Shown piece by piece: positions 1 through 64,000 of a DNA stretch of 64,000 bases. Made by a program: the position numbers and the translations under genes. The notes under the pieces were generated by a model, which was not told where the DNA came from, ran no database searches, and was given only the letters and a program-made list of their open reading frames with translations. This stretch comes from Nostoc sp. NMS2. GTDB lineage: Bacteria; Cyanobacteriota; Cyanobacteriia; Cyanobacteriales; Nostocaceae. The DNA lies in NCBI RefSeq assembly GCF_017115105.1, contig NZ_JABXKH010000137.1, forward strand, positions 1 through 64,000, written 5' to 3'. The stretch's first letter is position 1. The number at the start of each line of letters is the position of its first letter.

Positions 1-73
1 GAAACTGGTTTGCTAGTTGCTGCTACTGTACCTCATAACAGCTGTAGATGCTGTATACTAACGCAGACCGAAA

Positions 74-106
74 AAAACGGTAGAGCAATAAATACTCTAC
101 CGTTTT
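74..106 (-). terminator. Intrinsic terminator of clpC
   Basis: A perfect 12-bp inverted repeat (74-85 with 95-106, arms AAAACGGTAGAG / CTCTACCGTTTT) encloses a 9-base loop. Read on the minus strand the stem runs into seven T residues. It lies 41 bp past the clpC stop codon, so it is a convincing Rho-independent terminator for that gene. Confidence 0.8.
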
Positions 107-146
107 CTAATTTTCTATTTGAGATTTAAATCCCAAACCCTAAATC

Positions 147-2618
147 TTACTCAACACCTTGGGGTAACAATTCCCGACGCTGTTGAGAACTAACTTGCAC
201 AACGCCATTTTCATCGACATCAACAACGGCAGTATCGCCATCTTTAATGCGACCAGACAGAATTTCTTCTGCTAGGCTATCTTCTAACAGGCGCATAATT
301 GCCCGACGTAATGGCCTTGCGCCGTAGCTGGGACTGTAACCTTCAGTGATCAACCGATCCTTGAAGCGGTCTGTGACTTCTAAGGTGATACCTTTTTCAG
401 TCAGACGACCAAATACTTCCTTGAGCATAATTTCGGCGATTTGGGTCACTTCTGGCTTACTCAACTGACGGAAGACGATAATTTCATCGAGTCGGTTGAG
501 GAACTCTGGACGGAAGTACTGTTTGAGTTCTTCGTTCACCAAAGAGCGAATCCGGTTGTAAGTTGACTCGCTCGCATCTTCTCCGGAGAATTCAAAGCCG
601 ATACCGCTACCGCCTTTTTCAATTACCTTAGAACCAATATTGGAAGTTAAAATCAGCAAGGTGTTCTTGAAGTCCACCGTGCGACCTTTGGCATCAGTTA
701 ACCGACCGTCTTCCAAAATTTGCAGCAGCATGTTGAATACATCGGGGTGTGCTTTTTCGATTTCGTCGAACAACACCACGGTGTAAGGACGCCGCCGCAC
801 GGCTTCGGTTAGCTGACCACCTTCGTTATAGCCAACATAACCTGGAGGGGAACCAATCAGCTTGCTGACGGTGTGACGCTCCATGTATTCGGACATATCT
901 AAGCGGATCATCGCTTCTTCGGAACCGAAGAAGTAAGCAGCTAAGGATTTCGCCAACTCGGTTTTACCTACACCCGTAGGTCCAGAGAAGACAAAGCTAG
1001 CTATGGGTCGATTGGGATTTTTCAAACCGACACGAGCGCGACGAATTGCCCGTGAAACTGCTCTCACAGCTTCATCCTGACCGATTAAACGCTGATGCAA
1101 GGTGTCTTCCATGTGCAGCAGCTTTTCAGATTCAGACTCGGTGAGTTTGTTCACCGGTACCCCAGTCCAGGAAGCGACAATGTGGGCAATGTCTTCTTCT
1201 GTAACTACAGGTTCTTCACCTTCTGTGCCAGTTGCGTTGGTCTTGCTTTGAGCGATCGCTCGGATTTCGGCTTTGATTTCCATTTCGCGATCGCGCAGTT
1301 CCCCAGCTTTGTCAAAGTCTTGAGAGCGCACCGCGTCATCTTTTTCTTTTAATATCTGACGCAGTTCTTTGTCTAACTCTTTGGCTGCGGGTGGCAGTTG
1401 GGAGTTAATCAAGCGCACCCTAGAACCAGCTTCATCAACTAAGTCGATGGCTTTATCTGGGAGGAAGCGATCGCTAATGTAACGGTCTGATAACTTCGCC
1501 GCCGCTACTAATGCTTCGTCGGAGATTTTCAGTTTATGGTGTTGCTCGTAGCGTTCGCGCAGACCATATAAAATTTCAATTGTTTCATCAACTGTAGGTT
1601 CGCCAACCATTACTGGTTGGAAACGCCGCTCTAGGGCTGCATCTCGCTCGATGTGCTTCCGGTATTCATCTAGGGTTGTAGCGCCGATGCACTGCAACTC
1701 ACCCCTAGCCAAAGCTGGCTTGAGGATATTCGCTGCGTCAATAGCACCTTCTGCTGCACCCGCACCAATTAAGGTGTGTACCTCATCAATCACGAGAATG
1801 ACATTACCCGCCGAGCGGATTTCATCCATGATTTTTTTCAAGCGTTCTTCAAATTCACCCCGGTACTTGGTTCCTGCTACGAGCAAACCAATATCCAGTG
1901 TGACGACGCGCTTATCTTCCAGGATGTCAGGGACATCTTTGGTGGCAATGCGTGAAGCTAAACCTTCAGCGATCGCAGTTTTGCCAACTCCTGGTTCCCC
2001 AATCAGCACTGGGTTATTTTTAGTTCGGCGACCCAATATTTGAATCACCCGCTCAATTTCCTTGGCGCGTCCCACCACTGGATCGAGCTTATTGTCGATC
2101 GCCATCTGGGTCAGGTTTGAGCCAAATTCATCCAGAGTCGGGGTTTTTGTGCGCCCGGATGAACCGCCTGGTGAAACTTCGGCAGTTTCTCCCAACATGC
2201 GGATGACTTGGGTTCTTACCTTAGATAGATCCACACCGAGGTTTTCTAGCACCCTGGCTGCGACGCCTTCCCCTTCGCGGATTAGGCCCAACAGCAGATG
2301 CTCGGTGCCAATGTAGTTATGCCCCAGTTGGCGTGCTTCTTCCAAAGAGAGTTCTAGAACTCGCTTTGCCCGTGGCGTAAACGGAATTTCCACGGCAACA
2401 AAGCCTGATCCCCGTCCTATAATTTTTTCAACTTCAATTCGGGCATCTTTGAGATTGACGCCCATTGATTTCAGCACCTTGGCGGCTACACCAGTGCCTT
2501 CGCCAATCAGACCCAAGAGGATCTGCTCGGTTCCGACAAAGTTGTGACCTAAACGGCGGGCCTCTTCTTGGGCCAGCATGATTACCTTAATGGCTTTTTC
2601 TGTGAAGCGTTCAAACAT
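147..2618 (-). CDS. clpC: ATP-dependent Clp protease ATP-binding subunit ClpC
   Basis: Hsp100 AAA+ unfoldase of 823 residues that feeds substrates to the ClpP/ClpR protease; in cyanobacteria this class I protein is essential and constitutively expressed (family knowledge). Two Clp-N repeats occupy roughly residues 1-145. The first AAA module carries Walker A GEPGVGKT and Walker B VILVIDE. A UVR-like coiled middle segment follows near residues 425-460. The second module has GPTGVGKT and VVLFDEIEK. The C-terminal region resembles the usual ClpP-docking end. Length is normal for ClpC and distinct from ClpB, which has a longer middle domain. It is transcribed alone, with an intrinsic terminator just downstream and an AT-rich spacer upstream. 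Confidence 0.97.
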
Positions 2619-3027
2619 GGCATTTTTCCCATCACCTGCGGTCGTGCCGGTATGCTGATTTTAGCACAGGCAAAGCTTTTGGATGCCTGTATAACAGATT
2701 ATAGACATCCTGAAGCTATGACTTGGGTTGATGGGCTAATTGTTAACTATTGACTACTTTTATGTGGCTAGTGTACTGAGGAGCTTTAGTTCACCAGCGT
2801 TTTTGGGATTTATTACAAATAGCTGACTGCTTAGATTAGGGGTTTCTTTACTCAATTCCAAACATTTATATTTAACATATATCTTTTTTAATATCAAGCA
2901 AAAATATTTTATATATTTTTTACTTATAAAAATCATTTTTCATATAAAATATTTAAATAAATTTAGTCGCAGCAAAGTTACATTTTTTTGCTGAAGCTGA
3001 TCCCAAGCCCTAATTAGGAATTACGAA
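2619..3027. other. AT-rich intergenic region upstream of clpC
   Basis: No gene is supported here. The segment between clpC and the 3' end of rimI has a strongly AT-rich core (about 2866-2966) made mostly of A/T runs. It must contain the clpC promoter, but no clear -35/-10 pair could be fixed by eye. Confidence 0.5.
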
Positions 3028-3579
3028 TTAGTTTAAAAGCAAGTGCCAAGAGGATTTGCGAAGGCGATCGCTGATTGTAGAATACCACTGGTCTAAAGTT
3101 GCTGGAAATTTGGAGTGTTGTAAATCTGGGAGCCAAAGGATTAGCGCATCTTCACCGTTATCTTGGTAGTAACCCCGCCGCCGTCCGGCTGTTTTGAAGC
3201 CAAATTTTTGATATAAAGATATTGCCGCCAAGTTAGAAGCCCGGACTTCGAGGGTAGCTCGCTCCATTCCGCGATCGCAAGCTGTCTTAATGAGTGAATA
3301 TAGTAAAGCCGCACCCAAACCTTGACGGTGATATTGGGGATGAACCGCCAAAATTGTAATGTGGGCTTCCTCTAAAATTGACCAAAAGCAACCCATTCCT
3401 AACAAACTGATGTTGGAGAAAGGGGAAAATAAACCGAGTAAATCGCTGTTGGGACTATCTAATTCACGTTTGTAGCCCTCCAGAGTCCAAAGTCCGCCAA
3501 AACATGCTTGATCTAGTTCCAGAATTGCACTGAGATTATCTGGTGTCAGTAATTTAATTTCTAAGTCTAATAAGATCAC
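3028..3579 (-). CDS. rimI: Ribosomal protein alanine N-acetyltransferase RimI
   Basis: GNAT-fold acetyltransferase of 183 residues. The acetyl-CoA binding motif is visible as HPQYHRQGLGAALL around residues 97-110, followed by the usual LEVRASN and YQKFGF segments (about residues 129-148) found in RimI. RimI acetylates the N-terminal alanine of ribosomal protein S18. The length is slightly above the usual 150-165 because of a C-terminal tail after the conserved tyrosine region. It stands alone, divergent from lysA and separated from it by about 155 bp. The exact substrate is inferred from the family. Confidence 0.88.
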   Translation of the reverse strand: MILLDLEIKLLTPDNLSAILELDQACFGGLWTLEGYKRELDSPNSDLLGLFSPFSNISLLGMGCFWSILEEAHITILAVHPQYHRQGLGAALLYSLIKTACDRGMERATLEVRASNLAAISLYQKFGFKTAGRRRGYYQDNGEDALILWLPDLQHSKFPATLDQWYSTISDRLRKSSWHLLLN

Positions 3580-3735
3580 ATTTATTGAATAAGATTACAA
3601 ACCCTTTTTGACATCAGACCCCTCAAATCAAAGCCGTCCTTCTAAGACAGGGCTTTAGACCCAGCTTTTCGGTAAACTGGGAATCGGGCGACGAACTCAA
3701 AGCCCATAATTTGAACAAGGACAACTTTTATATTT

Positions 3736-5226
3736 ATGGTATCGACTCACCCCACTGGGGTTCAACATTCTGGAAGTCAATATTTACCTAAAAGGCGCGA
3801 CACTAACCTGAATCCCTCGCCTAATCAGGAACTTTTACCTCTAACTGCTAGAGTTCATAATCATGACTCCCTAGAAATTGGTGGATGTGATGTCACAACC
3901 CTAGTTAAGCAATTTGGTTCACCTTTATATATTTTAGATGAAGAAACCCTGCGTTCAGCTTGTCAGCAATACCGAGATGCTTTCAAGCAATACTACAAGG
4001 GCGAATCTCAAGTATTGTACGCCTCAAAAGCTTGGAATTGTTTAGCAGTTTGTGCGATCGCTGCGTCTGAAGGATTAGGAATCGATGTAGTTTCTGGGGG
4101 TGAACTTTACACCGCCCTACAAGCGGGTGTTAATCCCAATAAAATTTACCTCCACGGCAATAATAAATCTCGTGAAGAACTAGTTTTAGCGATCGAGTCT
4201 GGTGTCACCATTGTGGCGGATAACTGGTATGAGTTGCGTACCCTTGTGGAAATAGCAGGGGAGCAGGGGAGCATACTTCGACTACGCTCAGTAACCGGGG
4301 GAGATGGGGGAGATGGGGGAGATGAGGGAGCAGGGGGAGAAAATTTTACCTCATCCCCTCTTCCCATCCGCATCATGCTACGGCTAACTCCCGGTATCGA
4401 GTGTCACACTCACGAATATATTCGCACGGGACACTTAGATAGCAAGTTTGGCTTTGATCCCAACGATTTAGATGAGGTGTTTTTGTTTGTCAGTCAACAA
4501 ACAGCCCTTAATTGCGTGGGGGTACACGCTCATATTGGTTCCCAAATTTTTGAGCGCCAACCCCATCAAGATTTGGCTGCTGTCATGGTGCAATGGCTAC
4601 GGGATGCCGGAAAGTATGGTTTAAATATTACAGAGTTAAATGTTGGTGGCGGTTTGGGGATTAAGTATACAGAATCAGATGATCCCCCCAGCATTGAAGA
4701 GTGGGTGAAGGCAATTTGTGAAGTTGTTCAAGAAGCCTGTGCGGTCGAAAATCTGCCTTTACCGAAATTACTGAGTGAACCAGGGCGATCGCTAATTGCC
4801 ACAGCTTGCGTCACTGCTTATACTATTGGTTCATCCAAAGTTATTCCAGAAATTCGTACCTACGTAGCGATCGATGGGGGAATGTCTGATAATCCTCGCC
4901 CGATTACTTACCAATCAGTTTACCGGGCAGTAGTTGCCAATAAAATGTCTTCACCTTTAACTCAAACAGTCACAATTGCTGGTAAACATTGTGAATCAGG
5001 AGATATTCTGATTAAAAATGCACTACTCCCAAAGACTGAACCAGGAGATATTCTCGTAGTTATGGGAACTGGTGCGTACAATTACAGTATGGCATCTAAC
5101 TACAACCGCTTGCCCCGACCAGCAGCAGTTGTGGTGGCAAATGGCGAAGCAAATTTAATTTTGCAACGTGAAACTTATCAAGACTTAATTCGACAAGATA
5201 GCCTACCAGAAAGGCTGAAAATTTAG
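3736..5226 (+). CDS. lysA: Diaminopimelate decarboxylase
   Basis: Fold-type III PLP enzyme of 496 residues that decarboxylates meso-diaminopimelate to lysine, the last step of lysine synthesis. The PLP lysine is K98 in YASKAWNC. HIGSQIF, GGGLGIKY, EPGRSL and CESGDIL, which form the cofactor and substrate sites, are all present. Residues about 175-211 are unusual: a Gly/Asp/Glu-rich stretch (TGGDGGDGGDEGAGGE) encoded by GGGGGAGAT-type tandem repeats next to a CTTCGACTACGCTCAGTA short repeat. The insert keeps the reading frame and replaces what is normally a short link between two strands of the barrel. The first 30 residues are a variable tail, so a later start is possible, but ATG at 3736 is the first. 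Confidence 0.95.
   Translation: MVSTHPTGVQHSGSQYLPKRRDTNLNPSPNQELLPLTARVHNHDSLEIGGCDVTTLVKQFGSPLYILDEETLRSACQQYRDAFKQYYKGESQVLYASKAWNCLAVCAIAASEGLGIDVVSGGELYTALQAGVNPNKIYLHGNNKSREELVLAIESGVTIVADNWYELRTLVEIAGEQGSILRLRSVTGGDGGDGGDEGAGGENFTSSPLPIRIMLRLTPGIECHTHEYIRTGHLDSKFGFDPNDLDEVFLFVSQQTALNCVGVHAHIGSQIFERQPHQDLAAVMVQWLRDAGKYGLNITELNVGGGLGIKYTESDDPPSIEEWVKAICEVVQEACAVENLPLPKLLSEPGRSLIATACVTAYTIGSSKVIPEIRTYVAIDGGMSDNPRPITYQSVYRAVVANKMSSPLTQTVTIAGKHCESGDILIKNALLPKTEPGDILVVMGTGAYNYSMASNYNRLPRPAAVVVANGEANLILQRETYQDLIRQDSLPERLKI
4258..4370 (+). repeat. In-frame short tandem repeat insert in lysA
   Basis: This segment combines a CTTCGACTACGCTCAGTA element (relatives at about 31620 and 34225) with GGGGGAGAT tandem units. 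It is G-rich, unlike the flanking coding sequence, and encodes the low-complexity stretch of LysA. The same GGGGGAGAT/GAAGGGGGA type of repeat is in the TamB gene near 53990. Confidence 0.7.
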
Positions 5227-5228
5227 TT

Positions 5229-5305
5229 ATTTGTCCTTAGTCATTAGTCATTGGTCATTAGTCATTTGCAAATGACAAAGGACAAATGACTAATGACCAA
5301 CCGTA
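5229..5305. repeat. GTCATTAGTCATT-type heptamer repeat forming a long hairpin
   Basis: Tandem TCATTAG/TCATTGG heptamers are followed by their reverse complement (ATGACTAATGACC), so the spacer between lysA and cdaA can fold into a long stem. It may attenuate read-through from lysA. Related heptamers occur at 20399-20440 and 48355-48417. Confidence 0.65.
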
Positions 5306-5335
5306 AATTAGAGGCAAAAGTGTAATCCAGATGTC

Positions 5336-6259
5336 ATGAGAGATTGGTGGAAGCAATGGCTGATAAACCTGGGGTGGTCACAGTCCTTGCTACTTGGGAC
5401 TCTGGATATTGTGTTAGTGCTGGCGCTGACGTACATGATACTAGTTATTATTAGTGAGCGCCGAACACTGTGGATGGTGCGGGGATTCATTATCTTAATG
5501 CTAGCCTCAGCACTAAGTGGCAGATTAGGACTACCTCTGCTAAGTTTTGTGCTAGAAAAGTTGGTGATTGGTTGTGCTGTAGCGATGGCAGTTGCTTTAC
5601 AGTCAGAGTTTCGGCGGTTTTTGGAGCAATTGGGGCGTGGCGAATTCCGCCAGTTGTTTCAACCCGATCGGCTGGCAATCCCCAAATCTGATAGTGTAAT
5701 TGATGAAATTGTTGAGGCTGTTAAAGAATTGTCAAAAAACCGGATTGGAGCTTTACTAATTGTGGAAACCACAGGGCCAATTGATGAGCGAGATTTTTCT
5801 GTGCCAGGAGTAAAGCTAAATGCGGAGGTTTCTAAAGAACTAATCCAGACAATTTTTCAGCCAAAAACTTTGTTACACGATGGAGCGACATTAATCCGTG
5901 GCTCACGGATCGTATCATCGGGTATAATTTTGCCACTTTCGGGACGCACAGCCTCGCGCCAGTTGGGAACACGCCACCGGGCGGCAATGGGAATTACTGA
6001 GCGGGTCGAAAATTGCATTTGTGTCGTCGTATCTGAAGAAACGGGTTCCATTTCTTTAGCGGAACGGGGAACCCTAAATAGACCACTGACGATTAAGAAA
6101 CTAAAAGAGTCATTAGAGGCTCTTTTGTCACCAACCGTGGATAGGGAAGCTGTTGCTCCTGGTCTGTTGAGTTTTGTTCGTCAGATAGGTGGGAAGACAC
6201 TAGCACTGGTTTCACGTTTACTCGGATTACCATCGACCGCTTCTCGAGATAAAAAATGA
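5336..6259 (+). CDS. cdaA: Diadenylate cyclase CdaA (c-di-AMP synthase)
   Basis: Membrane-anchored diadenylate cyclase of 307 residues that condenses two ATP into the second messenger c-di-AMP. The N-terminus holds three hydrophobic segments (about residues 16-38, 49-66 and 70-90), as in CdaA/YbbP. The catalytic DisA_N domain follows, with the metal/nucleotide motif DGA at residues 182-184 and RHR at 213-215. Its stop codon overlaps the start of uppS (ATGA), so the two are translationally coupled. The pairing of lysA, cdaA and uppS is common in cyanobacteria (family knowledge). The 54-residue tail after the conserved core is typical. Confidence 0.95.
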
Positions 6260-7005
6260 CAGCACAACAAACTAAACTGCAAGATTTGCCTACTGACTTA
6301 AAACGAGAACTTTTGCCGCAGCACGTTGCGGTGATTATGGATGGTAATGGTCGATGGGCTAAACGTCAGGGTCTACCCCGAATTATGGGTCATAAGCGAG
6401 GGGTAGATGCTCTTAAGGATTTACTTCGCTGTTGTCAGGATTGGGGAATTCAGGCGCTGACAGCTTATGCTTTCTCGACAGAGAACTGGAAAAGACCGCA
6501 GGAAGAAGTGGATTTTTTGATGACTCTGTTTCAAAGAGTTTTGCGTCAAGAACTGCGGGAAATGGTCGAAGAGAATGTTCAAATTAAGTTTGTAGGGAAT
6601 TTGCAAGACTTGCCACGATCGCTCCAACAAGAAATTTCCCGTTCAATGGAAGAAACTAAGAATAATCGCGGTATTCGGTTTTCAGTAGCTACTAATTATG
6701 GCGGACGGCAAGAAATTTTACAAGCATGTCAGGCGATCGCAAAACTTGTCCAGCAAGGTTTGCTACAACCCGATGAAATTAATCAGCAGGTCTTTGAGGG
6801 CCACTTGTACACAGCCGGAATTACTGACCCAGATTTGTTAATTCGCACCAGTGGAGAAATGCGCCTCTCAAATTTTCTTCTCTGGCAAATGGCTTATGGA
6901 GAAATTTATATTACTGATGCTCTCTGGCCCGATTTTGACCGGGCCGAGTTTCACCGCGCCTTGTGTGCCTACCAGCAACGGGAGCGGCGGTTTGGGAAAG
7001 TTTAA
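6256..7005 (+). CDS. uppS: Isoprenyl transferase (undecaprenyl diphosphate synthase)
   Basis: Cis-prenyltransferase of 249 residues that extends farnesyl diphosphate with isopentenyl units to make the lipid carrier for peptidoglycan and polysaccharide synthesis. Visible signatures are [16 protein letters not shown] with catalytic D29, GHKRG (H46), STENWKRP and the C-terminal [20 protein letters not shown]. Length is normal. The start overlaps the cdaA stop by 4 bp. The cell-envelope role fits with c-di-AMP control of envelope and turgor, which is inference. Confidence 0.96.
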
Positions 7006-7085
7006 ATTTACAATCAAACCCAACAGCCAATTTCGGACTCAGTGGGTTGGGTGGAGATGACCACGAGGCTTGTTAACAAGGAGGA

Positions 7086-7220
7086 TCAGCAATCAGAGTC
7101 GTGGAATAGGGCTTTGATATCTCGATAGCCACTGACAACACGAAAAATCTCCACATCTTGTCCTATGGGCATGTAGAGGATGAGGTAATCGCTTTTGTCA
7201 GCTACACCTACTTTAGAAGA
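7086..7220 (-). pseudogene. Relic of a RelE/ParE-family toxin
   Basis: A 44-codon open stretch on the minus strand ends at a TGA and lacks any upstream start, because a TAA lies immediately before it at 7221-7223. It reads VADKSDYLILYMPIGQDVEI then FRVVSGYRDIKALF, which matches the last two beta strands of RelE/ParE-type toxins. The N-terminal half and the cognate antitoxin are gone, and a GAGCTTGCCGAAGTG-type short repeat follows at 7240-7260. It is a dead remnant of a type II toxin-antitoxin locus. Confidence 0.65.
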
Positions 7221-7303
7221 TTAGCGATGCCTACGGTGGTCACTGAGCTTGCCGAAGTGCGGTAAACTACGCACTTTGTTGGTGAATTGTACTCAGCACT
7301 TCC

Positions 7304-7576
7304 TTATGGGCCAGAAAACACAGCTTGTTCTACATCATCCCGACTGAGAGAATATTTGAATGACCGTTGGATATCTTGTCCATTTTCCCCAGATTGGACA
7401 TATCGCACAACAATTTGCTCAACGTCGAGCCATAGTTCAGCTTGCCAACTAGGCCGTTGCACATGCCAGCAATGCCTCTGTGTTTCGTCTTGTTTACAAC
7501 CTTGGTCTTTTAGCCACTGTTCAATTTGTGGCAGAGGATGATTATATAAGGGCGTATCAGAGGGAAGAAGAGGCAT
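7304..7576 (-). CDS. DUF3143 domain protein
   Basis: Small soluble protein of 90 residues of a family largely restricted to cyanobacteria and plastid-bearing organisms. The conserved pattern is seen throughout: DTPLYNHPLPQIEQWL near the start, HCWHVQRPSWQAELWLD in the middle and DIQRSFKYSLSRDDVEQAVF at the end. Function is unknown. It sits 31 bp downstream of a membrane J-domain gene on the same strand and may be cotranscribed with it; that association is inference from spacing. Confidence 0.8.
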   Translation of the reverse strand: MPLLPSDTPLYNHPLPQIEQWLKDQGCKQDETQRHCWHVQRPSWQAELWLDVEQIVVRYVQSGENGQDIQRSFKYSLSRDDVEQAVFSGP

Positions 7577-7607
7577 AGGAATTTTGGATTTTGGATTAGG
7601 AAATTTT

Positions 7608-8174
7608 TTAATTTTTAATTACCATAAGGGTAATTAGTTGCGATACATAGTTAATTTGCTGTTGTACTGATGGAGTTGACTGTAGCAAACGGGTTTGAAA
7701 AGCAGCATCACCACGAGTTAAACCAATGGCAACTGCTAATAACAGACAACCTACAAATGTTAACATCAGCATAAATAAAGCAAAAATTTCGCCAGATGAT
7801 AAGGGGCGATCGCTAGCATCGAGGTAAGCTGACTTTGACCAGTCATGAGAACGCGATCCGGGATGATTCAAGTCAGGGGGTGGTTGAATCACTCCAAACC
7901 GGGAATAGCCAATTTTTAAATCGTAGCCGAAGCGCCGTTCTGGATGGCTAAGAGTGGCGTAGGCTTCGTTGATTTGCTGAAATTTGGAAGTGGCGATCGC
8001 AGTCGGCAAGTCTGTAGTATCAGGATGATAGCGTTTGCTCAGTTCCCGATAAGCGCGACGAATATCGATTACCGATGCCGAGGGATGCAGTCCTAGCAGG
8101 GAGTAATAAGTTGGTTTACTGCTTTGTGGCATTGCCCCATTGTGATTCACGGCTGTTTGAGTCACTTTGCTCAA
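7608..8174 (-). CDS. Membrane-anchored J-domain protein
   Basis: Protein of 188 residues with an N-terminal J domain (about residues 21-88) carrying the HPD tripeptide at 50-52 that stimulates DnaK ATPase. A single hydrophobic segment lies at about residues 129-152, so the J domain is predicted to be tethered to a membrane. There is no Gly/Phe region, zinc finger or substrate-binding domain, placing it among type III J-proteins. An internal Met (residue 15, MPQSSKPTYY) could be the real start, because the 14 residues before it look unconserved. It probably shares a transcript with the DUF3143 gene downstream. Confidence 0.85.
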   Translation of the reverse strand: MSKVTQTAVNHNGAMPQSSKPTYYSLLGLHPSASVIDIRRAYRELSKRYHPDTTDLPTAIATSKFQQINEAYATLSHPERRFGYDLKIGYSRFGVIQPPPDLNHPGSRSHDWSKSAYLDASDRPLSSGEIFALFMLMLTFVGCLLLAVAIGLTRGDAAFQTRLLQSTPSVQQQINYVSQLITLMVIKN

Positions 8175-8237
8175 AGATATTTTTTATATTTTAAATCCTT
8201 TGTGAATTGGAATTTGGCTAACAGCGATTCTCTATGA

Positions 8238-8354
8238 GGGGAGCATCCCAATGCAAGCTTAAATCTTTTCCCTCACCCCCAGCCCCTCTCCCATCTTTGG
8301 GAGAGGGGCTGGGGGTGAGGGCTATCAAGGTTTTTGCACATTTGGGATGCTCCC
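8238..8354. mobile_element. MITE-like element with GGGAGCATCCCA ends
   Basis: About 116 bp bounded by perfect 12-bp inverted repeats (GGGAGCATCCCA at 8239-8250, its complement at 8343-8354). Inside is a long hairpin (about 8270-8321) of the CCCTCACCCCCAGCCCC type. The same 12-bp termini bound another element at 59537-59696. No coding capacity; a non-autonomous element is inferred. Confidence 0.6.
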
Positions 8355-8700
8355 GTCTATTAGTCGATTTCGGATTTCTACTTAAGCAGCGCGAGATATT
8401 GAGGATACATGGATATTTTGGACTAATATTTGATTTTTGAAATCCGCGCAACAAATCTGCTCGGTCGTGGTTTACCCAATTCCTTAACGGACAATTTTTC
8501 CGTTTCGGCACAGTGAACCCCTTTCACGGTATTTTGTCTCCCCGCAAGGCATCTACTTTTTTAAAAAAATGTGAACCTGAATCTGGAACCCTACAAAGTT
8601 GTTTTGTAGTTATTTACATTCCTCGATGAAAATCCACCTCAACCTGTCCTTATAGATAAGACATAACTCTTGTACTTTTATTTCCACCTACTCTAGGATC
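8355..8700. other. Spacer upstream of the haem-sensor gene
   Basis: No gene is supported. The stretch lies between the MITE-like element and the start of the Tll0287-like gene. Weak dyads are visible (for example CTACAAAGTTGTTTTGTAG at about 8592-8610), but no promoter could be assigned with confidence. Confidence 0.4.
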
Positions 8701-9600
8701 ATGTTAAAAAACTTAAAACTGAGACAAAAATTTACAATTTTGCTACTCGTAATTCTTGTAGTAGGTATGAGTTCAAGTGGGTTAGCTCTTTCTGCATTGC
8801 TGAGGCAGAATGCGACAAATGAAATAGCCTCAAGAGCTTTAACACTCATTGACACAATGACTTCTATACGTGAGTACACACTTATCCAAATCTATCCAGA
8901 ACTCTCTTTGAAACTGGAAGAGAAGTTTCTGCCCCAAGTTGTATCCGCATACTCAGCACGAGAAGTTTTTGAAATTCTACGAAAAAAACCAGAATATCGG
9001 GACTTCTTTTATAAAGAAGCAGCAACAAATCCTACAAATCTTCGGGATAAAGCTGATAGTTTTGAAGCAAACATTTTAGAGCGTTTTAGAAAAGAAAAAG
9101 ATTTAAAACAGGTGAATGGATTTCGCTCACTTCCTAGTGGCGAAATATTTTACATTTCCCGTCCGCTATCAATTAGCCAAAAAGCTTGTCTTCAGTGTCA
9201 TAATACTCCTGAGACTGCTCCAAAAACTATGATTGACCTTTTTGGAGCAGTCAATGGATTTGGTTGGCACTTAAATGAAATTGTAGCAGCTCAATTTGTG
9301 TCTCTACCAGCAAGTAAAATCATCGAAAAAGCTCATCAATCCTCTTTATTAATAATAGGACTTGTCTCTGCTATTTTTATAGTGGTAATCCTTTTGGTTA
9401 ATATCTTTTTGAATCGACAAGTTATTCTTCCTCTTAAGCGGATAACTCGTATTGCTGAAGAAGTGAGTACAGGACATTTAGAAGTTGACTTTGAGCAGGT
9501 TTCTAATGATGAAATTGGGAATCTTGTCAAAGCTTTTAGACGAATGAAATTAAGTTTAGAAATGGCAATGAAAAGAATTAGGTCTCATACCAATTCTTGA
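8701..9600 (+). CDS. Tll0287-like (DUF3365) haem-binding sensor with HAMP domain
   Basis: Membrane sensor of 299 residues. A transmembrane segment at about residues 11-33 is followed by an extracytoplasmic Tll0287-like domain containing a c-type haem attachment motif CLQCH at residues 163-167. A second membrane span at about 213-237 leads into a HAMP domain (about 237-290). The protein then ends, with no kinase, cyclase or methyl-accepting module. It could act as a stand-alone redox or gas sensor signalling in trans, or be the truncated front half of a kinase; nothing homologous to a kinase is seen in the 324 bp downstream. Haem attachment is inferred from the motif and family structure. Confidence 0.82.
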   Translation: MLKNLKLRQKFTILLLVILVVGMSSSGLALSALLRQNATNEIASRALTLIDTMTSIREYTLIQIYPELSLKLEEKFLPQVVSAYSAREVFEILRKKPEYRDFFYKEAATNPTNLRDKADSFEANILERFRKEKDLKQVNGFRSLPSGEIFYISRPLSISQKACLQCHNTPETAPKTMIDLFGAVNGFGWHLNEIVAAQFVSLPASKIIEKAHQSSLLIIGLVSAIFIVVILLVNIFLNRQVILPLKRITRIAEEVSTGHLEVDFEQVSNDEIGNLVKAFRRMKLSLEMAMKRIRSHTNS

Positions 9601-9631
9601 TGAAGCTGCGCTAAATATTATCATTTTTTTC

Positions 9632-9751
9632 CTCTAAAATACAATCCGGTTCAGTTAAGGGCCACTGGCAAAATTTTGGGTTTTCGAGACGCGATAAATC
9701 GCCGTCTCTACAAGTGTTTTGGTCTTATCTGAATTGTATTGCTCTAAAATA
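9632..9751. mobile_element. 100-bp MITE flanked by 10-bp direct repeats
   Basis: The core 9642-9741 has imperfect 18-bp terminal inverted repeats (CAATCCGGTTCAGTTAAG versus CAATACAATTCAGATAAG). It is flanked on both sides by the direct repeat CTCTAAAATA (9632-9641 and 9742-9751), a likely target-site duplication. The interior carries a GAGACGCGATAAATCG-CGTCTC dyad related to the palindrome inside cruG. The remaining spacer up to 9924 shows nothing else. Confidence 0.65.
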
Positions 9752-9924
9752 TAGGATGTAAAAAATTCCAACTCTAGAATAGTTATTGATACTTGTGACG
9801 TTGTTTGTCAACTTCAATGTCTCATTTTTCTTAAGTATTTGTATTTAGAAAAATCAGTAGCTAATTCCAGATTTTTGTATTGCTTTTTATACTACAAATG
9901 AAGTACATCCTGTGGGCTATATCC

Positions 9925-10920
9925 CTAACGGATTAAATCAGCACGGGGTTTAAAGGTTTCAATTTGCCGTAACTTTTCGTAAAGTTCCCGTTCTTCTTGA
10001 CTAATATTTTTCGGTGTAACTATTTGAATTTCTACTAATTGATCGCCACGTTTACCGTCATCACTGGGATAGCCTTTATTACCTAGTCGAAATTTTTGAC
10101 CTGACCTAACTCCGGGAGGGGTGGTCATTTTTACAGGCCCATCAAGAGTGGGTGCTTCTACCTGTCCTCCTAAAACTGCTTCGCTGGGAGTAACCGGTAC
10201 TTGGCAGAGGATATTTGAACCTTCTAACTTAAATAATGGATGAGGTTCAACGGTAATTTTTAAGTATAGGTCGCCACCACCAACGCCTTGATTTCGCAAA
10301 CGGATGGTTTGACCTGTTACCATACCTGGAGGCATATCAACTTCTAGCGATCGCCCATCTTCTAAACGAATGCGTTCATTACCACCTTGATAAGCTTTTT
10401 CTAGTGGTAGCGTTAATCTGGCTTCTATATCTCGCCGAGTAGTGCGAGGTGGGGTGTTAACTGTATAGGCAACTTTGGTTCTGGGGGAACGAAACGGATC
10501 GCTCGTATTCCCATTACTAGAATTACTTGTCCCACTTTTATTTTTGACGCCGATAACTTGATTAATAAAGCTTTCAAAATCGGAGAATTGACTTGGATCT
10601 ACATCCTGATTGCCGTTGCGATCGCTAGCAGCACTCTGCCAAGTTTTAGCCTTGGGCGTTTGTTTGTTGCCTGCAAAGCCTTTTTGCTTCCAGTAGCGGC
10701 TAAACTGGTCGTATTGCGATCGCTTGGCTGAGTCGGAAAGGACTTCATAAGCCTCGCCGATATCCTTAAATTTTTCCTCAGATTCTTTGTTACCCGGATT
10801 AAGATCGGGGTGATATTGTCTTGCTAACCGCCGATAAACCTTTTTAATTTCCTCACCAGAAGCGTCTTTAGATACTCCCAAAATCTCGTAGTAATCGCGG
10901 AAATTCGGCAAATTTTGCAT
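9925..10920 (-). CDS. dnaJ: DnaJ/CbpA-type co-chaperone
   Basis: J-protein of 331 residues. The J domain (about residues 8-72) has HPD at 37-39. A Gly/Asn/Ser-rich linker follows, and the C-terminal peptide-binding domain (about 155-320) starts at [12 protein letters not shown]. The CxxCxGxG zinc-finger repeats of classical DnaJ are absent, so this is a class B (CbpA-like) co-chaperone. It lies 165 bp downstream of dnaK on the same strand, separated by tandem-repeat DNA, and probably serves that Hsp70. The linker is longer than usual. Confidence 0.92.
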
Positions 10921-10925
10921 AGTCA

Positions 10926-11093
10926 GTTATTTAGATTTTAGATTTTAGATTTTAGATTACTTACAGCAGGTTGCAAGTAAGTGAGGTCAAAAATGCAGGA
11001 CTCACACATCAGATATAAAGAGTTTCTATCTCCTGCCCCCTGCCCCCTGCCCCCTGCCCCCTGCCTCCTGCCTCCTGCCTTCTACTTACAACC
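10926..11093. repeat. Short tandem repeats between dnaK and dnaJ
   Basis: Two runs are seen: TTTTAGA heptamers at about 10928-10960 and CCCCCTG/CCTCCTG heptamers at about 11033-11080. Such short tandemly repeated heptamers are characteristic of heterocystous cyanobacterial spacers. The second run abuts the dnaK stop codon. Confidence 0.75.
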
Positions 11094-13191
11094 AATCATT
11101 GTCATCTTCATCATCCCAGTTATCTTGGTAGCTGGGACGGGCTTTGCGTGGAGGACGGCTTTCATAAGAGGAAGAACGACTGTCTCGGCTATTGTCTCGG
11201 CTATTATCTCGGCTATTGTCTCGGCCATAGTCTTTGCCGTAATCTCTGCCGTAGTCCTTACCGAATGAATCGCGTTCCCGATATGTATCTCTAGGAAATT
11301 CGCGTTCTTTATCCTTATCACCGCCAGTAAAGATGTCACGGATAGTACCTAACAAATCGTCATCTTCATCTTCAGCATAAGTCTGGCGGACTTCCCGATT
11401 TAGCTCATAGAGAGCATCTTGCAAATCGGCGTAGGCTTGATCGATACCGCGATCGCTATTTTCCTTCAGACTCTCTTTTAAATCTCGGCAAATATTATCA
11501 ATTCTTTGGCGGCGGCTGCGAGCAAACTGCATACCAAATTCGAGTGCTACTTCTCTAAGTTGCCGTTCTGCTTGGAAAATCAACGCCTCAGAACGAGTCC
11601 GCTTTTCTACCCGTTCTTTCCGTTCGCGATCGACATCGGCGTATTTCTGAGCGTCTTGAATCATCCGATTCACTTCTGACTCGTTCAAGGTGGAAGCGCC
11701 TTGAACGGTGATACTTTGCTCTCGCCCAGTGGTTCTATCTAGGGCTGTTACCTGTAAAATACCGTTAGCATCGATATCAAATGACACCTGAACTTGGGGA
11801 ATTCCGCGTGGCGCTGGGGGGATGCCATACAGCTTAAAACGTCCTAAAGACTTATTGTTTGCTGCCATTTCACGTTCGCCTTGAACTACGTGAACTTCCA
11901 CAGTATTTTGGTTATTTTCAGACGTGGAAAAAATGTCAGAACGACGGACTGGGATGGTGGTGTTGCGAGGAATGAGTTTTTTCATCACGCCGCCGATGGT
12001 TTCCAATCCCATAGAAAGGGGTGTGACATCCAAAAGCAGCACATCTTTGAGTTCGCCGGCGAGAATTCCGGCTTGAATTGCTGCACCCACTCCCACTACT
12101 TCATCGGGGTTGACGTTTTCGTTGGGTTCTGTACCAATCAAGTCCCGCACTAGCTGCTTCACCATTGGCATCCGTGTAGAACCGCCAACTAACACTACTT
12201 CTTCAATGTCTCTAGGTGAGAGTCCGGCATCTTTGAGGGCGCGTTTCACCGGTGTCCGCAATCGCCCCACCAAATCACCACACAAACCTTCAAACTGGGA
12301 ACGAGTTAAACGAGTTTCCAGATGTTTGGGGCCATCTTCCGTGGCGGTGATGAAGGGTAAGTTAATATCGGTGACGCTGACAGCAGAAAGTTCTATTTTA
12401 GCTTTTTCCGCAGCTTCCATCAGACGTTGCAAAGCTTGGCGATCGCGTCTTAAGTCTACCTCTTCTGTTTCCAGAAATTGCTCTGCTAACCAATCTACTA
12501 TTTTTTTGTCAAAGTCATTACCACCAAGTTGCGTATCTCCACTAGTAGCTTTGACTTCAAATATCCCATCGCCTACTTCTAAAATCGACACGTCAAAAGT
12601 ACCGCCACCTAAGTCAAAAACTAAGATAGTTTCCGTGTCACCCCGATCTAATCCGTAAGCCAAAGATGCAGCAGTCGGTTCATTGAGAATTCGCAGCACC
12701 TCTAAACCAGCAATTCTGCCAGCATCGCGGGTTGCCTGCCGTTGAGAATCGTTAAAATAAGCGGGGACTGTTATCACTGCCCCTGTAACTGGTTCACCCA
12801 AATAGCGACTAGCATCGTCTGCTAATTTCTTCAGCACCATTGCCGAAATTTCTTCTGGGGCGAAATCTTTATTGAGACGAGGACAGGCGACTTTAATATT
12901 ACCTACTTCATCTTTGCGGATGGTGTAGGGTACACGCTTAGAATCTGGACTAAGTTCGGCATATTTCCGCCCAATGAAGCGTTTCACTGCAAAAAAGGTA
13001 TTTTGGGGATTGAGGACGGTTTGGCGGCGTGCCATTTGTCCAACTACCCTTTCGCCTTCTTTGCTAAAGCCAACTACGGAGGGGGTTGTTCGCATTCCTT
13101 CTGCATTGGCAATCACCACCGGCTTGCCACCCTCCATAACGGCGACTACTGAGTTGGTTGTACCCAAGTCGATGCCGACTACCTTGCCCAT
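11086..13191 (-). CDS. dnaK: Molecular chaperone DnaK (Hsp70)
   Basis: Hsp70 of 701 residues. The ATPase domain is complete: [13 protein letters not shown] at the start, [12 protein letters not shown] near residue 195 and GGSTRMP near residue 340. The substrate-binding domain follows to about residue 610. The C-terminal tail, about residues 620-701, is atypical: it is rich in Arg/Asp with near-tandem DYGKDYGRD and NSRDNSRD units and ends in an acidic DDEDDNDWL. Cyanobacteria have several DnaK paralogues, and a long non-EEVD tail with a neighbouring J-protein recalls the DnaK3/DnaJ3 type, but assignment to a specific paralogue is uncertain. The downstream class B J-protein is its likely partner. 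Confidence 0.95.
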
Positions 13192-13734
13192 GCGTTACTC
13201 TTCTCCTAAAGTGTCTTATATATTTATTATGATTGGGCGAAACTACCTCTAGCTTTGTGCTATGGGATGAAAACACCTCAATGGTATAATAGTCATCATT
13301 AAGGCAGTGAGCTAAGAAGTAAAGCTAGAGGAGATAGTTGCAAGACTAGGATAGCATTGACAATGATTGCTGTGTCCAAGCAGTCTCAATTCTTGTTATC
13401 CGGTTACTTCTATGCACTGAATCTGTAAGTTGCTAAATGCACTTTAATAATAAATTTGTGCTTCATTGAGTGCCTGAAAAAGCGGCAAGGGAGCAGAATT
13501 GGGATTCTACACTTCAGCAAAGCTCTGTTACCACCTTATTTGTTGTTGCGCTCAATCTAATAGGGTACGAGAACCACTTACACTTAAATAGAAGTGGAGG
13601 ATTCAGACCCATTTTTCCCCTTTCATTCCACCACAGTTGTATGATAGGGTCATTTCTCCCTTGCCCCCTGCCCCCTTGCCTCTTGCCTCCTGTCTCTTCG
13701 TTGAAAACCTTAATATTACCGCTATTTTAAACAT
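13192..13734. other. Spacer between dnaK and the M28 peptidase
   Basis: No gene is supported. A TATAAT hexamer on the plus strand sits at 13282-13287, without a convincing -35. A short tandem repeat of the CCCCCTTGCCTCTTGCC type lies at about 13660-13695. The short open frame at 13470-13730 has no recognisable protein and covers the repeat. Confidence 0.45.
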
Positions 13735-14583
13735 TTGAATTTAACAGAGCGATTACAAACTTACCTCAGTGCGATCGCGCGAGAACGCGATCCTTACATG
13801 GCAACGGCTGGACATTTTTTTGTCCAAGAATATATCCGTCAGGAATTTTCCCAATGGGGGAGTGTGGAAATCCACACCTTTGAAGTCAGGGGTAAAGCTT
13901 GTAAGAACTTGATATTAAATTTACACTCCCAAGCTAGAGGGCAAAAAAAGGATTTGCCACCGATTTTAATTGGCGCTCATTATGATGGCGTTCCGGGAAC
14001 ACCTGCGGCTGATGATAATGCCACTGGTGTGGCGGTGTTGCTGGAATTAGCCAGAAAGTTTGCTGCCCAAGCTGTAAGATATCCTTTAAGGCTGGTTGCT
14101 TTCGATATGGAAGAATACGGCTTACTGGGTAGTGCTGACTATGCAGCCTTGTTGCACCAACAAAAGCAACAGCTACGTTTAATGATCTCCCTAGAAATGC
14201 TGGGCTATAAGGATTCTACGCCTGGTTCTCAAAGTTATCCCCCTCCTCTGGAACGCTTCTACCCAGACACAGGTGATTTTATTGCTTTAATTGGCAATTT
14301 GCGGACATTGCCTGACTTAATTGGTATGAGCCGTAATATTCGCAAAGCTGGCGTAGCTAGTCAATGGCTACCCGTGCCGAATCGAGGTTTAATAGTTCCC
14401 CAAACCAGACTTAGCGATCATGCACCTTTCTGGGATTTGGGTTATCCGGCAATGATGGTGACAGATACGGCATTCTTGCGAAATCCCCATTATCACAAAC
14501 CTAGTGATGCGATCGCTACTTTAGATTTAGATTTTCTTAGTGGTGTCTGTGAAGGCTTAGAAATTGCGATTCGGCGGTTATGA
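13735..14583 (+). CDS. M28 family zinc aminopeptidase/peptidase
   Basis: Co-catalytic metallopeptidase of 282 residues. The M28 zinc ligands are visible in order: H in IGAHYDG (about residue 82), D in AADDNATG, the EE pair in FDMEEYGLLGS and H in the C-terminal NPHYHKPSD. No signal peptide or membrane segment is seen, so a cytoplasmic location is predicted. The start chosen is TTG at 13735, since no ATG precedes the conserved beginning of the family (LTERLQTYLSAIARERDPY); the next in-frame Met is at residue 22 and would remove conserved sequence. Substrate unknown; related proteins cleave N-terminal residues from peptides. Confidence 0.88.
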   Translation: MNLTERLQTYLSAIARERDPYMATAGHFFVQEYIRQEFSQWGSVEIHTFEVRGKACKNLILNLHSQARGQKKDLPPILIGAHYDGVPGTPAADDNATGVAVLLELARKFAAQAVRYPLRLVAFDMEEYGLLGSADYAALLHQQKQQLRLMISLEMLGYKDSTPGSQSYPPPLERFYPDTGDFIALIGNLRTLPDLIGMSRNIRKAGVASQWLPVPNRGLIVPQTRLSDHAPFWDLGYPAMMVTDTAFLRNPHYHKPSDAIATLDLDFLSGVCEGLEIAIRRL

Positions 14584-14831
14584 AAAATATTGGACATGTC
14601 CAGAAATTAAATATGCGTTATCCAGAACCCTTGTAGAGGTGTAGCAGTGCTATGTCTCTACATTCTTTTTGCCCAATGCCCTGTTTGGCCAATGCCCCAT
14701 TCCCAATCCCCAATGCAGTTGTTACCAATTACCACTTTATGACTATGAGGATTGTACGAATTGACACGAAACAATGGGGCTAATGAATGCCAAGATCAAA
14801 AAAAGAATGCCTCAAGGATATTAAAAGTACT

Positions 14832-16364
14832 ATGCCAGAATTACACCAATCAATTGCCCAGCATTACCACGAACGGACTAAATACAACCCTGAGACACTC
14901 GCCTCCAAAAGTCAGCAGTTAGACTGGACTAAACAGCCAGTGCCTTTCAAAGAGTACAAAATTGGCTCTACTGTTGATCTCAAACCCTATATCCAAGAAA
15001 AACCAGAGGGCTTTGCTAATAACCCAGATGCTCAATGGTGGCAAAGACTTTCCCGGTTGCTGTTTCGCAGCTATGGATTGACGGCGAGAATGCCTTCTAT
15101 GGGTAGTGCGGTGTATTTACGTGCTGCTCCCAGTGCCGGCGGATTATACCCGGCTGAAGTGTATGTGGTTTCCCGTGGCACGTCGTTATTGCCACCTGGT
15201 TTGTATAACTACCAGTGTCGGACTCATTCGCTGATGCATTATTGGGAAAGTGATGTTTGGCAAACTCTCCAAGCAGCTTGTTTCTGGCATCCTTCTTTAG
15301 AAAACACCCAACTAGCAATTATTGTCACTGCGGTATTTTATCGTTCTGCGTGGCGCTATGAAGATCGGGCTTATCGCCGGATTTTTCTAGATACGGGACA
15401 TTTATTGGGTAATATCGAATTGGCTGGCGCGATTACTGATTTTCGCCCTCATTTAATCGGCGGCTTTGTGGACGAATCGGTAAACGATCTGCTTTATGTA
15501 GATCCGCAACAAGAAGGTGCGATCGCTGTCTTACCTCTGGCAGACTTGTTAGATGTCAATCAAAATTTGCCATTGGGATGTACTGCTTTACCTTCCGCCA
15601 CCGAAACCAATTATCCCCAAATCCCCGATGGTGAATTGCTGACATATTTCCATCGACACACCGAGATCCAATCAGGTATTACTGGCAATCTCAATCTACC
15701 AGTGATCAAACAAGAAAAATCTTTGGAAGATAAATATAACTTTCCTTTCTGTTTGAAAATTCCCACCACCACCATACCTATAGACTGGGGACAAAAGCTG
15801 TCAGAACTGGAAAATACTATGTACAAGCGCCGCTCTACCCGCGCTTACAATGGTGATGATTTAACTTTCGAGGAATTAAAAAGTTTACTCGATTTCACTT
15901 ACCAACCGCAAAATTACATCGACCAAAGTTTAGATATTTCTCCAGACTACTTTGATTTGAATTTAATAGAAACATTTATTGCTGTTTGCGGAGTTAAAGG
16001 ACTGGAGGCAGGTTGTTATTATTACGCGCCCAAAGCCCAAGAATTACGCCAAATTCGGTTTAAAAATTTCCGGCGAGAGTTACATTTTCTCTGTTTGGGG
16101 CAAGAATTAGGGCGGGATGCAGCAGCAGTATTGTTTCATACAGCCGATCTTAAAGCTGCGATCGCTCAATATGGCGATCGCGTTTACCGTTATTTACATC
16201 TGGATGCCGGTCATTTAGGACAGCGCCTGAATTTAGCCGCAATGCACCTAAATATAGGCGTTAGCGGTATCGGTGGATTCTTTGATGACCAAGTAAATGA
16301 AGTTTTGGGTATTCCTGCTGATGAAGCTGCTCTATATATCACTACATTGGGACACCCAAGATAA
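14832..16364 (+). CDS. SagB/ThcOx-type nitroreductase-fold oxidoreductase
   Basis: Protein of about 510 residues made of two nitroreductase-like halves: one around RMPSMGSAVYLRAAPSAGGLY, and a second beginning near MYKRRSTRAYNGDDL. This matches SagB-type dehydrogenase proteins, FMN enzymes related to those oxidising azolines in modified peptides, though most stand-alone cyanobacterial members have no known substrate. No precursor peptide, cyclodehydratase or transporter gene is adjacent, so a peptide-modification role is not supported here. An in-frame ATG at 14787 would add 15 residues; the start at 14832 (MPELHQSIAQHYH) is preferred because it corresponds to the family's usual beginning, and neither has a strong ribosome-binding site. 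Confidence 0.85.
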   Translation: MPELHQSIAQHYHERTKYNPETLASKSQQLDWTKQPVPFKEYKIGSTVDLKPYIQEKPEGFANNPDAQWWQRLSRLLFRSYGLTARMPSMGSAVYLRAAPSAGGLYPAEVYVVSRGTSLLPPGLYNYQCRTHSLMHYWESDVWQTLQAACFWHPSLENTQLAIIVTAVFYRSAWRYEDRAYRRIFLDTGHLLGNIELAGAITDFRPHLIGGFVDESVNDLLYVDPQQEGAIAVLPLADLLDVNQNLPLGCTALPSATETNYPQIPDGELLTYFHRHTEIQSGITGNLNLPVIKQEKSLEDKYNFPFCLKIPTTTIPIDWGQKLSELENTMYKRRSTRAYNGDDLTFEELKSLLDFTYQPQNYIDQSLDISPDYFDLNLIETFIAVCGVKGLEAGCYYYAPKAQELRQIRFKNFRRELHFLCLGQELGRDAAAVLFHTADLKAAIAQYGDRVYRYLHLDAGHLGQRLNLAAMHLNIGVSGIGGFFDDQVNEVLGIPADEAALYITTLGHPR

Positions 16365-16734
16365 AACGTAGATGTGCATAAGCTTACCGCAGGCTACCGC
16401 AAATTAGCTGAAAAACATCGAAGTTATATGTAAGAAGGGCTTTAAGCCCTAAGTCTTGCCAAGACTGATTTTGTGCAGTTTCACAGAGAATTGGTATAAA
16501 CTTCGTTACTAAACTCATCTATCGATTATGTTGCAAAAACTGCCCATAATTTGATAAAAATACTGATGGGGAATATGAGTTTTTTTGAAACTCATACCAA
16601 TTTTAGGTAAGGCTACGCTTTATTTACGCAGGGGTAATTCATAAATTGCCCCTACAGCCTGTAGTTTTACATCACTTTTATAGTCGCATCTTCAAACAGA
16701 AATGATATCACCTTTGAGCAACCTCAAGTGCCTA

Positions 16735-16889
16735 TTATAGCGGTTCTCAATTGTATGGAATACAGACCTAACAAGAACAGCCCCAACCCTTGTAGTGTTG
16801 GGGAGTAAAATTCAAAGCCTCTCTCCTAAAAGGAGAGAGGAATGGAAGTGAGGTCAAAGTGTATAGCATCCAAGCGAGAAGCGCTATAA
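16735..16889. mobile_element. MITE-like element with TTATAGCG ends, upstream of a photoreceptor kinase
   Basis: Inverted termini TTATAGCGGTTCTC (16735-16748) and GAGAAGCGCTATAA (16876-16889) match in 13 of 14 positions. Within it lies a second dyad module, GACCTAAC...GTGAGGTC (16765-16855), containing the hairpin CCTCTCTCC/GGAGAGAGG; that inner module recurs at 59701-59932. The element ends 28 bp before the start of the histidine kinase gene, so it probably separates the gene from, or contributes to, its promoter. The rest of the spacer 16365-16734 shows only a small AGGGCTTTAAGCCCT hairpin near 16435. Confidence 0.6.
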
Positions 16890-16917
16890 GAAGGAATAAA
16901 TTATTCCAAGAAAAATA

Positions 16918-18873
16918 ATGCTATTTCCTGAAAATGAAAGTCAACGGCTAGAAGTACTTCTTTTCTCTAAAAATCCTAATCCAATGTGGATATATAACCA
17001 GAATAATCTGCAATTTTTGGATGTAAATGAAGCTGCTGTTATCCACTACGGCTACTCACGAGAAGAATTTTTGCAAATGCGAATAACTGACATTTGCCCT
17101 CCAGAAAATGTGCCTATCTTCAGAGAATATTTAGGACAAAAGCACACTAACTTACACTTTTCTGCACAATGGCTACATCGGCGAAAAGACGGACAGATTC
17201 TTGATGTTGAAGTTGTCACACATACAATAGACTATGCCAGTTACAACGCTCGGTTAGTTAATATCCGAGATATTACAGAACACAAACGAATAGAAAGAAC
17301 ACTTCAAGAGCAAAATGAGTTTTTGCGGAGGATTTTTGAGAGTATACCATTGATGATTGCACTTATTGATACTAATGGTAAACTCCAGTGGATAAACCAA
17401 GAATGGGAAAGTGTTTTAGGCTGGAAATTTAAAGACTTCCAAACTGGTGATGTCTTGGAAGCATTATATCCTAATGCTGAATATCGACAGTATGTAATTA
17501 ATTTTATGCAGTCTGCACAACACAATTGGGCTGACTTCAGAACTCAGGTTCGAGATGGTGATTTACTCGATATGTCTTGGACAAATGTTAAACTTTCAAA
17601 TGGTCAAATTATCACTATTGGTCAAGATATCACAGAGCGCAAGCGAACTGAACTAGCTCTAAAAGGTCAAGCCGAACGGGAGCAATTGATGCGAACTGTT
17701 GCTCAACGAATTCGTCAATCTTTGAATCTCCAAAATATTTTGAATGCAACAGTTCAAGAAGTGCGAGATTTACTTCGGGTTGATCGAGTAGTAGTTTATC
17801 AGTTTGACTCAGAAATGATCGGCACAATTATGGCCGAGTCGGTGGAAACTGGATGGACAGTTTCTTTGGGCGTAAAGATTCATGATACGTGTTTTCAAAC
17901 AGGCGCAGGAGTGGAGTATTATCAGGGACACAAACGAGCGATCGCTAATATTTATGAAGCTGGACTAACTGATTGTCATATTCGCTTATTAGAACAATTT
18001 GAAGTCAAAGCAAATTTAGTTGTACCCATTTTGCTAGAAGTAAGTTCTCAAAACCCTGGCTCTCACCTTTGGGGTTTACTGATTGCTCACCAATGCTCTG
18101 GTTTCCGTGAGTGGGAAGAAAATCAATTAGATTTGCTCGATCAACTGACAGTCCAATTAGCGATCGCAATTCAACAATCCAGCATCTTTGAGCAAGCTCA
18201 AACTGAACTTGTTCAAAGACAAAAAGCTCAAGTCAAATTAAAAAATGCCTTGGCTGAAAAAGAAGTTCTGTTAAAAGAAGTTCATCATCGAGTTAAGAAT
18301 AATTTGCAAATTGTCTCCAGTTTATTACAACTTCAGTCTCAAACAGTCAAAGATCCTGAAGCCATCAAAGTTCTTCGAGAAAGTCAAAACCGAATTGAAT
18401 CAATATCTCTAATTCATAAAAATTTGTATACTTCCGCTAATATTGGGCAAATTGATGTTGCTGACTATATAAGTAATTTAGCAGCAAGCCTATTAATTTC
18501 CTATCAAATCTGGCCTAATAAAATTACTCTAGAAACTGATATAGATTCAGTGAATTTAAATGTCGATCAAGCTATTGCCTGCGGATTAGTTATTAACGAA
18601 TTAATCTCCAATGCCCTCAAGCACGCTTTTCCGAATCAACAAGTAGGTACAATCAATATTGCTCTACGCAATATAAATAATAGTATCGAAATGACTATCC
18701 AAGATAATGGAATTGGTTTACCAGATAATTTAGATTGGACAAATACTGATTCTTTGGGTCTGTCATTAGTATATGACTTGGTTACAGAACAGCTAGAAGG
18801 CGATATTACTTTAGAACGCAATCATGGAACAGGATTCAAAATCAAATTTACGCAGTTAACCTTGCATCAGTAA
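16918..18873 (+). CDS. Cyanobacteriochrome-type sensor histidine kinase (PAS-PAS-GAF-HisKA_2)
   Basis: Soluble kinase of 651 residues. PAS domains occupy about 10-125 and 132-243, a GAF domain about 265-420, and a HisKA_2-type kinase core begins with EVHHRVKNNLQIV (H457 the likely phosphorylated residue) followed by an HATPase to the end. The GAF domain has both cysteine signatures of a DXCF cyanobacteriochrome: D-T-C-F at 323-326 and the canonical C353-H354 in LTDCHIRLLEQF. The IANIYEAGL and LWGLLIAHQCS segments also fit bilin-binding GAFs. It is therefore a probable blue/green-type light sensor (inference; colour cannot be read from sequence). A hybrid kinase with an N-terminal receiver starts 7 bp after its stop. 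Confidence 0.9.
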   Translation: MLFPENESQRLEVLLFSKNPNPMWIYNQNNLQFLDVNEAAVIHYGYSREEFLQMRITDICPPENVPIFREYLGQKHTNLHFSAQWLHRRKDGQILDVEVVTHTIDYASYNARLVNIRDITEHKRIERTLQEQNEFLRRIFESIPLMIALIDTNGKLQWINQEWESVLGWKFKDFQTGDVLEALYPNAEYRQYVINFMQSAQHNWADFRTQVRDGDLLDMSWTNVKLSNGQIITIGQDITERKRTELALKGQAEREQLMRTVAQRIRQSLNLQNILNATVQEVRDLLRVDRVVVYQFDSEMIGTIMAESVETGWTVSLGVKIHDTCFQTGAGVEYYQGHKRAIANIYEAGLTDCHIRLLEQFEVKANLVVPILLEVSSQNPGSHLWGLLIAHQCSGFREWEENQLDLLDQLTVQLAIAIQQSSIFEQAQTELVQRQKAQVKLKNALAEKEVLLKEVHHRVKNNLQIVSSLLQLQSQTVKDPEAIKVLRESQNRIESISLIHKNLYTSANIGQIDVADYISNLAASLLISYQIWPNKITLETDIDSVNLNVDQAIACGLVINELISNALKHAFPNQQVGTINIALRNINNSIEMTIQDNGIGLPDNLDWTNTDSLGLSLVYDLVTEQLEGDITLERNHGTGFKIKFTQLTLHQ

Positions 18874-18880
18874 ATATCAA

Positions 18881-20380
18881 ATGGGTCAAGCTAGGATTTT
18901 AGTTGTTGAAGATGAAGTGATTGTGGCTAGGGCTATTGCTAGCCAACTCAGTCAACTAGGTTACGTTGTTACGGGAACAGCTTCATCTGGAAAAGTTGCC
19001 ATTGCTAAAGCATTGGAAACTCAACCAGAGTTAGTATTAATGGATATTATTCTTAAAGGTGAAATGGACGGTATTGCTACTGCCAGCCATATTCGTGAGC
19101 AGTTAGACGTTCCTATAATATTTTTAACCGCTTATGGTGATCATAATACTTTAGAAAGAGCCAAAATTACCCAACCTTTTGGATACATTGTTAAACCATT
19201 TACTACAAAAGATTTAAAAATAGCAATTGAGATCGGTCTTTTAAAACACCAGTTAGAGCGTGAACTACGGCAAAATCGAGATCAGTTAGCAACCCTTTTA
19301 AACTCAATAAGCGATGCTGTAATCGCTACAAATGAGCAGGGAAAGGTAACATTTATGAATCCCGCAGCTGAGGCACTCACTGGCTGGCAGCAAAAAGATG
19401 CTTTAGGAAATGAGGCGGCGAATATTTTTCAGATTGTCGATGAAGTCACAGACACTATATTAGAAAACCCAGTGACAAAAGTGTTGCGGGAGCAGCAGGT
19501 TGTTTATTTAGAGGAATTCACATCTCTGATTACAAGAGACGGAAAAAAAGTTCCCATTGGCGATAGTGCTTCACCACTGAAGGGACGACCCGATCAAATA
19601 AATGGTGTAGTAGTTGTTTTCTGGGATCTTAGCGATCGCCGCCAAACAAAAGTGCTAGAGCAAGCATTAGAAAAGGAGCAAGAACTTAACCGTCTCAAGT
19701 CCTTATTTATCTCTACCGTATCTCATGAGTTCCGTAATCCCCTGACTGTTATTCAAACGGCAGTAGAGCTTATAGAGATGCAAGGAGCAAATTTGACAGA
19801 TGTAAAAAGAGGAATTTATTTAAAGCGAATTCAAGGTGCTGTACAGTCTATGGAAAAACTTATGGAAGAAGTGCTGTTTGTGGGCCGAGCGGAGGCAGAA
19901 AAACTTGTATATAACCCTGCCTCACTTAACTTAGAGCAATTTTGTCTAGAGTTAATCAAAGATTTTTCTATTGTTGAAAGTAGCGTGTGTGAAATTGTTT
20001 TTACCTGTCATAGCGATCGCACTGACGCTGTAATGGATGAAGGACTCTTACATTACATATTCGAGAATCTCCTCTCAAATGCGATTAAATATTCTCCAAG
20101 AGGTGGCAAAATTCAGTTTAATTTAATATGCGATCCAATTGAGAAAGTAGCAATTTTTTCTATTCAAGATCAAGGAATGGGCATTCCAGAAGCAGATCAA
20201 GCTAGACTTTTTGAATCATTTTACCGAGGCTCAAATGTCCATTCAATTAAGGGCACTGGGTTAGGTTTAGTAATTGTTAAAAGGTGCGTTGATGCTCACA
20301 GGGGTCAAATTAGTGTTACAAGTCAAATTGGAGTTGGTACTAATTTTACAGTAATTTTGCCCTTAAATTCCGATAGCTGA
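18881..20380 (+). CDS. Hybrid response regulator/histidine kinase (REC-PAS-HisKA-HATPase)
   Basis: Protein of 499 residues. The N-terminal receiver has phospho-acceptor D55 in LVLMDIILKGEMDG and conserved K105. A PAS domain covers about 133-258 (LLNSISDAVIATNEQG). The HisKA domain has H282 in STVSHEFRNPLTV, and the HATPase shows NAIKYSP, DQGMGIP and GTGLGLVIV. No membrane segment. The 7-bp gap from the preceding cyanobacteriochrome kinase indicates an operon, and the receiver is a plausible target of that kinase, making a light-driven phosphorelay (inference). Confidence 0.93.
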   Translation: MGQARILVVEDEVIVARAIASQLSQLGYVVTGTASSGKVAIAKALETQPELVLMDIILKGEMDGIATASHIREQLDVPIIFLTAYGDHNTLERAKITQPFGYIVKPFTTKDLKIAIEIGLLKHQLERELRQNRDQLATLLNSISDAVIATNEQGKVTFMNPAAEALTGWQQKDALGNEAANIFQIVDEVTDTILENPVTKVLREQQVVYLEEFTSLITRDGKKVPIGDSASPLKGRPDQINGVVVVFWDLSDRRQTKVLEQALEKEQELNRLKSLFISTVSHEFRNPLTVIQTAVELIEMQGANLTDVKRGIYLKRIQGAVQSMEKLMEEVLFVGRAEAEKLVYNPASLNLEQFCLELIKDFSIVESSVCEIVFTCHSDRTDAVMDEGLLHYIFENLLSNAIKYSPRGGKIQFNLICDPIEKVAIFSIQDQGMGIPEADQARLFESFYRGSNVHSIKGTGLGLVIVKRCVDAHRGQISVTSQIGVGTNFTVILPLNSDS

Positions 20381-20398
20381 AGCGAAATCTAACTGGGC

Positions 20399-20445
20399 TG
20401 TCATTTGTCATTTGTCATTGGTCATTTGTCACTAGTTATTAATTA
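20399..20445. repeat. GTCATTTGTCATT-type heptamer repeat
   Basis: Tandem GTCATTT/GTCATTG units follow the hybrid kinase stop. The remaining spacer to 20647 holds no gene; the short open frame over it is repeat-derived. Confidence 0.65.
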
Positions 20446-20647
20446 TTTTCCTTTGCCCCTCATTTCCCTCATCTCTATGCCCTGTTTGACCAATGCCCCA
20501 AGCGGCGGGGCGGCTATCCCTCTCCACCTACACTACCCGCTTATTTTTAGCGAAAATTTTCCTGAAAAAGCAGTAAAATCAGGGTTTTTACGAAGAATAT
20601 TTCCAGATGCTAATATTGTTAATTGGTTTTAGGTACGGCTATTCAAT

Positions 20648-21964
20648 ATGGTTCCCATAGAGACTATTCTCAAAAATTCAGAGCAAGTCACTCGGTTGTT
20701 TTCTCATCTTGAATTTGATGGAAAAAAGCTCAATCATCAACCGGGTAGTGTATTAGGAAGTACTGCATTGATTGCGGGAACCACTATTGGGGCTGGAATT
20801 CTCGCTCTACCAGCTGTTACTCTGCCGTCTGGTATTGTGCCATCCACATCTGGACTGATTGCTGTTTGGCTCTACGCTTTAGTTTCAGGGTTATTGGTTG
20901 CAGAAGTTACCTTAAACACGATGCGAACAGAAGGGCGTGCAAGCATAGGTTTTTTGGGAGTTGTTGAGAAAATCCTTGGTAAGCTGGGAGCGCTAATGGC
21001 TGGCGGCGCATATTTATTTATGCATTATGCTCTCTTGGTGGCATACATCACCCAAGGTGGAGAGATTTTAGGATATGCGGCGGCAAAAATCTGGAGTGTG
21101 CAGATATTGCCAGCGTGGATGGGTACAACGACTTTCACGCTGTTATTTGGTGGCATTATGTATCTTGGGCGAGAAAAGTTTATTGAGAAATTAAACAGTG
21201 CCTTTGTCGGAATTGTCATCGTTTCCTTTTTGGGATTATTGTTTCTCGCAGGAAGGCACATTCAGAGTGCCCAATTCTTATTTCAGAACTGGAGTGCCCT
21301 TGGTAGTGCTATTTCAGTGATGGCTGTGGCACTATTTTTCCAAAACGTTGTGCCGTTGGTTGTGACGCAACTCGAAGGGGATGCCCACAAAATTCGTCAG
21401 TCTATCTTAATTGGTTCTGTGATTCCTCTAATTATGTTCTTGGCGTGGAATATCGTAATTTTAGGAAGCGTCAGTCCTGATATGCTACATGGCACATCTG
21501 ATGGTAGAACTGTTTTTGACCCACTGCAAATTCTCCGAGCAGGTGGTGGGGGGGAATGGTTAGGAATGCTAGTATCCATTTTTTCAGAGTTTGCGATCGT
21601 CACATCATTCATCGGATTTGTGTACGGTTTGCTGGATTTGTTTGGAGATATTTTTCTCATGGCACAGGGCAAGCTTTCTAGCCGTTTCCCTCTCTATTCA
21701 CTGGTTCTTTTCCCGCCGATGACTCTCGGAACACTCAATCCCAGCATCTTTTTTACTGCTCTAGATTACACTGGAACGTTCAGTATCTCAGTTCTAGGTG
21801 GAATTATCCCGGCGTTAATGAGTTGGAAGCAACGTCAAGAACAAGAAAAACCAGATAGCACAAATCAACCACTCGTTCCTGGTGGGAAGGTGACACTCAT
21901 TGTGATGATTGGAGTGGCATTAACCATGATGGGAAGACAAATTCTATTAATTTACACAGAGTAA
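20648..21964 (+). CDS. Aromatic amino acid permease (TyrP/Mtr family)
   Basis: Integral membrane transporter of 438 residues in the hydroxy/aromatic amino acid permease family (tyrosine/tryptophan proton symporters). The N-terminal signature GSTALIAGTTIGAGILALP (about residues 38-55) lies in the first membrane helix, and about eleven hydrophobic segments follow, ending near residue 435. Length is normal. An extra cytoplasmic N-terminal tail of about 35 residues precedes helix 1. It stands alone on the plus strand. Specificity between tyrosine and tryptophan cannot be decided from sequence. Confidence 0.85.
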   Translation: MVPIETILKNSEQVTRLFSHLEFDGKKLNHQPGSVLGSTALIAGTTIGAGILALPAVTLPSGIVPSTSGLIAVWLYALVSGLLVAEVTLNTMRTEGRASIGFLGVVEKILGKLGALMAGGAYLFMHYALLVAYITQGGEILGYAAAKIWSVQILPAWMGTTTFTLLFGGIMYLGREKFIEKLNSAFVGIVIVSFLGLLFLAGRHIQSAQFLFQNWSALGSAISVMAVALFFQNVVPLVVTQLEGDAHKIRQSILIGSVIPLIMFLAWNIVILGSVSPDMLHGTSDGRTVFDPLQILRAGGGGEWLGMLVSIFSEFAIVTSFIGFVYGLLDLFGDIFLMAQGKLSSRFPLYSLVLFPPMTLGTLNPSIFFTALDYTGTFSISVLGGIIPALMSWKQRQEQEKPDSTNQPLVPGGKVTLIVMIGVALTMMGRQILLIYTE

Positions 21965-22517
21965 AACCATAGTAAGTAAGTCGGCGTAATTAAAGCTAAC
22001 TGGCAAAGGCTGTCATTTGTCCTTTGTCGTTGTTCATTAATAAAGGTTTTAACCCGGATTTCTCACAAGTGTGAAAAAACACTTGGGCTAGCCAAATTGT
22101 GGACAATTTAATTGATACATTATCAAAATACCTCCAGAGATGGATATCTCAGAGTAAAAGCCGAAGTATCCAAGGATGTATAAAATACATGAAAAGTGAT
22201 TAATACTGGAACAAGAAACTTTTAAGGTTCTTCAGGACTTATTATGCCAAATAATTAGCGATCCAAGTTAAAACTCGTCAATTAGTATATAAAATTATGA
22301 GTAAAGTCGTTGATATAGTTGACATTGAAACCATATTTATTGTTAGCTGTAAATATAACAATAATATTTTTAGGTGTATTTACAGATATGCTCAACAAAA
22401 GAGGAATTAAAATTCTAATAGAACTTCTGGATTTGAAAGATGTAAAAGTTATATCATAGCGTCTTCATGCGGGAATTGGAATTGTTTTACAAACCGAATC
22501 AATTAAATCACATAGTA

Positions 22518-22616
22518 GCTTATAAAAAGCGATTTGACATTGAGGAAATGTTTAGAGATTTTAAAAAAGGTGGGTATAACTTAGAGAGTACTGCGGAGTG
22601 CAATCAGATTATCTGA
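22518..22616 (+). pseudogene. Relic of an IS4-type transposase C-terminus
   Basis: A 32-codon open stretch reads AYKKRFDIEEMFRDFKKGGY then NLESTAECN and stops at TGA. This is the conserved YxxRFxIExxFxDxK region of IS4-superfamily DDE transposases, containing their catalytic glutamate. The upstream 400 bp of the spacer are AT-rich, broken in all frames and probably hold more of the decayed element. The rest of the 21965-22828 spacer contains an AAGTCGGCGTAATTAAA dispersed repeat at about 21978 and nothing else recognisable. Confidence 0.65.
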
Positions 22617-22626
22617 CAAAAGTTAG

Positions 22627-22655
22627 AATGCTACCATTCGGTTTGGTAGCATTTT
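22627..22655 (+). terminator. Hairpin terminator-like structure
   Basis: A perfect 10-bp inverted repeat, AATGCTACCA (22627-22636) and TGGTAGCATT (22644-22653), with a 7-base loop followed by TTG. It lies just after the transposase relic and may be its former terminator. Confidence 0.5.
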
Positions 22656-22828
22656 GAAACATAACTAAAATGGGAGGTAACAATCGCCCCAGTTTGACTA
22701 GGGAAAATCCATAAAATAAATCTTGATGGCCTTGGTAGTTGATCTATCAGCGTGGTCGAGTATTCACTTTAGTAAGGCTTTTCGATTTATTTCGGGTTCG
22801 TGCTTAGTACCTCGTTTTCTTTAAGTCC

Positions 22829-23644
22829 CTAACTCAACTGTAAAAGGATTCTAGTTTGTTCACCTACTACACCATCTGGGGACAACCCTTTTGACTGTTG
22901 AAAAGCTTTTACAGCTTGTTCTGTCGCGTTGTCAAATATCTGATTGGCTTGTTCTAATGGAATGCCAGCTTTTCTGAGAGCTAATTGCATCTGGCCTACA
23001 TCTTTGCCAAATTGATACGGGGTTGTCAGCTTCATAATTCTCGGATATTGCACATTTGGAAATCCCTCAGCAGGAGAATTATAAATACACCTTAAAGTTT
23101 GTTCACCTAAATCTCCATCTTCAGCAATCTTATTATCTGGATTGGTCTTGTTCCATAGTTTTTGAAAAGCTTTGATGGAATCGGGGCGGATATCCCTGAT
23201 TTTATCAGATGTGCAATCAAAGTGCATTGCATCTTTGTTGCCATAAGTCCATTCCCATCCATGACTGGTCATCAGAGTTTTCACGTCTGCCCATTCTTCT
23301 ATGTCTAAAGATGCACCCTTTTGGTGGTCTGATTTTCCGGGATATCCGACTAGATTATCAATTAATCCCCTCTGTTTTTGGCTATAAAGCATTGCTTGGG
23401 CAATCACAGAGCGGTAGGCACTATTAATAGTCAAAGATTGCCCGTAAGCAGTTAATGCTGCTTTCAAGGCATTCCGTGCTGGAAGTTGGCAGTAAGGAAA
23501 AAGCCCCTCACCTTTTTTTATATTTAAGTCAGCAATACTGACTAATGAATTAGGAACTAATTGATTTAATTCCCAAAAAAGCTGCAAATCTAATCCCCGA
23601 ACTGCAATTGTACTAACTGCTGTTAGCTCTTTAACTAAAACCAT
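22829..23644 (-). CDS. M15/VanY-like peptidase with two peptidoglycan-binding domains
   Basis: Protein of 271 residues. The N-terminal half has a D-alanyl-D-alanine peptidase pattern of family M15: SAYRS near residue 75, S105-D-H107-QKGASLD114 and H141-F-D, which supply the zinc ligands. Two PG_binding_1-like repeats follow, about 150-190 (IKAFQKLW) and 215-271 (VKAFQQSKGLSPDGVVGEQT). No signal peptide or membrane segment is seen, unusual for a wall-active enzyme; it might be exported another way, act as a lysin, or function in lysis. No phage genes surround it. The neighbourhood is gene-poor and full of relics. Confidence 0.8.
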   Translation of the reverse strand: MVLVKELTAVSTIAVRGLDLQLFWELNQLVPNSLVSIADLNIKKGEGLFPYCQLPARNALKAALTAYGQSLTINSAYRSVIAQAMLYSQKQRGLIDNLVGYPGKSDHQKGASLDIEEWADVKTLMTSHGWEWTYGNKDAMHFDCTSDKIRDIRPDSIKAFQKLWNKTNPDNKIAEDGDLGEQTLRCIYNSPAEGFPNVQYPRIMKLTTPYQFGKDVGQMQLALRKAGIPLEQANQIFDNATEQAVKAFQQSKGLSPDGVVGEQTRILLQLS

Positions 23645-23709
23645 AATTCTTTATTCCATCACTCTTGAACTTCTTTGAGGTTATTAGTTATCAAGCTAGA
23701 GAACAAAGT

Positions 23710-23875
23710 TTATGCAACGCGAACTTCGCGTCGCTCTCTGTGCCCAAGAAATTAAGCCATCTATTCAGTCCACTGTGGGGCATTTGTTACCAATTGAGCA
23801 AACTTATCAACTTCACATCCTCAAACTCCAGCATCACGCCGCGACGCTCATCAATCGTTGCCCAAAGGAATAATT
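23710..23875 (-). pseudogene. Decayed second copy of a small gene, with adjoining short repeat
   Basis: From about 23755 to 23870 the DNA matches 27797-27910 at most positions (shared CAGTCCACTGTGGGGCAT and AACTCCAGCATCACGC). On the minus strand the readable part is ERRGVMLEFED, then the frame shifts relative to the other copy. Immediately to the left (23712-23740) is an AACGCGAACTTCGCGTCGC dyad repeat. It is a fragment of a formerly duplicated gene of unknown function. Confidence 0.55.
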
Positions 23876-24068
23876 GTATTGCTCATCTCTTCTTTTGAGC
23901 GATCGCCAGCCCCATGCAGAGGCGAAAAATGCTTTTAAAAACCTCAAAGTAAGAAACTTTAGAACTTAGGTTTTTACTTGAGTTGCCACAATGGAGTGAT
24001 ATCAAGGTTTTCAGCAGCAGATACGGCATTTCTAACCTACGTCGGTACGGTTTACACCCCTTTGATTT

Positions 24069-24126
24069 TTGTAAAGCTATCGTAACATTTATTTATATAA
24101 AGCAATGTTTGCTTACGTAAGCAAAC
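24069..24126 (+). promoter_or_regulatory. Putative nblA promoter region with perfect 20-bp palindrome
   Basis: A perfect palindrome GTTTGCTTACGTAAGCAAAC spans 24107-24126, 28 bp before the nblA start. Just upstream are a TTGTAA (24069) and a TATATA (24094) with a 19-bp gap, possible promoter hexamers. The palindrome would fall near the transcription start or in the leader, so it could be an operator or an mRNA hairpin. A canonical NtcA site (GTA-N8-TAC) was not found. Confidence 0.45.
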
Positions 24127-24154
24127 TTAAATAAAAGAGTAGGTAATAAAAGCG

Positions 24155-24352
24155 ATGAATCAACCCATTGAATTATCTTTAGAACAAGAATTCAGCCTTA
24201 GAACTTTCTCTGATCAAGTGCAGCAGATGTCCCGTGAACAAGCTCAAGAGTTTTTGCTGATGTTCTATAAGCAGATGATGATAAGGGAAAAGACTTACCA
24301 AGAATTGCTCAAACATCAGTGGGAAGTTGGTTCAGGTTCAATCTTGGGCTAA
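24155..24352 (+). CDS. nblA: Phycobilisome degradation protein NblA
   Basis: Small protein of 65 residues that binds phycobiliproteins and recruits the Clp protease to dismantle phycobilisomes during nutrient starvation. The whole sequence fits the family: LSLEQEFSLRTFSDQVQQMS at the start, then EQAQEFLLMFYKQMMIREKTY forming the second helix, and LLKHQWEV at the end. Length is typical. The gene stands alone behind a palindrome-containing upstream region. The ClpC partner known from other cyanobacteria is encoded at 147-2618 in this window. Confidence 0.95.
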   Translation: MNQPIELSLEQEFSLRTFSDQVQQMSREQAQEFLLMFYKQMMIREKTYQELLKHQWEVGSGSILG

Positions 24353-24480
24353 AACAAACCTTGCAGCGTCCGCCGAATAACTAATACTGAAATTGGTGTA
24401 TGTCTAATGCAACCAAAAGCCTTTTGCGCCAAAAGTCCGCAAATCACTTCAATAATTGTTTGCGCGTTCGGCGATGCTGG
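24349..24480 (-). pseudogene. Possible C-terminal relic, stress-protein-like
   Basis: A start-less open stretch between the nblA stop and the sigma factor gene, about 43 codons on the minus strand. It reads GLLAQKAFGCIRHTPISVLV followed by IRR. The pattern weakly resembles the last strand and helix of universal stress proteins. It overlaps the nblA stop and has no upstream domain, so it is at most a fragment; the identity is a guess. Confidence 0.25.
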
Positions 24481-24483
24481 ACG

Positions 24484-25767
24484 TTAGGACTGAACTGAGC
24501 GCAGCCGACGCTCTAGAAAGCGGCGTTCGCTGTTATTTGTTACCAGCGCGAGGGCTAGGGCGTAGCTCTGTGCGGCTTCTTGGGAGGCTCCAATACGGCG
24601 CAGCAAATCGGCACGGGTGGCGTGAAATAGATGGTAGCCATTAAGTTGAGGGGTAAGCCCATCAATGAGTTCGAGCGCAGTCTGAGGACTCTCGATCATT
24701 GAGATCGCCACTGCCCGGTTCAGCGACACAATCGGCGAGGGTTGCAAGCTCTCAAGCAAATCGTAGAGGCGGACAATTTGTAACCAGTCCGTTTCTTCTG
24801 CCTGTGCCGCCTGACAATGTAGTGCCGCGTTAGCGAAGCTCACCGAAGGTATCGCAGCTTGCACTCCAAACGGGCCAGTTCCGGTTCGCAGTGCCTCTTC
24901 AACAAGCGGCAACGCCTCAGCAATCTGCTGTTGGTTCCAGCGATGGCGATCCTGATCTTCGAGCAACACCAGATCGCCCGCCTCATCCAAACGGGCATCG
25001 CGTCGGGAGTCGTGCAGCAACATCAGCGCAACGAGGGCAGTCACTTCTGAAGGCGGTTGCCGTGCCATCAACATCCTCACGAGACGACCCAGCCGAATCG
25101 CTTCTGTACAGAGGTCGGCTCTCATCATCGTCTCGCCCCTAGTCGCCGCGTAGCCCTCGTTGAAAATCAGATAGATCACTGTTAGTACTGCGTCTACCCG
25201 CACAGACAGATCGGTCGTGTCTGGCACTTTATAGGGAATACCTGCATCCCGAATTTTGCGCTTGGCACGCACCAGCCGTTGCGCCATTGTTGCCGTGGGT
25301 ACAAGAAACGCCCGCGCAATTTCATCCGTCTCAAGTCCGCCCAGCATCCGCAGCGTCAAAGCAACCTGCGCCTCAATTGCCAGTGCTGGGTGGCAGCAAG
25401 TAAAGATCAGCCGGAGCCGATCGTCTGGAATTTCATCTGTATCATAAGTTGGCTCCTCTTGGGTTGGGATTAACCCGCAGGCGGCGTACCATTCCAGCTT
25501 TTCCGTGAGCCGTGTCCGCCGTCGGAGGCGATCGATAGCTTTGTATCGGGCTGTTTTGATCAGCCACGCACGGGGAAGATCGGGCACGCCGCAAGACTGC
25601 CACTGATTCGCGGCAGCGATAAAGGCTTCCTGTACCGCTTCTTCAGCCACGTCGAAATCTCTCACTAACCGGATGAGGATGGCGACGATTCGCCCCCACT
25701 CAGCTTTGTAAACGGAAGCGAGTGCTTGGTTTACGTCTGTTTTTGCGTTTGGGATTATACCTGACAT
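24484..25767 (-). CDS. ECF42-type RNA polymerase sigma factor with C-terminal TPR-like extension
   Basis: Sigma-70 family protein of 427 residues. Region 2 lies at about 20-85 ([39 protein letters not shown]) and region 4 at about 135-190 ([20 protein letters not shown]). The remaining 230 residues form a helical extension with the conserved [19 protein letters not shown] motif and late TPR-like helices. This architecture, and the divergent YCII/DGPF gene, identify the ECF42 group, in which the extension rather than an anti-sigma factor is thought to control activity (family knowledge). Codon use and base composition are visibly GC-richer than the neighbours, suggesting horizontal acquisition. 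Its start lies 187 bp from the YCII start, and the space carries two copies of the predicted target promoter. Confidence 0.9.
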
Positions 25768-25785
25768 AAAAAATTTTTGGTGAGG

Positions 25786-25812
25786 TGTCGATTTGAGTCA
25801 GCACCGTTCGAC
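25786..25812 (+). promoter_or_regulatory. Predicted ECF42 promoter, upstream copy
   Basis: TGTCGA at 25786-25791, a 17-bp spacer, then CGAC at 25809-25812. This matches the TGTCGA / CGA-type motif reported for ECF42 sigma factors in front of DGPF genes. The oriented motif points toward the YCII gene. A GGGAGG ribosome-binding-like motif follows at about 25833, though no reading frame starts there. Confidence 0.6.
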
Positions 25813-25880
25813 TTAACTTAGAAGGGAAACAAGGGAGGTATACCCCAATCGTACTAAACGATCAAAATTTTTGGCTCCCG

Positions 25881-25907
25881 TGTCGATTTGAGTCAGCACC
25901 GTTCGAT
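25881..25907 (+). promoter_or_regulatory. Predicted ECF42 promoter, gene-proximal copy
   Basis: TGTCGA at 25881-25886, again a 17-bp spacer, then CGAT at 25904-25907. It lies 47 bp before the ATG of the YCII gene, which is preceded by a strong AGGAGG at 25941-25946, so this copy is the better placed promoter. Confidence 0.65.
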
Positions 25908-25953
25908 TTACTAAAGAAGGGAAGCAACAACGGGAAATAAAGGAGGCAACTCG

Positions 25954-26313
25954 ATGAAATATTTGCTGCTGATTTACCTGGAGGAAAATGCCCTGAGCCA
26001 AACCGAGCGGGAAGACTGTTATGTAGAATCCGCGCAACTGGCACAACAACTCAACTCGAAGGGGCAGTATCTGGCGACCGCCCCTCTGCACTCTGTCGCA
26101 ACTGCAACCAGTGTTCGGGTGCGCGACGGCAAATCGCTAGTGACTGATGGACCGTTCGCAGAAACCCGCGAACAATTGGGCGGTTTTTTTCTGATTAATG
26201 CTCAGGATCTCGATGAAGCGATCGCGATCGCTGCCCAGATTCCAGCAGTACAAGTTGGCACCGTCGAAATTCGACCTGTGATTGAAGTTGCGGGTTTGCC
26301 AGAGAATTCGTAA
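25954..26313 (+). CDS. YCII/DGPF-domain protein
   Basis: Small protein of 119 residues with the ferredoxin-like YCII fold. It shows MKYLLLIYLEE at the start, SVATATSVRVRDGKSLVTDG then PFAETREQLGGFF (variant of the DGPF signature), and a C-terminal strand VGTVEIRPV. DGPF proteins are the usual genetic partners of ECF42 sigma factors and are thought to be enzymes or small-molecule handlers of unknown reaction. The gene is the first of four plus-strand genes divergent from the sigma gene and carries the best ribosome-binding site of the set. Confidence 0.9.
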   Translation: MKYLLLIYLEENALSQTEREDCYVESAQLAQQLNSKGQYLATAPLHSVATATSVRVRDGKSLVTDGPFAETREQLGGFFLINAQDLDEAIAIAAQIPAVQVGTVEIRPVIEVAGLPENS

Positions 26314-26342
26314 CTGTACTCAACCTCAACCCAAAAGGAGAA

Positions 26343-26792
26343 ATGACGATGACAACCAAAAGCACGATTACAGAAGAAGAAGTTCAGATTCGCCAACTGA
26401 TTGCGGAGCAACAACGTGCCATCTGCACCAAGGATGTTGACCAAATTATGTCCCGCTATGCCACCGAGGTCATTGTCTTCGATGTTAAACCTCCCTTCCA
26501 AACCCAAGGGAAAGATGCTTGGGGTCAAGTTTGGTCAGAGTGTTTGCCTTATTTCCCGGACACCTTTGAGATAGAAACACGAGACCTCAAGATTACCGTC
26601 AGTGAAGACTTAGCGGTTGCACACTGGCTATTTCGCTTTACAGGAACTCAAGACCATCCAGCAATGCAGACGTGGATGCGCGTCACCTCTGTCTGCCAGA
26701 AAAATCAAGGCGAATGGCAGATATCACACGAACACCTCTCAGTTCCATTTGATCCAGAGACAAATCATGCTGTATTGACGCTAAACCCATAG
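26343..26792 (+). CDS. SnoaL/NTF2-like protein (YybH type)
   Basis: Protein of 149 residues with an NTF2/SnoaL-like cone fold pattern: a long first helix (VQIRQLIAEQQRAICTKDVD), then MSRYATEVIVFDVKPPF and the closing strand WQISHEHLSVPFD. Members are often small ketosteroid-isomerase-like enzymes or binding proteins; the substrate is unknown. It begins 29 bp after the YCII gene with an AAAGGAG ribosome-binding site and probably shares its transcript. Two ATGs occur six bases apart (26343 and 26349); either could be the start. Confidence 0.82.
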   Translation: MTMTTKSTITEEEVQIRQLIAEQQRAICTKDVDQIMSRYATEVIVFDVKPPFQTQGKDAWGQVWSECLPYFPDTFEIETRDLKITVSEDLAVAHWLFRFTGTQDHPAMQTWMRVTSVCQKNQGEWQISHEHLSVPFDPETNHAVLTLNP

Positions 26793-26822
26793 CCCAACTA
26801 AAGTCACCTCTTGCAACATCCA

Positions 26823-27233
26823 ATGAAAATCAATTCTTATCTCATGTTCAACGGCAACTGTGACGTAGCGTTCAAGTTCTATGAACACTGTCTTGGTGGC
26901 AAAATTGTTATGATGCTGACCCACAGAGATGCACCCTCAGCCGAGCATGTACCTGCTGGATGGCATGACAAAATCATGCACGTCTGCCTCGATCTGGGCG
27001 ATCGCCTCTTGATGGGGTCTGACAGTCCGCCTGGGTATTTTGAAACACCCCAGGGCTTCTACGTGCAAATCAGCGTTGACGAGCCAGTCGAGGCAGAACG
27101 CATCTTTCATGCACTAGCAGAAAATGGAAAAGTGAAGATGCCGATCGAGCAAACCTTCTGGTCTGTCCGCTTTGGCATGTTGGTCGATCAATTCGGTATT
27201 CCGTGGATAGTCAACTGCCAGAAGACTGCTTGA
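26823..27233 (+). CDS. PhnB-like VOC-superfamily protein
   Basis: Protein of 136 residues of the PhnB/glyoxalase-like vicinal oxygen chelate superfamily. It has INSYLMFNGNCDVAFKFYEH at the start, then KIMHVCLDLGDRLLMGSD and WSVRFGMLVDQFGIPWIVN at the end. Many members lack catalysis and bind small molecules. ATG at 26823 is taken as the start; an in-frame TTG at 26811 would add four residues but the family normally begins at this ATG. It is 30 bp downstream of the SnoaL-like gene, in the same orientation, and shares the island's higher GC content. Confidence 0.85.
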   Translation: MKINSYLMFNGNCDVAFKFYEHCLGGKIVMMLTHRDAPSAEHVPAGWHDKIMHVCLDLGDRLLMGSDSPPGYFETPQGFYVQISVDEPVEAERIFHALAENGKVKMPIEQTFWSVRFGMLVDQFGIPWIVNCQKTA

Positions 27234-27332
27234 ATCGTCATTTTGGGGAGCGCTTACGGGTGTCTCCCTTAAAACTCAAACCTCAACCTTTTCGCCGATC
27301 CTTCACTGTACAATGATTCAAAAGGAGAATTT

Positions 27333-27740
27333 ATGAGTACTCAAATTTTCGTCAATCTACCAGTCAAAAACCTTAATCAATCGATCCAGTTCTTTACTCA
27401 ACTCGGCTTTGAGTTTAATCCTCAATTCACTGACGAAACTGCCACTTGTATGATTGTGTCCGAAAACATCTTCGTGATGCTTTTGACGCATGAGAAGTTT
27501 AAAACGTTTACTCCCAAAGAAATTTGTGATGCTACAAAAAGCACAGAAGTCCTTGTGTGTTTATCTTCTGATAGCCGAGAACAAGTCGATGAAATGGTTC
27601 GCCTTGCTGTCGCCGCCGGTGGAACAACCTATAATGAACCCCAAGATCACGGTTTTATGTATGGACATGGATTTGCTGACTTAGATGGCCACATTTGGGA
27701 AATTATCTATATGGAGCCAAACGCAATAAATCAAGGTTGA
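27333..27740 (+). CDS. Glyoxalase/bleomycin-resistance-like VOC protein
   Basis: Protein of 135 residues with the two beta-alpha-beta-beta-beta modules of the VOC fold: IFVNLPVKNLNQSIQFFTQL at the start and the C-terminal FADLDGHIWEIIYM that carries a typical metal-ligand glutamate. An AAAAGGAG ribosome-binding site lies just upstream. It follows the PhnB-like gene by about 100 bp and may be the last member of the ECF42-associated operon, although its base composition is closer to the host average. Substrate unknown. Confidence 0.85.
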   Translation: MSTQIFVNLPVKNLNQSIQFFTQLGFEFNPQFTDETATCMIVSENIFVMLLTHEKFKTFTPKEICDATKSTEVLVCLSSDSREQVDEMVRLAVAAGGTTYNEPQDHGFMYGHGFADLDGHIWEIIYMEPNAINQG

Positions 27741-27796
27741 AAATGCGATGTTTAAGGAATTAACTCTTAAATTGGTCTGTACTAAACCCAGCTTTT

Positions 27797-28024
27797 TTAT
27801 GCCATCCACTCAGTCCACTGTGGGGCATCTGTCACCAGTTGAGCAAACTTATCAGGGTAAGCATCCTCAAACTCCAGCATCACGCTGCAACGCTCATCAC
27901 TCGTTAGTGTACTGAGTAATTCTTTAACTGACTCCACCCCATATTTAACCTGTTCAATCGCCAGCCGAGCCTAATATTTAACTCTATCCCACCAAGAATC
28001 ACTGAGATTTTCATCTGTGTTCAT
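27797..28024 (-). pseudogene. Small gene interrupted by an in-frame TAG
   Basis: Read from ATG at 28024, 17 codons (MNTDENLSDSWWDRVKY) are followed by TAG and then 57 more codons in the same frame, including VKYGVESVKELLSTLTSDER and ending in DAPQWTEWMA before TAA. One nonsense change would explain the break. The start overlaps the stop of the repeat-protein relic (ATGA at 28021-28024), indicating former translational coupling. The 3' half recurs, further decayed, at 23755-23870. No function is recognised; the hydrophilic helical sequence suggests a small soluble accessory protein. Confidence 0.6.
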
Positions 28025-28952
28025 ACCTTACGATTATTACTTCCAGGCATCGCCACTCGCACAAGAGATGTCTGCGTTACTGTTTTCTCGCTATCACTAA
28101 CCGCATAGATAACAGCATAATCACCCATTTGTCCTGGATTGGGTGTCCAAGTAAACCGTCCTGTCACCGCATCAAGTACCGCATCCAGAGGCAAATCAAC
28201 GGCTGTGTAGGTGAGATTTGTGTTGTTATCTGGGTCAGTCCCAGCTACTATAAATTGGAGTGTTTCACCCAGAGCCACAGCATGGGGTGACACAGATATT
28301 GCAGGAGTGCGGTTCACGTTGGCAATACGCAAAGTAACATTGCGGATATCGCTAGCACCTTGGGCATCAGTTGCCGCAAATCTTAATATATATTCACCCG
28401 CTTGTTCATAATTGGGCTTCCAGGTAAATTGCCCTGTGCGCGGGTCAAAGGTAGGTCAGCGATCGCTAATTGTACTTCTTTGAGAATACCTTGTTCTCTT
28501 GGAGTAATGCCTGCACTCGCCCACCGAGCGATCGCCTCGGTACGGAATCTTTCTAATATTTCTAGTGTTAGTTGGTTAAAGTGTGGGGGATTGTCTACCT
28601 CAATAGGCTCACTTATAGTGCTGGTTTGCTGTTGAGTTATCTCAGCTTCTGCTGTCTTCAAAGATAGGCTCAATAAGCTAGGAGTGGCTTCATTTTTACT
28701 TAACAACCCAATTAATAGTGCATCACCTGTTACACCTGTAATTAGATCGAAGCTAGTGTTTGTGGTGTCACTTAAATTTGGTGTTAATGATAGAGGAACT
28801 AGGGCTACAGAAGACTGTTCTGCAAAAGCAGTTAAAGATAATGAAGTATTAATTGTAAAAAGGTCTGTGCTGGGAGAACCAACGGGTGATATCGAGGGAT
28901 TGTTTGAAGTTATTCCGATTCCTTGACTTAACTTCAATGGATATCCAATCAA
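28021..28952 (-). pseudogene. Fragment of a large secreted repeat protein, frameshifted
   Basis: Two minus-strand reading frames together encode about 310 residues. The first (from 28952) is Ser/Thr-rich and ends in the helical motif ERFRTEAIARWASAGITPRE then VQLAIADLP. At about 28455 the sense passes to another frame, which gives FDPRTGQFTWKPNYEQAGEY and then two Ig-/cadherin-like strands (GRFTWTPNPGQMGDYAVIYA). Modules of this type occur in very large cyanobacterial surface proteins with Ca-binding or Ig-like repeats. The change of frame at a domain boundary looks like a deletion joint. The protein is far shorter than its relatives and is taken as a relic. Confidence 0.6.
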
Positions 28953-28964
28953 GGGTATTAGTTT

Positions 28965-29020
28965 TAAGCCTGTTTACGTTTCGTAAAATACCTGGGGTTT
29001 TTCGTACTAACTTACTTAGA
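28965..29020. repeat. Dispersed repeat half (TTTACGTTTCGT...AACTTACTTA)
   Basis: This segment shares TAAGCCT-TTTACGTTTCGT and AACTTACTTA blocks with the right end of the element at 34177-34366. A further copy of the left-end block is at about 21975. It lies in the 303-bp spacer before rnhA. Confidence 0.5.
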
Positions 29021-29143
29021 ATCCAAGGTAATATTGACATCTAGCACGCAAAAAGCGATCGCAACTTAGAAAACTTTATTGCTCAACACCCACTCAATAG
29101 CAAAAAATCATTTCTCGTCACAACAGCCTTTTTGTGGAGCGTT

Positions 29144-29163
29144 GTTGCTAGAGTGCTAGCAAC
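29144..29163. other. Hairpin before rnhA
   Basis: Inverted repeat GTTGCTAG-AGTG-CTAGCAAC, with TATAATA directly after it. It is about 95 bp before the rnhA start. Its role is unknown; the other arrangement of a CIRCE heat-shock operator (two 9-bp halves with a 9-bp gap) is not met. Confidence 0.35.
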
Positions 29164-29208
29164 TATAATAGCCAGGATATTCTTTACAAAAATTCGCCGC
29201 TAATTACT

Positions 29209-29247
29209 CTTGCCTTAGCGTCCTTAGCGTCCTTTGCGGTTCGATAT
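29209..29247. repeat. CTTAGCGTCCTTTGCGGTTCG dispersed repeat
   Basis: A TTAGCGTCCTTAGCG / TCCTTTGCGGTTCG motif lies immediately upstream of rnhA. An inverted relative, CGAACCGCCAAGGACGCAAAG, lies at about 59602-59635. It is a common short repeat in filamentous cyanobacteria. Confidence 0.6.
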
Positions 29248-29255
29248 CCTAAACT

Positions 29256-30164
29256 ATGTCCACTCAACCCACAATCCAAAGCATATACACCGATGGTGCT
29301 TGCACCGGGAACCCTGGCCCTGGCGGTTGGGGAGTTGTCGTCTACTTTAGCGATGGCTCAATCCACGAAATGGGCGATGCATCGCCTCATACCACCAATA
29401 ATAAAATGGAAATGCAAGCTGCGATCGCAGCCCTGCAATTTCTGCAAACATCTCAACAAGCCCAACCAATCACCCTCCATACCGATAGCGAATACCTGAT
29501 TAACTGCGTAACCAAGTGGGTGAAAGGCTGGAAACAGAAAGGCTGGAAAAAGTCAGATGGTAAACCCGTCCAAAACCAAGAGCTTTTAGAAACTCTTGAT
29601 GAACTCAATACCCAACAGATAAAATGGCAACACGTCAGGGGACATTCTGGTAACATAGGTAACGAACGTTGTGATGCGATCGCTCGCACTTATGCCAGTG
29701 GCAAAATCCCTTCCCTACAACAATTCACTCCCACAAATTTTTATAAATCTTTACCTTCCACAAATGAAATAAATGTAGCAAAAGTAGCTGATTATGAAAA
29801 AAACTCTCGAATAATTAACCAAAGTCCCCAAGAAATCAGTACTTCTGCACTAAAAATAACCGTTATGGAACCATCAACTGGGCCTACTGCGGCCGCTATC
29901 GATGAAAAACCGTCAGAAATGAGGGTTTCTCAACTCCGCAGCTTGGTCGAAACTTTGCGTATCGCTGACGAAATTTCAGAAAAAGGCTACTTAATCACCA
30001 GTTCTGAGTTAGCAGACTTGATGGATGTCCACGCCAGCGCTGTTACCAGTCGTGGAGATCAATGGCGCTGGCGAAACTGGATAGTGTCACGGGTACGCCG
30101 TGAAGGAAATCAAATTCTTTGGGAACTGGAACGCGGGGATCAAGTGGGAGGGGAAGAGGAGTGA
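29256..30164 (+). CDS. rnhA: Ribonuclease HI with C-terminal extension
   Basis: The N-terminal 150 residues form RNase HI, which cuts RNA in RNA-DNA hybrids. The catalytic D-E-D-D residues are visible in IYTDGACTGNPGPGGWG, NNKMEMQAAI, LHTDSEYL and GNERCDAIA. A polar linker (about 155-215) leads to a C-terminal domain of about 75 residues (MRVSQLRSLVETLRIADEIS, LADLMDVHASAVTSRGDQWR). That domain resembles a helical nucleic-acid-binding module found in cyanobacterial proteins and is not part of standard 150-residue RNase HI. The C-terminus runs into GGGGATGAG-type repeat DNA, so the last residues may be repeat-derived. Confidence 0.92.
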   Translation: MSTQPTIQSIYTDGACTGNPGPGGWGVVVYFSDGSIHEMGDASPHTTNNKMEMQAAIAALQFLQTSQQAQPITLHTDSEYLINCVTKWVKGWKQKGWKKSDGKPVQNQELLETLDELNTQQIKWQHVRGHSGNIGNERCDAIARTYASGKIPSLQQFTPTNFYKSLPSTNEINVAKVADYEKNSRIINQSPQEISTSALKITVMEPSTGPTAAAIDEKPSEMRVSQLRSLVETLRIADEISEKGYLITSSELADLMDVHASAVTSRGDQWRWRNWIVSRVRREGNQILWELERGDQVGGEEE

Positions 30165-30350
30165 GGGAGTGGGGGGATGAGGGGGATGAGGGAGCAGTGA
30201 GCAGGTGAGACAAGGGGGACAAGGGGGGCAAGGGGGACAAGGGGGACAAGGGGGAATTATTGAATAGTCTCTTCCTTGTCTCCCCCCTCTTCCTTGTCTC
30301 CCTTGTCTCTTCTTCATGCCCAATGCCCCTGCCCAATTCCCAATTCCCCA
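30140..30350. repeat. GGGGGACAA / TTGTCTCCC tandem repeat with inverted arms
   Basis: Runs of GGGGGATGA and GGGGGACAA units (about 30150-30255) are followed by complementary TTGTCTCCC and TTCCTTGTCTC units (about 30270-30310). They fill the space between convergent rnhA and cruG and could form a long stem acting as a bidirectional terminator. Confidence 0.7.
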
Positions 30351-31574
30351 CTATATATATTTGCGTCCTCGCCACTCGCGTGGCTTGTGGAACGCAGATA
30401 AGAAGATTCGCAGCACAGCTAGGGGATCGGCTAAAGGGGAAAGCCAGAATAACCAGCCGCCTTTAGCACTTTTGCGATCGTAGGAAGGTGCGATCGCAAT
30501 TAGCATCGCAAAGCGAATCACCACTAAGAATAAATTCAGTCCCAGCAAGAGCAGTGGGGGAGTAGGTAGAGACGCGATTAATCGCGTCTGTGGGGGAGAA
30601 ATTAATAAAAAACTGAGGACAATTAAAAGGGGTAGACCTTGAACGGATGTGAGTAGCCATAAATCTCCCCACAACTGCGAACGAGAAGTTGCATCTTTAA
30701 GATCGAGACTCCGCCCCCATTCCTTCCACGTCTCCATCGCCCCTTCATACATTCGTACTTTCAGCACCTTTGCGCCATCTAAAAAGCCCACTTTATACCC
30801 AAGAGTTGCAATATTTCGTGCCAAGGTGACATCATCACAAAAAGAACTACTCGCACTGCTGTAACCACCCACAGCAGCTAAAACGGAGCGACGACACAAA
30901 AAACACTGCCCATTTGCCATCACCCGTTCAGGCTGCTCTGCATTGATCCCAGCAGGGTCAAATCGGTAAAGTAAAGTCATCAACAAAGCTGGTTGTAGCC
31001 AGCATTCCCCTGGATATTTGAGGATAAACTGGGGCGAAAGAGAAACTAAGTCATAGCCTTGTGCTTCAGCTGTCCTCACTAAACCCGCAACCAAACCAGG
31101 ATGTGGTTGAATATCAGCATCCAGCCCCAAAAACCACTGACTACCCTCAGAGCTATATAGAAAACCGTTATGCAACGCCCAAGGCCGCCCCACCCAACCA
31201 GAGGGTAAAGGATCATCTGTCATTACACGAAAGCGCGGATCTTTTTGCTGTGTGGCTTTTACTAAGTCGGGTGTACCATCACTGGAGTTGCTATCTACAA
31301 CAAGAATTTCCCGAACTTCGTAGCTTTGCTGACTTAAACCAGCTAACAGAGGACTAATGCGAAGCGCTTCGTTCAGCGTGGGAACGACGACACTAACCTT
31401 ACCTAAAAGCTCTGGCGTTGGCTGTTGCGGTTTTATTGGTGGCAGCCGTCTTGGCCCCTTTAACAGGCGCGAAAACAGAATCGCCGTTGCTGGTACTTGG
31501 ATAAGTAGCAATAAAAAGGATATGGCGCTTTCTACTATTAAAACGTTGTCTACTGTTGTCAAAATACTTATCAA
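30351..31574 (-). CDS. cruG: Carotenoid 2'-O-glycosyltransferase, CruG-like
   Basis: GT2-family membrane glycosyltransferase of 407 residues. CruG adds the sugar to the 2' hydroxyl in myxol glycoside (myxoxanthophyll) synthesis. An N-terminal hydrophobic segment (about 10-33) precedes the catalytic domain: VSVVVPTLNEALRI, the VVDSNSSDGTPD strand, LGLDADIQPHPG (D-x-D) and a QxxRW-like region (KEWGRSLDLKD). Two or three hydrophobic helices follow near the C-terminus. The gene is 185 bp downstream of cruF, and the pair fixes the assignment. A perfect 20-bp palindrome at 30570-30589 lies inside the coding sequence and contributes the local peptide PPQTRLIASLPTPP without breaking the frame. Confidence 0.85.
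   Translation of the reverse strand: MISILTTVDNVLIVESAISFLLLLIQVPATAILFSRLLKGPRRLPPIKPQQPTPELLGKVSVVVPTLNEALRISPLLAGLSQQSYEVREILVVDSNSSDGTPDLVKATQQKDPRFRVMTDDPLPSGWVGRPWALHNGFLYSSEGSQWFLGLDADIQPHPGLVAGLVRTAEAQGYDLVSLSPQFILKYPGECWLQPALLMTLLYRFDPAGINAEQPERVMANGQCFLCRRSVLAAVGGYSSASSSFCDDVTLARNIATLGYKVGFLDGAKVLKVRMYEGAMETWKEWGRSLDLKDATSRSQLWGDLWLLTSVQGLPLLIVLSFLLISPPQTRLIASLPTPPLLLLGLNLFLVVIRFAMLIAIAPSYDRKSAKGGWLFWLSPLADPLAVLRIFLSAFHKPREWRGRKYI
30570..30589. repeat. Palindromic repeat inside cruG
   Basis: AGACGCGATTAATCGCGTCT is a perfect 20-bp palindrome and a known type of dispersed cyanobacterial repeat; an imperfect relative sits in the MITE at 9642-9741. It lies within a predicted loop between membrane helices of the CruG product. 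Confidence 0.75.
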
Positions 31575-31609
31575 TTATAAAGTGCGACTATACAAAATAA
31601 ATGGGAATT

Positions 31610-31757
31610 GGGAATTGGGCACTTGTACTGAGCGACTTGTGCCGAGCGAAGTCGAGGTAAGTCGAAGTATTGGGAATTGGGGAAAGACTTACTGTAACTT
31701 CTCCTCTGCTCCCCCTGCCCCCTGCCCCCTTGCTTCTTCCCCATTCCCCAATCTCTA
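31610..31757. repeat. Short repeats between cruF and cruG
   Basis: Contains TGGGAATTGGGAATTGGG units, the ACTTGTACTGAGCGACTTGT / GAGGTAAGTCGAAGTATTGG module also found at 34218-34302, and CCCCCTGCCCCCTTGC units near 31710. No gene. Confidence 0.7.
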
Positions 31758-31759
31758 GG

Positions 31760-32668
31760 CTATTTCAAGGCAACTTCAACCTTTGCGACTGATACTTCTT
31801 GGCTTACTGGTTCAACAGCAACTTGAGTAGCTATGGTTGAACTCTTTAACCACAGCGCCACGGCGGGAACTACACCAAGCACTAAACCGAGCAATACAGG
31901 GATGGAGAACCCAGCAGCCAAACTTAATCCGGCGGCAAAGGCAAAGTTAGTTAAATAAACGACTAAGGGTAGATTGAGTTGCGATCGCTCTAATTTAATC
32001 GATGTGTTTCTCCACAACAAGCCTGCCATACTCATAAACAGGGCGCTAGTGCCAAACCAACCTGCATAATTCTGGTAAGGTGTGCCAAAGAAAGCACCTG
32101 GTTGTTCCCAATACCAAAAAGGCAGAGAAGTTTGACTCATAGCTGGCTCAAGGGCAAAATCCCAGCAAGTGAAGAGTAAAGCACCAACAGCTATAGCCGC
32201 AATATGGCGACCCCAACTGGGTTTTTGAGCCACTTTCAAACCAGTTCTTGCAATTAAATAAGACGACAGTCCAACATAGAACCAAGATAAAGGAATTGTG
32301 AAAGGAACTAGCCCTGCAATTTTATAACCCAAGCCACTCAAGTAGCTATAATCTCCAAATGGAAAACCTGTGCTGGTTCCCAGTAGTTCACTTCCCAAAG
32401 AGATAAACATAGCTGGCAGCATAAATGCTAGCCAAGTTCCCAATCCCAGCGTCCGGTAGGCATAAATAGAGACAGCTATTGTCCCCAAAATGATATCAAC
32501 TACACCGCCGCCAGCCATACTTAGCTGTACGGCAGTTTCTCCAACCTGCGATAAGTTGAAAATTATTTCGGCATTAGGTACGACCAGTAGCATCCCTACC
32601 AGTCCGAAGGCTTTTGACACGATATGACCAATCAGGCATACGCGTTCAGCGATAACAAGTTGTCTCAT
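31760..32668 (-). CDS. cruF: Carotenoid 1',2'-hydratase CruF
   Basis: Polytopic membrane protein of 302 residues (DUF422 carotenoid-biosynthesis family) with about seven to eight hydrophobic segments. CruF hydrates the psi-end of gamma-carotene derivatives in the myxoxanthophyll pathway. The family signature GFPFGDYSYLSGLGYKIAGL and the next VPFTIPLSWFYVGL are intact at about residues 101-136, and LFTCWDFALEPAMS is present at about 167. Together with cruG downstream it forms the pathway's conserved pair. A hydrophilic C-terminal tail of about 20 residues is rich in Val/Glu. Confidence 0.9.
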   Translation of the reverse strand: MRQLVIAERVCLIGHIVSKAFGLVGMLLVVPNAEIIFNLSQVGETAVQLSMAGGGVVDIILGTIAVSIYAYRTLGLGTWLAFMLPAMFISLGSELLGTSTGFPFGDYSYLSGLGYKIAGLVPFTIPLSWFYVGLSSYLIARTGLKVAQKPSWGRHIAAIAVGALLFTCWDFALEPAMSQTSLPFWYWEQPGAFFGTPYQNYAGWFGTSALFMSMAGLLWRNTSIKLERSQLNLPLVVYLTNFAFAAGLSLAAGFSIPVLLGLVLGVVPAVALWLKSSTIATQVAVEPVSQEVSVAKVEVALK

Positions 32669-33084
32669 GATAATTCCTTAACAAGATGTGACACGCGGCT
32701 ACTCTGCTGCTAACAGTTTACAAATGTTTAACAACATATTTAAATACTTTGTGCCGCAATTCTCTACAAACTTGTTTGGCTTTCTTAGGAAGAGCATAAC
32801 AGCCGATTGATTGAAGCTATAAGAAATATGATGATAAACCTACTAGTTTAAGCTATATATTCAAAATCTACATAATTCTATCTGCCAAAAATTCTGGTTT
32901 CTTGTCCTACTGATACCCGTATGATGCAAAATTCCTTCCATGTAGGATCTCGTTGAGTGAAGAAAACTATTATAAATTAACCAAGCTCTAAAGTGAAGAA
33001 TGATACATTTATGCCAGAAAATTACACTAGGGAATACGAAGTATAACGTAATCTAGTAGTTGTCGATGAATAACTTCTAACTTA
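32669..33084. other. Divergent promoter region of cruF and the PotD-like gene
   Basis: No gene is supported in these 416 bp. The region is AT-rich and must contain both divergent promoters, but no confident hexamers or known operator could be assigned by eye. Confidence 0.4.
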
Positions 33085-34170
33085 ATGGCTAACAGACGGG
33101 GATTTTTAAAAGGGGTGGCAACACTTTCTAGCTTATCTTTAGCTGGTTGTGGCTGGAGACTGGCTGAAGTCCGTGCTAATTCTAATCCGAATGGTCAACG
33201 TGACCAACTTTATGTCTTTACCTGGACACAATATACTGACAACCAATTACTGAGAACTTTTAGCACCCAAACTGGCATGAAAGTGCTGGCGGATGTGTAT
33301 GATTCCAATGATGTCATGCTGGCTAAGTTGCAAGCTGGAGGTGGTGGCATTTACAGCATCATCAACCCATCTGATTACATGGTGCAGAAGATGGTAGACA
33401 AAGGTTTGTTAACAGAGATAAATCACGATCGCTTAATCGGTTTAGAGAATTTATTTCCCCGGTTTCAGAATCCTAGTTATGACCCCAATAACCGATATAG
33501 TATCCCTTTTAACTGGGGGACAACAGGTTTGCTTTACAATTCCGAAAAAATCAAAGATGCACCACAAGACTGGGATTATCTGTGGCAGAATCAAGAAAAA
33601 CTTAATCAACGGATGACCTTGCTTAATGATGTTCGAGAAGTCATGGGTGCAACGTTACGGATGCTAGGTTATTCTTACAACTCAAAAAACGAAAAAGAAA
33701 TCAAACAAGCTTATGAAAAATTGAAGGTGCTAAAACCTGCGATCGCGCGTTTTGATACCGACGCTTGGCAAAATCAAATTCTGGCAGGAGATTTACTATT
33801 AGCAATGTGCTATTCAGCAGATGCAGTGAAAATTTCTCAAGAAAATCCTAAACTCAAATATGTGATTCCTCGCAGTGGTTCTTCATTATGGACAGACACT
33901 ATTGTTATTCCGAAAACAGCCCCTAATTTAGCTGGAGCTTATGCTTGGATTAACATGATTCTGCAACCAGAATTAGCAGCCCAAATCAGTCAACGCCTGA
34001 GTATTTCTACGCCTAATATGGCTGGATTTGAGCAATTGCCAAAAACAATCCAAAACAATACTAATTTATTTCCCGCAGAATCACTTTTAGCAAACTGTGA
34101 ACGTGTTACTCCTGTAGGAGACTTTGAAGAAGTTTACGATCGCTATTGGACTCAATTAACTAGCAGTTAA
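33085..34170 (+). CDS. PotD-like polyamine ABC transporter substrate-binding lipoprotein
   Basis: Periplasmic binding protein of 361 residues similar to PotD/PotF (spermidine/putrescine). The N-terminus carries a twin-arginine NRRGFLKG followed by a hydrophobic stretch and a lipobox LAGC at about residues 19-22, so export by Tat and lipid anchoring are predicted. Mature-domain motifs include VFTWTQYTD, IPFNWGTTGLLYN and VIPRSGSSLWTDTIVIPK. The permease gene 219 bp downstream should be its partner. Specificity for polyamines is by family only. Confidence 0.88.
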   Translation: MANRRGFLKGVATLSSLSLAGCGWRLAEVRANSNPNGQRDQLYVFTWTQYTDNQLLRTFSTQTGMKVLADVYDSNDVMLAKLQAGGGGIYSIINPSDYMVQKMVDKGLLTEINHDRLIGLENLFPRFQNPSYDPNNRYSIPFNWGTTGLLYNSEKIKDAPQDWDYLWQNQEKLNQRMTLLNDVREVMGATLRMLGYSYNSKNEKEIKQAYEKLKVLKPAIARFDTDAWQNQILAGDLLLAMCYSADAVKISQENPKLKYVIPRSGSSLWTDTIVIPKTAPNLAGAYAWINMILQPELAAQISQRLSISTPNMAGFEQLPKTIQNNTNLFPAESLLANCERVTPVGDFEEVYDRYWTQLTSS

Positions 34171-34176
34171 AATAGT

Positions 34177-34366
34177 TAAGTTGGTCGGCGCAATTAAATA
34201 ACTGGCAAAGACTGTCATTTGTCACTTGTACTGAGCGACTTGTGCCGAGCCTGTCCTGAGCGTAGCCGAAGGGCGAAGTCGAGGTAAGTCGAAGTATTGG
34301 TCATTAGCAAGGGCTTTAAGCCTATTTACGTTTCGTTACATAGTTGGGTTTTTTCGCTCCAACTTA
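34177..34366. mobile_element. MITE-like element between the binding protein and permease genes
   Basis: About 190 bp with 8-bp inverted ends (TAAGTTGG at 34177-34184 and CCAACTTA at 34359-34366). Its left block (GTCGGCG-AATTAAA...ACTGGCAAAG) recurs at about 21978, and its right block at 28965-29020. It carries the short-repeat module CTTGTACTGAGCGACTTGTG ... AAGTCGAGGTAAGTCGAAGT. It ends 23 bp before the permease start and must affect coupling of the two genes. Confidence 0.55.
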
Positions 34367-34389
34367 CTTAGGAATTAGATTTATAAGTA

Positions 34390-35283
34390 ATGAATGTTGA
34401 AAAAAATGGGATTTCTCAAATAGAAGAATTGCCTCGCCTGCGAGGAAATTGGCTGCAACCTTTGATATTACTTGCACCATCGGGGATTTGGTTATTACTT
34501 TTGTTGGTGCTGCCAGCTTTGATAATTTTCGAGTTAAGTTTAGTTGCAGACATCCGGCCGGGAGATTTGGTTAATCCCAACGGATTCCAAAACTACATCC
34601 GAATATTTGACCCCCTCTACTTACAAGTAATCGTGCGATCGCTATTTTTTGCGTTTGGCACTACAGTAATTTGTTTAATTTTAGGCTTCCCCGTCGCTTA
34701 TTGGATTGCTCAGATAGCGCCACTACGTTGGCGGAATTTGCTGCTATTAGGCTTTGTTTTGCCTTTGTGGACTTCCTCGTTACTTCGCTCTTATGCTTGG
34801 ATTACAATTCTTCGTCCTACTGGTTTATTGAACAGTTTACTCAGCACTTTCGGCTTGCCTACTTTGCAATTACTTAATCAGAGTCAAGCTGTATTTATTG
34901 GCATGAGTTACAGCTTGTTACCCTATATGGTTTTGATTTTATATGCTTCTCTCGAAAAGCTAGACAAGCGGTTGTTAGAAGCGGCGGCTGATTTAGGTGC
35001 AAATCCGGTGGAAACTTTTTGCCAAATAACCGTACCACAAATTTTGCCTGGAATTACGGCTGCTTCTATGCTTGTATTCATCACAGGCTTGGGAGATTTT
35101 GTCGATCCAGAATTACTTGGTGGTGCTTCTAGTATGACGGCAGCGCGGTTAGTTTATAACCAGTTTCTTGGAGCAACCCAAAATTGGGGATTTGGTTCCG
35201 CTTTAAGTATGACGTTAATTTTACTTGTTAGTATTGCGATCGCACTTTTAATTAAGTTTGGCGAACCTGCACCCAAACGCTAA
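34390..35283 (+). CDS. PotB-like ABC transporter permease
   Basis: Membrane permease of 297 residues with six predicted helices. The binding-protein-dependent transport signature is seen as EAAADLGANPVETFCQITVP then QILPGITAA (about residues 196-224), the loop that contacts the ATPase. It is nearest to PotB. Potential partners PotC (second permease) and PotA (ATPase) are not present: the next gene is a Uma2 nuclease. They could be encoded elsewhere, or the system may be incomplete. Confidence 0.88.
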   Translation: MNVEKNGISQIEELPRLRGNWLQPLILLAPSGIWLLLLLVLPALIIFELSLVADIRPGDLVNPNGFQNYIRIFDPLYLQVIVRSLFFAFGTTVICLILGFPVAYWIAQIAPLRWRNLLLLGFVLPLWTSSLLRSYAWITILRPTGLLNSLLSTFGLPTLQLLNQSQAVFIGMSYSLLPYMVLILYASLEKLDKRLLEAAADLGANPVETFCQITVPQILPGITAASMLVFITGLGDFVDPELLGGASSMTAARLVYNQFLGATQNWGFGSALSMTLILLVSIAIALLIKFGEPAPKR

Positions 35284-35337
35284 ACTTTTGGTCGCTCATT
35301 TATAATAAGGGCATCAAACGCCAGCGAGACAACGGTT

Positions 35338-36066
35338 ATGCTCTCACCCGATCTCAAAAATGCGTTACCAACTACTGATGAACTTCCCTGTTCAGACGAT
35401 ACACCAGTGGATAACGAAGACCAAAACTTTTTGCCCAACATTTTACTATTCTTACTCAACTCCATTTGGGCAAATCGCCTGGATTGGTACTTTGGAGTAG
35501 ATATGGGAGTGTATCACACCACGGGAGTAAATCCTAGAGTACCTGTAGTGCCGGATGCTTTTTTAAGTGTGGGAGTAGAACGGAAAAAGGGTGGTAAATC
35601 ACGCAAAAGTTACGCGGTTTGGGAAGAAAATGGGATCGTTCCAATATTCACATTAGAAATGGTATCCCATACCCCAGGAGGTGAATACGACGAAAAACTA
35701 GATATATACAGAAAACTGGGTGTATTGTACTACGTAATTTATAACCCTGAATTTTGGCGACGCGACCAACATCAACCCTTTGAAGTGTATAAATTGATAG
35801 ATGGAAGCTACCAGCTACAAATAGGTGAGCCTTATTTTATGCCAGAAGTGGGGTTAGGTATTGGGCGATACCAGGCTGTAATTGCCGGGATACAACAGCA
35901 GTTTTTATGTTGGTATGATGAGCAAGGAAACCGCTATTTGACAGATGCAGAACAGGCACAGCAGGAGCGATCGCGGGCTGAACAAGAGCGGCAAAGGGCT
36001 GAACAATTAGCGCAGTATTTACGTTCTCTAGGTGTAGATCCAAATAATCTACCTGGTAATCCGTAA
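35338..36066 (+). CDS. Uma2-family putative endonuclease
   Basis: Protein of 242 residues in the DUF820/Uma2 family, a PD-(D/E)XK-type nuclease fold greatly expanded in cyanobacteria. The VVPDAFLSVGV strand supplies the conserved Asp, and TLEMVSHTPGGEYDEKLDIY supplies the Glu and Lys of the active site. The C-terminal 40 residues form a charged coiled coil (AEQAQQERSRAEQERQRAEQ), a frequent ending in this family. Biological role is not established; many copies may be mobile. It is preceded by only 54 bp from the permease stop. Confidence 0.85.
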   Translation: MLSPDLKNALPTTDELPCSDDTPVDNEDQNFLPNILLFLLNSIWANRLDWYFGVDMGVYHTTGVNPRVPVVPDAFLSVGVERKKGGKSRKSYAVWEENGIVPIFTLEMVSHTPGGEYDEKLDIYRKLGVLYYVIYNPEFWRRDQHQPFEVYKLIDGSYQLQIGEPYFMPEVGLGIGRYQAVIAGIQQQFLCWYDEQGNRYLTDAEQAQQERSRAEQERQRAEQLAQYLRSLGVDPNNLPGNP

Positions 36067-36143
36067 TTACGAATTACGTTAGCGAGTCTTTCCCCAAAGG
36101 GAAACACTAAGAGCGAACGAGTGGAATTACGAATTACGCATTT
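36067..36143. repeat. TAATTACGAATTACG repeat spacer
   Basis: ATTACGAATTACG copies flank a CCCCAAAGGGAAACACTAAGAGCGAACGAG short repeat. It separates the Uma2 gene from the convergent CheA-like gene. Confidence 0.6.
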
Positions 36144-39100
36144 TTAATGATTTACCACCATGAGCAAATCATTTAAAACATCTGCATTACTGTTAATTAA
36201 CCTCTTAATTGTAGAAAGAAACTCATTTTCTAAATAAGGCTTGGTCAAGTAAGCCTTTGCACCCAATTCTTGAGCAAGTTGGCGATGCTTTTCAGAACTG
36301 CGAGAAGTGAGAATCACTACAGGAATTTTTGCTAATTTGGGGTATTGGCGGAAATTGCCCAACAACTCAAAACCATTCATTCGCGGCATCTCTAAATCAG
36401 AGACGACAACTTGAATTTCAGGATGTAACTGCAACTTTTCTAGAGCTTCTACACCATTTTGAGCTTGGATTACCTGATAGCCAGATTTTTGCAGAGTCAG
36501 AGAGAGAGTTTGGCGGAGACTAATGGCATCATCTACTACTAAAACAACTTTTGGTGATTTATTATCTGGCTCTTGAGAATAACTGGGTTGAATTTCTATC
36601 GTTTTTGTGGAAGTAGATGCAAAAGTGTCTCCCGATATCGCCAAGGCTTTTTTATTTGAGGGAGAGGCTACTGATAGCGTTCTGATATCAAGTATTGTTT
36701 GTTCGATCTCGCTAGACTTGACCAGCAATGAAGCATCAATCACTAAGATGAGATTACCATTGGGTAAACTACTACAACCATAAACGTATTTTGGCGGTGC
36801 GATCGCATTTCCTAAAGGTCTGATGACCAGTTCTTGTTCACCAATTATTTGGTCAACTTCCAAAGCAAACATTCCCTGATTTCGTCGGAGCAAAAGCACC
36901 GGATTTTTACCTATGGTTGGGTCGTCAGTATTGGATGTGTTGTATGGAGCAGTATTCAAGAATGAATCATTATAATTAATCAATTTTGAAAGTTGACGGA
37001 GGCTGACCATAGTCTCATCATTGTCTGTGTTCCAATGCAAGACTTTTTGACCTTCAATTTCTTTAATCTGCTGCTCGGAGGGAATCAATATTTTTTCGAT
37101 CCTCTCCAAAAGAAGGGCATAAACAACACCTTTGGCTTGAACTAGCATTAATTTTTCTGTAGTCATAGAAAAAGGAATTTTGAGTATGAATATTGTTCCT
37201 TGGTTGGGTAATGATTGAACTGAAATTGAGCCATTAAGTGCATTCATCTGAGTCCGCACAATATCTAACCCCATACCACGCCCAGAGATTTCAGTCACTT
37301 TACTAGCAGTAGAAAATCCAGGTGAAAATATCATGTCTAAAAGTTCAGGTTCTGCCAGATTAGAAGCATAGCTTCTAATTTTTTCTTCAGTTTGTATAGG
37401 ATACAATTCAGCAGCTTTTCTGCGAATTCTGTCTAAATTCAATCCCTGACCATCATCCCGAACTTCGATAATAGTGTGGCTACCCTGATGATAGGCACAG
37501 ATTTCGATTAGCCCTTGTTCTGGTTTCCCAAGCTCTCGGCGAAGTTGCGGAGCTTCAATCCCGTGGTCAAAAGCATTACGTACTAAATGTAATAAGGGAT
37601 CGTAGAGTTTTTCTGCGATCGCTTTATCTACTAGTACTTCAGTACCAGTAAGTTTCAATTCTACAAGTTTGGCATAAACATTCCCAAACTTATTTACCAT
37701 CTGGGGGAAACGATTTAGGATATTGCCCAAAGGCAACATTCGTGCATCTACTAAGCTCTCTATAATATTAAGAGTTAACTTCTCTTGTTTGTCACTAATT
37801 TGAGCAGCTTGTGTCACGAGCAATTCTAGAGATTCTGTGGTTTCTTGTAGTTGCAGCATCTCTTCTATTGCTTCATGCAATGTTATATGAAATTCTGTAT
37901 ACACATCCATTTCTAAAGAATCAAATTCCACTGCAAAATTTTGCGTTTGTTGTGAGGTAATATTTGGTATTTGTAATGGCAAATCACCTAATTCATTTAA
38001 AATTGTTTGGTGTCTAGTGATTTGCCGGATTAATTGATCAATGATTTCCTTAACTTGTTCATCTTGCAAACTACGTCTTTTTTGGTAAATCAGTAATTCT
38101 CCAGCTAAATAATTGAGGTGTTGCAATCTCTCTGTATCTACTCGAATAAATGAAGGTTGGCGAAAGTTTTTAGTTTGAATATACTGTGATTTATCTTCTA
38201 TTTCTTTGTTGATTTGTGTAGCTAAATCAGGCATAATTTCAATAGCTTTTTCAGTAACAGCCTGCTCATTGAGACTTAATGAATCAACTTTTTCTGAATA
38301 ATCATCATTTGAGATTGTCACCGCTTGCTCTATCAGGTTTTGGCTAACTTCTCCTCCCCATATTGTCTCTAGTAAATCATCAGTGGTTTGAGAAGATACA
38401 GATTTAGATATTTCTTTAAAAACTAACAGTGTTTGCAGTTTGGGAATATCAAGCCAATTTTTCTCTTTGGTAGTAACAGGAGGATAGTTTTTATATTCTT
38501 GTGCTAATCTATGAATTCTGTTTTGTAATATTTTAATGACTGAGATATAGCTTTCAGAACTTTTAACAGAATTCTGAAACTTTGTGACAGCAAATAAGAT
38601 GATTAAAATTATCCCATGTCTATAAATACAAATACTTTGACTATCTTGTTCTTCTTGAACAAAATCAAGAAAATTTTTCAACCAATTTTCGATATAATCA
38701 AGTAGATTTTTTCTTCCTAATCTGGGAACAAGTAAATCAAAACTAAGCTCTACTTCTGGGATTTGTATCTCGTGATTAAACCAGCCAAAAACGTAACGAA
38801 TTACTTTTAGATAAAACTTGGCGGTTGTTAGATTTACAGATTCATTTTTATTGTTAACCGATGTAGTGATAAACTGGTAAAATTGCTCTTCGTTAATAAC
38901 CAATATGTCAGCAAATGAATTATTTTGTAATTTTTCAGACAACTTATTGTTTGTCACTATCGTGAATTTTTGCAAAGCTAGAGAAGTTTCTCCACCAGAT
39001 GTGCGATCGCCTTCTATTACTAATTTTTGTGCTTGTTGTAAATCTGCAAGGGCAATTTCAGCGATTTGCTGTACCTGAGTAGGATTTGCTTGCAGTGCTG

Positions 39101-39737
39101 ACAGAATTGTTTGGGAAATCTCTCCCAATCCAGGTAAATTTAGAGATTCTGCTAAACCGAGAAATACTTCAGCTTGGGACTGTAAGAATTCAATAAATTC
39201 ATTATTATTTGGTGGATTGTTAACAGCTTCAGCAATACTGTTTAGACGTTGCTCTACTCCCACCTCAAAAACAGACTGGACAATATCAAATCCCAATTCC
39301 TCAGACGTGGGAATATGAGCCTCATCACCAAATGCATCACCTAGCTTTTCTTGTAACTGCGAAAACACTGAAGTTGCCCGATTGAGTAGCTCTTCATCAT
39401 TCACAGTGCCGATTAACTCAGTATTCAATGCTATACTAAGACACTCATAAGCTTGTAATAAAAGTGTTTGGAGTTCCGTATCAATTACTACATTTGGGTT
39501 GTATAAAGCCTTAAATACATCTTCTAAAAAATGGGCTATCATCTTAATCACTTCTAGCCCAACATTAGCAGCGCCACCTTTAAGTGTATGAGTAGCCCGC
39601 ATTAAGTTATGAACTTTAGCAATGCTATAACCTTCCGATAGGCTAAATATTTCTTGTTCAATAATCTGTACTAATTCTGGGGCTTCAGCTAGAAAGTAGA
39701 TATATCCTTGTTCGCGGATTTCGTTATCTGTGATCAT
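36144..39737 (-). CDS. CheA/PixL-like hybrid chemotaxis histidine kinase
   Basis: Protein of 1197 residues. An N-terminal Hpt domain has H50 in RATHTLKGGAANV. A long weakly conserved middle includes a second helical region. The dimerisation and kinase core follow from about residue 530: LLHLVRNAFDHGIEAPQLRR (N box), RDDGQGLN and GRGMGLDIVRTQM (G boxes). A CheW-like domain covers about 905-1045, and a C-terminal receiver has D in VVSDLEMPRMNG and K in YLTKPYL. This is the architecture of PixL and other cyanobacterial type IV pilus phototaxis kinases. It is the last gene of the minus-strand taxis cluster. The predicted signal is passed to the CheY and PatA-type regulators upstream. Confidence 0.93.
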   Translation of the reverse strand: MITDNEIREQGYIYFLAEAPELVQIIEQEIFSLSEGYSIAKVHNLMRATHTLKGGAANVGLEVIKMIAHFLEDVFKALYNPNVVIDTELQTLLLQAYECLSIALNTELIGTVNDEELLNRATSVFSQLQEKLGDAFGDEAHIPTSEELGFDIVQSVFEVGVEQRLNSIAEAVNNPPNNNEFIEFLQSQAEVFLGLAESLNLPGLGEISQTILSALQANPTQVQQIAEIALADLQQAQKLVIEGDRTSGGETSLALQKFTIVTNNKLSEKLQNNSFADILVINEEQFYQFITTSVNNKNESVNLTTAKFYLKVIRYVFGWFNHEIQIPEVELSFDLLVPRLGRKNLLDYIENWLKNFLDFVQEEQDSQSICIYRHGIILIILFAVTKFQNSVKSSESYISVIKILQNRIHRLAQEYKNYPPVTTKEKNWLDIPKLQTLLVFKEISKSVSSQTTDDLLETIWGGEVSQNLIEQAVTISNDDYSEKVDSLSLNEQAVTEKAIEIMPDLATQINKEIEDKSQYIQTKNFRQPSFIRVDTERLQHLNYLAGELLIYQKRRSLQDEQVKEIIDQLIRQITRHQTILNELGDLPLQIPNITSQQTQNFAVEFDSLEMDVYTEFHITLHEAIEEMLQLQETTESLELLVTQAAQISDKQEKLTLNIIESLVDARMLPLGNILNRFPQMVNKFGNVYAKLVELKLTGTEVLVDKAIAEKLYDPLLHLVRNAFDHGIEAPQLRRELGKPEQGLIEICAYHQGSHTIIEVRDDGQGLNLDRIRRKAAELYPIQTEEKIRSYASNLAEPELLDMIFSPGFSTASKVTEISGRGMGLDIVRTQMNALNGSISVQSLPNQGTIFILKIPFSMTTEKLMLVQAKGVVYALLLERIEKILIPSEQQIKEIEGQKVLHWNTDNDETMVSLRQLSKLINYNDSFLNTAPYNTSNTDDPTIGKNPVLLLRRNQGMFALEVDQIIGEQELVIRPLGNAIAPPKYVYGCSSLPNGNLILVIDASLLVKSSEIEQTILDIRTLSVASPSNKKALAISGDTFASTSTKTIEIQPSYSQEPDNKSPKVVLVVDDAISLRQTLSLTLQKSGYQVIQAQNGVEALEKLQLHPEIQVVVSDLEMPRMNGFELLGNFRQYPKLAKIPVVILTSRSSEKHRQLAQELGAKAYLTKPYLENEFLSTIKRLINSNADVLNDLLMVVNH

Positions 39738-40120
39738 ATTTTAGATTTTAGATTTTGGATTTTGGATTTGTTGCGTAAAGTTTTAATTGAAGCAACTATC
39801 ATTGCCAGAATCTCGGTGTTTTCAGACATCAAGTTGCTCACTTTTTCGAGTGGTAATAAACCAACCTCAACAATAAATTACATCCAATAAAGACTTTCAT
39901 CGGCTTCTTCCTCTACCAAGCTGAGTTTAGCAATAACATCGGCGGTTGACTTACCACGGCAAGCTGACCGATAGTTAGCTCCCACAGATGTTGCTGAACG
40001 GATTAGCTGCTTGCCAATTACATCTGCCGTTCGGCTCTGCGGAAGGGCTTCTACTAAGCGAATTACTCGCAATGCTAGCTGCTTTGTTCTCCGCTTAAAA
40101 TCCTCCTCATTCATAATCAA
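39734..40120 (-). pseudogene. Four-helix-bundle (S23/IVP-type) gene with an in-frame stop
   Basis: Read from ATG at 40120, 80 residues (KQLALRVIRLVEALPQSRTA ... LSLVEEEADESLYWM) are followed by TAA at 39878-39880. The same frame then continues for 47 codons (FIVEVGLLPLEKVSNLMSEN, TEILAMIVASIKTLRNKS), which completes the fourth helix of the family, before a TGA at 39734-39736. The usual length of about 120 residues is thus split by one nonsense codon where GAA would be expected. The final TGA overlaps the ATG of the CheA gene. Both sides carry inverted copies of TTTTAGATTTTAGATT repeats, suggesting that the gene arrived as a cassette between the MCP and CheA genes. Confidence 0.75.
39737..39769. 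repeat. TTTTAGA/TTTTGGA heptamer run, left flank of the four-helix-bundle cassette
   Basis: Four TTTTAGA/TTTTGGA units. The reverse-complement run AATCTAAA lies at 40119-40152 on the other side of the cassette. Confidence 0.7.
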
Positions 40121-40152
40121 AAATCTAAAATCTAAAATCTAAAATCTAAAAT
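40119..40152. repeat. AAATCTA heptamer run, right flank of the four-helix-bundle cassette
   Basis: Nearly five units of AAATCTA, the inverse of the run at 39737-39769. It fills the whole gap to the MCP stop codon. Confidence 0.7.
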
Positions 40153-43100
40153 TCATTTAACTTTAAACTTACTAGCGGTTGTTAATAGCTCTTGCGCCAT
40201 CCCTGATAAATCTTGAAACACAGTTGCAATTTCTTGAGATTCAGCAAAAGTTTTATTAGCAATTTCTGCTACATCTTGCATTGATTTTGTGACTGTTACA
40301 GATTGCGTCATTTGTTTTTGAGTCGCTGCGGTAATCCGCTCGATTAACTGACTAATTTCGGCAGTTGCAGAAACGATCGCATTCAAGTTTTGGCGAGTAT
40401 CATTGACAAGGTTTGTGCCTTCTACTACCTGCTGAATCCCAGTTTCCATTGCTACTGCAACTTCCCCGGTTTCTGCTTGAATATCCTGGACTAATTTTTC
40501 TATTTCGATGGTTGCTGCTGCTGACTGGCGAGATAAAGAACGGACTTCATCGGCTACAACTGCAAAGCCTTTGCCATATTCACCGGCACGGGTGGCTTCA
40601 ATGGCTGCATTCAGAGCCAGCACGTTTGTCTGTGTGGCAAAATTACCAATCAAATTCACCACTTTGGAGATTTTTTGCGAAGATTCACTAAGGCGTTTAA
40701 TCTTTTTGCTGGTTTGAGCAACGGTTTCACGAATTCCTTGGATTGCTTGTACAGTCAGATTCATCGCTGTATCGCCAGACTCTACAGTTTCATTGGCTTG
40801 TTGCACCGCAACTTGTACTAATTCGGCATTCGCCACCACAGCTTGAGTAGAGTCCACCATCTGTTGAATTTCGCCTAATGCTGCGGTAATTTCCTCAGAT
40901 TGTTGTTGCGCCAGATTAGTCAGTCCCGCCAGTGAAGCCTCGCTATTGGTAGAAGTTTGAGCAACTTGTTGAGCAGCCCCCTGTACTTGGAGAACTATTT
41001 GCCGCAGTGCTTGCAGGGTATTATTGTAAGCATCAGCGATCGTACCTAGCTCATCTTCTGTAATCGGTGCGCGTACTGTTAAGTCGCCGTTGAGGGCGGG
41101 TCTAAGGGCTGTTAACAGTTGAATAGATCGTTGTTGTAGTAACTCCTTAGCTGCCTTTTCTCGTGCTGCTGCTTCTGCTAATTTTGCTGACTGTGCTTGT
41201 ACTTGTTGCAAATATTCGGTATGTTGTAATGCCAGTCCTAACTGGTTGCCAATGCGTGCTAACAACGTGACTTCTGATTTTTCCCAATCACGAGTTCCAG
41301 AATTTTGATATGCTCCCAGCAATCCCCACAATTGCTCACCAGCAAACACAGGAACAATTACATAAGCTTTGACTTCAAATTGCTCTAAAATCTCAATATG
41401 GCAAGGAGAATGACCTACCTGATAGATGTCATTTACAACAAAGCTTTCGTCTTGGCTATATCGACCTCCCTGAGTTTCTTGCAAGTGGGTATCTTCCCAG
41501 ACGGTTTTGATATCGGGGCCTACCAGTTTTACCCAAGTATGACCTACTGATTCTGCGACAAATTCGCCAGTCCAATTAGGGTTGAAGCGATAGACGGCGA
41601 CGCGATCGCATCGCAGTAATTGTCGTACTTCTTGAGTGGTTGTTTTGAAGATTTCTTTTACATCTAAAGATTGCCGGATGCGGTTACTGATCTTGGTGAC
41701 AGCTTTCTCTTGTTCCGCTATCTGAGCTAGTTTGTCAGATTTCAACCGAACTAATTCAAAATAATCTATCTGTGATTTGGCTAGGCTAAATTGCAAGCTA
41801 GTTTGAACCAAAAAGTTCACTTCCCAGGTTTCCCACTCACGGGAGCTAGAATTTTGATAAGCTGCCAGCAATCCCCACAATTTATCCCCGAAGAATATAG
41901 GAACAATTATGTAAGCTCTGGCTTCAAACTGCTCTAAAATCTCAATATGGCAGGGAGCAAGCCCTACTTCATGGATATCATTAACGATAAAGTTTTCACC
42001 CCTGGCATACCTACCTCCCTTAGTATCTTGCAAGTAAGTATCGTCTAAAACGGTTTTAATATCAGGGCCTACCAGTTTTGTCCAACCAGTACCCACAGAC
42101 TCAGCCACAAATTCGCCACCCCACTCAGGGTTAAAACGATAGACGGCGACGCGATCGCATCGTAGTGATTGACGCACTTCTTGGGTGGTTGTTTTGAAGA
42201 TGCTATCTACATCTAAAGATTGCCGGATGCGACCTACTATCTTAGTGAAAGTTTTTTCTTGTTCAACTATTCGAGCTAGTTGCTCAGATTTCCTATTCAC
42301 TTGTTCCAGATATTCGCCTTGTGAGATAGCCACACCAAATTGCAGTCCAATTTGAGTCACAAAGCTTTCTTCCCAAGGTTGCCAATCACGACCAGAATTT
42401 TGGTAAGCTGCCAGCAAGCCCCATAATTTCTCTCCAGCAAATATGGGTGCAATGATGTAAGCCTTGATTTCATACTGCTCTAAAATCTCAATGTGGCATT
42501 GAGCATGACCCATTTTATATATGTCTTTGGCCACAAAGGTTTCACCCTTGGCATAACGTCCTCCTTGGGTGTCTTGCAAGTGGCTATCTTCCCAAACCAT
42601 ATAAAAATCAGAGCTGACCATTTTTATCGAGCCATTACCCATTGACTCAGCGACAAACTCGCCACTCCAGTCAGGTTTGAAGCGATAGACACCGACGCGA
42701 TCGCATTTTAGTAATTGACGTACTTCTTGAGTGGTTGTTTGAAAAAGCTTATCGACATTTGATACCCGCAGAATTTTTTCAAGGACTTTAGCTACTGATT
42801 TTTTTGCTAGTATTCGCTGTTGTTCTTCTTTTTTGAATTCAAAGCTCTGCAATTTATAGATTAGTTCTGTTGTAATTTGAGATAGCAGACTAATTTCTAT
42901 TTCTTGCCACTGCCGCGTTGAGTAGCAATTATTTACTGCCAGCAATCCCCATACTTTACCTTCTACTAATATTGGTAAACTCAAACTAGCTTTAATTTGA
43001 AATTTATCTAGTAGTTGCTTTTGATAAGGGGTAAGCTGAATCTGATTGATATCGTCAATAACTACAGGTTCTATATAGTCTTGATTGGTATATAAACCAA

Positions 43101-43458
43101 AAATAATTCCGGGAATATTTTCGCCTATAGTTGGTGTCCAACCTAGTGTTCGAGATTCTGCTAAAACATTACCTGAATCAACAGAATTAAACTGATAAAT
43201 TAAGGCGCGATCGCAGCCAATTTTTTCTCTAACTTGCGCTACAGTAATTTTCAGTAGTGTATCAATATCTGGAGCTTGACGCAGATGAGTTGTGATGTCT
43301 TGCAACTGTTGCCGCCAAGTTTTAAATTCCTGAGCGATCGCATTTAATAAAGATATTTCATTACCAGCAATATTTGATATGTTAGCGTTTCCATTCAAAT
43401 TTTCTACTTCCGATATTAGATGTTCATTTTCATGACTATTGGTATACAAAAATGTCAT
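40153..43458 (-). CDS. Soluble PixJ-like methyl-accepting protein with four GAF domains
   Basis: Protein of 1101 residues without a membrane segment. Four GAF domains lie at about 50-205, 225-385, 405-560 and 590-750. A HAMP-like segment (about 795-850) and an MCP signalling domain (about 860-1101, with NLIGNFATQTNVLALNAAIE at the hairpin) follow. GAF2-4 are near-repeats about 180 residues apart, and each has Cys-His at the phytochrome-type bilin position (C321, C503, C686, motif PCHIEILEQF or QCHIEILEQY). None has a DXCF second cysteine, and GAF1 has no Cys at this site. They may be bilin-binding or may be degenerate relatives. It corresponds to PixJ in the cluster order. Confidence 0.9.
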   Translation of the reverse strand: MTFLYTNSHENEHLISEVENLNGNANISNIAGNEISLLNAIAQEFKTWRQQLQDITTHLRQAPDIDTLLKITVAQVREKIGCDRALIYQFNSVDSGNVLAESRTLGWTPTIGENIPGIIFGLYTNQDYIEPVVIDDINQIQLTPYQKQLLDKFQIKASLSLPILVEGKVWGLLAVNNCYSTRQWQEIEISLLSQITTELIYKLQSFEFKKEEQQRILAKKSVAKVLEKILRVSNVDKLFQTTTQEVRQLLKCDRVGVYRFKPDWSGEFVAESMGNGSIKMVSSDFYMVWEDSHLQDTQGGRYAKGETFVAKDIYKMGHAQCHIEILEQYEIKAYIIAPIFAGEKLWGLLAAYQNSGRDWQPWEESFVTQIGLQFGVAISQGEYLEQVNRKSEQLARIVEQEKTFTKIVGRIRQSLDVDSIFKTTTQEVRQSLRCDRVAVYRFNPEWGGEFVAESVGTGWTKLVGPDIKTVLDDTYLQDTKGGRYARGENFIVNDIHEVGLAPCHIEILEQFEARAYIIVPIFFGDKLWGLLAAYQNSSSREWETWEVNFLVQTSLQFSLAKSQIDYFELVRLKSDKLAQIAEQEKAVTKISNRIRQSLDVKEIFKTTTQEVRQLLRCDRVAVYRFNPNWTGEFVAESVGHTWVKLVGPDIKTVWEDTHLQETQGGRYSQDESFVVNDIYQVGHSPCHIEILEQFEVKAYVIVPVFAGEQLWGLLGAYQNSGTRDWEKSEVTLLARIGNQLGLALQHTEYLQQVQAQSAKLAEAAAREKAAKELLQQRSIQLLTALRPALNGDLTVRAPITEDELGTIADAYNNTLQALRQIVLQVQGAAQQVAQTSTNSEASLAGLTNLAQQQSEEITAALGEIQQMVDSTQAVVANAELVQVAVQQANETVESGDTAMNLTVQAIQGIRETVAQTSKKIKRLSESSQKISKVVNLIGNFATQTNVLALNAAIEATRAGEYGKGFAVVADEVRSLSRQSAAATIEIEKLVQDIQAETGEVAVAMETGIQQVVEGTNLVNDTRQNLNAIVSATAEISQLIERITAATQKQMTQSVTVTKSMQDVAEIANKTFAESQEIATVFQDLSGMAQELLTTASKFKVK

Positions 43459-43577
43459 TCGATTAGCCTCAAAATTTGTTATGGATAATAAGTAGATATT
43501 TGGCAGGAAAGGATGAGCTATGATTTGCTTATTAGGGATTAGGAATTGTCAAGAAATTATCCCCGATCATCTAATTT

Positions 43578-44051
43578 TCAATTATGAATCTTCCAGATGG
43601 GAGATTGGATAATTGTTATAGCATCCAAATTAAAAATCATATCCTCGGAATCATTAATAAAGTACCCCTGTAATAAAGGAGATATTTTAGGATAAAATAG
43701 TTCGGTACTTGGGGGTTTCATTTGCTGAATATCCAGCCATTCAATATCTATAATCTGTTTCACTAATAGTCCTAAATACTTACCATTATTTTCCAGAACA
43801 ATTGCCATCATTACTGAAATTAAATTTGCTCCTTGCGAAATTGGAGGATAACCTAACATTGCCTCTAAATCTACTAACCAAAGCATCTCACCACGCCAGT
43901 TATAAATACCCAAAACGCTACTTGACATCTGAGGAACACCACATATTTCAGGTAATGAGACTTGCAAAACTTCTGTGATGTGTTGTAACGAAATGACAGC
44001 TGTATCTTTTACTCCCAAATTAAAACTTAAAAACTTTTCTTTGGTTTCCAA
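43578..44051 (-). CDS. CheW/PixI-like coupling protein
   Basis: Protein of 157 residues forming a single CheW domain (about 8-145) with VLGIYNWRGEMLWLVDLEAM as the conserved core. It links receptor and kinase in the taxis array. It lies between the CheY-like gene and the MCP gene on the same strand, the position of PixI. No unusual features. Confidence 0.85.
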   Translation of the reverse strand: METKEKFLSFNLGVKDTAVISLQHITEVLQVSLPEICGVPQMSSSVLGIYNWRGEMLWLVDLEAMLGYPPISQGANLISVMMAIVLENNGKYLGLLVKQIIDIEWLDIQQMKPPSTELFYPKISPLLQGYFINDSEDMIFNLDAITIIQSPIWKIHN

Positions 44052-44173
44052 AGTTATTTATCCTTTGTGCTTGATTATTTATCTCTATCTACAATTTGCC
44101 TTTATTGTTCGATATTACAGAAGTTCTATATTATAAATAAGTCACCTTTGACGTTCGTTAATTTATTGCATTA

Positions 44174-44536
44174 TTAATGAATTAATCGCTTTAAAATTAC
44201 TACTAGTTCCTCTCGATCAATCGGTTTTGATAGATAACCATCAGCGCCTAACATATTCCCCCAAATTTTATCTACATCACTATTTTTGGTAGAGCAAAAA
44301 ACCACAGGTATTTTGCTAGTATCGGGGTTATTTTTCAGTTCTCGGCAAATTTCAAAGCCACTTTTCCCTGGTAAAATTACATCGAGAAATATGAGGTCTG
44401 GCTTGTTTTTATCTATTTTGTCTTGAGCCTCTTCACTGCTTGTGGCGCTAATCACAGAATAACCTGCCTGTTGTAAGTAACGGCTGATTATTTCCATATC
44501 TGTTAAGCCATCTTCAACAACTAAAACAGTATTCAT
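44174..44536 (-). CDS. CheY/PixH-like response regulator
   Basis: Single receiver domain of 120 residues. The acidic pocket (VVEDGLTD), phospho-acceptor D53 in LIFLDVILPGKSG, and the conserved K in GYLSKPIDREEL are visible. No output domain. Its position before the CheW gene matches PixH, which is thought to act on pilus motor function. Confidence 0.92.
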   Translation of the reverse strand: MNTVLVVEDGLTDMEIISRYLQQAGYSVISATSSEEAQDKIDKNKPDLIFLDVILPGKSGFEICRELKNNPDTSKIPVVFCSTKNSDVDKIWGNMLGADGYLSKPIDREELVVILKRLIH

Positions 44537-44991
44537 GGTAATTACCCTTTAAAAAACTTTAATAATGTAAACTAATTAGATATACAAATCCTAAGTGATT
44601 CATGAACAAAGATATGCAGAAATTACGCATAAAATATTCCCCAATACTTTTAAAAAAGGAAGTTAAGGGGAGTGCGCGAACTAGGTTTTAGGTTTTCAAT
44701 GCGTAATTACTGACATATAAAAGACTAGAGACTAATCCCTAATCCCTTTGTCACAACCAATATTTAACAACTCAAATAGGACTGCTATAAATACAAAAAA
44801 TTGTATTTGTCTAATTTTGATCCAATCTTTATGTATTAACCTCAGAAAAATTACGTAGCGGACAGAATATAATATATATTTTTGTTAATATAAAAATTTT
44901 TATTAAGAAATAAGAAAAGCATTATTCGTCATAATTAAGGAGTAATTTTATAGGAATATAATCAAACTAAATATTTAAATATGTACAAAAA
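44537..44991. other. Spacer upstream of the CheY-like gene
   Basis: No gene is supported in these 455 bp. The DNA is AT-rich, especially after 44860, and presumably holds the promoter for the CheY-CheW-MCP-CheA genes. Confidence 0.45.
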
Positions 44992-45028
44992 AATAATTAG
45001 GTAGCCTTCAGACTGCTACCTAATTATT
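44992..45028 (-). terminator. Strong intrinsic terminator
   Basis: A perfect 14-bp stem (AATAATTAGGTAGC with GCTACCTAATTATT, 9-base loop) is followed on the minus strand by a run of T residues. It stands between the PatA-type gene and the CheY-like gene, so the former is probably transcribed apart from the rest of the cluster. On the plus strand fewer T residues follow. Confidence 0.8.
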
Positions 45029-45095
45029 TATTGTGAATTTTGACTTATTATTCATCAACCCAGTAATTTAATGGTTATGAAGGTGAGAAAGTCTA

Positions 45096-45419
45096 AGAGG
45101 ATGTTTGAAAAGTTCTTTGGTCGGTAGCAAAACGTTTTAGAACCCCCTAAATCCACGCCACTTGCTTCATTTGGGGAGACCACGCCAGATGCTCCACTAC
45201 AGCGCTTCGCGCATCCTGCGGCGGGGGAGACCCCAAGACCGCAGTGGCTCCCCTTCAAAAGGGGGACTTTGACTCCGGTTCCCCCTTTTTTAAGGGGGGT
45301 TAGGGGGGATCTAAACGCTGTGAGGCAACTCTCAAAGACTTGTGTATACACAGTAGCCTTTTGAAGGGGGGATCTAGAAGTGCCTAAAATTACAGCCGAC
45401 CACTTTTCAAACAACCTCT
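45096..45419. mobile_element. 324-bp inverted-repeat element with nested inner element
   Basis: Outer ends AGAGGATGTTTGAAAAGT (45096-45113) and its complement (45402-45419) agree at 17 of 18 positions. A second element seems nested inside (about 45123-45356), beginning GTAGCAAAACGTTTTAGAAC and ending AGACTTGTGTATACACAGTAG-like; its ends resemble those of the insertion at 59761-59901. The interior carries GGGGGACTTTGA / CCCCCTTTTTTAAGGGGGG dyads and a CTTCGCGCATCCTGCGGCGG short repeat. No transposase is encoded. Confidence 0.6.
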
Positions 45420-45560
45420 AAAAGCGGATCACTATAGAATTTATATTTTATTTTTGAAAAACTATGTAAAATTCAAAAAGGCTTCTTTTCCGTTGCCTAT
45501 TGCTTGTTAAACCAAGTAACTATGGCTACGCCATGCGCGAACAGCAATCAAAGCGGATTC

Positions 45561-46751
45561 CTATACATTGGCTTTATTCTTCTCGATGGGGACACTCGAT
45601 GTAGGTAAATACTTACGTACTATACTCATTACCTTGTCAGCCACTACAGGTTTAGTAATAAAATCTGTAGAACCGATTACTTTGGCACGAACTCTATCCA
45701 AAAGACCATCACTGCCTGTTAGTATAATCACTGGTGTATTGGTAAAGGCAGATATTCGCCGCAACTGAGTGCAGATTTCATAACCACTGGCAACTGGCAT
45801 AATCAAATCCAAGAAAATTAGGTCTGGTTTATCTTGAATGAGGGTTGGGAGTGCTTGTACAGCATCTTGAATTTTGATAAACCTTAGTCCATTGGAAGTA
45901 ATAATATCCTCTAGCATTTTACAGACTTGAGGGCTATCATCCACGCAGGCCACTAATGGAGCATTCGGTTTCTTTGGTTGTGCAGTGGTAGGCTTATTGT
46001 TGACCTCAGTCACTACTAATGGCATATCAGGTACTTCTACCAATTCGATGATTCCTTTAAGGATATAGGGAAGCAACGAACGGGTGAGTGGTAGTACACT
46101 CTGCTTCATTTTCACGGCTAAATCTAAGAGAGTGAATTTGCCATTGATTAAATTCACAAAGTTTTTGTAGATAGATAGACTTACCATCTGCTGGAGTTGT
46201 TCTGGTCGCCGCAGAAATGGTGCTAAGTCAGGAGAAAAATTTGCTAAACCAGCTTCTGACCAAATTTTCCACGAGTCTTGCATGTGCTTTACAGACATTT
46301 CTGCACTCGTGAAACTCATTGGTGTTTCCAGGATAACTTCTTGGCTGCGATTGCAAGTTATAGAAGCAAAGTTTCCTTGCATGGCTAGGTCAAATAATAG
46401 TTCTGCTATGGTGCTTTCGGCAATTGACTGAATCTGTTCTCTCTGAATTTTCTGTTTTTTATGAAAGATTTCTAGAAGGCAGTAATCCCAGTAATCGACT
46501 GATACATCTTGTAAACGCAACTGCAATTTATCAACATCAATCTGGGGACAATTTTGAGCCATCTGTCTACGCCAACGCCGGCAGGGATGAGTTCCCCCTG
46601 TCGCCCAAACTATGCGTCCCAGGCGATAATAAAAAGTCCATTGACCACCCTTTGAACTTTTAATATTTAATTTGCCATTATATTGCAGTTGAGTACAAGT
46701 TTTAAATTCATTCACTAAGTTATTTGAAAGAAGAAGTTCTGAGTGGGTCAT
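45561..46751 (-). CDS. PatA/PixG-type response regulator
   Basis: Protein of 396 residues. The N-terminal PATAN-type region (about 1-235) has FYYRLGRIVWATGGTHPCRR and WDYCLLEIFHKKQ. A linker leads to a C-terminal receiver (about 267-385) with VACVDDSP, the phospho-acceptor D in LIFLDLIMPVASG and K in DFITKPV. This inverted order (receiver last) defines the PatA/PixG subfamily that controls type IV pilus motors or heterocyst pattern. It is the first gene of the pix-like cluster, but a mobile element and an intrinsic terminator lie between it and the CheY-like gene. Confidence 0.9.
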   Translation of the reverse strand: MTHSELLLSNNLVNEFKTCTQLQYNGKLNIKSSKGGQWTFYYRLGRIVWATGGTHPCRRWRRQMAQNCPQIDVDKLQLRLQDVSVDYWDYCLLEIFHKKQKIQREQIQSIAESTIAELLFDLAMQGNFASITCNRSQEVILETPMSFTSAEMSVKHMQDSWKIWSEAGLANFSPDLAPFLRRPEQLQQMVSLSIYKNFVNLINGKFTLLDLAVKMKQSVLPLTRSLLPYILKGIIELVEVPDMPLVVTEVNNKPTTAQPKKPNAPLVACVDDSPQVCKMLEDIITSNGLRFIKIQDAVQALPTLIQDKPDLIFLDLIMPVASGYEICTQLRRISAFTNTPVIILTGSDGLLDRVRAKVIGSTDFITKPVVADKVMSIVRKYLPTSSVPIEKNKANV

Positions 46752-47320
46752 ACTTTATTCCTTGTATTCAAAAGCCAGTTATTGAAAAACCCACACTAAT
46801 TATATAGTGGTCAGGAGAAACATCAAAAAGTGCAAATACATTTGATATAGGAATCCGATTTGATTAATGAACATACTTGTGTAGGTAGGGAATAGGGAAT
46901 AGGGGACAGAAAAGAAGGGAGTTAGAGGTGTACTGAGTTTTTTCAGAAATTAAATATGAGTCCTATATATAGAAGTCCAAATCAAGTTTATTAAAAGGAA
47001 AGGTGATGGGAAAATAGTAAAAATACTGCTAGTCTGTAAGTTCTATATCATAGAGTTTATTATCGGCAGACTTTATGACTCCAGTGGGTTGCTATAGTTC
47101 ACATCATTAGGATACATTCAGTATTGATACATCATCTTAATAAATTTCATACGGAATTATATCCGTATAAGTTCTGAATTTTTGTTTAAAAGGATTAGTA
47201 GTATTTAGAGATTCTTACTTTAATTATTGAGATTGGCTATGAACGGTAAAAATATTTATCTCAATTTATATTGATTAATGTAAGTCAATTGAAGTAAGAT
47301 TTTCTAGGGAATATTATCTT
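46752..47320. other. Long spacer upstream of the PatA-type gene
   Basis: No gene is supported. The DNA is AT-rich. It has to contain the promoter of the minus-strand PatA-type gene, but no motif could be fixed. Confidence 0.4.
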
Positions 47321-47358
47321 AAAAAAAGGTGTGCTGCTCAGACAAGTAGCAGCCACCT
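47321..47358 (-). terminator. Intrinsic terminator of murQ
   Basis: AGGTGTGCTGCT (47327-47338) pairs with AGCAGCCACCT (47348-47358) with a single bulge. On the minus strand the stem is followed by seven T residues. It lies 28 bp after the murQ stop codon. Confidence 0.75.
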
Positions 47359-47385
47359 ACAGAGTATTTATTTAGGAAAATGTCT

Positions 47386-48312
47386 TTAAGGTTGGTTGTG
47401 ATTTTGATAGCTCATGACAGCTGCCCGAAGATTACTTTGGTGTTCTGAAAGAAGCCGATCGCCATCCTCTTTTTCCAAGCCAGTCCAGTGCATTAATAAT
47501 GCTAGTTTAACCCACTTGCCACTACGTTCTAATAAAAAACCAGCACCTTCCCGACTTAAGCCTGTGAGGTCTTGCAATATTCGCAAAGCGCGATCGCGTA
47601 ACTTTTGATTTGTGACTGCCACATCGACCATGCGATTGCCATAAACCTTACCTAGTTTAACCATTACTCCAGTAGAAAGCATATTTAAAGCTAACTTCGT
47701 GGCTGTACCAGCTTTCAGGCGAGTTGAACCAGCGATGATTTCTGGCCCTGTCAATAGGCGAATGTCAATATCGGCATCAAAGCTAACTTGTTCAGCCGGA
47801 ACACAGGCGATAAAAATAGTACTGGCTCCCCGTTGACGAGCAGCATGAAGGGCACCGTGGACATAAGGCGTTGTCCCACCAGCAGTAATACCGACGACTA
47901 CATCTAGCTGGGTAATGTGTCGCCCAGCGATCGCAGCTTCGCCATCTTCGATGCTATCTTCTAAATCCTCCGAACTGCGTACCAGCGCACCCGCACCACC
48001 AGCAATAATCCCCTGTACCAACTCTGGGGGGGTACAAAAAGTAGGTGGACACTCAGCAGCATCTAGCACCCCTAACCTGCCACTTGTGCCCGCACCAATG
48101 TAAAATAAGCGTCCCCCGTGACGCAAACGCTCTGCGGTGCTATCAATCGCTTCAGCCAATTGAACTTTCGCCGCCGCAACCGCCGCAACTGCTTTTTGAT
48201 CTTCGCTATTAAACAGTTCTACTAATTCCAGAGAACTGAGCTGGTCTAAGTTAAGACTGTTAGGATTTACCAGCTCGGTTAAAAGATGCCCACGTTCTTG
48301 CAAGTTTGTCAT
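47386..48312 (-). CDS. murQ: N-acetylmuramic acid 6-phosphate etherase
   Basis: SIS-domain enzyme of 308 residues that splits the lactyl ether of MurNAc-6-phosphate to GlcNAc-6-phosphate and lactate in peptidoglycan recycling. The GAGTSGRLGVLDAAECPPTF motif at about residues 73-92 and GITAGGTTPYVHGA at about 141-154 form the sugar-phosphate site. EIIAGSTRLKAGTATKLALN is also intact. Length and sequence are typical. It stands alone, with no MurNAc kinase (anmK) or transporter beside it. Confidence 0.95.
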   Translation of the reverse strand: MTNLQERGHLLTELVNPNSLNLDQLSSLELVELFNSEDQKAVAAVAAAKVQLAEAIDSTAERLRHGGRLFYIGAGTSGRLGVLDAAECPPTFCTPPELVQGIIAGGAGALVRSSEDLEDSIEDGEAAIAGRHITQLDVVVGITAGGTTPYVHGALHAARQRGASTIFIACVPAEQVSFDADIDIRLLTGPEIIAGSTRLKAGTATKLALNMLSTGVMVKLGKVYGNRMVDVAVTNQKLRDRALRILQDLTGLSREGAGFLLERSGKWVKLALLMHWTGLEKEDGDRLLSEHQSNLRAAVMSYQNHNQP

Positions 48313-48354
48313 TTATCCTTATGTTCTTTGTCCGTTGTCCTTTGTCATTAGTCA

Positions 48355-48417
48355 GTTAGCGATCAATGACCAATGACCAATGACCAATGACCAATGACCA
48401 ATGACTAATGACTAATT
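48355..48417. repeat. ATGACCA heptamer tandem repeat
   Basis: About seven consecutive ATGACCA/ATGACTA units between the DUF3110 gene and murQ. They are short tandemly repeated heptamers, not CRISPR repeats, since there are no spacers. Confidence 0.8.
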
Positions 48418-48862
48418 AAAGTAATCCTTCCAATTTGCGACGCATCTTCTCTAGTTCGGAATCAGATAATTCTGGTTCTTCTAGTGGCTGTTGATCGAGA
48501 GGGAAGGTGTCTTCAACAGTATCCTCCTTCTGGGCGTTTGCTTGCCAGTCAGTTTGTTCTACATTCAGTTCTGGGACTTTACTGATTAAAGGGCTGTTTT
48601 CTGGGATGATTTCCCATTCATATCCAGCGCTTTCGCAAAATTCCTTGATTTCCTCAGCATCCATTGGCTCTGGTGTCGGTGAGGGGAAATCCTGAGCTTC
48701 CAGCATTAGGGCAAAGCGCGTGGCATCGTCTTCTGACTCGAACATCAGAATTTTATTGCGTAGCTTGCCGCCGTAGGCATCGCCCTCTCGAACCGTGTGA
48801 ATCCCCTCATTTTCCGTTCGAGCATTAAAAATCAACACAAAAACACGCATTGGTGTAATCAT
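48416..48862 (-). CDS. DUF3110 domain protein
   Basis: Soluble protein of 148 residues. The N-terminal half (about 5-85) is the cyanobacterial/plastid DUF3110 domain: MRVFVLIFNARTENEGIHTV, then FESEDDATRFALMLEAQDFP. The C-terminal part is acidic and low in complexity, ending in a helical SELEKMRRKLEGLL. Function unknown. The second Met (residue 5, 48850) may be the real start since homology begins there. Confidence 0.82.
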   Translation of the reverse strand: MITPMRVFVLIFNARTENEGIHTVREGDAYGGKLRNKILMFESEDDATRFALMLEAQDFPSPTPEPMDAEEIKEFCESAGYEWEIIPENSPLISKVPELNVEQTDWQANAQKEDTVEDTFPLDQQPLEEPELSDSELEKMRRKLEGLL

Positions 48863-49030
48863 CTGTCTTTTTTAAGGTCTATTCATATTAAAGTTCTAGA
48901 TTGTGCCTCAAGGAAAGTCACAGGAACAATTTTCAGTCTATTCAGATTTTCCTGAAAACGCCAAGAACCGGATTTGGAATTATGAACTAAATATCTGATT
49001 TGTAGTTTGTATGTAGGACTACAGTAGTAA

Positions 49031-50104
49031 TTAACTATTTCTGTTATGTGTGATTTTCGGGACACGGGATATTCTAGATATACTGAGCGACCACCAAGCT
49101 AGATGGGTAAATTGGGCGCACTCAAACCAAGTGAAGGTAAAAACGAGGTAAGCAATGAAGACTGCTTCAATTCCCCGGTAAGGTGATTTGATGACCTGCC
49201 ACAGACACCATCCCAACAGGACTAGGTACGATGCCATCCCCAGTAACCCTACTGATAAAGTTGTATCTAAAATTAGATTGTGCGCTTTAGTTGTGGGTAG
49301 TTGTGCAGTTTTTATTTGGCCATTTTCGTCTTGGTAGTCGAAACTAAAATCACCCAAGCGAATTACTTTAGTTATTTTTATGCCGGGGCGCACATGGGAA
49401 TAAGCAGTGCCGAAACCATCCATTCCCCATCCGAGTAAGGGACGGAGACTAATTCTATAGTTGGCCATCTGCCACAGATCAACGCGGTTTGATGTGATTT
49501 GTTTAATCAGAGGTAAATTATTCATCTGCCTAGTGCTGGTAGCGATGCCAATTATGAGCAGACATACCAGTGTTGCGGGGACTAAAAGCTTACAATGCTT
49601 CCGTCCTAATAAGTAGATAGTCGCTACCAGTAAGGCTAATAATCCCGCCCTGGTTTGAGTGAGTAGCAAAGCTGGGATAATTATGATGCCAGCAGTTGCA
49701 GCCAGACGTGTGTTTATCCATTGCCATTGCCAACCGACAAGTGTCATCACTGCTACTGCTGCTAGGACAAATGAAGCATGACCGCGATGGGAATACAAGC
49801 CAATCGGTTGCTGATTTTGAAAAATGGTACTCCGCAGAATGTTGGACTGGAGCAATTGCCCTGTTGTGGCGGTGTAGTCAATTCGCCAGTTAATGGCTTG
49901 GGGAAATATGCTGATGGCAAGGATGACACCGCCAATTACTAAACCAATAAGTTGAGAACGGGCTAGTTCTGGGTGTAGTCTGAGTAGTAGGTTATTGCTA
50001 AGGGTGAAGATGGCGATTAGCAGCCAGTACAGCAAGCCGTCGTCCATCTGTTCTTGACCGAATAGCGATCGCCAGGGAAAAGGACTAGCGAGAGTTGCAA
50101 TCAA
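49031..50104 (-). CDS. O-antigen ligase family (Wzy_C) protein, 5'-truncated
   Basis: Integral membrane protein; 357 residues from a TTG start at 50104. The Wzy_C signature is present: LYSHRGHASFVLAAVAVMTL, LLLTQTRAGLLALLV and RPLLGWGMDGFGTAYSHVRP, with the large periplasmic loop carrying TTKAHNLILDTT. Members join or polymerise surface polysaccharide. The same frame is open upstream to 50266 and still encodes family-like sequence (WTQPKVFAISL, ILWENRE), but that stretch has no ATG, GTG or TTG. The first helix is thus missing: the gene meets the end of the PEP-CTERM gene in a joint near 50255. The protein is probably non-functional or starts internally. Confidence 0.75.
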   Translation of the reverse strand: MIATLASPFPWRSLFGQEQMDDGLLYWLLIAIFTLSNNLLLRLHPELARSQLIGLVIGGVILAISIFPQAINWRIDYTATTGQLLQSNILRSTIFQNQQPIGLYSHRGHASFVLAAVAVMTLVGWQWQWINTRLAATAGIIIIPALLLTQTRAGLLALLVATIYLLGRKHCKLLVPATLVCLLIIGIATSTRQMNNLPLIKQITSNRVDLWQMANYRISLRPLLGWGMDGFGTAYSHVRPGIKITKVIRLGDFSFDYQDENGQIKTAQLPTTKAHNLILDTTLSVGLLGMASYLVLLGWCLWQVIKSPYRGIEAVFIAYLVFTFTWFECAQFTHLAWWSLSISRISRVPKITHNRNS

Positions 50105-50216
50105 CCCAATTCCTAAGAATATTTCCCACAGCAGTCTGTTGATTTTCCAACTTTGGGGCAGCTTTAGGTCTTCCCTGTTTTCCCAGAGGATTAAAAAGTT
50201 GAGTATGCAGATAAGG

Positions 50217-51796
50217 CTAATGGCAAATACTTTTGGTTGAGTCCAGATTTCCCCACGCGATGAGTACTAATAGTCCTAATGCAGATGTAGGTTCGGGGGT
50301 AGAGACGGGCGATTCTGAATCATCTTCATCAGGATTCCAGCCATCATCACCGAGATTAAAAGATAATAGTTCCTCATTTCCCATTAAGAATGCCTCATCA
50401 TAAAGGAATGAGATATCCTCATATTCTGTTAAGAATGTTTCATCATCTATAAATGAGGTATCCTCATATTCTGTTAAGAATGTTTCATTATCGAGAAATG
50501 ATGAACTGTCGTTTTCCACGTAGTCACTTACAGAAGGGGGAGGGCAAAGATTTTTAGATGTCCAAGGGTCAGTAAAAACTGATGGAAGACAACTAGAATA
50601 AGAAATATTAAAAATTCCATCATTTGTACCTATAAACCTAGAAGATTCAGGAAAAGATAGACGATTTTCCCCACAAGCAGGCGCATAATAATTTGGATTG
50701 GGATTGGCATCCGGATAATCGAAATAAGGGTTTTTTTGTCCAACGAAAAACCAGCCTGGATTATCGCATTTAGCTTTCACCACAAGTCTTACAGGCTTGT
50801 CGCGAAGAATGGCAGACATAGCCCATGCTTTGTAATCTAACGGTTCTGGAGGTGGTAAAGGTATTGAAGGTGAAGGTGATGGTTGAGATGTAGAACAGCC
50901 ACCGCCACCACTACCAGGGTTACAAACTAGATCAGGAATTTTAGGAATGGGAATAGGTATTGGCTCAAATTTAGGTATTTCGGGTATGCCTATAGGTATA
51001 GGTATGGGTAAGGGATTTTTACGACGATATACTCTGTTTATCCAACCCCATCTGATTCCGTTGTAAATTGTTACTTCTCTTTCTGCTGTTTCCTCAACTA
51101 AGTAAAGTTCAGCAAACCAGGTGTGAGGGTTTTTGGCATCAGGTCTATAAGGTCTGTCAAAGGCAGAAAATTCGCTTTTCCCACTCAAGGCATCACGTTC
51201 GTTTCCACCACGATAATATGGGTTAGCATTCTGATATGGAGGGATATCTATTCCATCGTACCGGACACCGTGTAAATTTTCGTTTTCAGAAACGCTTTGT
51301 TGTTCATCATATATAGTATGATTGTTGACTATATGTTGAATCCAATGAATTTTTCCTTGTTCTGGTTTTGGATCTGTTTTCTTGGGATTATACTTTATAT
51401 TAATATTAGCTCCTACTCCGCCTCGTATGTGATTTTTTGGATTCGGATCTTCTTTTGCACAAAGAGTTTGAGCACCGCAGCCATAGTAATTAGAAATTTC
51501 AAAATTACCATATAAGTTCTTCTTGGAAGATTCAAAATTCCAGCCTTGCCACCTAACATCATTCTTGAACATATTGAGGAAAGCTCTTGTCCCACCTAAC
51601 TGAATAGGGGCAACGTATCTAGGTGACAAAAAAGTTGTACCTGTGGTACTAGCATCTATAACGTAGGGTACTGTAGGATCGTAACGAGAGATAGCACCTT
51701 TTCCAAACTTAAGAGTAAAGCCCATGCCGACTGGTTTGTCAGTGCCACTAGCAAATTTGTTGCTAAAAAAATTAGAAAGTATGATGTTTTACGCAT
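50217..51796 (-). pseudogene. PEP-CTERM surface protein gene with frameshift and lost C-terminus
   Basis: The long frame (51725 to 50217, 502 residues) lacks a signal peptide. A complete one (MRKTSYFLIFLATNLLVALT ... SAWA) starts at 51796 in another frame; adding one T to the TTT run at about 51721 would join it to FTLKFGKGAISRYD. Mature features are a Pro-rich PIPIPIG/PIPKIP region, then three near-repeats of FLTEYEDTSFIDDET. The end reads STPEPTSALGLLVLIAWG, the start of a PEP-CTERM anchor, but then becomes NLDSTKSICH. That tail is an out-of-frame reading of O-antigen ligase sequence, so the arginine-rich end is absent. Both ends of the gene are therefore damaged. Confidence 0.7.
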
Positions 51797-51894
51797 TTTT
51801 TATTATGTCCTAGATATCAAGTTTCTAATAAATATCAGCCATGATCATGAAATTAGCGAAAAAAGTAAAAACTAATTTCATAACTGGCTCAATT

Positions 51895-52551
51895 TCATGA
51901 CTGCACTAATTGAATCTCCACAAGTGGAGTTAGGACCTCTCCAGTCCAAATATTTTGTACTATTCTTTGTAAGATGATTGGTTCAATCCACCGAGAAAGA
52001 TCCTCAATACCTTCACGGAATTCATGATACTTAAACCGAAATTTATATGTACCTGGATACAGTGGGGAAAAACTATAAATGTCTTGATCTGGAAAAGGGA
52101 TATTCAAAATCAACTCTCGGTCACGCTTTTTCTTCCGGTTCTGTATCCAAAAGAGAAAGGCATCTCGATAGAGTGTTACTGCTCTTCCTGGTATTAACAG
52201 CACATAATCAGATTCAATTGGTGGGTTAAATCGCTCACAGCCGATACCTGTTTGGATTAATTGGTTATCTGGTGCGATCATTTCTGGAAACATAGAGTAA
52301 AAATTCGATGAAAAATAAAAGGGTGTTTGCGTATTATTAGTAATCCGAATACCAAGCTCTACAGGAGTACGAACACCGCGCTTGGCTTCTGGAATGGTTA
52401 ATACCCTCTGTGATACCACAGTTTCAAACCTGACATTATCCACTTCAACGGCATTACTCTCATTCGATTCAAAAGATGTCATTTTGGTTACCCTCTCTAT
52501 TTCCAGATTTTCATACGCAGTCAAATTTATTGGCGTATGGCTTAATCCCAT
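51895..52551 (-). CDS. Protein of unknown function, beta-rich
   Basis: Up to 218 residues; I do not recognise the family. The sequence is rich in predicted beta strands (VVSQRVLTIPEAKRGVRTPV, ELGIRITNNTQTPFYFSSN, LYPGTYKFRFKYHEFREG) and looks like an immunoglobulin-type fold, as in proteins that measure or bind surfaces. No signal peptide or membrane segment. An internal ATG at 52482 (MTSFESNESN) is preceded by a GAGAGGG ribosome-binding site and is a better start than 52551. It lies upstream of, and on the same strand as, the decayed PEP-CTERM gene. Confidence 0.55.
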   Translation of the reverse strand: MGLSHTPINLTAYENLEIERVTKMTSFESNESNAVEVDNVRFETVVSQRVLTIPEAKRGVRTPVELGIRITNNTQTPFYFSSNFYSMFPEMIAPDNQLIQTGIGCERFNPPIESDYVLLIPGRAVTLYRDAFLFWIQNRKKKRDRELILNIPFPDQDIYSFSPLYPGTYKFRFKYHEFREGIEDLSRWIEPIILQRIVQNIWTGEVLTPLVEIQLVQS

Positions 52552-53458
52552 TGTCCTGAAAAAGAATGATGATTTGTTGTCAAATACAGATTTTTAGAAA
52601 TATTTTTGCCCTTTGCTTCATCTCACCAAGGCAACAATATTAATATTCTCTTAAATGCAGGGCAATCACTTTCTCTAAAAGCTTTATATAAATCTTCTTT
52701 ATTTGAAGATTCACAAATGGATAGTAGATGCATAAATTAAATTTATCAATGAGGCAAAACTATTCATTGCTGTACTTCGGCGCTACAGCGAATCAGAAAG
52801 CATTAAGATAAATGTAGGCTTATTTTGGAGTATGTGATAACCCAATATTTACTGAACTAGTAAAACAGCATCTACTGAATTACTAAACCAAACTTTATGA
52901 AATTAATCTAAAGTAAATGAGAACGAAAGAGTTTAATTTTAAAAAATCAAGAGAAAGCGGAGTATTAATGATACATTTAGTTTGTTGGTCTTAATTGAAA
53001 TGTATAAAGTCGTCTGGTTATCTTAGATGGTCTTTATGAAGATAGCCGCGATCGCGTAAGAAAGGTGTACAACAGCATTGGCTAAGGTTCCATTGGCAAT
53101 CAGTCAGCTTGGAAGGTGCTGAAAGTTCCAAGCTGTTGAATCAAAGGTACATCTCTTTCAATGTCTTGTAACTGCCAAATCCTGACTAACACGCGATCGC
53201 TCTTGCGGGTTAATCTGGAACTGAATGCTTTGCAGTAGGCACTTCTTTCGCGCCGATGTCATCATAGCCATATAATCCGACTAAGAAGCGATCGCTAATA
53301 GTAGATTATGTTTGGCGATCGCTCCAAGCAAATACCGTAACTCAACTAATGAGGTATTGGGTTTAGTTGGCGTATCCTGGAAATGGCATACTGAATCAAT
53401 GTGTCAGTTAATGCTTGTCTGTGCCAGCGACATCCGGCAATTAATACAGTGAAAGCAA
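52552..53458. other. Long spacer upstream of tamB with HIP1 sites and an unidentified relic
   Basis: No intact gene is supported over 907 bp. The left part is AT-rich. From about 53040 the DNA has four GCGATCGC-like HIP1 sites within 300 bp and, on the minus strand, interrupted open stretches (KPNTSLVELRYLLGAIAKHN, GLYGYDDIGAKE) at about 53140-53420. These look like remains of one gene broken by stops and frameshifts. The family was not recognised. Confidence 0.4.
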
Positions 53459-56400
53459 ATGACTAAATCTCCCAATCAAGATATTCTCTCTCCGTCCCCT
53501 AACCGCAAGCGTCTGTGGTTGCTGGTGTTGAGTCGGGGTAGCATTGCCTTGAGTGGACTTTTACTGTTAGGAGTTATCATCGGTATTTGGCGGTTGTGGA
53601 CTTTTGTCCAAACAGAGTTAACGCCGTTGGCACAACAAAGTCTGACTACTACACTCAACCGTCCGGTAAAACTGGGAAAAGTCACACAATTTTCGTTAAC
53701 GGGAGTGCAGTTTGGGGCTTCAGCTATCCCAGCCACACCCACAGATCCAGATCGGGCGACAATCGAATCTGTGGAGGTAGGTTTTAACCCGTTACAACTA
53801 ATCTTTAACCGCCACCTCAAGCTTGATGTTACCTTAGTCAACTCAGATATTTATATTCAGCAGGATGAGCAAGGGCGCTGGGTTTCCACTAGCATCGCAT
53901 CGTCAGGTGGAGGCAGTGCCATTAAAACTGATTTGGACTTTTTGCGGTTTCGTAATGCCAAGCTGGCCTTGATGCCGCAGGGGAGAGTATTGGGAGAAGG
54001 GGGAGATGGGGGAGATGGGGGAGAAGGGGGAGAAGGGGGAGAAGGGGGAGCAACATCCCCCTCATCCCCCTCATCCCCTGTAACATTTTCTCAACTGAAT
54101 GGATCTGCACAACTTTTAGCAAACAACGAGTTGATTCGGTTTGAAGTGGGCGGGCAAGCAGACAGTGGTGGCAATATTTCTATTCAGGGAGAGACACGTT
54201 CTAGGGTGCTAGCGGGCAACTTTCAGTTGCAAGCACAAGATTTGCTGGCTGCGGATATTACTCGGTTGATTAAGTTACCAGTGAACTTACAGGCGGGTCG
54301 AGCCAATGGCGACTTGTTAGTTCACTTGACACCAGGACAGCAGACTTTATTGTATGGCAATGCGGTTGTGCAAGGGGTAACACTTCAAATACCCAAAGTC
54401 CCGCAATTGTTAAGCAATAGCCAAGGAAATCTCCGTTTTCAGGGAACGGAGTTGCAGTTAAACAATGTTACTACCAACTACGGCAAAATTCCTGTAGTGG
54501 CTACGGGAATCATCGACACTCAAGCAGGCTTTAAGTTGATAGGGCGTGTAAATGCGGTGAGTTTGGCTAATGCCCAGAATACCCTCAAGGTAAAACTACC
54601 TGTGCCGATCGCTGGACAAGTACAAGCTTCTTTGCAGATGACTGGATCGACTAAAGAGCCAATTCTCTCAGGCACAGTTGCTACAATCCAAACTGCCCGC
54701 ATTGATAAGGTTGATTTTAATAGTATTAGTAGTAAATTTGAGCTTGTTACTAGTTCTAATTCCTCTTTAATTACCCTAAAAGATATTCAAGGTAAAGCTA
54801 AAGTTGGTGGTGAAATCACGGGCGCTGGCACAATTCAACTTGGTAAAACACCGCGATTGGATTTAAATTTCGCTGCCAAGAATGTTCCGGGGGATGCGAT
54901 CGCAAAAGTTTATGAAACAATACCTGCGTTTCAAATCGGCAATGTCTCTGCTACAGCCCAATTAACTGGCGCTCCTACTAATGTTCAAACTTTGGTACAG
55001 TTTCAAGCCCCTAACGGAACTTACCCTGGCACTGGCGAAGTTGCGATCGCTCCAAATCGCAATGTCTCTTTCCGTAATGTAGCTCTTAATGTCAGTGGTG
55101 GCACAGTCCGGGCAACTGGTAGTTATCTTAATGAGCGTTGGCAAGCTGTAGCTGTTGCCTCTGGCGTAAAATTATCACCCTTTGTAGACAAAAGTCAACT
55201 GCAAAATGTCTCTTTGGATAAGACACAGTTTAATGGTCGTCTCATTCTCTCAGGCAGCACAGCACCATTTAAAATTGCCACAATTCGCAGTGATGGGGCA
55301 GGAGTTCAAATTGGTGGCGGCACGGTTGCAGTTTCTAATATCCAACTGCAAGACCAAAGTTTCTCGGCTCAACTTGTAGCTAATGATGTACGGTTAGGGC
55401 AAATATTGAAACAGTCTCCCCCAGCTTTAGATAATCCTTTGGCGGGGACGTTCCAAATCGCAGGTAACAGAGATAATTTCAGCCTGAAAACCATGCGTGG
55501 CAATGGTGAAGGTAGCCTGGCTATTGGTGGTGGTACGGTTACAGCTAAAAATATTCAAGTGGCTAATGGTGTGTATCAGGCGCAAGTTCAGGCTAAGAAT
55601 GTGCCTGTACAGAAGTTGGCAAAAGTACCAAAGCAGTTTCAAGGGGCGTTAAGTGGTCAGTTTGATGTAGCAGGTTCTGTTGATTCTTTTAAACCAGAAA
55701 CTATTCAAGCTAGTGGTCAGGTACGGATAAATGTTGTGGATGGGACGATTACAGCTAAAAATATTGAAGTAGCTAATGGTGTATACCAGGCGCAAGTTCA
55801 AGCGAATAATGTACCTGTGCAGAAGTTGGCAGCAGTACCACCACAGTTCCGAGGGACGTTAACTGGTCAAGCAAACGTGGCGGGTTCTGTTGAGTCCTTC
55901 CAACCGCAAACTATTCAAGCCAGTGGTCAGGCGCGGGTAAATGTTGCGGGTGGGACAATTACAGCTTCTAATATCCAAGTGGCTAATGGTGTATACCAGG
56001 CACAAGTTCAGGCAAACAATGTACCTGTGCAGCAGTTGGCAGCAGTACCACCGCAGTTGCGGGGAGTGTTAACTGGTCAAGCAAAGGTGGCGGGTTCTGT
56101 TAAATCCTTCCAACCGCAAACTATCCAAGCTAGTGGTCAAGGACGGCTGGATGTTGCAGGTGGAACGATCGCAGCTTCTAATATCCAATTGGCTAATGGT
56201 CGCTATCAAGCTGTAGTTAATGCTTCTGGCGTGGAATTAAATCGGTTCAATCAGCAATTGCGGGGTCAATTTGGCGGTCAGTTGCAGTTAGCTGGCACTG
56301 TCGGATCGTCAAAATTAGCAGATGTGCGGGCTGCTGGACAGGTGCAATTATCCCAAGGTATCCCTGGTCTTGAGCAACCCCTGACGGCTGCGATCGCTTG

Positions 56401-59400
56401 GAGTGGTGAAAGGCTGACTATTGAGCGAGCAACTGCTCCCGGTTTAAGTGTGACTGGTAACATATTAGCCAATGCTAAAAAGGCGGGTATACCGGAAATT
56501 ACTGCATTAAATCTCAATGTCCAAGCGCAGAATTATAACCTAAAACAGTTACCGATTAATCTTCCTAATCAGGTTGCTGTGGCGGGTAAAGTGGATTTTA
56601 ATGGACAAGTCACTGGTAAGCTGCCCTTGCCAAATGTGGTAGGGCAAATTAATTTACGAGACTTAGTTGTTCAAGATATTGCTTTTGAGCCGTTGTTAAC
56701 TGGAAATATTGATTCAGCACGGGGACGCGGTTTAAATTTAAATTTGGCGGGAAATAGCGTAGACCCGAAGGGGCTTCTCGGCAGAGATCGCTTGGCCTTT
56801 AATTTAGATGCCAATAATCGCCCGAAATCTTTCTTCGTAAAATGGCAGGAAGCATCAGCCACAGGTAATGTTCAAGGGAATGACTGGGCACTCAAAGTTG
56901 CAAATTTCCCTTTACAAATATTGAATTTGACTCCGCCACCCATTACTCGGTTGGGTACTGGTAAGATAGCTGGGTTGTTAACCGGGGATTTGCAGTTTAA
57001 TCAGCAGACATGGGCAGCAACGGGGAATTTAGCGATCGCTAATCCGCAAATTGGCCGAGTTAAAGGCGATCGAATAGCTGCTCAATTCCGCTACGGTAAC
57101 GGTAAAGCCACACTCACCAGTAGCGAATTTGTCAAAGGAAAAAGTAGCTATGCCCTTGTCGGTACGTTTGCCCAAAGCTCTAAAGGGCCTCAACTACAAG
57201 GTAAACTGAACGTCAACCAGGGAGAGATCCAAGATGTTTTAGCTTTAGCACCGGTATTTGATTTACAAAATTTGCCAGGTGGTTCAGCAGCAATCTACGG
57301 CACAGCAGAGGATCTAACCACTACCCCCCAAGGAGTACCAAATCAACCCTTATTAACCCAAATCCAACGGTTTTCTGAAATTGAAACTTTGGTAGCAGAA
57401 CAGCAAGAACAGCGACTTAATTCCACTCCAATACCAGATTTAGCAGACTTAAAGGGGACTTTTAATGGGGAAGTGGCTGTAAATACAGCTACAGCCAATG
57501 GATTATCAGTGGATTTTAATTTGAATGGACAAAAATTTGCTTGGGGTAAAAAGGAACAACGAAATCGTTTTTATACTGCTGACAAAGTGATTGCCGAAGG
57601 CAACTTTGAAAACGGTGTTTTGAGTTTGCGACCTTTACGAATAGAATCTCAAAACAGGTTAATTGCCTTTACGGGTAACGTTGGCGGTGATGAACAATCT
57701 GGTCAGTTGCGGGTGAATAATTTTCCGGTGCAACTACTGAATAATGTTGTCAAACTGCCAGTTGGAATTACAGGGAATCTTAACGGTACAGCAGCTTTAG
57801 CAGGCAGCATTGCTAATCCCCAAGCTAGAGGGGAATTGCAAATCACAGAAGGATTATTGAATCAGAAAACAATAGAATCAGCAAGGGCAAGTTTTAGCTA
57901 TGCCAACGGACGCTTAAACTTTGGCAGTACTGTAGCAGTTGCCGGGCCAAAACCTGTTGATATTACTGGCAGTATCCCTTATAAATTGCCTTTTGCAACC
58001 GTAGCACCAGACAGTGAGCAAATCAGTTTGGATATGAAGTTAGAAAACGAGGGATTGGGACTGTTAAACGCATTGACTAATCAAGTGGTATTTGAAAAAG
58101 GTGAAGGAGAAGTAGACCTGAAGGTACGCGGAACATTGCAAAAACCCCAAGTAGAGGGAATTGCTACTGTCAATAATGCTACTTTTTCAGCCCAGGCTTT
58201 ACCAGGTAAGCTGAGAGATGTCACAGGTAGAGTGTTGTTTAATTTTGACAGCATCTTAGTAGAAAATCTTCAGGGTAGATTTAGCCGTGGGAAGGTGGAG
58301 GCTGCTGGAGAAATTCCCATTTTTAACAATGAGAACGCAACTATCAACAATCCTTTAACCGTTAACCTCGATAAGCTTGCGTTGAATCTCAAGGGACTTT
58401 ACCTGGGAGGCGCTAGCGGCAATTTGCAGATTACTGGTTCTGCCCTTAGCCCGGTAATTGGCGGTAAAGTAAGTTTATTTGATGGTCAGGTATTGCTGGC
58501 AGAATCTACCGATGCGACTTCATCTGCAAATAGTAGTCTCGGTGTATCACCCACAAAAGAGAATAAGCAGAGTAAAGCTGAAATTGGAAATGGATTGGCT
58601 CAAGGCTTGCCGTCAGGTATTGCTAGATTTAATAATCTAGATTTAGAACTCGGTAAAAACGTCCAAATTACCCGTCCTCCTATTCTCAACTTCCGCGCCA
58701 CTGGTAATCTCATCGTTAACGGCTCGATCAATCAGCCTGTACCCGATGGTACTATCCAGTTAGAACAAGGAGGGGTGAATTTATTTACTACCCAATTTAA
58801 CCTTGCTCGTGGCTATAAACACACCGCAACTTTTAGTCCCTCTGAACCCCGCGACCCCAACTTAGATATTCGGCTATTTGCCAAAGTACTGGACGTAACT
58901 CAAAGTAATGACTTTGGTAAAGTAAATTCCACAGGTTTATCAGCCTTAGAGAGTGTTCGAGTCGAAGCCACTATCAACGGTCTAGCCAGCAAACTAAATG
59001 AAAATCTAGAATTAACAAGCAGTCCGTCACGTAGTCAAACCGAAATTGTTGCTCTTTTAGGAGGTGGATTTGTAGACACCCAAGGACGTGGTGACAGTAC
59101 TTTGGGACTGATTAACATCGCAGGTTCGGCTGTGTTCAATAATTTTCAGTCTGCTTTTAACCAGATTGGCAGTACCTTTGGCTTAAGTGAACTGCGAATA
59201 TTCCCTACCGTTATTTCTGAGAATCCCGAAGCTGGAAGGAGCAGTTCAACTTTGGAATTAGCAGCCGAGGCTGGGGTCGATATTTCTACCAAAATATCTG
59301 TTTCTAGTATTAAGATTTTGACAACAAATGACCCCTTTCAATGGGGTGTTAATTACCGAATAAATGATGAATTTCGGGTGCGTGCTTCTACTAATTTAAC

Positions 59401-59443
59401 TGATGACAGTCGTGCAGTAGTGGAGTATCAAACGCGGTTTTAA
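53459..59443 (+). CDS. tamB: TamB/DUF490-family translocation and assembly protein
   Basis: Very large protein of 1994 residues. A single membrane anchor spans about 20-46, followed by long repetitive beta-helix-type sequence expected to cross the periplasm, and a C-terminal TamB domain (about 1640-1994) ending in VNYRINDEFRVRASTNLTDD. The family moves lipids or proteins to the outer membrane; plant and cyanobacterial members act in envelope biogenesis. Two features are unusual: a Gly/Glu/Asp-rich stretch at 180-199 encoded by GGGGGAGAA repeats, and a tandem 70-residue repeat (NIQVANGVYQAQVQA units, about 698-908). A short repeat at 56755-56793 adds SVDPKGLLGRD. All are in frame. Confidence 0.88.
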   Translation: MTKSPNQDILSPSPNRKRLWLLVLSRGSIALSGLLLLGVIIGIWRLWTFVQTELTPLAQQSLTTTLNRPVKLGKVTQFSLTGVQFGASAIPATPTDPDRATIESVEVGFNPLQLIFNRHLKLDVTLVNSDIYIQQDEQGRWVSTSIASSGGGSAIKTDLDFLRFRNAKLALMPQGRVLGEGGDGGDGGEGGEGGEGGATSPSSPSSPVTFSQLNGSAQLLANNELIRFEVGGQADSGGNISIQGETRSRVLAGNFQLQAQDLLAADITRLIKLPVNLQAGRANGDLLVHLTPGQQTLLYGNAVVQGVTLQIPKVPQLLSNSQGNLRFQGTELQLNNVTTNYGKIPVVATGIIDTQAGFKLIGRVNAVSLANAQNTLKVKLPVPIAGQVQASLQMTGSTKEPILSGTVATIQTARIDKVDFNSISSKFELVTSSNSSLITLKDIQGKAKVGGEITGAGTIQLGKTPRLDLNFAAKNVPGDAIAKVYETIPAFQIGNVSATAQLTGAPTNVQTLVQFQAPNGTYPGTGEVAIAPNRNVSFRNVALNVSGGTVRATGSYLNERWQAVAVASGVKLSPFVDKSQLQNVSLDKTQFNGRLILSGSTAPFKIATIRSDGAGVQIGGGTVAVSNIQLQDQSFSAQLVANDVRLGQILKQSPPALDNPLAGTFQIAGNRDNFSLKTMRGNGEGSLAIGGGTVTAKNIQVANGVYQAQVQAKNVPVQKLAKVPKQFQGALSGQFDVAGSVDSFKPETIQASGQVRINVVDGTITAKNIEVANGVYQAQVQANNVPVQKLAAVPPQFRGTLTGQANVAGSVESFQPQTIQASGQARVNVAGGTITASNIQVANGVYQAQVQANNVPVQQLAAVPPQLRGVLTGQAKVAGSVKSFQPQTIQASGQGRLDVAGGTIAASNIQLANGRYQAVVNASGVELNRFNQQLRGQFGGQLQLAGTVGSSKLADVRAAGQVQLSQGIPGLEQPLTAAIAWSGERLTIERATAPGLSVTGNILANAKKAGIPEITALNLNVQAQNYNLKQLPINLPNQVAVAGKVDFNGQVTGKLPLPNVVGQINLRDLVVQDIAFEPLLTGNIDSARGRGLNLNLAGNSVDPKGLLGRDRLAFNLDANNRPKSFFVKWQEASATGNVQGNDWALKVANFPLQILNLTPPPITRLGTGKIAGLLTGDLQFNQQTWAATGNLAIANPQIGRVKGDRIAAQFRYGNGKATLTSSEFVKGKSSYALVGTFAQSSKGPQLQGKLNVNQGEIQDVLALAPVFDLQNLPGGSAAIYGTAEDLTTTPQGVPNQPLLTQIQRFSEIETLVAEQQEQRLNSTPIPDLADLKGTFNGEVAVNTATANGLSVDFNLNGQKFAWGKKEQRNRFYTADKVIAEGNFENGVLSLRPLRIESQNRLIAFTGNVGGDEQSGQLRVNNFPVQLLNNVVKLPVGITGNLNGTAALAGSIANPQARGELQITEGLLNQKTIESARASFSYANGRLNFGSTVAVAGPKPVDITGSIPYKLPFATVAPDSEQISLDMKLENEGLGLLNALTNQVVFEKGEGEVDLKVRGTLQKPQVEGIATVNNATFSAQALPGKLRDVTGRVLFNFDSILVENLQGRFSRGKVEAAGEIPIFNNENATINNPLTVNLDKLALNLKGLYLGGASGNLQITGSALSPVIGGKVSLFDGQVLLAESTDATSSANSSLGVSPTKENKQSKAEIGNGLAQGLPSGIARFNNLDLELGKNVQITRPPILNFRATGNLIVNGSINQPVPDGTIQLEQGGVNLFTTQFNLARGYKHTATFSPSEPRDPNLDIRLFAKVLDVTQSNDFGKVNSTGLSALESVRVEATINGLASKLNENLELTSSPSRSQTEIVALLGGGFVDTQGRGDSTLGLINIAGSAVFNNFQSAFNQIGSTFGLSELRIFPTVISENPEAGRSSSTLELAAEAGVDISTKISVSSIKILTTNDPFQWGVNYRINDEFRVRASTNLTDDSRAVVEYQTRF
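53990..54078 (+). repeat. In-frame GGGGGAGAA/GGGGGAGAT repeat in tamB
   Basis: Eight to nine nonamer units encode the low-complexity GEGGDGGDGGEGG stretch, followed by CCCCTCATCC units giving SPSSPSSP. Similar units occur in lysA at 4300-4340. Confidence 0.75.
55550..56240 (+). repeat. 210-bp tandem repeats within tamB
   Basis: Three full units (starting near 55550, 55760 and 55970) and a partial fourth (56180) differ at a limited number of positions. Each encodes 70 residues opening with NI(Q/E)VANGVYQAQVQA and closing with the ASGQ-R-V--GTI region. Recent unequal recombination is likely. Confidence 0.8.
56755..56793 (+). repeat. Short repeat inserted in tamB coding sequence
   Basis: GCGTAGACCCGAAGGGGCTTCTCGGCAGAGATCGC-type element (35 bp). 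It resembles a common short repeat of Nostoc genomes and encodes VDPKGLLGRDR without breaking the frame. Confidence 0.45.
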
Positions 59444-59536
59444 ATTTCTCAGGCAGAATTTTGGCGCAGCAAATACCAGATGCGTAAGTCATATAGCTAT
59501 TTTCAATCTGGTGAGGTACGGGTATGCAAATAGACC

Positions 59537-59696
59537 GGGAGCATCCCAAATGTGCAAGTGTATTTTTATAGGGTATTTGGAATTAGACTAGGAATGAAAT
59601 AACGAACCGCCAAGGACGCAAAGAACGCAAAGGAAAGATGTTTGTACAGGGTTTTTGTGCCAGTCCTGTGCCTTTTAGCAAAATTGGGATGCTCCC
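59537..59696. mobile_element. MITE-like element with GGGAGCATCCCA ends (second copy)
   Basis: Perfect 12-bp inverted termini at 59537-59548 and 59685-59696, the same as at 8239-8354. The next bases of the left end (AATGTGCAA) also match the other copy. The interior holds a CGAACCGCCAAGGACGCAAAG repeat (59602-59635). The interiors of the two elements differ, so the shared parts are the ends. Confidence 0.6.
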
Positions 59697-59700
59697 AATA

Positions 59701-59932
59701 GACCTAACCTCCAACCCGTTGCGGGAAGGGGGAACAATTCAAAGCCTCTCTCCTTTTAGGCTATGGTGTACACACAAGTCTTCTAACATTGCCCTACAAT
59801 CTTTTGATCCCCCCAACCCCCCGATAAATTGGGGGGCAAAAGTCCTTCAAAGTCCCCCAATTTATCGGGGGATTTAGGGGGATCTTTAACGATTTTGGTA
59901 GCCTTTTAGGAGAGAGGAATGGAAGTGAGGTC
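59701..59932. mobile_element. Nested small elements with 9-bp target duplication
   Basis: An outer module, GACCTAACCTCC...GGAAGTGAGGTC (59701-59932), matches the inner module at 16765-16855. Its hairpin CCTCTCTCC/GGAGAGAGG is split by a 141-bp insertion (59761-59901) flanked by direct CCTTTTAGG copies at 59752-59760 and 59902-59910. Removing insert plus one copy restores the uninterrupted hairpin seen at 16817-16840. The insert holds a dyad of CCCCCGATAAATTGGGGG type and ends like the inner element at 45123-45356. Confidence 0.7.
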
Positions 59933-59968
59933 AAAATTGTACTTCACTAGACCGAAAACCACTATCTC

Positions 59969-62900
59969 TTAAAAAGAATAAAGGCTTTGAAGAGCCGTAA
60001 TGACATTTTTATATTCACTTTCTAGGTGATTAATCAGCCCAGAAATCTGATCTAATGATTGAGTTCTAGCAGCATTTTCTAAGGTTTCACAGATATTTCC
60101 CAGCTTAATGGCACCAATACTAACACTGGGCGATCGCAAAGCATGAGCTGCTTTTTGCAACTTTGCTAGGTCTTCAGCAGCAATGGCCTCTTTAATCGTC
60201 TGTATTCTAATAGCAGCATCTTCTAAGTAAATTTGGATCAGTTCAGCGACTAGATGCTCATCATCACTGCCTCCCATGTTTTGTATTTCTTGCAGAAAAC
60301 GTTGGTCGATTGCCTCTTCTAGATAGGGATCTGAAGATGCAGAGAGGAATGCAGACTTAGGTAAATCAATCAGATCGGGAGACTCGGAATCTTGACATTG
60401 CTGAATATCAAACTTTTTCAGAACCGCTTCCAGCGCCTCAATCCGAATCGGCTTACTAATATAATCATCCATCCCGACCCTTAAGCACTCCTGACGATCT
60501 TCTAGGCGGGCATGGGCAGTCATGGCAGTTATCCAGGGTTGAGCATTAGGAGAGAATTCTTGGCGAATCCGAATAGTTGTTTCCCAGCCATCCATTTCCG
60601 GCATTTGGATATCCATAAACACAATATCGTAGCGTTGCCGTTGCAAGGCTTCTAGAGCTTCACCCCCATTATTAGCCACATCCGCCCGAAAACCCAACCG
60701 TTGCAGCATCTTCAGAGCAATTTTCTGGTTTACCAACACATCCTCAACTAAGAGAATCTTGAGTGACAAACTTTGGGCAAGCTGGACATCAATTGTTGGG
60801 AGATTTGGTGTAGGCAAACGGGAGTAAGAAGCAATGCTAATTTTAGAATCAACTCGTTGGGTAGACCAACTACCACGCACAATTTGTAAGAGCGTATTGT
60901 GTAACTGATACTGTCGCACAGGCTTATGCAAAAAGGCAGTAAACTCAGAGGCTAACTGCCTTACCTCTAAAGTTTGCTTGCCTTTAAAACTCAACATCAC
61001 CAAAGGTAAATCCTGATGTCTGGGTATAGCCCGAATTTGAGCCGTCAAATCGAGGATATCCAGGTGGGGGCTATCGATATCCAATATAATTACGTCAAAG
61101 GCATGTTGTATTAAGCATGGGACGGCAGCACTTAATTCTACAGGTTGGACATTTACTCCCCAACTCTGAAGTTTGCCGGTTAAGCATTTTCTCAAATTGA
61201 CGTTATCTGCTGCTAGCAGTAATCTCTTGCCGACAAGCTCTGGATAAGTACTCAAAGAATTATCAATGGCAGAAGAATCAATTTGCAACATTAGTGTGAA
61301 ATAGAAAGTAGAACCTTTAACAGTTGAACTTTCCACCCACATTCTGCCCCCCATAATTTCGCTCAGGCGCTTGCTGATCGCTAATCCTAAGCCAGTACCG
61401 CCATAACGTCGAGTCATGGAGGCATCGACCTGGCTAAAGGGCTTAAACAGTCTATCTAGGCGATCGCTAGGTATACCAATACCTGTATCGCTCACCGCAA
61501 ATAGAAATTCGTAATATACACAATCGGCAGTTGTGGCTTCCTGCTTGAGAACTTGCTGCTGTACAGCGATCGTCACAACGACTTCTCCAACATTCGTGAA
61601 CTTGACAGCATTGCTCACTAAATTCCAGAGAATCTGGCGCAAGCGGGTAATATCACCAACGATCAGAGTTGGTGTATGTGGTTGCAATTCGTACATCAGT
61701 TCGATGCCTTTCAAAGCTGCTTGCGGAGCGAGCAAATCCAGAGCTTCTTCCACACAAACTTGCAAGTCAAAGGGTTGTTCTTCCAACTCTAAATTACCAG
61801 ACTCAATCTTAGAAAAGTCGAGAATATCATTGATAATAGTCAATAATGCATCGCCACTGTTACGGATAGTCTCTACATAGTCGAGTTGCTCAGGTTTAAG
61901 GGGAGTATCCAAAAGTAATCCAGTCATGCCGATGACCGCATTCATCGGAGTCCGAATTTCATGGCTCATGGTGGCGAGGAAATTACTCTTAGCCATATTG
62001 GCAGCTTCGGCTGCTTGCTTGGCAAGGTTAAGCTCTTCATTTTGCTGTGCTAACAAATCGGCTTGACGGGTTTCCTTAGCCAGCAATTGTGCTTGAGTGA
62101 GAGCAATACCCATTTGATCTGCTAGGTGTTTAAGCAGATCCATTTCTAATTCAGTCCATTGCCTGGGGCAATTGTGCTGATGGAGAATTAATAATCCCCA
62201 CAAATCTTTCCGCACCAAAATTGGTACGATCAGATTGGATTTTACCTGACACTGCTCCATTTCGCAGGGTTTAAATTCTGTTAGCCCTAAATCTGAAATG
62301 GCTGTAATCCGTCTGTCACGATACAAATCTAAGTATCTATCCTGAAGACAATCATCACAAATATCCTTGTTTAAAATCACTGACCATTCCGGGACTACTG
62401 CTTCCTGAACAACTTCACCAGAACCATCAGGTTTAATTTGGAAAATGAGAACGCGATCGGCTTGCAAAATACGCTTAACTTCCGTTACCGTTGTCTGGAG
62501 AATTTTGTCCAGTTGCAGAGACTGACGAATTTCTTCAGTAATTTGCTTGAGAAGAAGAGCGCGTTGGTACTGCTCCTGTAAAGCTTCTTCCGCTTTTTTG
62601 CGTTCGGTAATATCCAAATGAGTTCCTACTATTCTCAAGAATTTTCCTTGGGAATCACGGTTTACCAACTTACCGCGATCCAAAATCCACTTCCATTTTC
62701 CTGATTTTGTCAGAAAGCGTGCCTGCACCTCATAGTAAGGTGTTTTGCCCTTGAGGTGAGCTATCAGTCGTTGTTGCACCAAGCGTCGGTCATCTGGATG
62801 GATCAACTTATTAATAATTTTAATATTGTCGTCCAGTTCCTCTGGGTCATAACCCAGCATTGTGTACCAGCGTGGGCTACGATAAACTTCTCCAGTTGCT

Positions 62901-63856
62901 AAACTCCAGTCCCAAAGCCCTTCGTCTACTGCATCTAGCGCCAATTTTAACTGTTCTTCACTCGATCTCAGGGCATTTTCTGATTGTTTTCTGAGGGTAA
63001 TGTCACGATATTTCCACAAATGACCGTAAAATTTCTGCTCAACCACAATAGGTACATAGTCTTGTTCAAAGATTCGTCCATCTTGAAGTTGCCATTCCTG
63101 ATTGAGAACTATTTGTCCTTGGCTCAATATTTCATCTAAGCGCTGGATAAATCGTTCTGGCTCAACAAAAAGTTGTTTACTCAATCGGGATGCTTCCCGA
63201 CAATCCAGTCGCTGTAAAGCTTCTGGAGCAGGGTGAATACCAAATAGGTTACAGAACTCTTGATTTGCCAAAACAACGTGTTGGTTCTCGTCTTCTAACA
63301 AAATACCAACCTGTAAACTTTCAATCAGCTTTGTCAGTCGAGAAGCTGTGGTTCTTAATTCTACCCGTTGTTCTGTGAGTTTCGCGGTTAGTTTTTTGGC
63401 ATCTGCAAGAGCTGAATTTTTAGCTTGTAAGAGAAACAGATAATCTGAAACTGAATCATATAGAGGAAAATCATTAATGCTTAGTTCTAGCTTTTTGAGA
63501 GCGGTAATATCAGTAATCCAGGGAGAGCCAAGAAATACCAAATGATTGCCGTCCTCTAAATACACTATCTGTCCCTTTAGCTGCATTTCTTTGTGGTGGG
63601 ATTGCAGGAGAAAGAGCGATCGCGTTTGCTGACAAATAGCTTCAAAACTAACTAGACAGTTGGGGCGATTGATGCGGAAATGTTCTTCTAAGGAACTATT
63701 GAGGATGTTAATAGGTTCTAAAATGCGCTGAAGCACTTCACCCGCCTGGACAATCTTCATCTCTCGATCGATGACCAGATGGAAGGGAAACAATGCTGCA
63801 AATTGGTCAGCACTAAGACTGAATTGCCTTGACCAGATAGCATTATTATTTGTCAT
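59969..63856 (-). CDS. H-NOX-associated (HNOBA) hybrid sensor histidine kinase
   Basis: Protein of 1295 residues from ATG at 63856. The N-terminus is an HNOBA domain ([55 protein letters not shown]), which pairs with H-NOX gas sensors. A helical linker and two PAS domains follow (about 165-430), then a GAF domain (about 440-610) lacking Cys-His, a HisKA domain with H in [14 protein letters not shown], an HATPase, a first receiver with D in [10 protein letters not shown], a second with D in [13 protein letters not shown], and a C-terminal Hpt with H in [11 protein letters not shown]. The start at 63856 is preferred over 63979 because it overlaps the stop of the H-NOX gene. NO or O2 control through the H-NOX partner is inferred. 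Confidence 0.92.
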
Positions 63857-64000
63857 CAGACTGAGAATCTTTATATTTAATAGAGAATATATCGTGAGTA
63901 TCTCCCTGTTCACGAAAACTAATTTGGGTAACATCCACCTTTGTATCAAAGCGTTTTGCCAATCCGTGGAGTAGACCAATCACCATTGGAGATAATCCTT
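63846..64000 (-). CDS. H-NOX haem nitric-oxide sensor, 3' end only
   Basis: The last 51 codons of a gene that extends beyond the window. The minus-strand frame reads [20 protein letters not shown] then [20 protein letters not shown], the hallmark C-terminal part of H-NOX (HNOB) domains. It stops with TAA at 63846-63848, overlapping the kinase start (ATGACAAATAA) by 11 bases. The overlap and the HNOBA domain of the kinase indicate a two-gene sensor operon. The haem-ligand histidine lies outside the window. Confidence 0.88.

Follow-up and report, generated by a model that had tools for sequence, protein, structure and literature searches.

The YCII-SnoaL-VOC-VOC genes in the window (the whole 64-kb stretch of DNA that was analysed) are probably driven by a tandem ECF42 promoter, both complete copies of which appear to have been kept by selection; promoter activity and the identity of the sigma factor are inferred in this reading. 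Because most of the related cyanobacteria examined keep the doubling, the doubled promoter is probably a functional feature rather than a leftover. A remnant, or a promoter used solely by the sigma gene, is an unlikely explanation for the upstream copy, because two or three copies are kept by all five YCII genes whose sigma gene is clearly missing or broken. The tandem YCII promoter is a variant of known things, namely ECF42 regulation and tandem promoters.

The doubled motif and its flanking genes

The initial annotation described two copies of TGTCGA-N17-CGA, 95 bp apart and with the same 17-bp spacer, between a divergent ECF42-type sigma factor gene and a YCII gene. Both copies (P1 and P2) were found where they had been placed (Table 1). 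The sequence is TGTCGATTTGAGTCAGCACCGTTCGA both times (26/26 bases identical, 95 bp from start to start), both copies are directed at the YCII gene, and Pfam domains match both flanking genes. The claim that the same sequence follows both copies stood in part: there is a 67-nt repeat, wider than the motif, in each unit of which the motif is preceded by an AT-tract and followed by a leader rich in A/G, but the stretch TTTGAGTCAGCACC sits within the 17-bp spacer and not behind the motif. The pattern TGTCGA-N15..19-CGA is not rare in itself, as it was found twice in the 64 kb against 0.97 expected and at least twice in 22 of 100 shuffles; when the 186-bp gap was shuffled 20,000 times with dinucleotides preserved, two sites were obtained in no case and at least one in 14.

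Table 1 Features of the sigma-YCII locus (positions in the window)
Feature	Positions	Strand	Remarks
ECF42-type sigma factor gene, 427 aa	24484..25767	-	Sigma70_r2, Sigma70_r4_2 and DUF6596 above Pfam cut-offs; divergent from YCII operon
Intergenic gap, 186 bp	25768-25953		between sigma gene (-) and YCII gene (+)
Repeat unit copy 1, 67 nt	25766..25832	+	81% identical to unit copy 2
AT-tract before P1, UP-element-like	25766..25778	+	touches sigma start codon
Promoter copy 1 (P1), predicted	25786..25811	+	-35 TGTCGA 25786-25791, -10 CGA 25809-25811; also in relatives
GGAGG after P1, relic-like Shine-Dalgarno	25834..25838	+	no gene behind it
Inter-copy block AATCGTACT	25847..25855	.	family consensus TCRATYGTACT, from alignment of inter-copy stretches
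Repeat unit copy 2, 67 nt	25861..25927	+	81% identical to unit copy 1
AT-tract before P2	25864..25872	+	sequence
Promoter copy 2 (P2), predicted	25881..25906	+	-35 TGTCGA 25881-25886, -10 CGA 25904-25906
GGAGG, Shine-Dalgarno of YCII	25942..25946	+	ends leader after P2, then YCII start
YCII-domain protein, 119 aa	25954..26313	+	PF03795, E 2.9e-23
SnoaL-like protein	26343..26792	+	gene 2 of presumed operon; PF13474
VOC/glyoxalase-superfamily protein	26811..27233	+	PF06983, PF00903; TTG start as listed, in-frame ATG after it
VOC/glyoxalase-superfamily protein	27333..27740	+	PF00903

Sigma factors of the ECF42 group have regions 2 and 4 only, a TPR-type C-terminal extension of about 200 aa, a YCII-related neighbour and no nearby anti-sigma gene. 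The Pfam scan of the sigma protein gave regions 2 and 4 (Sigma70_r2, E 2.2e-9; Sigma70_r4_2, E 1.7e-8) and a long C-terminal extension with DUF6596 at residues 190-292 (E 2.7e-36); no TPR model was reported in the 427-aa protein at E 0.001. The adjoining gene, divergent and 186 bp off, encodes the YCII protein, and no anti-sigma match was obtained when the sigma factor and five nearby proteins were scanned against Pfam.

Copy number among relatives and controls

Homologues of the sigma factor were searched for in 388 genomes of the class (E 1e-60 or better), and ECF42 homologues were found in 90 genomes. They split into three groups by identity, 73-90% (clade A), about 50-57% (clade B) and 35-41% (clade C). 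The upstream regions compared were those of clade A and of the greater part of clades B and C (30 loci from the 388 genomes; six lower-scoring matches were left out), and additional named loci from other genomes came from the best 80 of 591 matches. Among the matches listed, clade A comprised 39 distinct loci with a sigma start, 35 of which had a divergent YCII match (that of L027 is truncated), and two or three strict copies were present in all 35; the four loci without an adjacent YCII gene had 1, 2, 1 and 1 copies. Conservation of the -35 and -10 columns in clade-A leaders arises by construction and was not used as evidence. The window's own genome (G000) holds one further close sigma paralogue (79% identity) with its own YCII locus, the leader of which has a pair 82 bp apart whose spacers differ from each other and from those of the window. 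The leader of L133 (Nostoc sp. MG11) is the same as that of G498, a genome of the window's family.

Extra pairs away from the scored sigma matches were found by motif search in 32 clade-A genomes, and motif searches in three families added 31 distinct loci from the window's own family. In total, 79 loci were collected. When YCII (at least 100 matched residues, with a frameshift in L247) and sigma were both present, 53 loci had two copies, six had three and one had a single copy; when YCII was present and sigma was missing, broken or out of view, six had two copies and one had three; when YCII was non-adjacent or broken, six had two copies and six had one. L104 (a sigma fragment without start) and the duplicates L053, L134, L169, L222 and L239 were dropped or merged. 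Since 40 of the 79 loci came from the motif search itself, the main count is carried by YCII protein searches (E 1e-45 or better), which are independent of the motif.

The YCII search of 192 family genomes gave 35 genes in 33 genomes, and the gene of G397 (L261; YCII 72%, with a co-directional 52% sigma) is of another type, as are the class matches at 72% or less. Two or more copies precede 32 of the 34 family genes of the window's type, with one copy in G487 and none visible in G521. The search of the 388 class genomes gave 42 genes with at least 77% identity, clearly set off from the remainder (72% or less); immediately upstream of 39 of them lie two or three strict copies, and the other three are not first genes. 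When single- and double-copy leaders are set side by side across relatives, as the initial annotation proposed, the doubled form is the norm in the cyanobacterial clade: in the union of both searches (five genes common), two or three intact copies lie upstream of 66 of the 71 YCII genes, a count that, given the shared ancestry of the loci, does not represent 71 independent events. A stop falls inside the YCII match, at codon 110 or later, in G207:C190 (L214), G227 and G282.

The five remaining genes comprise one with a single copy, one with none before the contig end and three inside longer operons. In L257 (G487), YCII and the first copy are intact, and two later stretches retain the -10 half and not the -35; in L260 (G521), no copy occurs within the 129 bp to the contig end. 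As to the other three, a promoter pair 83 bp apart lies about 1.3 kb upstream of YCII in L263 (G040:C83), L264 (G285:C282) runs into a contig edge, and in L038/L265 (G251) one strict copy is accompanied by one whose first base is altered, with the operon's YCII 2.3 kb downstream. In L263, L264 and L265, YCII does not lead the operon: what looks like the coding sequence of a different protein extends right up to it. The pair of L234, 1 kb from YCII and behind an insert, is counted among the 66. A contrast of copy number within 12 YCII-less loci (six two-copy, six one-copy) was dropped, because the YCII gene of G251 is displaced and not lost; G285 (L031/L264) may resemble G251, with YCII further down the operon. 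At least L051, L220 and L244 look like deletions that removed a promoter too. L032, L052 and L216 have one degenerate copy and two that are still intact; the locus L216 lies at a contig edge.

As controls, 148 other ECF42 loci (43 of clade B, 28 of clade C and 77 from the best 80 of the 591 matches) were scored for TGTCG[AG]-N17-CG[AT] within 400 bp upstream, and 120 of them have a YCII homologue. The assignment of the motif to the ECF42 type in the initial annotation agreed with these loci: both window copies fit TGTCGA / CG[AT]C with a 17-bp gap, and 88 of the 120 carry one motif, with none in 28 and two in four. A motif of the TGTCGA / CG[AT]C type was reportedly published for the ECF42 group by Liu et al. 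in 2018. In the four two-motif controls, all of clade B, the second site has the TGTCGG form and lies 133-220 bp further up, perhaps inside the upstream coding sequence; two TGTCGA sites within 400 bp upstream were found in none of the 120 controls (clades B and C and part of the best 80 of 591 matches). Among the best 80 of the 591 matches, the 59 loci of other phyla with a YCII homologue had one motif in 38 cases, none in 21 and two in no case, and YCII is mostly upstream of sigma on the same strand there. A single copy is also present in each of L135 and L137, which are closely related loci from outside the cyanobacteria where YCII is divergent. The record of L137 is titled Bordetella parapertussis (MAG) and groups with Acidobacteriota and cyanobacteria; its name seems doubtful.

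A tree built from 71 sigma proteins, with modest support (9 of 68 inner branches starred), shows two copies throughout the cyanobacterial clade; a minimum of seven changes in copy number was counted on this tree, and six tips have three copies. First and last spacers resemble each other slightly more within a locus than between loci (0.78 vs 0.72; 0/5000 permutations), a likeness that blends homogenisation with shared ancestry, and they are identical in L001, L037 and L236. The array would probably have originated when a single sigma-YCII leader unit was duplicated in tandem, with the duplicate keeping a decaying Shine-Dalgarno sequence.

Role of the upstream copy

Each copy would provide an AT-tract, a TGTCGA -35, a 17-bp spacer and a CGAC-type -10, and the divergent ECF42 sigma factor, once active, would load holoenzyme at both sites. 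Activation would probably proceed via the C-terminal extension, as proposed for the ECF42 group; according to the part of PMC8999054 available, the extension is proposed to sense a partner protein, perhaps YCII. The separation of 95 bp appears too large for mutual occlusion, so that the simplest outcome would be more initiation per active sigma, and transcripts from P1 would have a leader about 95 nt longer. In the accessible part of PMC8830795, start sites 95 bp apart fall in the range without occlusion and with possible collision. As far as that source and PMC11339919 were available, tandem promoters give sub-additive output through collision of RNAPs, and the stronger response suggested in the initial annotation is therefore not assured; by analogy, the pair would probably raise transcription per active sigma, but less than twofold. 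For the Sinorhizobium RpoE10 promoter of SMc01149, the mapped start lies 12 nt downstream of the C in CGTC (PMC6180224, Table 1 as accessible). Transferred from the RpoE10 promoters, this distance would place start sites near 25821 (P1) and 25916 (P2).

A run of six or more A/T occupies the place of an UP element in 63 of 72 first copies and 72 of 72 last copies, compared with 13.8% of background 20-mers, and the AT-tract is also present in the single-copy clades (B, 24/26; C, 23/26). GGAGG occurs within 50 nt after the motif in 29 of 79 non-last copies vs 56 of 67 last copies. The sigma gene is clearly missing or broken, and YCII kept, in L214, L218, L219, L225 and L228, all of which belong to the YCII-found sets, and two or three copies are present in 5/5: L214 and L225 have two and L219 three, with no sigma gene beside YCII, and L218 has two and a 56-residue sigma remnant. 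Sigma is missing, broken or not visible in 14 loci overall, and at least two copies are present in 11 of these; in the three single-copy loci (L220, L244 and L245), YCII or most of it is lost too, L245 having lost sigma and retained a 40-residue YCII match. Since the upstream copy is kept without sigma, has an AT-tract placed as an UP element and stands near a decaying ribosome-binding sequence, it appears to work for YCII.

YCII operons or remnants without an adjoining sigma match (L213, L214, L219 and L225) keep two or three ECF42 promoters, which implies control in trans by a sigma factor elsewhere in the genome. Inserts separate the copies by 305-374 bp in L237, L241 and L254, with both motifs intact; the DNA inserted there and in L050 is repeat-like or hairpin, and neither motif is damaged.

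A threshold or noise effect of the pair is possible. That the array serves chiefly to set a threshold or to lower noise, either because sites compete for scarce sigma or because RNAPs that started at P1 run into RNAP at P2, seems rather unlikely. What looks conserved is that two or more copies stay intact, not where a particular one lies, and work on closely spaced tandem promoters points the same way in the part of PMC11339919 available; the additive reading, however, covers the same facts.

It was also considered whether P1 is the own promoter of the divergent sigma gene, read from a near-symmetric element, and P2 that of YCII. In most loci the sigma start is 16-31 bp away from the first copy, the reverse strand of which reads AGTCGA-N17-TCGACA, one base off. 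Between the divergent genes of L136 and L170, the single motif forms a perfect palindrome (TGTCGA..TCGACA), as would be expected of a bidirectional ECF42 promoter. However, none of the 72 first copies and none of the 72 last copies has the TCGACA needed to complete a reverse -35, and 67 of 72 in each set have TCGACT; copies are kept in the five loci with sigma clearly missing or broken, and in L214, L219 and L225 the DNA without sigma match starts just left of the AT-tract of P1. These observations make this arrangement unlikely.

The initial annotation had offered a remnant as one reading of the upstream copy, and P1 as an inactive, neutral remnant of a recent duplication would agree with the identity of the window copies (26/26), the 81% repeat and the single intact copy before the intact YCII of L257. 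The three copies of G334, from the same genus as the window, are near-perfect 96-bp repeats and show that units do duplicate. Doubling is nevertheless the norm (66/71), pairs span the cyanobacterial clade of the sigma tree down to 73% sigma identity with diverged spacers, and motifs persist while the Shine-Dalgarno beside non-last copies decays, so that a remnant is disfavoured and must be regarded as very unlikely. It is highly improbable that the repeated leader acts as RNA, with a regulatory structure borne by the longer P1 transcript: the leader stretch behind the motif is repeated as well, but the leader (25821-25956) folds no better than shuffles (z 0.37), and neither Rfam matches in 25000-27000 nor terminator-like sites in 25700-27800 were found.

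Beyond a working tandem promoter driving the YCII operon, it is tentatively suggested, with considerable doubt, that copy number is the selected trait, such that two or more identical sigma-specific promoters are needed and form a tunable array that gains units (from two to three, on several occasions) and homogenises them. If so, the number of sites competing for sigma would fix the output or the activation threshold. ECF42 is a widespread sigma group, and these loci form a natural series for asking why bacteria keep identical tandem promoters, with copy numbers of one, two or three, distances of 81 to 374 bp between copies, and the sigma gene adjacent or not; single-copy controls from other ECF42 groups are present in some of the same genomes.

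Known systems and leader features

The ECF42 and YCII systems compared, as described in the accessible parts of the sources, are Sven_0747/4377/7131 of Streptomyces venezuelae, ECF-10 of Pseudomonas putida and RpoE10 of Sinorhizobium meliloti. The window shares with them Sigma70_r2 and r4_2, a long extension at the C-terminus (DUF6596), an adjacent YCII gene and the promoter form TGTCG[AG]-N17-CG[AT]; glyoxalase-like genes are among the targets of RpoE10, as VOC genes would be here. The Sinorhizobium promoters with mapped starts, TGTCGG-N17-CGTC, have the geometry of the window's (PMC6180224, Table 1 as accessible). What sets the present arrangement apart from those systems is the divergent orientation of sigma and YCII and the presence of two or three copies of the YCII promoter. 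No description of the signal sensed was found in the ECF42 literature examined, as far as its text was available, and no earlier description of a conserved ECF42 tandem promoter was found in the literature surveyed, which lay mostly outside subscription journals and did not include two primary ECF42 papers. Like natural tandem promoters (the E. coli sets and kps PR1-1/2/3, as far as described in the available text), the copies are non-overlapping and face one direction, and the 95-bp geometry fits the E. coli sets with predicted start sites >35 bp apart (PMC8830795, in part). Unlike these, the window's copies are near-identical repeats, apparently served by one alternative sigma factor, and their number varies between relatives.

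The spacing from copy to copy falls at 81-85 or 94-97 bp in 59 of 79 cases, near 8 and 9 helical turns, and the distance from P2 to the YCII start is stepwise as well (49-54, 59-61 and 69-74). The leader lengths step as if a purine-rich sub-repeat of about 11 nt had been gained or lost. Helical phasing of the copies is not claimed, as gain or loss of such a sub-repeat fits the spacing classes equally, and it is not favoured because the YCII leader length itself shifts in similar steps.

The inter-copy block TCRATYGTACT (minus strand TAC[AG]AT) was considered as the -10 of the sigma gene and rejected, as it shows no decay where sigma is lost: RATYGTAC is present in 43 of 61 loci with sigma vs 8 of 11 without a complete sigma (Fisher p 1.0). 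The block was also considered as a possible operator: a 17-base version of it, searched for in 10 genomes, was restricted to leaders in G000 and G105 and occurred also or only elsewhere in the other eight. A small upstream ORF in the inter-copy unit is visible by eye in some relatives, but the window's copy has no ATG.

A near-identical single ECF42-like motif, TGTCGATTTTGTGTTGCGC[TC]ATTCGA, was observed in three genomes (L223 of G066, L224 of G015 and G258:C11:508147-508172). The gene that follows it in L223 and L224 encodes a glutathione S-transferase and may be another target.
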